From the IMG/VR virus record IMGVR_UViG_3300045431_000138, positions 1-23,846 of that record: a stretch of DNA of 23,846 nt; one strand, given 5' to 3'. Positions 1 to 23,846 of the stretch are shown here, piece by piece. Position 1 is the stretch's first letter. Every line of letters starts with the position of its first letter. The notes beneath the pieces were generated by a model that had not been told where the DNA came from, ran no database searches, and saw only the letters and a program-made list of their open reading frames with translations. The stretch is from a virus. The position numbers and the translations under genes were made by a program.

Positions 1-234
1 AGTGAAACTAAAGTAGTTAATGAAACAAACGCTAAAACTGAAGTACCAACAGCAACAAAAGTAGAAACAAAAACTGAAGTAAAAACTGCACCAATAGCTG
101 AGGTAAAAGCTGACACTAAAGTTGAAATAAAACCAACTGAGGTTAAACAAGAAGTTAAACAAGAAGCACCTAGAAATAAATTAATAGATGGTGCGGTATC
201 AGCATTAGATAAAAATTTAGATTTTAGAGTGTAA
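1..234 (+). CDS. C-terminal part of a Lys/Glu/Thr-rich protein (5' truncated)
   Basis: An open frame runs from base 1 to a TAA at 232-234, giving 77 residues without a start, so this is the C-terminal end of a gene that begins upstream. The first ~60 residues are low complexity, with irregular repeats of the type KTEV / KVETK / VKQE, rich in Lys, Glu, Thr and Val and probably disordered. The last ~18 residues (RNKLIDGAVSALDKNLDFRV) look more ordered. No family is recognised. The next gene starts 7 bases downstream, so it probably shares a transcript with the small virion genes that follow. Confidence 0.7.
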   Translation, partial: SETKVVNETNAKTEVPTATKVETKTEVKTAPIAEVKADTKVEIKPTEVKQEVKQEAPRNKLIDGAVSALDKNLDFRV

Positions 235-241
235 ATAAAAA

Positions 242-571
242 ATGGAAGAAAACTTTAAGAAAAAAATATTAAAAAAACTATCAGCTCCTATATCGGATTA
301 TTTAAAAAAGAAAAAAACTTTAAATAGTGAAGTCGATCCTGGAGAATATGATAGCGAAGGATCTATGGCTAAAAGCCAGTTGACTTCAATATTAAATAAT
401 GCTAAAGAGATAAAAGAAATGCTTTCTGATAATGATAATTTACCTGAATGGGTTCAGAGTAAAATTACAAAAGCAGAAGATTATATATCTACATGTAAAA
501 ATTATTTACAATCAGAAAAGACAGAAAAATCTGAAAGTACAAGTTTTAAAGAATACGCAAAAGAAATTTAA
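242..571 (+). CDS. Conserved small phage protein, probably virion-associated
   Basis: 109 residues with a basic N-terminus (KKKILKKL, then a KKKK run) and a helical core from about residue 40. The core segment, MAKSQLTSILNNAKEI followed by a NLPEWVQSKITKAEDYI-type stretch, resembles a segment I recall from many T4-like and marine phage proteins (AKxQL...LPxWVQxKIxxAxDYI). Its biochemical role is not known to me. The C-terminal ~20 residues are Lys/Glu/Ser rich. It sits between a low-complexity C-terminus and a small structural-type protein, which suggests a late or virion role. The single ATG at 242 is the obvious start. Function is inference; reality of the gene is well supported. Confidence 0.8.
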   Translation: MEENFKKKILKKLSAPISDYLKKKKTLNSEVDPGEYDSEGSMAKSQLTSILNNAKEIKEMLSDNDNLPEWVQSKITKAEDYISTCKNYLQSEKTEKSESTSFKEYAKEI

Positions 572-595
572 GAATTGAATTTTTTATTATCTATA

Positions 596-613
596 TTATA
601 TATGCATATATAA
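596..613. repeat. 18-bp perfect palindrome in a 57-bp gap
   Basis: TTATATATGCATATATAA reads identically on both strands and lies in the 57-base gap before the gene at 629. It overlaps TATAAACA (609-616), one mismatch from the T4 late promoter -10 box TATAAATA. A start site from that box would fall inside or just past the Shine-Dalgarno AAAAGGAAA, so a promoter role is doubtful. It could be an RNA hairpin or protein-binding site. AT-rich palindromes of this size can arise by chance in such DNA. Confidence 0.35.
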
Positions 614-628
614 ACAAAAGGAAATACA

Positions 629-1096
629 ATGGCACTATTTGGAAACAAAGACACAAAAGCAATAACAGGTACAGTTGATGTGACTAACGGGTCACCAACT
701 TTAACTGGTACTGGAACTACATTTACTACTGAATTAAAAACAGGAAACAGTGTAGTAATAGCATCAGTTGAATACAAAGTTATTTCTATTACGTCTAATA
801 CAGTAGCGACATTGCATAAAAACTACGCTGCTGCTACAGCTGCAGGTCTTACTATATCTGCAAACGAACAGCCTGCTTTTGTAGCAGATGCTGATCTCGC
901 ACATGTTTATGGTGTAGACACAACAGAAGCTGGTGTAGCTGCAAACAGAGCAAAAGGTCTTCACACACCAGGATGGGTTAAATATAAAACTTATACTGAT
1001 GCTCAAAACACAACAAGACATAAGTCTGAAGTTTTAGTTGCTATGTCGTCTATAACTGGTGATGCTGCAGATGATGCAGTTGTCGCTGATAGTTAA
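629..1096 (+). CDS. Small phage structural protein with beta-rich N-terminal domain
   Basis: 155 residues. Residues ~13-75 have the pattern of a small beta-sandwich module found in phage virion proteins: GTVDVTNGSPTLTGTGTTF, a GNSVVIASVEYKVISI-type pair of strands, then NTVATLHKNY and GLTI. The C-terminal part (GVDTTEAGVAANRAKGLHTP GW, then KTYTDAQNTTRHKSEVLVAM) resembles, from memory, small structural proteins of marine T4-like cyanophages and pelagiphages. A good Shine-Dalgarno (AAAAGGAAA) precedes the ATG at 629. An 18-bp palindrome lies upstream and a strong hairpin follows at 1122-1149, so it may be a separately controlled, abundant virion or decoration protein. The exact virion position is unknown. 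Confidence 0.75.
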   Translation: MALFGNKDTKAITGTVDVTNGSPTLTGTGTTFTTELKTGNSVVIASVEYKVISITSNTVATLHKNYAAATAAGLTISANEQPAFVADADLAHVYGVDTTEAGVAANRAKGLHTPGWVKYKTYTDAQNTTRHKSEVLVAMSSITGDAADDAVVADS

Positions 1097-1121
1097 TAAA
1101 TAATTAAACAATCCTAGAGTT

Positions 1122-1149
1122 GGGGTGATTAGATACAAATAATCACCCC
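1122..1149 (+). terminator. 10-bp GC-rich hairpin, possible terminator or processing site
   Basis: GGGGTGATTA (1122-1131) pairs perfectly with TAATCACCCC (1140-1149) across an 8-base loop. In DNA this AT-rich a 10-bp stem with four G-C pairs at its base stands out. It lies in the 80-base gap between two structural-type genes. No T-run follows (CTCTATAACATTTAATAGGAG comes next, leading into the Shine-Dalgarno of the next gene), so it is not a canonical intrinsic terminator. It may give partial termination, block 3' exonucleases, or be an RNase site that sets different levels for the two virion genes. Confidence 0.5.
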
Positions 1150-1176
1150 CTCTATAACATTTAATAGGAGAAAACA

Positions 1177-1770
1177 ATGGCTGATCAAAAGATATCAGAT
1201 TTAACCGCTGCATCAAGTGCTGCTGGTGCAGATCTATTTACACTCGTACAGGGTGGTTCAAACAAAAAAATAACAATAACAAATTTTCTAGCAAACTTGA
1301 ATTCTGCTGTAATAGTAAATTCAAATGGAGCTGACCAAGATACTCGTATATCTGGAGATAACGATAACAATTTAATATTTGTTGACGCATCTACTGATAA
1401 AGTCGGTATCGGAGTTTCAACACCATCTGAAAAATTAGATGTTGCAGGTAATTTAGCAATATCAAATGGATTTTTACGTTATTCACAAACAGCACAAGCT
1501 GCGACTGGTAATGCTGCTGCGAGTTTATCGACAGCAATAACTAACTTTACATTGTCATCAGGTGGTGATTCTTTATCACTTGCTGCAGGATCAACAGGTC
1601 AAGTTAAGATTATAAATGTAATAGCAGGTGCTGGTAACGTATCAATTAACGTTGCTGCTCGAGTAGGTTTTACAACCATCAATAGTAATACTGTTGGTGC
1701 ATCGATTACATTGTTAGCATTAGCTAGTGGATGGATTATTCTATCAGCTAGAAATATGACAATCGTATAA
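1177..1770 (+). CDS. Tail fibre / appendage-like structural protein
   Basis: 197 residues. The N-terminus MADQKISDLTAASSAAGADL resembles the KISDLTAA-type opening of many phage appendage proteins. Around residues 70-92 (DASTDKVGIGVSTPSEKLDV AG) it carries the VGIGTxxPxxKLDVxG motif common in phage fibre proteins, often just ahead of a C-terminal intramolecular chaperone domain. Here no S74-type chaperone follows: the remaining ~100 residues are Ser/Ala/Gly/Thr-rich beta-type sequence. At 197 aa it is much shorter than a typical fibre, so it may be a fibre tip, whisker-like or decoration protein. A strong TAGGAG Shine-Dalgarno precedes the ATG. Confidence 0.75.
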   Translation: MADQKISDLTAASSAAGADLFTLVQGGSNKKITITNFLANLNSAVIVNSNGADQDTRISGDNDNNLIFVDASTDKVGIGVSTPSEKLDVAGNLAISNGFLRYSQTAQAATGNAAASLSTAITNFTLSSGGDSLSLAAGSTGQVKIINVIAGAGNVSINVAARVGFTTINSNTVGASITLLALASGWIILSARNMTIV

Positions 1771-1792
1771 TTATATAATTAAGGTTTAAATT

Positions 1793-2014
1793 ATGACATA
1801 TGATGTAAAAAATAAAATTGAAGAATATTCTAATATACTGAAAGAAAAACAAAGTTTTTTAATTCAACTTCGAAGTACAACAGCTCAAACTATAAAAGAA
1901 ATTGATATGTTGACTGGTGCTGTACAAGCATTAAATGAAGTAATTAATTCAACTAAAATAAAAGAAGAATCTTCAACCAAAGATAATGACAGAGCAGAAA
2001 CTAACGGAAAATAA
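1793..2014 (+). CDS. Small coiled-coil hypothetical protein
   Basis: 73 residues, almost entirely helical by composition: KNKIEEYSNILKEKQSFLIQ followed by a heptad-like region to about residue 50, then a polar Lys/Glu/Asp/Thr tail. No family is recognised. The 3' end overlaps the next gene (start 1986) by 29 bases in another frame, so the two are probably translationally coupled. AAGG at 1782-1785 may be a weak Shine-Dalgarno. Confidence 0.65.
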   Translation: MTYDVKNKIEEYSNILKEKQSFLIQLRSTTAQTIKEIDMLTGAVQALNEVINSTKIKEESSTKDNDRAETNGK

Positions 2015-2375
2015 TTTCCTAAGTTATGCTATTAAAAATTATGATAATCCTACTATTGGGAATTTATCAGAATTTGAAGATGATTTAAAAAGATTTATTC
2101 ATCTTTCTAAACTGTTAAAAAGGTATAAACTTTCTTCAAATGTAGAAGATTTAAAAGAAAGACTTATATTAAATCATATAATTATTATCTATAATCTTTG
2201 GCAACAGTCTGCGACAAAAATGTTGTTTTTTAAGATAGGTGAAGAAAATTGGAATATTTTAATTCCTTTTCTTGCTTATCTTGGAAGACTGCCTGAGTTT
2301 ATTCCAAACACAGCAGTTCGTACAACAAGTTTGCCGATTGATGAAAATGTACAAAAAAAATTAAGAGAGATATAA
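1986..2375 (+). CDS. Conserved T4-like phage hypothetical protein
   Basis: 129 residues. The ENNFLSYAIKNYDNP start, FEDDLKRFIHLSKLLKRYK and LKERLILNHIIIIYNLW segments, then MLFFKIGEENW and a FLAYLGRLPE segment, match what I recall of a conserved hypothetical family in marine T4-like phages (NFLxYAxxxYDNP...EFEEDLKRF...LKERLILNHxIxxYN). The function of the family is not known to me. It overlaps the upstream gene by 29 bases, and its TAA shares a base with the next ATG (TAATG at 2373-2377), which indicates tight translational coupling. Confidence 0.8.
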   Translation: MTEQKLTENNFLSYAIKNYDNPTIGNLSEFEDDLKRFIHLSKLLKRYKLSSNVEDLKERLILNHIIIIYNLWQQSATKMLFFKIGEENWNILIPFLAYLGRLPEFIPNTAVRTTSLPIDENVQKKLREI

Positions 2376-3136
2376 TGGCAAATTTAGTAGTAGATAATCT
2401 TATTGCTTTAAGAATTTTATATTTGCTTGTAACACCTTTCGTAAAAACAAAAGCATACGAATATAAAATTATTGACGATAAAGGGAATTATCTTAAAAAA
2501 TATTCAGAATTAAAAACAACAGCAGAACGTCAATCGTTTTCATATTTACATAGATTAGTTTTTAAACTAAAAAGATTATTAGCAAAACTGCCAGGAGGAG
2601 ACAATCGTCTTAAATCTTTAGTTGCAGCATTATATTTAATTAAAGAGTTTTATATTAAGAAAGAATCATTATATCTTGTTGAGTCAAGATACAATGAGTT
2701 ATTATTATCTAACGAAACACTGAGTAAAGACGAACAAGAAGTTAAAGAATTTTTAAATGATTTTTATTTAATTGAAAAAGTGAATGAAGACATAGCAAAT
2801 GTTTCAGGTGTTGGTGTAAGTACAGACCAACCAGTTGTATCTAAAAAAGCTGCAAGACGTTATGCTATGTTTAATGTAAAAGATGCAGTATATAATAAAT
2901 TTAAAAATGGTAAAACTAAATGGACTCGTTGGTCTGAATATTTAAACTTAGAGGATGAAGGGGAGGCAATGATTTATAACTTTGCTCGTAAAAATCCTAA
3001 AGGAATTATAGTTTTAAAAAATGGTAATAATATAAAAGCGATTAGGTTTAATCGTTTTGGTGGTGGTAATTGGTCTTCAATTACAAGAAGTAAAGAATCA
3101 GATATAGCAAATGTAGTAGCAACAGAATTAAATTAA
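2375..3136 (+). CDS. Conserved T4-like phage hypothetical protein, ~250 aa
   Basis: 253 residues. The N-terminal ~100 residues (NLIALRILYLLVTPFVKT, FSYLHRLVFKLKRLLAKLPG GDNRLKSLVAALYLIKEF) form a helical, basic domain whose pattern I recall from a conserved hypothetical protein of marine T4-like phages. The C-terminal half is less familiar and contains an Arg/Trp-rich stretch (KTKWTRWSEYLN) and FARKNPKGIIVLKNGNNI. It directly follows the gene ending at 2375 and precedes the spanin block by 3 bases. Neighbours suggest late expression; a catalytic function is not visible. Confidence 0.75.
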   Translation: MANLVVDNLIALRILYLLVTPFVKTKAYEYKIIDDKGNYLKKYSELKTTAERQSFSYLHRLVFKLKRLLAKLPGGDNRLKSLVAALYLIKEFYIKKESLYLVESRYNELLLSNETLSKDEQEVKEFLNDFYLIEKVNEDIANVSGVGVSTDQPVVSKKAARRYAMFNVKDAVYNKFKNGKTKWTRWSEYLNLEDEGEAMIYNFARKNPKGIIVLKNGNNIKAIRFNRFGGGNWSSITRSKESDIANVVATELN

Positions 3137-3139
3137 TTT

Positions 3140-3802
3140 ATGTTTGAATTTTTAAGTATAAAGTCATTAAGTAGTTTTTTTACATTATCTACATTGTTAA
3201 CATTTATACCTGACTTTGTATTTCATGGAATATTTCTTACAGGTCTTGTAGGATTTATAATTACATCTATTCCTCTTATACCAATCCCAATGAAGTTTTT
3301 ATATCGTATAATTTTTTTAATTTTATTGATAGGAGGAACTTGGTTAGAAGGATTAAATTATGCGGTTAGCTCTTCTAATACTAAAAAGATATTAAAAGAA
3401 AGTAAAGATAAAATAAAAACATACGAAAAACAAATAAAAGACTTATCTGAAGCATCAGATAAAAATTTAGAAAGAATAGTTAAAAAAATAAATGAAAGAG
3501 GTGAAAATGTTCATGATAAAATATCAAAGATTATTCCTGATAGTCTTAATAAGCAGTGTGCTCTTCCTTATGATGTCAAATTGCTCCATAATGAAGCCAT
3601 CACAGGGTTCTCCGAAATACCCAACTCCACCAGAGGTGCTGATGGAAAATCCAAAACAAATGAAAACGATAAAGTAGAATTAAGAACATTATTAGAAACA
3701 ACTGTAGATAATTATACAGAATGTAATATAATACGTGAAAAATTAATCGCTTTACAAGCTTGGGTAAGAGAAGCAGAAAGATTAAATAAAAATGTCAAAT
3801 AA
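3140..3802 (+). CDS. Rz-like inner-membrane spanin (i-spanin)
   Basis: 220 residues. Up to three hydrophobic segments (about 8-25, 28-48 and 53-70) are followed by a Lys/Glu-rich coiled coil (about 80-135) and a C-terminal region with LLETTVDNYTEC and LIALQAWVREAE (residues ~184-213). The NYxxC...LxxLQxWV pattern is the C-terminal signature I associate with Rz-type spanins. In lysis, i-spanins sit in the inner membrane and bridge to an outer-membrane lipoprotein to fuse the membranes. An odd number of membrane segments would place the coiled coil in the periplasm, as required. Most Rz proteins have only one such segment, so the extra hydrophobic N-terminus is unusual. A lipoprotein ORF lies inside this gene in the +1 frame, as in Rz/Rz1 pairs. 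The stop overlaps the next start by 11 bases. Confidence 0.75.
   Translation: MFEFLSIKSLSSFFTLSTLLTFIPDFVFHGIFLTGLVGFIITSIPLIPIPMKFLYRIIFLILLIGGTWLEGLNYAVSSSNTKKILKESKDKIKTYEKQIKDLSEASDKNLERIVKKINERGENVHDKISKIIPDSLNKQCALPYDVKLLHNEAITGFSEIPNSTRGADGKSKTNENDKVELRTLLETTVDNYTECNIIREKLIALQAWVREAERLNKNVK
3507..3677 (+). CDS. Rz1-like outer-membrane spanin lipoprotein, nested inside the Rz-like gene
   Basis: 56 residues, wholly inside the i-spanin gene in the +1 frame. The ATG at 3507 is preferred over 3492 because AGAGG (3497-3501) lies 5 bases upstream. The protein has a short basic N-region (MFMIKYQR), a hydrophobic core, then a Cys at residue 26 in the context LMMSNC, and a short Pro-rich mature part (SPKYPTPPEVLMENPKQM). 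A small Pro-rich lipoprotein nested in Rz is the hallmark of Rz1 o-spanins. The residue before the Cys is Asn rather than Gly/Ala/Ser, so the lipobox is imperfect. The PPEVLMxxP tail fits o-spanins I recall. A chance out-of-frame ORF with signal, Cys and Pro-rich tail at exactly this place is unlikely. Confidence 0.7.
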   Translation: MFMIKYQRLFLIVLISSVLFLMMSNCSIMKPSQGSPKYPTPPEVLMENPKQMKTIK

Positions 3803-4229
3803 CAATGAAAACGGAAACGGAAACGGAACTGTTAAATCACGTTTCGTTAAAGTAGTGGCTGACATTGACTTACTTAAAATATTATTAAGTAAACTTGATA
3901 AAAATGTAGACAAATTAGCAGATGCTTCAGTAGAAGTAAGTAAGTTAATTTCCAAACATGAAGTAAGGATTGAAAATAACGAACAAAAATCTGAGAATTT
4001 AAATAGTGAGATACACGAATTAAATATGCGTATAATGGAAATACATAAAGAAATTAAAGAAGTAAGTAATCATTTATCAAATACTAGTTCAAGTAGTATT
4101 GAGAAATTATCGAACCAAGTACATAATATTGAACGTTGGAAATGGTATGCTGCAGGTGCTATTTTAGCAATTACCGTTGGTGTGGAATATAAGAATATAG
4201 CCGAAATATTATTAAAAATCTTTAGTTAA
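3792..4229 (+). CDS. XhlA-like coiled-coil protein with C-terminal membrane segment, possible holin component
   Basis: 145 residues: a polar Asn/Gly-rich start, a long amphipathic coiled coil (about 25-115, with segments such as LSKLDKNVDKLADASVEVSK), a conserved-looking IERWKWYAAGAI junction, and one hydrophobic segment (about 117-132) before a short amphipathic end. This coiled coil - IExW - membrane layout is that of XhlA/haemolysin-type phage proteins and similar small phage membrane proteins. Position directly after the two spanin genes (11-base overlap with Rz) supports a lysis role, either holin or holin modulator. No endolysin is in the window. Holin assignment is inference. Confidence 0.6.
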   Translation: MSNNNENGNGNGTVKSRFVKVVADIDLLKILLSKLDKNVDKLADASVEVSKLISKHEVRIENNEQKSENLNSEIHELNMRIMEIHKEIKEVSNHLSNTSSSSIEKLSNQVHNIERWKWYAAGAILAITVGVEYKNIAEILLKIFS

Positions 4230-4234
4230 AGGGC

Positions 4235-4263
4235 TTTACATACAAATTAAAACATAGTATAAT
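4235..4263 (+). promoter_or_regulatory. Sigma70-like promoter P1 (upstream of primase)
   Basis: TTTACA at 4235-4240 and a perfect TATAAT at 4258-4263 are separated by exactly 17 bases. The flanks (CTTTACATACAA ... ATAGTATAATAT) recur at 15971-16002. It lies in the 73-base gap after the lysis block, where a new transcription unit for the replication genes is expected. The predicted transcript start is near 4270, giving a leader of about 33 bases. Confidence 0.8.
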
Positions 4264-4264
4264 A

Positions 4265-4293
4265 TTTACATAGAAGTTAAAATATAATATAAT
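4265..4293 (+). promoter_or_regulatory. Sigma70-like promoter P2, tandem copy 30 bp after P1
   Basis: TTTACA at 4265-4270 and TATAAT at 4288-4293, again with a 17-base spacer; another TATAAT at 4283-4288 overlaps it. The -35 follows P1's -10 by one base, so the whole promoter is repeated with a 30-bp period. The predicted start (~4300) is only about 3 bases before the primase ATG at 4303, so this transcript would be nearly leaderless. Confidence 0.75.
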
Positions 4294-4302
4294 ATTATCG
4301 TT

Positions 4303-5352
4303 ATGTTGTTTACTGACATTAAATATGTTGAATTAGTAGCTCCTAAATTAAGGAACTTTAAAAAGAAAAATACTTATCTTTGGAATTTTAGTTGTCCAAT
4401 ATGTAAAGATTCCAAACGTAATATATTAAAAGCTAGAGGGTTTATATATAAAATAAAAAATAATTTAAACTTTAAATGCCATAATTGTGGTGCGAGTATG
4501 GGGTTTAGTAATTTTTTAAAATTCGTAGATTCTAGATTAGAAAATGAATACAATATTGAAAAATATAAAAGCAATTCTAAAGTCGGATTTTTTAAAGAAC
4601 CGATTAAAGACTTCTTTGACCAATTTGACAAACCTAAACAAGAGGATAAGAGAACAGATAAGAGAGAAATTATATCTGGTCTTCCTAATGCTGAGTGCGC
4701 AACCTCTTTCCAAAGTGAACACCCTGTTCAAAAATACTTATCAAAACGTAAAATACCAACTGAATACTTTGCATCTTTATATTGGGTTAATACATTTAAA
4801 AAATGGGTTAATGAAAATATTGCGCCAAAGTTTGCTTCGACTGAAGAAGATCATCCTAGATTAGTAATACCATTTTATGATAAGAAAAAGAATTTACTTG
4901 CGATACAGGGGCGTACTTTAGGAAAAGAGTTACCAAAGTATTATACAATTAAAACAAATGAAAAAAACGAAAAAATATTTGGTTTAGATAAATTAGATGA
5001 AAGTAAAACTATTTATGCTGTTGAAGGACCAATCGATAGTATGTTTTTACCAAATGCTGTTGCTGTTGCAGGTACTTCTTTTGATAGTAAAAGACTTTTA
5101 AAAAATAAAGAAAGAGTAATCGTAATAATAGATAATGAACCAAGAAATGTTGAGGTTTGTAAATCAATATATAAATGTATGAAATTGGGTTATGGAGTTT
5201 GTTTATTTCCTTCAAATATATCTGGTAAAGATATAAATGAAATAGTTTTAAAACAACCTAAATTAAATATAGTAAATTTAATTAATGAAAATACGTATCG
5301 TGGTCTAGAGGCAGAACTTGCTTTTAATAAATGGATACGTTGTAAAATATAA
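4303..5352 (+). CDS. 61: DNA primase, T4 gp61-like
   Basis: 349 residues, close to T4 gp61 in size. It makes RNA primers for lagging-strand synthesis with the replicative helicase. An N-terminal zinc ribbon has C31-P-I-C34 and C59-H-N-C62 (FKCHNCGASMGFSNFLK), matching the phage primase zinc motif used in template recognition. The TOPRIM part has IYAVEGPIDSMFLPNAVAVA with E241 and a strand ending in VIIDNE (D277), then GKDINE (D310). The first line (KYVELVAPKLRNFKKK) also fits the gp61 family I recall from marine T4-like phages. Two tandem promoters lie immediately upstream, and there is no Shine-Dalgarno before ATG 4303. The following gene starts 7 bases after the stop. Confidence 0.92.
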   Translation: MLFTDIKYVELVAPKLRNFKKKNTYLWNFSCPICKDSKRNILKARGFIYKIKNNLNFKCHNCGASMGFSNFLKFVDSRLENEYNIEKYKSNSKVGFFKEPIKDFFDQFDKPKQEDKRTDKREIISGLPNAECATSFQSEHPVQKYLSKRKIPTEYFASLYWVNTFKKWVNENIAPKFASTEEDHPRLVIPFYDKKKNLLAIQGRTLGKELPKYYTIKTNEKNEKIFGLDKLDESKTIYAVEGPIDSMFLPNAVAVAGTSFDSKRLLKNKERVIVIIDNEPRNVEVCKSIYKCMKLGYGVCLFPSNISGKDINEIVLKQPKLNIVNLINENTYRGLEAELAFNKWIRCKI

Positions 5353-5359
5353 AGGAAAC

Positions 5360-5725
5360 ATGAGCGACAATAATAATACGATCGATATAACTAAAATACA
5401 AGAACAACAAAGACGTATAGAGCAAGAACAAAACGTTCTTCTTCAACCTCTTTGGAGATCAATTATGAATATTAAAACACCTAGACAAGCTATCTCTTGT
5501 GCTTCTGCGATGATAGTTGCTGGTAAAGATTTATTAGTTTTAGAATTAGGTGCTGATACTGCTAAAAACTTTATAGATAATTTAAAGTATGATACTCTTG
5601 ACTTAGTTACAAGCAAGAAAATAGAAATACAAAATGAATTAGATAAAATAGCAAAAGAAGCTGTTTCACCTACAGTAGTCAAAGCTGACTTTACAAAGAA
5701 AAAAGAAAAAGAAATTACTGAATAA
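5360..5725 (+). CDS. Hypothetical protein, mostly helical
   Basis: 121 residues from ATG 5360, chosen because AAAGGAAA lies just upstream and it follows the primase stop; an in-frame ATG at 5318 would overlap primase by 35 bases without a clear ribosome site. The N-terminus is Asn/Gln/Glu-rich (IQEQQRRIEQEQNV), the middle hydrophobic and helical (ISCASAMIVAGKDLLVLELG) and the end a Lys/Glu-rich tail. The middle is not hydrophobic enough for a confident membrane helix. No family is recognised. It probably belongs to the primase transcription unit. Confidence 0.65.
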   Translation: MSDNNNTIDITKIQEQQRRIEQEQNVLLQPLWRSIMNIKTPRQAISCASAMIVAGKDLLVLELGADTAKNFIDNLKYDTLDLVTSKKIEIQNELDKIAKEAVSPTVVKADFTKKKEKEITE

Positions 5726-5729
5726 TTAA

Positions 5730-5939
5730 ATGTTAAATTGGTTATTTTTTACTATACCTGCAAACAGAAGAGTTCATTACTTTTTTTGTTTATGTCTTGT
5801 TATATGGATTATACCTGAGTACTTATTTAAAATGCAGTTTACAATGTTAATGCAGTTTATAAACTTCATAACATTTGATATATTATATTACCGTATGTTG
5901 TTAATTGAATCACAATTCAAAGATGGAGATGATGATTAA
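5730..5939 (+). CDS. Small membrane protein
   Basis: 69 residues with two hydrophobic stretches, about 16-33 (HYFFCLCLVIWIIPEYLF) and 36-56, and an acidic C-terminus (KDGDDD). It reads as a two-pass inner-membrane protein or one long hairpin. The stop TAA (5937-5939) abuts the next ATG at 5940. No Shine-Dalgarno is obvious. Family and role are not recognised. Confidence 0.6.
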   Translation: MLNWLFFTIPANRRVHYFFCLCLVIWIIPEYLFKMQFTMLMQFINFITFDILYYRMLLIESQFKDGDDD

Positions 5940-6167
5940 ATGCCTAGATATAATATAAAAGATTTTACAATAGGTCATAACGAAGAAACGTTTCAATTTT
6001 TTACAGACTTAGCAAAACGACATAAAGCACTAGTGCTTGAACAAGATAAATTAATGAAAGATGTGTCTAGTATTGAAAAGTTAGATATAACAGAGACACT
6101 TGATATTATAAGAAAAGCGGAACAAAATTTAAAAGAGAAAGAATTAAAAGATAAACAAAATGAATAA
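5940..6167 (+). CDS. Small hypothetical protein
   Basis: 75 residues, charged and helical, starting with MPRYNIKDFTIGHNEETFQF. The second half is Lys/Glu-rich and coiled-coil-like. It abuts the previous stop and overlaps the next gene by 8 bases (start 6160), so it is coupled on both sides. No family is recognised. Confidence 0.6.
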   Translation: MPRYNIKDFTIGHNEETFQFFTDLAKRHKALVLEQDKLMKDVSSIEKLDITETLDIIRKAEQNLKEKELKDKQNE

Positions 6168-6717
6168 AACTCTTTTAGAAATTGATAATAGACAATTAAC
6201 TATATTTGATGACCTATACACAGCAGCAGATAGAGAAAGACTTTATCATTTTTGTTCAACAAGACATTTTACTACAGATGGAAGTGACACACCAAGATTA
6301 GAATATAAAGGTGACTTTAATTTATATTGTAATCTACTTGCGAGTAATCAATTAGAACAATCAAACTTCCTTAATTTAGAAGGAACTAAGCAGATACTTT
6401 CTATGTTAAATGGATATGAGATTATTCAAGCAAGAGTTAATTTAAGTACGCTTCATGATAAAAACCGTTTTCATTGTGATGCTGCAGGATCGAATGATGT
6501 AAGAACTATATTATACTATCCTAATATGACATGGAATATTGAATGGGGTGGTTATACTATGTTTACTAATCAGAATATGAGTAAATTAGAATATTGTTCT
6601 TTTTATATTCCAGGAAGAGTAATACTTTTTGATGGTACTATACCACATTGTATTTCATCACCAAATCCATCGGCTCCAACTTATAGATTTAGTTTCGTAA
6701 TTCAATATTACAAATAG
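6160..6717 (+). CDS. 2OG-Fe(II) oxygenase-like protein (prolyl 4-hydroxylase type)
   Basis: 185 residues. The 2-oxoglutarate/Fe(II) dioxygenase core is visible: HxD at H105-D107 (NRFHCDAAG), a strand LYYPNMTWNIEWGGYTMF as in prolyl-hydroxylase-like folds, the distal His at H163 (LFDGTIPHCISS) and the 2OG-binding Arg at R176 (APTYRFSFVIQY). Such enzymes couple O2 and 2-oxoglutarate to hydroxylation of a protein, nucleotide or small molecule; the substrate cannot be told. N-terminal residues 1-80 form a helical support region. It is followed 6 bases later by nrdA. It is only distantly like the other four oxygenase-like genes here. Confidence 0.8.
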   Translation: MNKTLLEIDNRQLTIFDDLYTAADRERLYHFCSTRHFTTDGSDTPRLEYKGDFNLYCNLLASNQLEQSNFLNLEGTKQILSMLNGYEIIQARVNLSTLHDKNRFHCDAAGSNDVRTILYYPNMTWNIEWGGYTMFTNQNMSKLEYCSFYIPGRVILFDGTIPHCISSPNPSAPTYRFSFVIQYYK

Positions 6718-6723
6718 TAGCTT

Positions 6724-8523
6724 ATGACAATAGAAATTTATAATGACATACGAGTAGATTATACTCGTGATTCCTTATTCGATAATGCTGGAATAAAACG
6801 TATGAAAGAATCTTATATGAAAGATGAAGAAACATCTCCTCAACAAAGATTAGCTTTTGTAAGTAAAACATTTTCTTCAAATAAAGAACATGCTCAAAGA
6901 CTCTATGACTATTCTTCAAAACATTGGTTATCTTATTCTACTCCTATACTTTCATTCGGAAGAAGCAAAAGAGGATTACCAATTTCTTGTTTTTTAAATT
7001 ATATAGAAGATACAGCTGAAGGATTAGTTAAAAATCTTTCAGAAACTAATTGGTTGTCAATGGTTGGGGGTGGAGTTGGTATAGGATTTGGTATAAGATC
7101 AGCTGATGATAAATCAACTGGTGTGTTGCCACACTTAAAAATATATGATGCATCTACACTTGCTTATAGACAAGGACGTACAAGAAGAGGCTCTTATGCT
7201 GCTTATCTTGATATATCACATCCTGATATAATTGAATTTTTAGAAATAAGAAAACCAACAGGTGATCAAAATGTTCGTTGTTTAAATATACATCATGGTA
7301 TTAATATACCAAATGAGTTTATGGAACTTATTGAAAAATGTATGTTAGATATAGATGCAGATGATAAATGGGCTTTACGTGATCCACATACAAAAGAAGT
7401 TAAAACTTATATAAGTGCTAGAAATTTATGGCAACGTATATTAGAAATGCGTATGATGACTGGAGAACCATATATTCATTTTATTGATACCTCAAACGAA
7501 AATCTTCCTTCTTTCCTAAAATCAAAAAATTTAAAAATTAATCAATCAAATCTTTGTTCTGAAATTATATTACCAACAAGTGTTGAAAGAACTGCTGTTT
7601 GCTGTTTATCTTCAGTTAATTTAGAATATTTTGATGAATGGAAAAAAGACGACCAGTTTTTAGCAGATATAGCAGAGATGTTAGATAATGTTCTTACATT
7701 TTTTATATCTCACGCTCCGAATGCTATATCAAGAGCAAAATACTCAGCTGAAAGAGAAAGAAGTATCGGAGTTGGTGCACTCGGATTTCATGCTTACTTA
7801 CAAATGAAAAACATTCCATGGGAATCAGCTATGGCTGTTTCTGCAAATACAAGAATGTTTATGCATATAAGAAATTTGTTAGATAAAGCAAATATTAAAC
7901 TTGGTAAAGAAAGAGGTGAAGCACCAGATGCGATTGGAACAGGGCAAAGATTTTCTCATGTAATGGCTATCGCACCAAATGCTTCATCCTCTATCATAAT
8001 GGGAAATACATCACCATCAATTGAACCATTTAGAGCAAATGTTTATAGACAAGATACTCTTTCTGGAGCGTCTATAAATAAAAATAAGTACTTAGATAAA
8101 TTAATAAAAAAATATATTGATAAAAACGATAAACTTGATTATGATAAAATTTGGTCTAGTATTATAATGAATGATGGTTCAGTTCAACACTTAGAATTTT
8201 TAAAAGATAACGAAAAAGAAACTTTTAAAACAGCTATGGAAATAGATCAACGTTGGATTATAGAACATGCTTCAATACGTCAAGAGTTTATAGATCAAGC
8301 ACAATCAGTTAATTTATTCTTTAGACCAGATACAGATGTTAAATATCTGCACGCTTGTCATTTCATGGCTTGGAAAAAAGGTTTAAAAACTTTATACTAT
8401 TGTCGTAGTGAAAAAATTGGTAAAGCTGATAAAGTCGCAAAGAAAATTGAACGAAGAATTATTGAAGAAATTGAAATGAAAGATTTAACAAAAGAGGATA
8501 CATGTTTAGCATGCGAGGGCTAA
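6724..8523 (+). CDS. nrdA: Class Ia ribonucleoside-diphosphate reductase, large (alpha) subunit
   Basis: 599 residues. It reduces ribonucleotides to deoxyribonucleotides with NrdB. C89 (LPISCFLN) fits one active-site Cys. N276-x-C278-x-E280 (SNLCSEIILP) is the catalytic triad with the thiyl-radical Cys, followed by C293/C294 as the paired redox Cys. A phosphate-binding region (IAPNASSSIIMGNTSPSIEP) follows. Y558-Y559 (LKTLYYCRS) are the radical-transfer tyrosines, and the C-terminal dithiol is C594-LA-C597. The N-terminus starts directly in the barrel-associated helices with no room for an ATP-cone, so this enzyme probably lacks dATP activity control; it is much shorter than E. coli NrdA (~760 aa). 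The partner nrdB is about 2 kb downstream. Confidence 0.97.
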   Translation: MTIEIYNDIRVDYTRDSLFDNAGIKRMKESYMKDEETSPQQRLAFVSKTFSSNKEHAQRLYDYSSKHWLSYSTPILSFGRSKRGLPISCFLNYIEDTAEGLVKNLSETNWLSMVGGGVGIGFGIRSADDKSTGVLPHLKIYDASTLAYRQGRTRRGSYAAYLDISHPDIIEFLEIRKPTGDQNVRCLNIHHGINIPNEFMELIEKCMLDIDADDKWALRDPHTKEVKTYISARNLWQRILEMRMMTGEPYIHFIDTSNENLPSFLKSKNLKINQSNLCSEIILPTSVERTAVCCLSSVNLEYFDEWKKDDQFLADIAEMLDNVLTFFISHAPNAISRAKYSAERERSIGVGALGFHAYLQMKNIPWESAMAVSANTRMFMHIRNLLDKANIKLGKERGEAPDAIGTGQRFSHVMAIAPNASSSIIMGNTSPSIEPFRANVYRQDTLSGASINKNKYLDKLIKKYIDKNDKLDYDKIWSSIIMNDGSVQHLEFLKDNEKETFKTAMEIDQRWIIEHASIRQEFIDQAQSVNLFFRPDTDVKYLHACHFMAWKKGLKTLYYCRSEKIGKADKVAKKIERRIIEEIEMKDLTKEDTCLACEG

Positions 8524-8936
8524 GAAGAAGATTAAAAATATGGATTACTGTATTACTTTTAACTGTAATATTTTTAACATTAGCATCATGTATTCCAGCT
8601 TTTAAAAAATTATTACCATCATCATATGACGATAATGAAATGTTAATGATTTCAAATTTAAGATATGATGTAAGGCAAGTACAATGTACTGGTGATAAAT
8701 CACATGAAACCATAACAAAAATATGGGAAGGAAAAGAAAAGTTATATTACTATTCATCAGCAAAAGAGAATGAAGATGTATTAAAAATGATAAGACCATT
8801 TTCTGAAAGTATGAGAGGTCTTTATGACTCTTCTAAATCAGGAAATATGAAAGAAATTTATTGTATTGAAAAAGTGATTAACTTAACAAAGCAAGTTGAT
8901 ATTATAGCTAATGCACTTGCAGCAAGGAACAAATAA
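8502..8936 (+). CDS. Putative lipoprotein of unknown function
   Basis: 144 residues. A basic N-region (MRGLRRRLK), a hydrophobic core and the lipobox LASC with Cys30 form a textbook lipoprotein signal. The mature part is helical and polar, with a single Cys in VQCTGDKSHE and another in IYCIEKVINL. The ATG at 8502 has AGAGGA just upstream and overlaps the nrdA 3' end by 22 bases; an in-frame ATG at 8511 is an alternative. From memory, similar small lipoproteins occur in marine phages, but no function is known to me. The stop TAA shares a base with the next ATG at 8936. Confidence 0.7.
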   Translation: MFSMRGLRRRLKIWITVLLLTVIFLTLASCIPAFKKLLPSSYDDNEMLMISNLRYDVRQVQCTGDKSHETITKIWEGKEKLYYYSSAKENEDVLKMIRPFSESMRGLYDSSKSGNMKEIYCIEKVINLTKQVDIIANALAARNK

Positions 8937-9187
8937 TGAATATAACTGAAGCAATGCAACTCATGAATGAATTAACACAATCTGAAAATTCATGGTTAAG
9001 AGAAAAAGCAAATAAAGTATTAAGATATAATCATCAACATGAAACAGGACAATTATCCACAGCTGAATATGCAGACCTGTTAACTGATTTAGCACGTATC
9101 GAAGAAATACAAGAAGAAGCAGATACGATGAAATATAAAGCAGCAATAGAAAAGTTTATTACGACAGCATTTTCACTACTTAGTTAA
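8936..9187 (+). CDS. Small conserved-looking hypothetical protein
   Basis: 83 residues, helical, with a repetitive acidic middle (TGQLSTAEYADLLTDLARIE) and a hydrophobic end (IEKFITTAFSLLS). The C-terminal helix could contact a membrane, but there is no clear transmembrane segment. The start overlaps the lipoprotein stop by one base (TAATG). The STAEYADLLxDLxRIE pattern is reminiscent of other phage hypotheticals, with no known role. Confidence 0.65.
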   Translation: MNITEAMQLMNELTQSENSWLREKANKVLRYNHQHETGQLSTAEYADLLTDLARIEEIQEEADTMKYKAAIEKFITTAFSLLS

Positions 9188-9191
9188 TATT

Positions 9192-9890
9192 ATGTTTGTA
9201 TTTAAAAAAATAGATAATTGGTTTACTGACGAGGAACGTTTAAATATAAAAAACAAAGTTGAATACTTTAAAGCTGATTGGAGACATATAAAAGATACTC
9301 CTTTAGCAAAATCTGATAAACTTTTAGCAGCACAAAATCCTGACCTTTATAAGTCGGCAGAAAATCAATATTTCTTAGGTGATGCTACATATGTACTAGA
9401 AAAACTAGATCAAAGGAATAAAACTTTATCAGAAAACCTAAATGTATCGTTTTTTGATTTATATGATAAAATAGTAAATACAGTTAAAGGTATAACAGGT
9501 ATGCCTACTTCATATTTGAAAGAATATCCTCGTCCAGGATTCCATGTATTTAGAGGTAAACAAATACCACATCCTTTTGAATATCATATAGATACTACGA
9601 TATGTAGATATGATCCTAACTTTAAACCACAAGATTGTTATTCATTTTTATCATTAATTGAGTCTCCAATCAATGATCCAGCAGGTTTAGAATATAAAGA
9701 TACAAATGACTTTGATGCATTAAAAGATTATCCTGAAAAAATAAAACTATATGATTTAAATACTTTTTATTATTGGAAAGGTGATCATTATCATAGAATG
9801 AAAAGGTTTGGTATGAATGATGGTGAAAGTAGGATTACTTTACAAGGGCATTACGTACTTAAAGATAACAGAGCATATATTTACTGGTAA
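9192..9890 (+). CDS. 2OG-Fe(II) oxygenase-like protein A (tandem paralogue)
   Basis: 232 residues. HxD at H132-D134 (FEYHIDTTICRYD), a likely distal metal His at H199 or H201 (KGDHYHRM) and an Arg-containing last strand at R214 (SRITLQGHYV) fit a 2OG/Fe(II) dioxygenase of the double-stranded beta-helix type. The signature PGFHVF-GKQI-PF ahead of the HxD is shared with the next gene (PGFHIF-GKQI-PF; HTDTT; KRITLQGH), so the two are tandem paralogues. The N-terminal ~100 residues are helical. It lies between nrdA and nrdB. Substrate unknown. The next gene starts 4 bases after the stop. Confidence 0.7.
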   Translation: MFVFKKIDNWFTDEERLNIKNKVEYFKADWRHIKDTPLAKSDKLLAAQNPDLYKSAENQYFLGDATYVLEKLDQRNKTLSENLNVSFFDLYDKIVNTVKGITGMPTSYLKEYPRPGFHVFRGKQIPHPFEYHIDTTICRYDPNFKPQDCYSFLSLIESPINDPAGLEYKDTNDFDALKDYPEKIKLYDLNTFYYWKGDHYHRMKRFGMNDGESRITLQGHYVLKDNRAYIYW

Positions 9891-9894
9891 GATT

Positions 9895-10581
9895 ATGAAA
9901 CGTTTTTCTTTCGCTGAAATACAAAACTTTTTCTCAGAAGGTGAACGAAACCAAATAGCTAGAAAAGTTTTAGAATTAAAACCACATTGGAAAAAGTTAC
10001 ACAATTATAATATATACAAAAGTAGTGTTTATTTAAAGTCTGATTATTCTAAAAATCAGTATCTACTTGGTGATAGTATATATCCACTTAAACCCAAAGA
10101 TACGAGTGAAATAAACAAGGAGGTTCAAGGAATACTCCTAAAAGAATTTAAAGAATTAATATATGAAAAATTAATTAATAAAATAGGTGTTTGGTTTGAA
10201 GTTTTTAATTATAAAGGAACTGAGTTTTATCCAAATTTACCAATCCCAGGATTTCATATTTTTGATGGAAAACAAATAGCTGAGCCATTCGGATGGCACA
10301 CTGATACGACACTTTGTTTATGGGAAGATAATATAGATCCTAAAAGATTATTTTCTTTTTTATCTCCAATCATGATGCCACAACAAGGAGCACACTTAGA
10401 GTGGTTAATGGTATCAGGAAAAGAAAGTACAATACCATATGAATATGGTACATTGCATTTATGGAGTGGTATTGAAAAACACAGAATAGGTCGTCACGCA
10501 TTAGCAAATTATGAAAAACGAATTACATTACAAGGACATATATATATTAATCCAACAGGAAAAGTACAATTATTTTTTTAA
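9895..10581 (+). CDS. 2OG-Fe(II) oxygenase-like protein B (tandem paralogue)
   Basis: 228 residues from ATG 9895; an in-frame ATG at 9817 would overlap gene A by 74 bases and add sequence with no counterpart in the paralogue, so it is rejected. H135-D137 (FGWHTDTTLCLW), H196 (IEKHRIGRH) and R209 (KRITLQGH) are the candidate Fe and 2OG ligands. Both paralogues open alike (hydrophobic F-x-x-I...NWFTDEER versus NFFSEGER), both carry NQYxLGD near residue 57, and both end in an aromatic tail (IYW, LFF). Divergence is large, so the duplication is old or the pair was acquired together. Function is unknown. Confidence 0.7.
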   Translation: MKRFSFAEIQNFFSEGERNQIARKVLELKPHWKKLHNYNIYKSSVYLKSDYSKNQYLLGDSIYPLKPKDTSEINKEVQGILLKEFKELIYEKLINKIGVWFEVFNYKGTEFYPNLPIPGFHIFDGKQIAEPFGWHTDTTLCLWEDNIDPKRLFSFLSPIMMPQQGAHLEWLMVSGKESTIPYEYGTLHLWSGIEKHRIGRHALANYEKRITLQGHIYINPTGKVQLFF

Positions 10582-10599
10582 CTTAACATATAGAGGAAC

Positions 10600-11598
10600 A
10601 TGAACGTGCCAAAAGAAGCAGTAAAATCATTAACCGAAGAAAGAAACTACTTTAAACCATTTAACTATCCATGGGCTTATGACGCATGGCTTAAACATGA
10701 ACAATCACATTGGCTTCATACTGAAGTACCAATGCTAGAAGATGTAAAAGATTGGAAAACCAAATTAACACCGCCACAAAAACATTTTCTTACAAATATC
10801 TTTAGATTTTTTACACAAGGTGATATTGATGTAGCAGGTGGTTATGTAATGAACTATCTTCCATATTTTCCACAACCAGAAATTAGAATGATGATGTGTG
10901 GATTTGCCGCACGTGAAGCTTTACATATAGCAGCATATTCTCATTTAATTGAAACATTAGGTTTACCAGAAGCAACTTATAATGAATTTAATAATTATAA
11001 AGAGATGGCGGCAAAACATAATTACTTTGTAGACCTAGCATCTAAAAATACAAATAGAGCAAATATTGCTATAAGTATCGCAGCATTTTCAGCATTTACT
11101 GAAGGTATGCAATTGTTTTCATCTTTTATTATGTTATTAAATTTTCCAAGACATGGGCTCATGAAAGGTATGGGTCAAATAGTTACTTGGTCAATGGTAG
11201 ATGAAACACAACATTGTGAAGCAATGATACGTGTGTTTAGAACTTATATTGAAGAAAATAATGAAATATGGAACGATTCTCTTAAAAAGAAAATATACGA
11301 TATCGCTGAAAAGATGGTAGAATTAGAAGATAATTTTATTGACCTCGCTTTTTCTATGGGCGATATGCAAAATTTAAAAAGAGAAGAAGTAAAAGAGTAT
11401 ATTCGTTATATATGTGACCGAAGACTCATTTCAATGGGTTTAAAGGGTATTAATAAAAGAAAAATAAATCCACTTCCATGGGTAGAAGAAATGATGAACG
11501 CTCCTATACATGGAAACTTTTTTGAAAATCGTATTACTGATTATGCAAAAGGATCTCTAAAAGGTGATTGGGGAGATGTTTGGGGAGCTAAAAAATAA
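10600..11598 (+). CDS. nrdB: Class Ia ribonucleoside-diphosphate reductase, small (beta) subunit
   Basis: 332 residues of ferritin-like helical protein that generates the tyrosyl radical for NrdA. The di-iron ligands are in canonical order and spacing: D75 (FTQGDIDVAG), E106 and H109 (AAREALHIAAYSHL), E168 (AFTEGMQLF), E202 and H205 (MVDETQHCEAM). The spacings 31, 3 and 34 match E. coli NrdB (D84, E115, H118, E204, E238). Y113 stands at the position of the radical Tyr122 (E+7), so this is a tyrosyl-radical subclass. The C-terminal tail has Y315 for radical transfer and ends in GDWGDVWGAKK. AGAGGAAC precedes the ATG. Confidence 0.97.
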   Translation: MNVPKEAVKSLTEERNYFKPFNYPWAYDAWLKHEQSHWLHTEVPMLEDVKDWKTKLTPPQKHFLTNIFRFFTQGDIDVAGGYVMNYLPYFPQPEIRMMMCGFAAREALHIAAYSHLIETLGLPEATYNEFNNYKEMAAKHNYFVDLASKNTNRANIAISIAAFSAFTEGMQLFSSFIMLLNFPRHGLMKGMGQIVTWSMVDETQHCEAMIRVFRTYIEENNEIWNDSLKKKIYDIAEKMVELEDNFIDLAFSMGDMQNLKREEVKEYIRYICDRRLISMGLKGINKRKINPLPWVEEMMNAPIHGNFFENRITDYAKGSLKGDWGDVWGAKK

Positions 11599-11599
11599 A

Positions 11600-11770
11600 A
11601 TGATTACAGTTAAGTTTCATTGTAATTCTTGCGAAACTAAAGGTAAAGTATCTTTTTTTTCAGAAGATAATTCATTAAACCAAAGTGATATTGCTTATTG
11701 TCCAATTTGTGCTCATGATATAACCAATAACGAAGATGAAGAGATTGAGGATAATGAAGGGATCGAATAA
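11600..11770 (+). CDS. Small zinc-ribbon protein
   Basis: 56 residues from ATG 11600, the first ATG after the nrdB stop (an in-frame ATG at 11564 lies inside nrdB). C8-NS-C11 and C34-PI-C37 form a four-Cys zinc ribbon, followed by an acidic tail (NEDEEIEDNEGIE). Small phage zinc ribbons may bind nucleic acid or partner proteins; no specific family is recognised. Position right after nrdB suggests the same transcript but is not proof of an RNR role. Confidence 0.65.
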   Translation: MITVKFHCNSCETKGKVSFFSEDNSLNQSDIAYCPICAHDITNNEDEEIEDNEGIE

Positions 11771-11778
11771 ATACACGT

Positions 11779-12201
11779 ATGACAAACTGGTTATACGAAC
11801 AAAAAGAATTTACTGATTGCTCTAAGTATTTTGGTTTTATTTATTCAATTACAAATAATTTAAATAATAAAAGTTATATAGGGCGTAAATATTTTACATC
11901 AGCTAAAACTAAAAAGCCACTTAAAGGGAGAGTAAACAAAAGACGTTCAAGAATAGAAAATGATTGGAAAGATTATTGGGGATCCTCTCCAGCATTTTTA
12001 AAAGAAGTAGAAACAGTAGGGAAAGAAAATTTTAAAAGAGAAATACTTCGACTTTGTAAAACAAGAGGTGAAGTTAATTATTGGGAAGTAAAATATATGT
12101 TTGAGTTTGATGTATTAAATGCGAAACTTCCTAATGGTGAAAACAAATATTATAATGAAAATATAATGATGAAATTTACAAGAACAAATATAGGAAAATG
12201 A
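11779..12201 (+). CDS. GIY-YIG-like putative endonuclease
   Basis: 140 residues. The GIY-YIG signature is visible as G19-F-I-Y22 and Y33-I-G35 followed by R36-K37 (KSYIGRKYF); a basic stretch RVNKRRSR follows, with DWKDYWGSS and an acidic candidate at E103 (GEVNYWEVKY). I recall this layout (NWLY...FxYxITN...YIGKK...DWxxYxGSS...LCKxxGExNYxE) from a conserved small endonuclease-like family of T4-like phages. It may be a homing-type or repair nuclease; unlike homing enzymes it has no obvious separate DNA-binding domain. It lies 8 bases after the zinc-ribbon gene. Confidence 0.75.
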   Translation: MTNWLYEQKEFTDCSKYFGFIYSITNNLNNKSYIGRKYFTSAKTKKPLKGRVNKRRSRIENDWKDYWGSSPAFLKEVETVGKENFKREILRLCKTRGEVNYWEVKYMFEFDVLNAKLPNGENKYYNENIMMKFTRTNIGK

Positions 12202-12362
12202 ATCTTAAAACTTTTAGATTCTTAGTACATATAAACAATCAGAGTCCAGGAATTATAATTGAACAACGTGCATTAAATGTTACTCAAGCTACTCAAGCAG
12301 TTCAGGCGATGTACAAAGATTCAAAAGTAGTATTTTATGGAATAATAAACGAAAAAAATTAA
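12198..12362 (+). CDS. Small hypothetical protein, 54 aa
   Basis: 54 residues from ATG 12198, overlapping the previous stop (ATGA) and ending directly before the next ATG at 12363. TAGGAAA just upstream is a plausible ribosome site. The sequence (MNLKTFRFLVHINNQSPG, then VTQATQAVQAMYKDSKVVFY) suggests a small alpha/beta protein. Perfect packing between neighbours and the ribosome site support it as a real gene. Confidence 0.65.
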   Translation: MNLKTFRFLVHINNQSPGIIIEQRALNVTQATQAVQAMYKDSKVVFYGIINEKN

Positions 12363-13430
12363 ATGAAAACAATATTACTGATTAATGCGTTATTTTTATC
12401 ATCTATCGCTGCATTTTATGCTATCACTGGTTTAACAGCAATATTCGCAACAGCTGTAATTCCAATCGCAATTATGGGAGTAGCATTAGAATCAGCAAAA
12501 TTAGTTATCGCATCTTGGTTATATAGAAGATGGAATGATATTACAAAAGTAATGAAATATTATTTTAGTGTATCATTAATTGTGCTTATGCTTTTAACAA
12601 GTATGGGTATCTTCGGATTTTTAAGTAAAGCACATTTAGATCAAGCAGTTCCGACAGGGGAAGTTGCTTCACAAGTTTATATACTTGATGATAAGATTAA
12701 ATATCAAAGAAGTATTATTGACAGAAACCAAAAAGCAATTAAACAATTAGATGATTTAGTTGAACAAACTATTGGTAGATCTACAGACGAAAAGAGTATT
12801 GACAAAGCTACAACATTAAGAAGACAGCAAGAAGGACAAAGAAATAGATTAGTTAGTGAAATAGAAAAAGCACAAACTCAAATTAATACATTAACCAATC
12901 AAAGGGCACCGATAGCAAGTCAATTAAGAAAAATTGAAGCTGAGGTTGGTCCTATTAAATATATTGCTGCTTTAATATATGGTGATAAAATAGATGATAC
13001 GATACTTGAAAAAGCAGTGAGATTTGTAATTATTACTATCGTATTTGTATTTGACCCATTAGCAGTTATGATGTTAGTAGCATGGAATAGAGAAATAGTC
13101 TTAGGTTCACCATCAAGTACTCTACCACCATCATCTACAATTAAACCTATAACAGAGATAAAAAAAGTATCAAAAGATATAATCGCTGATATAAATGCTA
13201 AGTTAAAAGAAACATTAAGTAAAATAAAATCAAATGATAAAGAACGTTTAAAAAATAAAGTTGAATCACTTAAAACAGAGGTTAGTGATTACTTAGAACG
13301 TAAAAGAAAAAAGAGATTACTTGAAAAAGAAATAGGTGAATTATCAACTATAAATACAGATAAAGGTAAACCTACTGCATTTTATGATATTGATAAAATT
13401 GACATGTATGATAAAAAGAAAACTGAATAA
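12363..13430 (+). CDS. Multi-pass membrane protein with central coiled coil (conserved in marine phages)
   Basis: 355 residues. Two hydrophobic segments at about 5-45 (LTAIFATAVIPIAIMGVALE), a third at 67-86, a long coiled-coil region about 105-195, a fourth hydrophobic segment at 219-241 (FVIITIVFVFDPLAVMMLVA) and a Lys/Glu-rich cytoplasmic-type C-terminus. The SITGLxAIFAxAVIPIxIMGxxLExxKLVxASWLY pattern is one I recall from a widespread hypothetical family of marine T4-like phages. Its function is unknown to me. It is followed 12 bases later by a holin-like gene, so a role at the cell membrane is plausible. Confidence 0.75.
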   Translation: MKTILLINALFLSSIAAFYAITGLTAIFATAVIPIAIMGVALESAKLVIASWLYRRWNDITKVMKYYFSVSLIVLMLLTSMGIFGFLSKAHLDQAVPTGEVASQVYILDDKIKYQRSIIDRNQKAIKQLDDLVEQTIGRSTDEKSIDKATTLRRQQEGQRNRLVSEIEKAQTQINTLTNQRAPIASQLRKIEAEVGPIKYIAALIYGDKIDDTILEKAVRFVIITIVFVFDPLAVMMLVAWNREIVLGSPSSTLPPSSTIKPITEIKKVSKDIIADINAKLKETLSKIKSNDKERLKNKVESLKTEVSDYLERKRKKRLLEKEIGELSTINTDKGKPTAFYDIDKIDMYDKKKTE

Positions 13431-13442
13431 GTAAAAAATAAT

Positions 13443-13781
13443 ATGGATAACAATACTGATTTGAAAATAGATCTTAAAAGTATGTGGCGACCAGCGATTG
13501 CTTGGTTGTATATTGCTATTTGCTTTTTTGATTTTATGATATTTCCTATTTTATGGAACGTAGCACAAATATCATTTTTAAAAACAATAGTAATTACTCC
13601 TTGGGATCCATTAACATTAAAAGGTGGTGGATTATTTCACGTTTCTATGGGTGCGATATTAGGAGTAACAGCTTATGGAAGAACACAAGAAAAAATTAAT
13701 GGAGTGACTACTACTTCAGCTATAATAAGTTCATCATCATTGGCTAAACCACCTACACCTAATTTTCCAACAAGGGATTAA
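13443..13781 (+). CDS. Holin-like protein (3-TM, GTA-holin type)
   Basis: 112 residues. W15-R-P-A then two hydrophobic segments (AWLYIAICFFDFMIFPILW at ~19-37, and a third region GGGLFHVSMGAILGVTAYGR at ~64-83) with the intervening TPWDPLTLKGGG match the pattern I recall for the 3-TM holin family first described for gene transfer agents (WRP...YxxxxxFDFxxxPxxW...PxTLxGGGLFHxxxGAILGVxAxxR). Holins form lesions in the inner membrane and time lysis. The C-terminus is Ser/Pro-rich and cytoplasmic-like. It stands apart from the spanin block, so this phage may have more than one holin-like protein. Confidence 0.65.
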   Translation: MDNNTDLKIDLKSMWRPAIAWLYIAICFFDFMIFPILWNVAQISFLKTIVITPWDPLTLKGGGLFHVSMGAILGVTAYGRTQEKINGVTTTSAIISSSSLAKPPTPNFPTRD

Positions 13782-13782
13782 T

Positions 13783-13920
13783 ATGACACAGAAAAAAGAA
13801 GAAAATAAAAAATATAATACACCAGAAGAATTTATAAAGTATCTTAATGAAAAATTAAATTCTGAAAAAGAAAAACTAAAAGAAAACTTAATAAAAGAAA
13901 ACTTAAAAAGACAAAACTAA
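13783..13920 (+). CDS. Small Lys/Glu-rich hypothetical protein, 45 aa
   Basis: 45 residues starting at ATG 13783, one base after the holin-like stop. The sequence is highly charged and helical, with YNTPEEFIKYLNEKLNSEKE and a C-terminal repeat LKENL-IKENL encoded by two near-identical 15-base units. No family is recognised. The compact spacing to both neighbours (1 and 3 bases) supports translation. Confidence 0.55.
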   Translation: MTQKKEENKKYNTPEEFIKYLNEKLNSEKEKLKENLIKENLKRQN

Positions 13921-13923
13921 ATT

Positions 13924-14076
13924 ATGGCGAAACGTGCGATAAATTATGGAGTAAATACTAAGAAACAATCTAAACCTAAATGTACAAGCATTGGGAATGG
14001 TTTTATTAGCAAAACAATGATGAATAAAAGTAAACGAAGAAGTTATAAACCTTATCGTGGACAAGGTAGACGATAA
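13924..14076 (+). CDS. Small very basic protein, 50 aa
   Basis: 50 residues, about one third Lys/Arg, ending in KSKRRSYKPYRGQGRR. This KRxYKxYRGQG(R/K) C-terminus is one I recall in tiny basic proteins of marine phages. It starts with MAKRAINYGVNTKKQ. The charge suggests nucleic-acid or ribosome binding; no function is established from the sequence. ATG 13924 is 3 bases after the previous stop. Confidence 0.6.
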   Translation: MAKRAINYGVNTKKQSKPKCTSIGNGFISKTMMNKSKRRSYKPYRGQGRR

Positions 14077-14082
14077 AACAAT

Positions 14083-14088
14083 AAGGAG
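14083..14088 (+). promoter_or_regulatory. Strong Shine-Dalgarno AAGGAG before a 19-aa ORF
   Basis: AAGGAG lies 5 bases before ATG 14094. It is the most complete Shine-Dalgarno in the window, where many genes have none, and it decides that the very short ORF after it is probably translated. Confidence 0.7.
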
Positions 14089-14093
14089 TACAA

Positions 14094-14153
14094 ATGAAAA
14101 ACTTAATTGAAAAAATAAAAAAATTATTTAAAAGATGTATTTGTAAAAAATAA
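14094..14153 (+). CDS. 19-residue cationic amphipathic peptide
   Basis: The complete product is MKNLIEKIKKLFKRCICKK. Lys/Arg total eight against one Glu (net about +7). Leu4, Ile5, Ile8, Leu11, Phe12, Cys15 and Ile16 fall on one face of a helix, giving an amphipathic cationic helix with a CxC near its end, similar in style to membrane-active peptides. It has the best Shine-Dalgarno in the window. Nearby upstream genes are a holin-like membrane protein and two tiny charged proteins. It might act on membranes, RNA or a host protein. Translation is well supported; function is speculation. Confidence 0.55.
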   Translation: MKNLIEKIKKLFKRCICKK

Positions 14154-14175
14154 TTTATTATAAAAACTTTTTATT

Positions 14176-14757
14176 ATGAATGACGTTATGAAATATGTGA
14201 TTACAGGTCATAGATCTGGTATAGGAGAAGCCATATTTAAATATTACGGTAAACAACCTAATATATATTGTGTTGGTTATGATAAATCACATTACTTAGA
14301 TTTAAATGACGACAGAGTACATTCAGATTTTTTAGAGAGATGTGAAGATGCTTCAGTTATTATATTAAACGCACATACTGGTAGACAACATATCTCTTTA
14401 AAAACCCTTTATACTCTTTACAAATCAAAACATAAACATATAATTGTAATTGGTTCATTAGTAAGTAAAATATGGAAAACACAACAAGAAGTCCCAAAAG
14501 GTTTTGAAGAATATTGGTCTCAAAAAATATTACTCGATAAAACAGTAGAAGAATTATATGATCCTAACAGTTCTTTTCTAGAACTATACACTCCACTTAA
14601 AATAAGTATTATTCGTCCAGCTTGGGTTGACACTCCATTAGCAAAAGATTATACAGGAAAAAAATTAACAATAAATTCAGTTTTAAATGCAGTAAGATTT
14701 ATAATTGAGAATAAAGATGCTTATATAACAAATATGGATTTACAATGTACGAATTAA
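14176..14757 (+). CDS. Short-chain dehydrogenase/reductase (SDR) family protein
   Basis: 193 residues. The Rossmann dinucleotide motif is T10-G-H-R-S-G15-I-G17 (YVITGHRSGIGEAIFKYYG), equal to the SDR TGxxxGIG. N65-A-H stands for the NAG motif (VIILNAHTG), S94 (IVIGSLVSK) is the catalytic Ser, and Y113-x-x-x-K117 (EYWSQKILL) the catalytic pair. RPAWVDTPLAKD is the usual PGxxxTpm segment. It is shorter than typical SDRs (~250 aa), lacking much of the C-terminal substrate region. The start could be ATG 14176 or 14188; neither has a Shine-Dalgarno. Its 3' end overlaps the aminotransferase gene by 13 bases, so they are probably one functional pair. Substrate unknown. Confidence 0.8.
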   Translation: MNDVMKYVITGHRSGIGEAIFKYYGKQPNIYCVGYDKSHYLDLNDDRVHSDFLERCEDASVIILNAHTGRQHISLKTLYTLYKSKHKHIIVIGSLVSKIWKTQQEVPKGFEEYWSQKILLDKTVEELYDPNSSFLELYTPLKISIIRPAWVDTPLAKDYTGKKLTINSVLNAVRFIIENKDAYITNMDLQCTN

Positions 14758-15968
14758 GAAATAGTGCTGACGGTGAAATTGAAAAAATAGTTAAGAATAC
14801 TTATCGTTATTGGGTTGAGATGAATGATGGTAAAAAATATTTAGATATTCAATCTGGCAACAGTGCTTTTATACTTGGTTATGGAAATACTGAAATTATA
14901 AAAGCAATGGCTGACAAAATATTTTCTGTTAGTTTTTTAAGAGGTAATACAGGTGAGACTGATGTTGATACTCAGGAACTAGTTTCTTTTGTATTATCTG
15001 AATCAAGAATGTCAGTAATGTCTTGGGCTATTTCTGGCACATCAGCAGTGGAATGTGCGATTATGATGAATGATAGTTATTGGAAACAAGTAAATGCTAA
15101 AAAACATTTAATCGTATCTTGTTCTCCAGGATATCACGGTACAAGTTATTTGACTAGATGTATGGCTAATCCATATTCAATCGAATTTCCATCAGATAGA
15201 TTAAGATGTATTCGTGCACCTAAATGGAGGAATATAGAAGAACGTGCAGATGAAGAACAAAGAGCAATTATAGAGTTAGAAAGAAGACTCTCTAAATTTG
15301 ATGACTCTTCAAATGTTGGTGCTTTTATAATGGAAACTTGTCCTTGGATGAATGGAATATTACCATATAGTAGATGGTGGTGGAATAGTGTAAGAAGTAT
15401 TTGTGACAAATATAAAATAAATTTTATTACAGATGATGTAGCAGTATGTTGGGGCAAATCATTATCTTATTTTGGTTATTCAACAGCAGGATACAATATT
15501 CAACCAGATATTATTGCTTGCGGTAAATCATTATCAGCAGGGTATGCACCGATAGGATTCGCAGTAGGTAATGCTCGTATAGGTGAAGTCCTTTCAACAC
15601 AGGAGTGGGGATGGGGGCATACTTGGCAACCTTATATGGCTGGTATTGGTGCGATGAAAAAAGTAAAAGAAATTATTTCAAATAATGGTTTATTTCATAT
15701 AGCAAAAAATACAGTTATACGATTAGAAGAAATAGCAAAAGATTTATATAATCAAGGTTATTTAAATTGTTATAGACAAGAGGGTTTATTTTTAGAATTA
15801 GATTCTAAAAAACCAATTCTTGGAGTAATGGGAAAACTTATACGTTCAGGAATGTTATCAACTACTACACAAGACAGTTCAGTTAGAATTATAGCTAATT
15901 TAATTGCTGATGATGAGTATTTTAGGGAATTAAAGGCAAGATTAAATGACTTTTTTAGCAAAAATTAA
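14745..15968 (+). CDS. PLP-dependent class-III aminotransferase
   Basis: 407 residues, typical for the family. A Gly-Thr-Ser phosphate-binding element (AISGTSAVECAI, G98-T99-S100), PGYHGTSY (Y130-H131-G132), ITDDVAVCWGK (D230 or D231 contacting the pyridine N) and the Schiff-base Lys K261 (IIACGKSLSAGYAPIGFAVG) mark fold-type I, class III, near glutamate-1-semialdehyde mutase and omega-transaminases. HTWQPYMAGIGA is the usual GHTYxxxP-like region. The substrate cannot be assigned; Trp-rich WWWNSV near residue 211 is notable. It overlaps the SDR gene by 13 bases and ends a few bases before a promoter, closing a two-gene unit that may make or change an amine-bearing metabolite or surface/DNA modification precursor. 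Confidence 0.85.
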   Translation: MYELRNSADGEIEKIVKNTYRYWVEMNDGKKYLDIQSGNSAFILGYGNTEIIKAMADKIFSVSFLRGNTGETDVDTQELVSFVLSESRMSVMSWAISGTSAVECAIMMNDSYWKQVNAKKHLIVSCSPGYHGTSYLTRCMANPYSIEFPSDRLRCIRAPKWRNIEERADEEQRAIIELERRLSKFDDSSNVGAFIMETCPWMNGILPYSRWWWNSVRSICDKYKINFITDDVAVCWGKSLSYFGYSTAGYNIQPDIIACGKSLSAGYAPIGFAVGNARIGEVLSTQEWGWGHTWQPYMAGIGAMKKVKEIISNNGLFHIAKNTVIRLEEIAKDLYNQGYLNCYRQEGLFLELDSKKPILGVMGKLIRSGMLSTTTQDSSVRIIANLIADDEYFRELKARLNDFFSKN

Positions 15969-15971
15969 CTC

Positions 15972-16000
15972 TTTACATACAAGCTTTTTTATAGTATAAT
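15972..16000 (+). promoter_or_regulatory. Sigma70-like promoter P3
   Basis: TTTACA (15972-15977), 17-base spacer, perfect TATAAT (15995-16000). The first 12 bases CTTTACATACAA and last 12 ATAGTATAATAT are identical to those of P1 at 4234-4265, while the middle differs. It lies in the 39-base gap after the aminotransferase gene. The predicted transcript start (~16007) coincides with ATG 16008, suggesting a leaderless message if that is the start codon. Confidence 0.8.
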
Positions 16001-16007
16001 ATACCTT

Positions 16008-16481
16008 ATGATTATAGTAATAAATCATATTAATATGTCAAATACTGATCCATTTAAAATTGATATGATTGAATATGACTTAAAAACTAATCTTGGAAAA
16101 AAGGCTCTTGTTCCTTTATTTGGAAGCATATTTGATATTCAACTCAAAAGAAACAAATATTCTCTTGTAAATAAAAACTGGAATAATCGCATACATGGTC
16201 AAGTTATTAGTTTCGATAGGACTTCTCCAAATTCCATCTTTTTTGAAATCCACACAAAATATGTTCCACCAATTCCTTTTTATGATTATCTAGTTGAAAA
16301 ACAAAGATATAATATAGAAGCAACTTATGGTACTGAAAAAACAAATTATGAAGATTTTAATGAGTATGGATTTGTTGGTAGTTATGAAAATGGTGATGAT
16401 GAAAGTTGGGAAACTACACCACACAATTTAAAAGATGATTTAATACCACCACATTTATTAGTTTTATATAATGTAGTATGA
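16008..16481 (+). CDS. Api92/DUF1281-like phage protein
   Basis: 157 residues from ATG 16008; ATG 16035 (MSNTDPFK) is an equally possible start. The central pattern IFFEIHTKYVPPIPFYDYLV followed by a YNIEATYGTEKTNYEDFNEY stretch and a GFVGSYENG turn resembles the ferredoxin-like DUF1281/Api92 proteins of phages and plasmids (F.TxWxPPxPxxxxL...YxE...G...G). Their function is not established. It is the first gene after promoter P3, and the expected transcript start is at or next to ATG 16008. The stop overlaps a 15-codon ORF. Confidence 0.5.
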   Translation: MIIVINHINMSNTDPFKIDMIEYDLKTNLGKKALVPLFGSIFDIQLKRNKYSLVNKNWNNRIHGQVISFDRTSPNSIFFEIHTKYVPPIPFYDYLVEKQRYNIEATYGTEKTNYEDFNEYGFVGSYENGDDESWETTPHNLKDDLIPPHLLVLYNVV

Positions 16482-16525
16482 GAAAATCTGTAATAGTTAA
16501 ACTAAAAGAAAAATTAAAAAAATGA
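16478..16525 (+). CDS. Possible 15-residue basic peptide between coupled genes
   Basis: MRKSVIVKLKEKLKK, starting in an ATGA overlap with the previous stop and ending in an ATGA overlap with RNase H. It fits the gap exactly. It might only serve to pass ribosomes from one gene to the next. There is no separate Shine-Dalgarno, so confidence is low. Confidence 0.3.
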   Translation: MRKSVIVKLKEKLKK

Positions 16526-17388
16526 TATTAATTGATTATTCACAAGTAGCAATCGCAAATATACTTTCTTTTAAACAAGATGTTCAAAAAGGAAGACCAA
16601 TGGAAGAAGTATCTAATATTATTCGTCATGCGATACTCTCTACTATTAAATATTATAAGAAGAAATTTTCAGCTGATTATGGTGATTTAGTTATATGTGC
16701 TGATGGTAAAGAAGTTTGGAGAAAAACAGAGTTTCCTTTATATAAAGCACATCGTAAGAAAAATAGAGAAGCAGATCCAGTTGATTGGAAACTTATTTTT
16801 GAAACTATGGCTGATGTAAGAGAAGATTTAGTAAAACACTTTCCATATAAAGTATTACATATAAATCATGCTGAAGCAGATGATGTGATAGCTACACTAG
16901 TGAAAGAAAGACCTTTAGAAAAACATATGATTGTTTCTTCTGATAAAGACTTTAAACAATTACAAAAATGTGGAAACGTTGAACAATATTCACCATTACT
17001 TAAAAAGCAAGTAAATAAATCATCAGTAAGAGAAGCTGAACAATATATAATAGAACATATAGTAAGAGGCGATTCAGGTGATGGTGTTCCGAATGTACTT
17101 TCACCAGATGATATATTCATACGTGATGAAAGACAAAAACCAATTACTAAAAAAATATTAAATAATTTCTTAGAGAAAGGTATTAATGCTTGTCAAAATG
17201 ATGAACAAAAAAAGAACTATTTAAGAAATGAAAAATTAGTAAGTCTTGATTCTATACCTAAACATATAGGAGAGAGTATATTAAATACATTTAATAATAA
17301 CAAACCAAAAGGAGATAAGATGACTATATATAACTATCTTATAGAAAAACGTTGTAGTCTATTACTTCAAGAAATAGAGGAGTTTTAA
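16522..17388 (+). CDS. rnh: RNase H / 5'-3' exonuclease, T4 Rnh-like (FEN family)
   Basis: 288 residues, near T4 RNase H (305 aa). It removes RNA primers and adjacent DNA from the lagging strand. The FEN-type acidic residues are present: D5 (MILIDYSQ), D61 (VICADGKEVWRK), E118-x-D120-D121 (HAEADDVIATL), D141 and D143 (VSSDKDFKQLQ), D184 and D187 (RGDSGDGVPNVLSPDD, helix-hairpin-helix-type K+ site). EFPLYKAHRKKNR after the second motif is the basic arch region. It starts in an ATGA overlap with the tiny ORF before it. With the primase at 4303 it makes up part of the lagging-strand machinery. Confidence 0.95.
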   Translation: MILIDYSQVAIANILSFKQDVQKGRPMEEVSNIIRHAILSTIKYYKKKFSADYGDLVICADGKEVWRKTEFPLYKAHRKKNREADPVDWKLIFETMADVREDLVKHFPYKVLHINHAEADDVIATLVKERPLEKHMIVSSDKDFKQLQKCGNVEQYSPLLKKQVNKSSVREAEQYIIEHIVRGDSGDGVPNVLSPDDIFIRDERQKPITKKILNNFLEKGINACQNDEQKKNYLRNEKLVSLDSIPKHIGESILNTFNNNKPKGDKMTIYNYLIEKRCSLLLQEIEEF

Positions 17389-17390
17389 AC

Positions 17391-17783
17391 ATGGGAAAAC
17401 GTGTTTATGAAATATTAGAAGAAATAAATAATGATATAACCGCTATTATTAATTATAAAGATAATATTGCTTTAAAATTAACATTACAGAATAACTTTAA
17501 TAGCAGTTTAAAATGGGATTTACCAGAAACTAATCCACCATTTAAAGCAGCGATTGAACCATTAAATATGGCTCCATCGAATCTTACTTTAGAAGTAAGA
17601 AAGTTTTATATTTTTAGAAGAAAAGATTTAAAACCTGCTAAAAGAGAGATATTGTTTATTCAAATGTTAGAAAGATTAGATGCGAAAGAACAAGAAATAC
17701 TTTTAGCAATAAAAAATCAAAACTTAACATCTTTATATCCAAATATTACAAAAGAATCCATTTCATCATACATCAATGCTTAA
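17391..17783 (+). CDS. Conserved T4-like phage hypothetical protein next to RNase H
   Basis: 130 residues. The sequence EILEEINNDITAIINYKDNI, ETNPPFKAAIEPLNMAPSNL, FRRKDLKPAKREILFIQMLE and LLAIKNQNLTSLYPNITKES fit a conserved hypothetical family I recall in T4-like phages (ILxEIN...P.GMsPxNL...RKDLxPxKRExLFIQxLE...L.AVKDqxLxxLYPxIT). Its role is unknown; position beside RNase H suggests replication-phase expression. It begins 2 bases after the rnh stop and overlaps the next gene by 8 bases. Confidence 0.8.
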   Translation: MGKRVYEILEEINNDITAIINYKDNIALKLTLQNNFNSSLKWDLPETNPPFKAAIEPLNMAPSNLTLEVRKFYIFRRKDLKPAKREILFIQMLERLDAKEQEILLAIKNQNLTSLYPNITKESISSYINA

Positions 17784-18018
17784 AATAGGCAACATAGTAG
17801 AAAAAATATCTAATGCTTCATTCCCAGCTGAGATAAGAGTTTGGGAAGATGAAAGATTAGTTACAGTGCATCGTTCAATAGATACAGCACAATTAATTAT
17901 AACAGAATTTACTTCCTTTGCTAATGGTACTTGGGAAAATGAAAAATTTAAAATATCATATCCTAAGGTTGACAGAACTAAAAAAATTGAAACATTAGTA
18001 AGAGTTAAAAAAAAGTAA
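17776..18018 (+). CDS. Small hypothetical protein
   Basis: 80 residues, mixed alpha/beta, with WEDERLVTVHRSIDTAQLII and a basic end (RTKKIETLVRVKKK). It overlaps the upstream gene by 8 bases and is followed 9 bases later by the next gene. No family is recognised; there are no membrane segments or metal motifs. Confidence 0.6.
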   Translation: MLKIGNIVEKISNASFPAEIRVWEDERLVTVHRSIDTAQLIITEFTSFANGTWENEKFKISYPKVDRTKKIETLVRVKKK

Positions 18019-18027
18019 GATTATATT

Positions 18028-18504
18028 ATGTCCAGTGAAAATAAAATTGTAGGAATACGTCATAAATTCGCTACAATGCGAAATCAAACTATTCATATAG
18101 ATATCAATGGCTTTCAATTAAAAACCACAGTTGATAAGGTTGATGAACTTTTTGAATATAACGTAATACGTTATTGTGTTAATTCTGTATTGTATCAACT
18201 TGATAGAGCAAGACAAGATGCTATAGACTATAATACAACACCACAATTTGCCTTTCCTTGTAGATATAATAACACAGCAAATATACCAGCAGAATCTTCT
18301 GGTCATACCGAATCACAAAAAGTTTCAATTATTATATTAGTCGATGATCCAGATGGTAGATTACCAGATTATTGTGTTAAAGGAACAATAGGAACATCAT
18401 GGAGCATACATTCAAACCCTGAAACACCAGAATTCTTAGATTGTATTAATTATGTTACTGGTACTTTAGATAAACCAGAAGCTGAAATAGTGACATTACA
18501 CTAA
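18028..18504 (+). CDS. Hypothetical protein, 158 aa
   Basis: 158 residues of soluble alpha/beta type (TIHIDINGFQLKTTVDKVDE, SVLYQLDRARQDAIDY, KVSIIILVDDPDGRLPDY). No recognised motif. It is the last gene before the gap holding promoter P4, so it closes the P3 transcription unit. Real gene by position and composition; function unknown. Confidence 0.6.
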   Translation: MSSENKIVGIRHKFATMRNQTIHIDINGFQLKTTVDKVDELFEYNVIRYCVNSVLYQLDRARQDAIDYNTTPQFAFPCRYNNTANIPAESSGHTESQKVSIIILVDDPDGRLPDYCVKGTIGTSWSIHSNPETPEFLDCINYVTGTLDKPEAEIVTLH

Positions 18505-18541
18505 GTCATTGATTTTAAACACTTTTAAATGCATTTTGTAC

Positions 18542-18570
18542 TTTACTTTTCGATTAAAATATAGTACAAT
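18542..18570 (+). promoter_or_regulatory. Sigma70-like promoter P4
   Basis: TTTACT (18542-18547), 17-base spacer, TACAAT (18565-18570), within CTTTAC...ATAGTACAATAT, the same framework as P1 and P3 with one change in each box. It lies in the 101-base gap between 18504 and 18606. The predicted start near 18577 leaves a leader of about 29 bases holding the AAAAAGGAA ribosome site. Confidence 0.7.
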
Positions 18571-18605
18571 ATACGTATAAACTAACTAAAAAAGGAATAT
18601 ATATT

Positions 18606-18770
18606 ATGGGTAATGTAAAAAACTGGTTAATGGAAATGGAAGAAGATTTTTATAATTTATCTAAAGATGAGTTTGTTAAAAAACATGGTATTAGACACTA
18701 TGAAAATTTTAAAAACAAAGAGTCTGAAGAAGAACAACAAGCAATAGCTGAGTTTGATAATTTTAATTAA
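18606..18770 (+). CDS. Small acidic hypothetical protein, 54 aa
   Basis: 54 residues: MGNVKNWLMEMEEDFYNLSK, then DEFVKKHGIRHYE and an acidic tail. The NVKNWLMxMEEDxxxxxxxEFxxKHG pattern is one I recall in small conserved proteins of marine phages. A Shine-Dalgarno (AAAAAGGAA) and promoter P4 precede it, so it is the leader gene of the small-ORF unit. Confidence 0.65.
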   Translation: MGNVKNWLMEMEEDFYNLSKDEFVKKHGIRHYENFKNKESEEEQQAIAEFDNFN

Positions 18771-18772
18771 GT

Positions 18773-18901
18773 ATGCTTAATACTATTTTATTAATTGTTT
18801 TAATTTGGGGTGTATATTCTCACGTACAAACGCAAAGACGTATTGAAATACATTTGGAAGAAATAAAATATAATTTAAGAGAAAGATTTAGAAGAGAATG
18901 A
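18773..18901 (+). CDS. Small single-pass membrane protein, 42 aa
   Basis: 42 residues: an N-terminal hydrophobic segment (LNTILLIVLIWGVYS) followed by a charged, basic helix (HLEEIKYNLRERFRRE). It starts 2 bases after the previous stop and overlaps the next start (ATGA at 18898-18901). The membrane anchor plus basic cytoplasmic-type tail is clear; function is unknown. Confidence 0.5.
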   Translation: MLNTILLIVLIWGVYSHVQTQRRIEIHLEEIKYNLRERFRRE

Positions 18902-19125
18902 ATAGCTTGTTTAATAGGAAAGTAGGAATTACTATGAAGATAGATGGATCAGATGCTCAATTATTTTGGAAAACTACTAAAAATGGTTTTTATAAAATTT
19001 TAGATGATTTTGAATATTTTCAATCTGAAGGACTGGCACAACAAGTAGTAAAAGAAGTATTTTCTTTGCCTGATAATAAACCTTTTAAAGTTTTAAGATA
19101 TACATTTACTAAAAGAGAAATATGA
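18898..19125 (+). CDS. Small hypothetical protein, 75 aa
   Basis: 75 residues; ATG 18898 overlaps the previous stop, and a second in-frame ATG at 18934 (MKIDGSDAQLFWKTTKNG) is a plausible shorter start. There is AGGAAAGTAGG before the second ATG, which could act as a ribosome site. The sequence is alpha/beta with aromatic patches (DDFEYFQSEG). It overlaps the next gene by 4 bases (ATGA). No family is recognised. Confidence 0.55.
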   Translation: MNSLFNRKVGITMKIDGSDAQLFWKTTKNGFYKILDDFEYFQSEGLAQQVVKEVFSLPDNKPFKVLRYTFTKREI

Positions 19126-19403
19126 CTATTAAACAACTAGTATTACCAAATTATTTTACCAAAGAAACGCATTACTATGCAGATGCTTTTGCTTCAGCTG
19201 TTAATACGAATAAAATATATTTTATTAAAGAATATATGTCTTTAAAACTTAAATTTAGAGCACAAATAAAATATAACGAACAAAAAAATATAACCTTTAT
19301 TGACTTAGATGGTATTGGCGGTCATGAATATTCAGATGTTATTACGTTGAGAGGTAATCCACAAGTAGATGCTATTAAAGATTGGTTAATAAATAAATGG
19401 TAG
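19122..19403 (+). CDS. Small hypothetical protein, 93 aa
   Basis: 93 residues, alpha/beta type (YYADAFASAVNTNKIYFIKE, ITFIDLDGIGGHEYSDVITL). It starts in an ATGA overlap. Its final codons and stop (AAA TGG TAG) lie inside the first copy of a 37-bp tandem repeat, so the repeat's first ATG overlaps this gene's end. Confidence 0.6.
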   Translation: MTIKQLVLPNYFTKETHYYADAFASAVNTNKIYFIKEYMSLKLKFRAQIKYNEQKNITFIDLDGIGGHEYSDVITLRGNPQVDAIKDWLINKW

Positions 19404-19470
19404 ACAAAGTAATTTTATTAGAAGAATACAGAAATGGTAGACAAAGTAATTTTATTAGAAGAATACAGAA
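19397..19470. repeat. Perfect 37-bp tandem duplication
   Basis: Two identical 37-base units, 19397-19433 and 19434-19470, each starting ATGGTAGACAAAGTAATTTT and ending GAATACAGAA. Each carries the ATG and first 12 codons of the gene at 19434. Because 37 is not a multiple of three, the first copy's ATG opens a different frame and stops after 28 codons at 19483. Absence of any mismatch suggests a recent duplication or an assembly artefact. Confidence 0.9.
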
Positions 19471-19646
19471 AAAGAATAAATGATCAAGAAAAGCTTATTG
19501 CAGAACAATCATTTAAAATAAATGATTTAAAAGATGTAATAGACCGTTTGAATGAAGACATAGAAAATTTAAATAGAGTTATAAAACAAATGAAATATAT
19601 AGATCCTGTTGATTCTATGCTTTTTACAGATGACGACAAAGACTAA
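19434..19646 (+). CDS. Small coiled-coil protein, 70 aa
   Basis: 70 residues, nearly all coiled coil: ILLEEYRKRINDQEKLIAEQ, then a leucine/isoleucine-spaced stretch to about residue 55, and an acidic tail (DDDKD). The ATG used is that of the second copy of the 37-bp tandem repeat; the first copy gives a frameshifted 28-codon ORF. The TAA overlaps the next ATG (TAATG at 19644-19648). Function unknown. Confidence 0.6.
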   Translation: MVDKVILLEEYRKRINDQEKLIAEQSFKINDLKDVIDRLNEDIENLNRVIKQMKYIDPVDSMLFTDDDKD

Positions 19647-19795
19647 TGAAAAAAATAGATAAAAAATGTTATCGATTTTTAGCTGATTATGTAGAGTCCG
19701 ATTATATACCATGCACAGAAATAATAAAATATTTAAGTGATAAAAAATTTAATAAATGGTATAGAAAAAAATATTTAAAATTAAATGCCAATTAA
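19646..19795 (+). CDS. Small basic hypothetical protein, 49 aa
   Basis: 49 residues (MKKIDKKCYRFLADYVESDY, then a Lys/Tyr-rich half ending WYRKKYLKLNAN). It overlaps the previous stop by one base and the next ORF by 11 bases. High Lys and tight packing suit a real small phage protein; no family is recognised. Confidence 0.5.
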   Translation: MKKIDKKCYRFLADYVESDYIPCTEIIKYLSDKKFNKWYRKKYLKLNAN

Positions 19796-19958
19796 AATAA
19801 TAAGATGTAAGATGAAAGATAAAAAATTAAAAAACAAAAAATGGATTAAGGATGGTTTTTATTATGATGGTAAAGATCATTATAATATATTTAAAGATTC
19901 AAAAGGTAATGTAAAACACGTTAAGTTTAAAAATAAACTTAAAGTATGCAAGAAGTAA
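19785..19958 (+). CDS. Small very basic hypothetical protein, 57 aa
   Basis: 57 residues from ATG 19785, or 48 from ATG 19812 (MKDKKLKNKKWIKDG). Lys makes up about a third of the protein; the middle (WIKDGFYYDGKDHYNIFKDS) looks like a small beta-rich module. It overlaps both neighbours (11 and 13 bases). Possibly nucleic-acid binding by charge only. Confidence 0.45.
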   Translation: MPIKIIRCKMKDKKLKNKKWIKDGFYYDGKDHYNIFKDSKGNVKHVKFKNKLKVCKK

Positions 19959-20497
19959 AAAAAGAAATTACTCATTGGAGAGACAGAGCGTCTAATTTTA
20001 GAAAGTTATCTGATGTTGAGTTAAACAACTGTTTAGCTAAATTAAAAAAATCTAAATTAAGTGCTAATATTCAAGATGACATGATTATGTGCCTTTCCAA
20101 TTTAAGAGATTTAGGAATGGTTCCATCTTTTCATATGGAATTACGAGAAAAGTTTTTTATATATTGTAAAGAGATAGGTGTAGATATCGATAGTTATAAA
20201 AGAGCAGAAGAAAAAAGAGTTATGAGTTCTTCTTTTGGTAGTATAGTGTGGGATAAGATAGTTAAACTATTAAACGATAATGAGGCAGATACTTCAAAAA
20301 GAGTTAAGGGTATAAAGAAATTAGTTCTTTTTCGTTTATTACAAAAAGAATTACCAGATGTTGATAAAAAACATATTCATAAAAACGTTAAGGCAAATAT
20401 TAAATTAGGTGCTTTAGAATATCATCAACAATCTAAGTCAAGTAAATTAATACGTAAAGGACAATATTGGAACACATATGTTAAAGTCAATAAGTAA
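19946..20497 (+). CDS. Hypothetical protein, helical, 183 aa
   Basis: 183 residues, helical and charged. Segments include KKEITHWRDRASNFRKLSDV, LSNLRDLGMVPSFHMELREK and a basic C-terminal domain LPDVDKKHIHKNVKANIKLG followed by KSSKLIRKGQYW. The basic helical C-terminus could bind nucleic acid. No family is recognised. The last 20 bases overlap the desaturase gene in another frame, so the two are coupled. Confidence 0.65.
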   Translation: MQEVKKEITHWRDRASNFRKLSDVELNNCLAKLKKSKLSANIQDDMIMCLSNLRDLGMVPSFHMELREKFFIYCKEIGVDIDSYKRAEEKRVMSSSFGSIVWDKIVKLLNDNEADTSKRVKGIKKLVLFRLLQKELPDVDKKHIHKNVKANIKLGALEYHQQSKSSKLIRKGQYWNTYVKVNK

Positions 20498-21311
20498 TTT
20501 TAGTTGGGAAGAATTTTCAACACGTAATAATCTATATTTTCGTGTTGCTTATTATATTTTTGTACATATATTAGCATTATTCGTATTTAAATATGGTACA
20601 CTTACTACATTCTTTACGTTCATTTTATTCTGGTGGTTTGGTGCTTGGGCTGTATCAGGATATACGCATAGAGCACTTTCACATGGTTCAATTAAAGTTA
20701 AGAGTAATTTATTAGAACATTTAAGTAATATATTTGCTATATACGCAGGTATTGGTACTCCTTTAGGGTGGGCAGCACTACATCGTATGCATCATACTCA
20801 TCTCGATACTCATTTAGATCCACATAGTCCACACAGAATAGGATTTTGGAGATCCTATTTACATTTATGGGATTGGCGAAAAGAAGATGTACCATTAAAA
20901 TATACAACAGGATTATTTCGTAATCATATTGCTATGTATTATCACAATCGTGCTATTCCTACTTTATTTTTATTTTGGATTAGTTTATATATCGTATCAG
21001 AATTTTTAAAAGTTAATTTAGGAATATTGGGTGGCTTAGAAGTTTGTATTGGAGCAGCATTAGCTGTAGTTGCAGGATTACATGGAATGGGTGTTACAAA
21101 TGCAGTAAGTCATAATCATGAAACACCTAAACAAGTTATATCACTTGATCCAATCGCAGGTGCATTTATTAATTGGGGTGAAGGCAATCATGAATATCAT
21201 CATGCTAAACCAAGGGATTATTCTTTTGGTGATGGTATCTCGGATCCTGTCGCTAGGACTGCCGAATTATTTGAACAATTAGATTTAGTTGAGATAAACA
21301 GAAACGAGTGA
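20478..21311 (+). CDS. Fatty acid desaturase (acyl-CoA/acyl-lipid type, delta-9-like)
   Basis: 277 residues of integral-membrane di-iron desaturase. Its three His boxes are complete: H64-RALS-H69, H102-RM-H105-H106 (LHRMHHTHLD) and N237-H238-EY-H241-H242 (GNHEYHHAKP), plus the extra NAVSHNHE site. Hydrophobic pairs flank the boxes as in stearoyl-CoA/acyl-lipid delta-9 desaturases, which add a cis double bond to acyl chains using O2 and electrons from ferredoxin or cytochrome b5. No fused cytochrome b5 is present, so a host or phage ferredoxin would be needed. A phage copy would change membrane fluidity or lipid supply. Its last codons (GAG TGA) lie in the first arm of a 20-bp inverted repeat. 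A full-length, intact gene. Confidence 0.9.
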   Translation: MLKSISNFSWEEFSTRNNLYFRVAYYIFVHILALFVFKYGTLTTFFTFILFWWFGAWAVSGYTHRALSHGSIKVKSNLLEHLSNIFAIYAGIGTPLGWAALHRMHHTHLDTHLDPHSPHRIGFWRSYLHLWDWRKEDVPLKYTTGLFRNHIAMYYHNRAIPTLFLFWISLYIVSEFLKVNLGILGGLEVCIGAALAVVAGLHGMGVTNAVSHNHETPKQVISLDPIAGAFINWGEGNHEYHHAKPRDYSFGDGISDPVARTAELFEQLDLVEINRNE

Positions 21312-21323
21312 ATAAAATGGATA
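21304..21323. repeat. Inverted repeat, left arm (20 bp)
   Basis: ACGAGTGAATAAAATGGATA. It is the exact reverse complement of 21478-21497. This arm holds the desaturase stop codon (21309-21311) and the lipoprotein start codon (21317-21319). Bases 21305-21311 (CGAGTGA) are also identical to the 3' acceptor strand of the tRNA (21555-21561). Confidence 0.95.
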
Positions 21324-21475
21324 AAATATTTATTTTAGTAATAATATTGTTTCTTTCAGGATGTATTCATAATACTGCTACCGATACAGGATGTAGCACT
21401 ACAAACACTGAAATTAAAAAAGAAGAGAAAAAATCACCATTACGAAATGTTTTTGAAGGATTGAGACTACCTTAA
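21317..21475 (+). CDS. Small lipoprotein, 52 aa
   Basis: 52 residues. A short N-region (MDK), hydrophobic core (IFILVIILF) and lipobox LSGC with Cys16 form a clear lipoprotein signal; the mature part has a second Cys (TGCSTTNTEIKK), a Lys/Glu stretch and ends SPLRNVFEGLRLP. The start codon is inside the left arm of the inverted repeat, and there is no good Shine-Dalgarno, so its expression may depend on that RNA structure. The gene fills the space between the two arms. Role unknown; small phage lipoproteins can act in superinfection exclusion or lysis. Confidence 0.65.
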   Translation: MDKIFILVIILFLSGCIHNTATDTGCSTTNTEIKKEEKKSPLRNVFEGLRLP

Positions 21476-21477
21476 TC

Positions 21478-21497
21478 TATCCATTTTATTCACTCGT
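21478..21497. repeat. Inverted repeat, right arm (20 bp), overlapping the tRNA 5' end
   Basis: TATCCATTTTATTCACTCGT, exact reverse complement of 21304-21323, 154 bases away. It covers 12 bases of the tRNA leader and the first 8 bases of the tRNA (21490-21497), including the whole 5' acceptor strand TCACTCG. Confidence 0.95.
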
Positions 21498-21565
21498 AGT
21501 TCAATGGATAGAATGCTGGTCTACGAAACCAGAGGTTGCAGGTTCAAGTCCTGCCGAGTGAGCCA
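21490..21565 (+). tRNA. tRNA-Arg (anticodon ACG), CCA encoded
   Basis: Acceptor TCACTCG (21490-21496) pairs with CGAGTGA (21555-21561), 7 of 7. The D-stem is GTTC/GAAT with GG in its loop, the anticodon stem CTGGT/ACCAG encloses loop CTACGAA (anticodon ACG), the variable loop is AGGTT, and the T-stem GCAGG/CCTGC encloses TTCAAGT. Discriminator G and encoded CCA (21563-21565) follow. It would read CGU (and CGC/CGA if A34 is edited to inosine by host TadA). It is the only tRNA in the window. The 5' acceptor strand can also pair with 21305-21311 upstream. Confidence 0.95.
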
Positions 21566-21580
21566 AACTAAATACATTAT

Positions 21581-22249
21581 ATGAACTTTGTAGTAAATTT
21601 ACCACATATACAATGCTGGATTAAAAAAGAGTTTCTTTATGACTTTAAAAAAGGTTTTGGAGAATATATTCCATGCACATGGGTAACACTTAAATCTATT
21701 CCACGTAGAGCTTTTTATATTGAAAGTTATTTACCAGAATATGGAGCACTCTATGATAAACTTCCTATAAGTGCTTATGTATGGAAAACTGATATTGATT
21801 TAGATAAACAACTTCCTTTAGATTTTTTACAATTATGGGATGGGTTTAGTTATCATATTTCATTAATTGAAAAACAATTTTTACAAAATTGTCGTGTTGA
21901 AATTATATTAAGAGATGGTTCACGTATGAGCGGTGAATACCTATTCACAATAGATAGTGCTCATGCTGATCCGAATATTCCAAACGTCACTGAGTCCGAA
22001 GTCCCCACAGAACATAAATCACATAATATCGGTAAGTTAGATAATGGGCAATGGTTTGCTCAACCAAATAATCGCATGTTGTTTTTTGAATCAAGTTCAG
22101 TTAGATCAAAAGGATTAAGTGTTCCTGACTTTAAAGTAAGTTCAAAATATTATCATTGTGAACAAAATCCAAAATGGGTATTTGGAGATAGCGATGAATA
22201 CTTTTATCCATCATACGAAGTAAATAAAAAACCAAATGACAAAGAATAA
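21581..22249 (+). CDS. Conserved marine T4-like phage hypothetical protein
   Basis: 222 residues. The N-terminus NFVVNLPHIQCWIKKEFLYD followed by GFGEYIPCTWVTLKSIPRRA and LPISAYVWK, then LPLDFLQLWDGFSYHISLIE, a GSRMSGEYLFTIDSAHADPN segment and GQWFAQPNNRMLFFESS, fit a conserved hypothetical family I recall in T4-like cyanophages and pelagiphages. The function is not known. The C-terminal part ends in an aromatic patch (DEYFYPSYEV). It follows the tRNA by 15 bases. Confidence 0.8.
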   Translation: MNFVVNLPHIQCWIKKEFLYDFKKGFGEYIPCTWVTLKSIPRRAFYIESYLPEYGALYDKLPISAYVWKTDIDLDKQLPLDFLQLWDGFSYHISLIEKQFLQNCRVEIILRDGSRMSGEYLFTIDSAHADPNIPNVTESEVPTEHKSHNIGKLDNGQWFAQPNNRMLFFESSSVRSKGLSVPDFKVSSKYYHCEQNPKWVFGDSDEYFYPSYEVNKKPNDKE

Positions 22250-22257
22250 ACAATTTT

Positions 22258-22971
22258 ATGTTATTTAATGAATCGGTTATAAATCATAAAGCACTTCATT
22301 ATCAGATATGCCCTCTTCCTTTAAATGATGAAGGAATGAAGTGGATGGAAGAACAAACATTTTCAAAACAAACTAAATTATGGGTGCCGATTAAGTATCA
22401 CAGTCATGTGTTTTTGAAATGGACTAAAATGATTGGTTTAAGTATTACAGATATAGAATTATTTTATAATCCACCAAGTCATTCAATGCCTGTTCATATT
22501 GATGGAAATAATATTCATGATGAATTTAAATTAAATTATGCTTTTAATCCAGTTGGAAATAGTTTAATGAATTGGTTTAAACCTAAAGTAAATACAGTAG
22601 CAAAAGCTCAAGGAGTGTTGTACGAAAATCAATCTGAAAGAGATATTAATACAGCAGATTTATATTGGTATCCTGATGAAGTTGATTTAGTTGAAAGTCA
22701 TGATATTAAAGTTTCAATTGTTCAAGTTGGACAACCACATAATGTTACTACTACTCATTCTTCTCGTAAATGTTTATCTTGTGTATTTGATAAAATATTA
22801 ATTCCAGGATGGACTACAAATGATCAGATTATATTAAATGAAGATTTAAGTAAAATATCATTAGATAGAGATAAAGCAGTTAAAGATGGAATTTTACAAG
22901 ATGTTGTACCAATGTGGGATGCTGTAAATTTGTTTAAAAATTATATTATACAGCATGAACAACATGAATAA
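22258..22971 (+). CDS. 2OG-Fe(II) oxygenase-like protein C (Asp/Asn hydroxylase or cupin type)
   Basis: 237 residues. HxD at H80-D82 (SMPVHIDGNN), candidate distal His H161 (VGQPHNVTTTHSS) and Arg R170 (SSRKCLSCVF) are in the order and spacing of the 2OG/Fe(II) fold. FNPVGNSLMNWFKPK between the metal sites and YWYPDEVDLVESH also recur in altered form in the protein at 23134 (CAINWQYC, MQWWNPKP, AWTPEECDLIHTS). The C-terminal ~50 residues are an added helical region. Its 3' end overlaps the zinc-finger gene. Target unknown; the small metal-binding neighbour may be a partner. Confidence 0.7.
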   Translation: MLFNESVINHKALHYQICPLPLNDEGMKWMEEQTFSKQTKLWVPIKYHSHVFLKWTKMIGLSITDIELFYNPPSHSMPVHIDGNNIHDEFKLNYAFNPVGNSLMNWFKPKVNTVAKAQGVLYENQSERDINTADLYWYPDEVDLVESHDIKVSIVQVGQPHNVTTTHSSRKCLSCVFDKILIPGWTTNDQIILNEDLSKISLDRDKAVKDGILQDVVPMWDAVNLFKNYIIQHEQHE

Positions 22972-23137
22972 AAAAACAATTATAGAAACTTCAGAAGATA
23001 CAGTTTACTGTGATGGATACGATCCTGATCTAGATGACGATACTCATCCAAGAGTATTTTATACATTAAAAGAACGTCCAAATGGTGAAATAAATGCTGT
23101 TTGTTTTTATTGCGGTATAATTTTTAAAAAAGTATGA
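22955..23137 (+). CDS. CHCC-type zinc-finger protein
   Basis: 60 residues. C19-DG...H31-P-R-V-F then C50-FY-C53-G matches the zf-CHCC pattern (CDG...GHPRVY...C.YCG), known from the mitochondrial complex I subunit NDUFS6 and small alphaproteobacterial proteins. The start may be ATG 22955 or 22964. It overlaps the oxygenase upstream (17 bases) and the one downstream (4 bases, ATGA), so it is translated together with two 2OG-oxygenase-like proteins. It may carry zinc for structure or be an adaptor; no function is assigned. Confidence 0.7.
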   Translation: MNNMNKKTIIETSEDTVYCDGYDPDLDDDTHPRVFYTLKERPNGEINAVCFYCGIIFKKV

Positions 23138-23727
23138 AAAATATTTATTGCGCAAATTTAAAATTACCAGTAAACGATGTAATGATAGATAAAAACTGGT
23201 TAAGTAAAATGCCTAACAAGGGACACTTTCCTATACCAGAAAAAGAAGTAAATCCTGAATTATTAGATTTTTTTGAAAGCAAAGGAATGTACTTAAAAAA
23301 TGCTGATGTATTTTGTTCTCCTCCTGGATTTTATTTACAAATACATATTGATGGAACAGATTTGGGTACTAATTCTTGTGCGATTAATTGGCAATATTGT
23401 ACAGAAAAAGGTTCTTATATGCAATGGTGGAATCCTAAACCTGAATTTGCAAATAAAGAAATTATAGAGCCAGAAAGTTTTAGTGAAAATAGTTATAAAA
23501 TAGAAACAACACCATATGCTTATGCTTGGACACCTGAAGAATGTGATTTAATTCATACATCTGAAATAGGTTATCCATCATTAGTAAATATTGGAGTACC
23601 ACACTCAATGAAAAATGATACAAAAGTTAATCGATATGCCGTTAGTTTAACTTGGAGACGTTATAACGGTTCAACAGTAGAATGGAATTACGTATATGAG
23701 AAACTACAGTCATACGTTGTGGCGTGA
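23134..23727 (+). CDS. 2OG-Fe(II) oxygenase-like protein D (relative of protein C)
   Basis: 197 residues. H71-x-D73 (YLQIHIDGTDLGTN), H157 (NIGVPHSMKND) and R167 (VNRYAVSLTWR) form the expected Fe/2OG set. MQWWNPKPEF and WTPEECDLIHTSE align by eye with the same regions in the protein at 22258, so the two are divergent paralogues. It starts in an ATGA overlap with the zinc-finger gene, and its 3' end overlaps the next gene by 32 bases. Confidence 0.7.
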   Translation: MKNIYCANLKLPVNDVMIDKNWLSKMPNKGHFPIPEKEVNPELLDFFESKGMYLKNADVFCSPPGFYLQIHIDGTDLGTNSCAINWQYCTEKGSYMQWWNPKPEFANKEIIEPESFSENSYKIETTPYAYAWTPEECDLIHTSEIGYPSLVNIGVPHSMKNDTKVNRYAVSLTWRRYNGSTVEWNYVYEKLQSYVVA

Positions 23728-23846
23728 GTTAAATTTACCAATATCACCGATTACTAAGGATTACGTATTTCCGAAAGAGTCGGAACAACACGATAACGCA
23801 AAGTATGAGGATCATTACGCACAAAGAGAATTAATTAATCCTGATT
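23696..23846 (+). CDS. N-terminal part of a gene running off the window
   Basis: An open frame from ATG 23696 to the window end, 50 residues (MRNYSHTLWRELNLPISPIT, then KESEQHDNAKYEDHYAQREL and INPD). It overlaps the previous gene by 32 bases. The QRELINPD segment is reminiscent of EKEVNPELLDFF in the protein at 23134, so this may begin a third member of that oxygenase-like family; too little is present to be sure. Confidence 0.55.
   Translation, partial: MRNYSHTLWRELNLPISPITKDYVFPKESEQHDNAKYEDHYAQRELINPD

Follow-up and report, generated by a model that had tools for sequence, protein, structure and literature searches.

A tandem pair of putative Fe(II)/2-oxoglutarate oxygenases with a WelO5-like fold between the ribonucleotide reductase genes of a large phage

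The locus and its paired genes

The window analysed here is the whole 23,846-nucleotide stretch of IMG/VR virus record IMGVR_UViG_3300045431_000138. Its plus strand carries a ribonucleotide reductase (RNR) locus in which nrdA, for the large subunit (6724..8523; PF02867, E 1.3e-109), and nrdB, for the small subunit (10600..11598; PF00268, E 1e-71), are separated by four genes of the same strand. A 144-aa gene (8502..8936) overlaps the end of nrdA and has an N-terminus that by eye resembles a lipoprotein signal, and an 83-aa gene (8936..9187), which adjoins the pair in relatives as well, lies directly upstream of gene A. Gene A (9192..9890, 232 aa) and its paralogue gene B (9895..10581, 228 aa) are annotated, from their open reading frames, homology and structure models, as Fe(II)/2-oxoglutarate (2OG) oxygenases of the HxD type with a WelO5-like fold. 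An earlier sequence-only reading had placed this tandem between nrdA and nrdB, and the placement is confirmed, with the addition of the two small genes that it left unmentioned. Read from the ATG at 9895, B begins 4 bases after A; this ATG is most likely the true start, as the mechanical ORF start at 9817 falls inside A. The codon aligned to B's first is not ATG in the relatives L003 and L020.

A and B are identical at 77 of 226 positions (34%), and the BLASTP E-value of 4e-35 means that the likeness is not chance. Both carry the motifs PxPGFHxFxGKQ, HxDTT and RITLQGH, and 53 columns are invariant among 18 aligned sequences of the A and B kinds, so the earlier description of diverged paralogous copies with a well-kept signature stands. 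Purifying selection acts on both genes, as indicated by dN/dS values of 0.09-0.31 against four relatives (0.12-0.31 for A and 0.09-0.23 for B).

Fold and predicted active site

Structure prediction, which the sequence-only reading had proposed as a check, gives a double-stranded beta-helix in the AF2 models of both A and B (pLDDT 91.1 and 92.9, built from 18 and 27 aligned sequences). In Foldseek searches the best 17 solved chains were all WelO5 or WelO15, for A and for B, with best E-values of 1.4e-9 and 1.8e-11, respectively. VIA-align matches A to WelO5 with a Z of 18.8 and an rmsd of 2.8 over 208 residues, and B with a Z of 19.9 and an rmsd of 2.5 over 206 residues. Behind WelO5, the best of the other entries is an N-substituted L-amino acid dioxygenase at Z 13.6 for A and 14.0 for B, which leaves WelO5 as the nearest fold by five to six Z units in both cases; an AlkB chain stands at Z 12.2 for A, in a tied second tier. 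The full-length match of both models to solved double-stranded beta-helix oxygenases, together with a His/Asp/His/Arg set kept in 27 of 27 aligned copies, bears out the original 2OG-oxygenase call and supports the assignment of A and B, as modelled, to the Fe(II)/2OG oxygenase superfamily with its double-stranded beta-helix fold.

Profile and sequence searches see far less of this relationship. Pfam returned no match beyond chance level for A or B, the WelO5 family (PF22814) included; the WelO5 model picks out 2 among the 27 family members, at E 2.9e-5 at best, and relatives score 21.5, 16.2, 20 and 16.9 bits against a cut-off of 27 bits. It also matches both bacterial relatives tested (E 5e-4 and 5e-3), none of 10 members of another viral clade, and not the more distant protein of viral contig L081. 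PHROGs assigns A to phrog_24927, of unknown function (E 1.6e-4), to which 13 of 27 family members match with E-values no higher than 1 and as low as 1.1e-6. A collection of 50,697 phage records held no match to A, B or a remote A orthologue, and a remote B orthologue matched six Prochlorococcus phage records there. PDB sequence searches with family proteins gave chance-level matches only, and among the papers searched none joins WelO5 with phage. A defence annotation was considered for the pair and rejected, neither protein having a PADLOC match.

The predicted Fe ligands of A are H132-x-D134 (9585..9593) and H201 (9792..9794), and its predicted 2OG-binding arginine is R214 (9831..9833), 13 residues past H201. 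Their predicted counterparts in B are H135-x-D137 (10297..10305), H196 (10480..10482) and R209 (10519..10521), all six features lying on the plus strand. In a sequence alignment the HxD, the distal His and the Arg are invariant in all 27 A and B copies. More widely, among 74 copies from viruses and bacteria, 70 fit the pattern HxD...H...R[IV][ST]xQ[GAC]H. Of the four that do not, three have HxD by eye (one of them cut by a contig end), and one, the bacterial family member at 7965-8669 of L162 (a Synechococcus MAG), has HxH in place of HxD. Besides the predicted 2OG arginine and an arginine beside the distal His, none of the tabulated Arg/Lys positions is invariant: among the aligned copies position 114 of A is I, R, V or K, and position 16 is R, V, S or T.

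WelO5 has HxG, with halide bound where other enzymes of the family have Asp. A and B lack this halide site and have Asp at that position in 27 of 27 aligned copies; since they carry HxD and not the HxG of WelO5, hydroxylation would be expected rather than halogenation. Judged by these residues, A and B are expected to be oxygenases, most simply hydroxylases, and not halogenases. The PDB entry 5iqu, which is among the structural matches, is the G166D variant of WelO5.

The pair in related phages

The 36 contigs of this group were retrieved with A and B as queries, so the frequency of loci without the pair has to be read from the NrdB scan below. A and B stand in tandem in 35 of the 36 (some cut by a contig end), and the remaining contig starts inside B; nrdB comes after B in all but L019, which ends inside B (35 of 36). 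The gene order persists even as protein identity drops to 39% for A and 34% for B, with NrdA and NrdB staying at 74-79%. Exactly two family copies are present in each of six related virus records of 68-145 kb, and the pair belongs to a large phage, with related records of up to 145 kb.

Two trees bear on the history of the pair. The first was built from 49 representatives of 224 sequences, merged at 93% identity after fragments under 190 aa (8 of 232) were left out, and it carries a long-branch warning. B shares a clade with proteins that phages encode at other loci (the tail-operon and thyX groups described below), and A lies outside it (99/98 in the first tree, 89/99 in the second). Thus, B is nearer to proteins of other loci than to A, the split between A and B is old, and a recent duplication in place is rejected. 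Neither tree resolves A as a single group. In the most remote phages (L073, L077 and L078), B falls outside the set of other B, tail and thyX proteins (94/84), which leaves a single unbroken history of the pair uncertain; gene replacement in these phages is possible on this branching. A 100/100 branch in the second tree separates A and B from their bacterial relatives, and function may therefore have changed between the two.

The nrdA-nrdB gap as a cargo site

With NrdB as query, at least 599 stretches gave a match, and the best 80 loci, all at 77% identity or above, were kept; 12 of these were too short to judge, which left 68 assessable. No family member lies in the nrdA-nrdB gap of 53 of the 68 (nrdA was seen upstream in 51 of those 53), and the family is present in 15, as a pair in 14 and on one contig that begins inside A. 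RNR of this type thus does not need A and B. Fourteen intervals, picked mainly for length and read by eye, contain thioredoxin-like, IscU/IscA-like, amidotransferase-like and glycosyltransferase-like genes as well as unknowns. Across L175-L240 the intervals without A and B range from almost nothing to about 2,700 bases, with differing cargo, and that of L175 encodes a small protein that by eye resembles a different kind of 2OG oxygenase. The space between nrdA and nrdB is thus a hot spot where accessory genes form a variable cargo. With the pair missing from 53 of 68 loci and such varied cargo in the 14 intervals, location says little about substrate, and the proposal that placement in a nucleotide-supply locus points to a nucleotide or DNA base is weak.

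The 83-aa gene upstream of A was considered as an obligate partner of the pair and ruled out, being present without A and B in L184, L192 and L201. A 222-aa protein encoded elsewhere in the window (21581-22249) has look-alikes, by eye, in the nrdA-nrdB gaps of L182, L184, L192, L209 and L215, which suggests cargo shuffling.

Relatives at other loci in phages and bacteria

Outside this locus, B's closest viral kin fall into two settings. In the tail group (L099, L104, L106, L108, L113, L118 and L122) all 7 of 7 representatives have the gene 4-67 bases past a tail-tube gene and followed, after 80-84 bases, by a baseplate-hub-like gene; unlike A and B, these relatives show one copy, in a structural operon and not at nrd. 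In the thyX group (L101, L102 and L111) it lies 0.7-3.2 kb from thyX in 3 of 3. When the 28 family representatives outside the A/B locus are taken together, 8 are within 5.4 kb of RNR or thyX, 7 are in tail operons and 13 are without RNR, thyX or tail markers, several of them on short contigs.

A distant homologue is PHM1_170 of Prochlorococcus phage P-HM1, which matches the remote B orthologue at 25% identity over 64% of the query (E 3e-4) and the Pfam WelO5 family at E 0.008. Its distance to nrdA is 1.4 kb and to an Asp_Arg_Hydrox gene 2.2 kb, but it differs from A and B in being a single copy in its record, annotated as hypothetical, and in grouping with the bacterial branch. Among eight virus records searched, Asp_Arg_Hydrox is above the Pfam cut-off in P-HM1 and three relatives of the window's phage, and is not found in three other relatives. 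On the P-HM1-like viral contig L086, two tandem family members (5974-7592) lie 1.9 kb from an Asp_Arg_Hydrox gene, a pairing found in bacterial peptide clusters too. Viral contig L081, with its distant family member, carries an adenylosuccinate-synthetase-like gene (by eye) at 3274-4266, a possible pointer to 2-aminoadenine synthesis of the PurZ type.

A first scan of genome contigs found no relative, and a second, with another viral clade as query, found 20 loci across cyanobacteria, Acidobacteria, Chlamydiae, Proteobacteria and Bacteroidota; L144, which is counted among them, resembles a phage contig and groups with phages in the second tree. LanM, Nif11 or NHLM-type transporter genes lie near the oxygenase in 8 of the 20, ATP-grasp-like genes only in 4 more (L148, L154, L158 and L161) and none of these markers in the other 8, in counts that cover the family loci alone. 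This neighbour search used reference genes, initially identified by eye, that came from P-HM1 and six of these 20 loci; a PCAT match in L148 resembles a plain ABC transporter and was left out of the count, and L150, L151, L157 and L159 are short contigs. In the neighbours tested, Nif11, LANC_like, Peptidase_C39, PqqD and Asp_Arg_Hydrox pass Pfam cut-offs. The ATP-grasp domain falls below them in both neighbours tested, which makes the four ATP-grasp loci the weakest. An Asp_Arg_Hydrox gene is present in 7 of the 20 loci and two family copies in 5. The oxygenases of the lanthipeptide, Nif11, NHLM or ATP-grasp loci (L145, L147-L150, L154-L156, L158, L159, L161 and L163) match the family profile at E 4.5e-32 to 8.5e-49, and those whose sequences were read carry PGFHIF, HxD and R[IV][ST]xQ[GA]H, as in the A/B family. 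A RiPP-tailoring oxygenase would be expected beside a precursor peptide and its core modifying enzyme; a LanC-like gene, the marker used here, is missing from all eight virus records searched, some of which may be fragments; there is thus no sign that the phages make a lanthipeptide.

Discussion

The nearest known enzymes are WelO5 and WelO15, carrier-protein-independent Fe/2OG halogenases (PF22814; 5iqv, 5iqs, 6gem) that share a full-length fold with A and B at 12-16% identity in structural alignments. They are about 280 aa long, whereas A and B are a phage-borne HxD pair of about 230 aa each. WelO5 is known as a small-molecule halogenase, and both the fold and the chemistry are familiar. What seems to be new is the HxD branch, its pairing in phages, its members in tail operons and its recurrence beside peptide-tailoring genes.

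At this point, the reading that I favour, with confidence that is evenly balanced, is that A and B are a catalytically intact pair of Fe(II)/2OG oxygenases that oxidise side chains of a peptide or protein. Each protein would hold Fe(II) through its His-x-Asp and distal His and 2OG through the Arg 13 residues beyond that His. O2 and 2OG would then yield an oxyferryl intermediate able to hydroxylate a C-H bond or oxidise it in another way; with the Asp kept, the WelO5 halide site is absent and chlorination would not be expected. The substrate may be of phage or host origin, for instance a virion protein, a host protein or the product of a gene at the locus. A and B might modify two different residues, catalyse successive steps or form a heteromer, and distinct targets, as the sequence-only reading suggested, may be involved. 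A peptide or protein is favoured over DNA because many of the bacterial kin sit in peptide-tailoring clusters and one group of B's nearest viral kin sits among tail genes. The sequence-only reading had called nucleotide and protein targets equally possible; of the two, a protein target now has the better support. For comparison, 2OG oxygenases acting on graspetides are described in a paper that also cites work on a SmaO/SmaX pair (PMC13097080). Several observations pull away from a peptide or protein: both leading fold matches, that to WelO5 and the one ranked second, are to enzymes with small-molecule substrates; the eight virus records searched have no LanC-like gene; 8 of the 20 bacterial loci lack all of the peptide-cluster markers; and the thyX and RNR neighbours of some kin would also be explained by a nucleotide role.

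Oxidation of a free small molecule, such as an amino acid, a lipid or sugar precursor or a host metabolite, as auxiliary metabolism is an unlikely but serious alternative. It accords with the substrates of WelO5 and the N-substituted L-amino acid dioxygenase, the two best fold matches, and with the aminotransferase-like gene present in the window. Kin with informative contexts, however, are often in tail operons or by peptide-tailoring genes, and no steady pathway partner accompanies the pair in the 36 contigs, save the two small genes and RNR. Oxidation of a nucleotide, a deoxynucleotide or a DNA base, for modified DNA synthesis or an altered dNTP pool, I consider rather improbable. The pair lies between nrdA and nrdB in every contig of the group that extends far enough, and 8 of 28 representatives elsewhere are near RNR or thyX, but the pair is lacking from 53 of the 68 assessable loci (among the best 80 of at least 599 NrdB stretches), the 14 intervals read hold varied cargo, and kin occur in tail operons and beside peptide-tailoring genes. 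The closest nucleotide-acting parallel would be AdaV and AdeV, which are halogenases, AdeV having an HxG halide site, whereas A and B have HxD in all 27 copies. In the AdeV study, the iron ligands are given as H192 and H250, and R263 holds the C4 carboxylate of succinate (PMC12766721), so that the spacing of 13 from H250 to R263 in this dAMP halogenase equals that from H201 to R214 in A; other nucleotide halogenases exist (PMC11186838). PDB sequence searches gave no match of the A/B family to AdaV or AdeV chains, and these chains are not among the 50 VIA-align matches listed for A and B, which excludes nothing. At the level of sequence, the arginines that bind the 5'-phosphate in AdaV and AdeV have no clear invariant counterpart in A and B: the candidate, position 114 of A, varies, and of the Arg/Lys positions tabulated the only invariant ones are the predicted 2OG-binding arginine and the arginine adjoining the distal His.

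The remaining two explanations fare worse. Paired paralogues sometimes split catalysis and scaffolding, and one or both copies could in principle be an inactive scaffold of the oxygenase pair; with the predicted catalytic residues invariant in both kinds (27/27) and both genes under purifying selection, this is improbable to a high degree. That A and B modify or assist RNR itself, acting on NrdA or NrdB, would suit their strict position within this group, but it is the least probable of the explanations weighed here: in 53 of the 68 loci that could be assessed, NrdB proteins of 77-80% identity occur with no A/B pair beside them, A and B drop to 39% and 34% identity while NrdA and NrdB hold 74-79%, and 20 of 28 representatives elsewhere have neither RNR nor thyX in the available stretch, several of these being short.

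Returning to the favoured peptide or protein target, a more specific version of it is tentative and rather doubtful: a two-enzyme phage protein-tailoring module that hydroxylates a virion protein, possibly of the tail, or a host protein during infection. If true, kin of bacterial WelO5-fold peptide oxygenases would have been put to use by phages, and wired into the tail operon in other phages. The broad HxD branch around WelO5 becomes testable as peptide or protein hydroxylases. A caution also follows for annotation: since the cargo of the nrdA-nrdB gap varies among these phages, a gene's presence there should not be read as a sign of nucleotide function.

Other genes in the window

Directly upstream of nrdA, gene C (6160..6717, plus strand) is a separate 2OG oxygenase-like gene, with matches to 2OG-FeII_Oxy_3 (E 0.002) and an FlmC-like family (E 2.5e-19) that are both below cut-off, and the A/B family profile does not match it. 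The PHROG to which it belongs, phrog_274, bears the label 'DNA endonuclease V', apparently a misannotation. Some 13-14 kb downstream of A, two genes (22258-22971 and 23134-23727) show HxD...H patterns by eye and have no Pfam match; in three related records, three Asp_Arg_Hydrox-like matches lie further from A, at 19-23 kb on its downstream side, and may be other genes than the two of the window. A short-chain dehydrogenase-like gene (by eye) is followed by a class III aminotransferase-like gene at 14176-15968. Finally, nrdB is followed by a SegE-type GIY-YIG endonuclease gene (11779-12201; PF19835, E 3.9e-38), and a SegE-type match after nrdB is present in 34 of 36 contigs.
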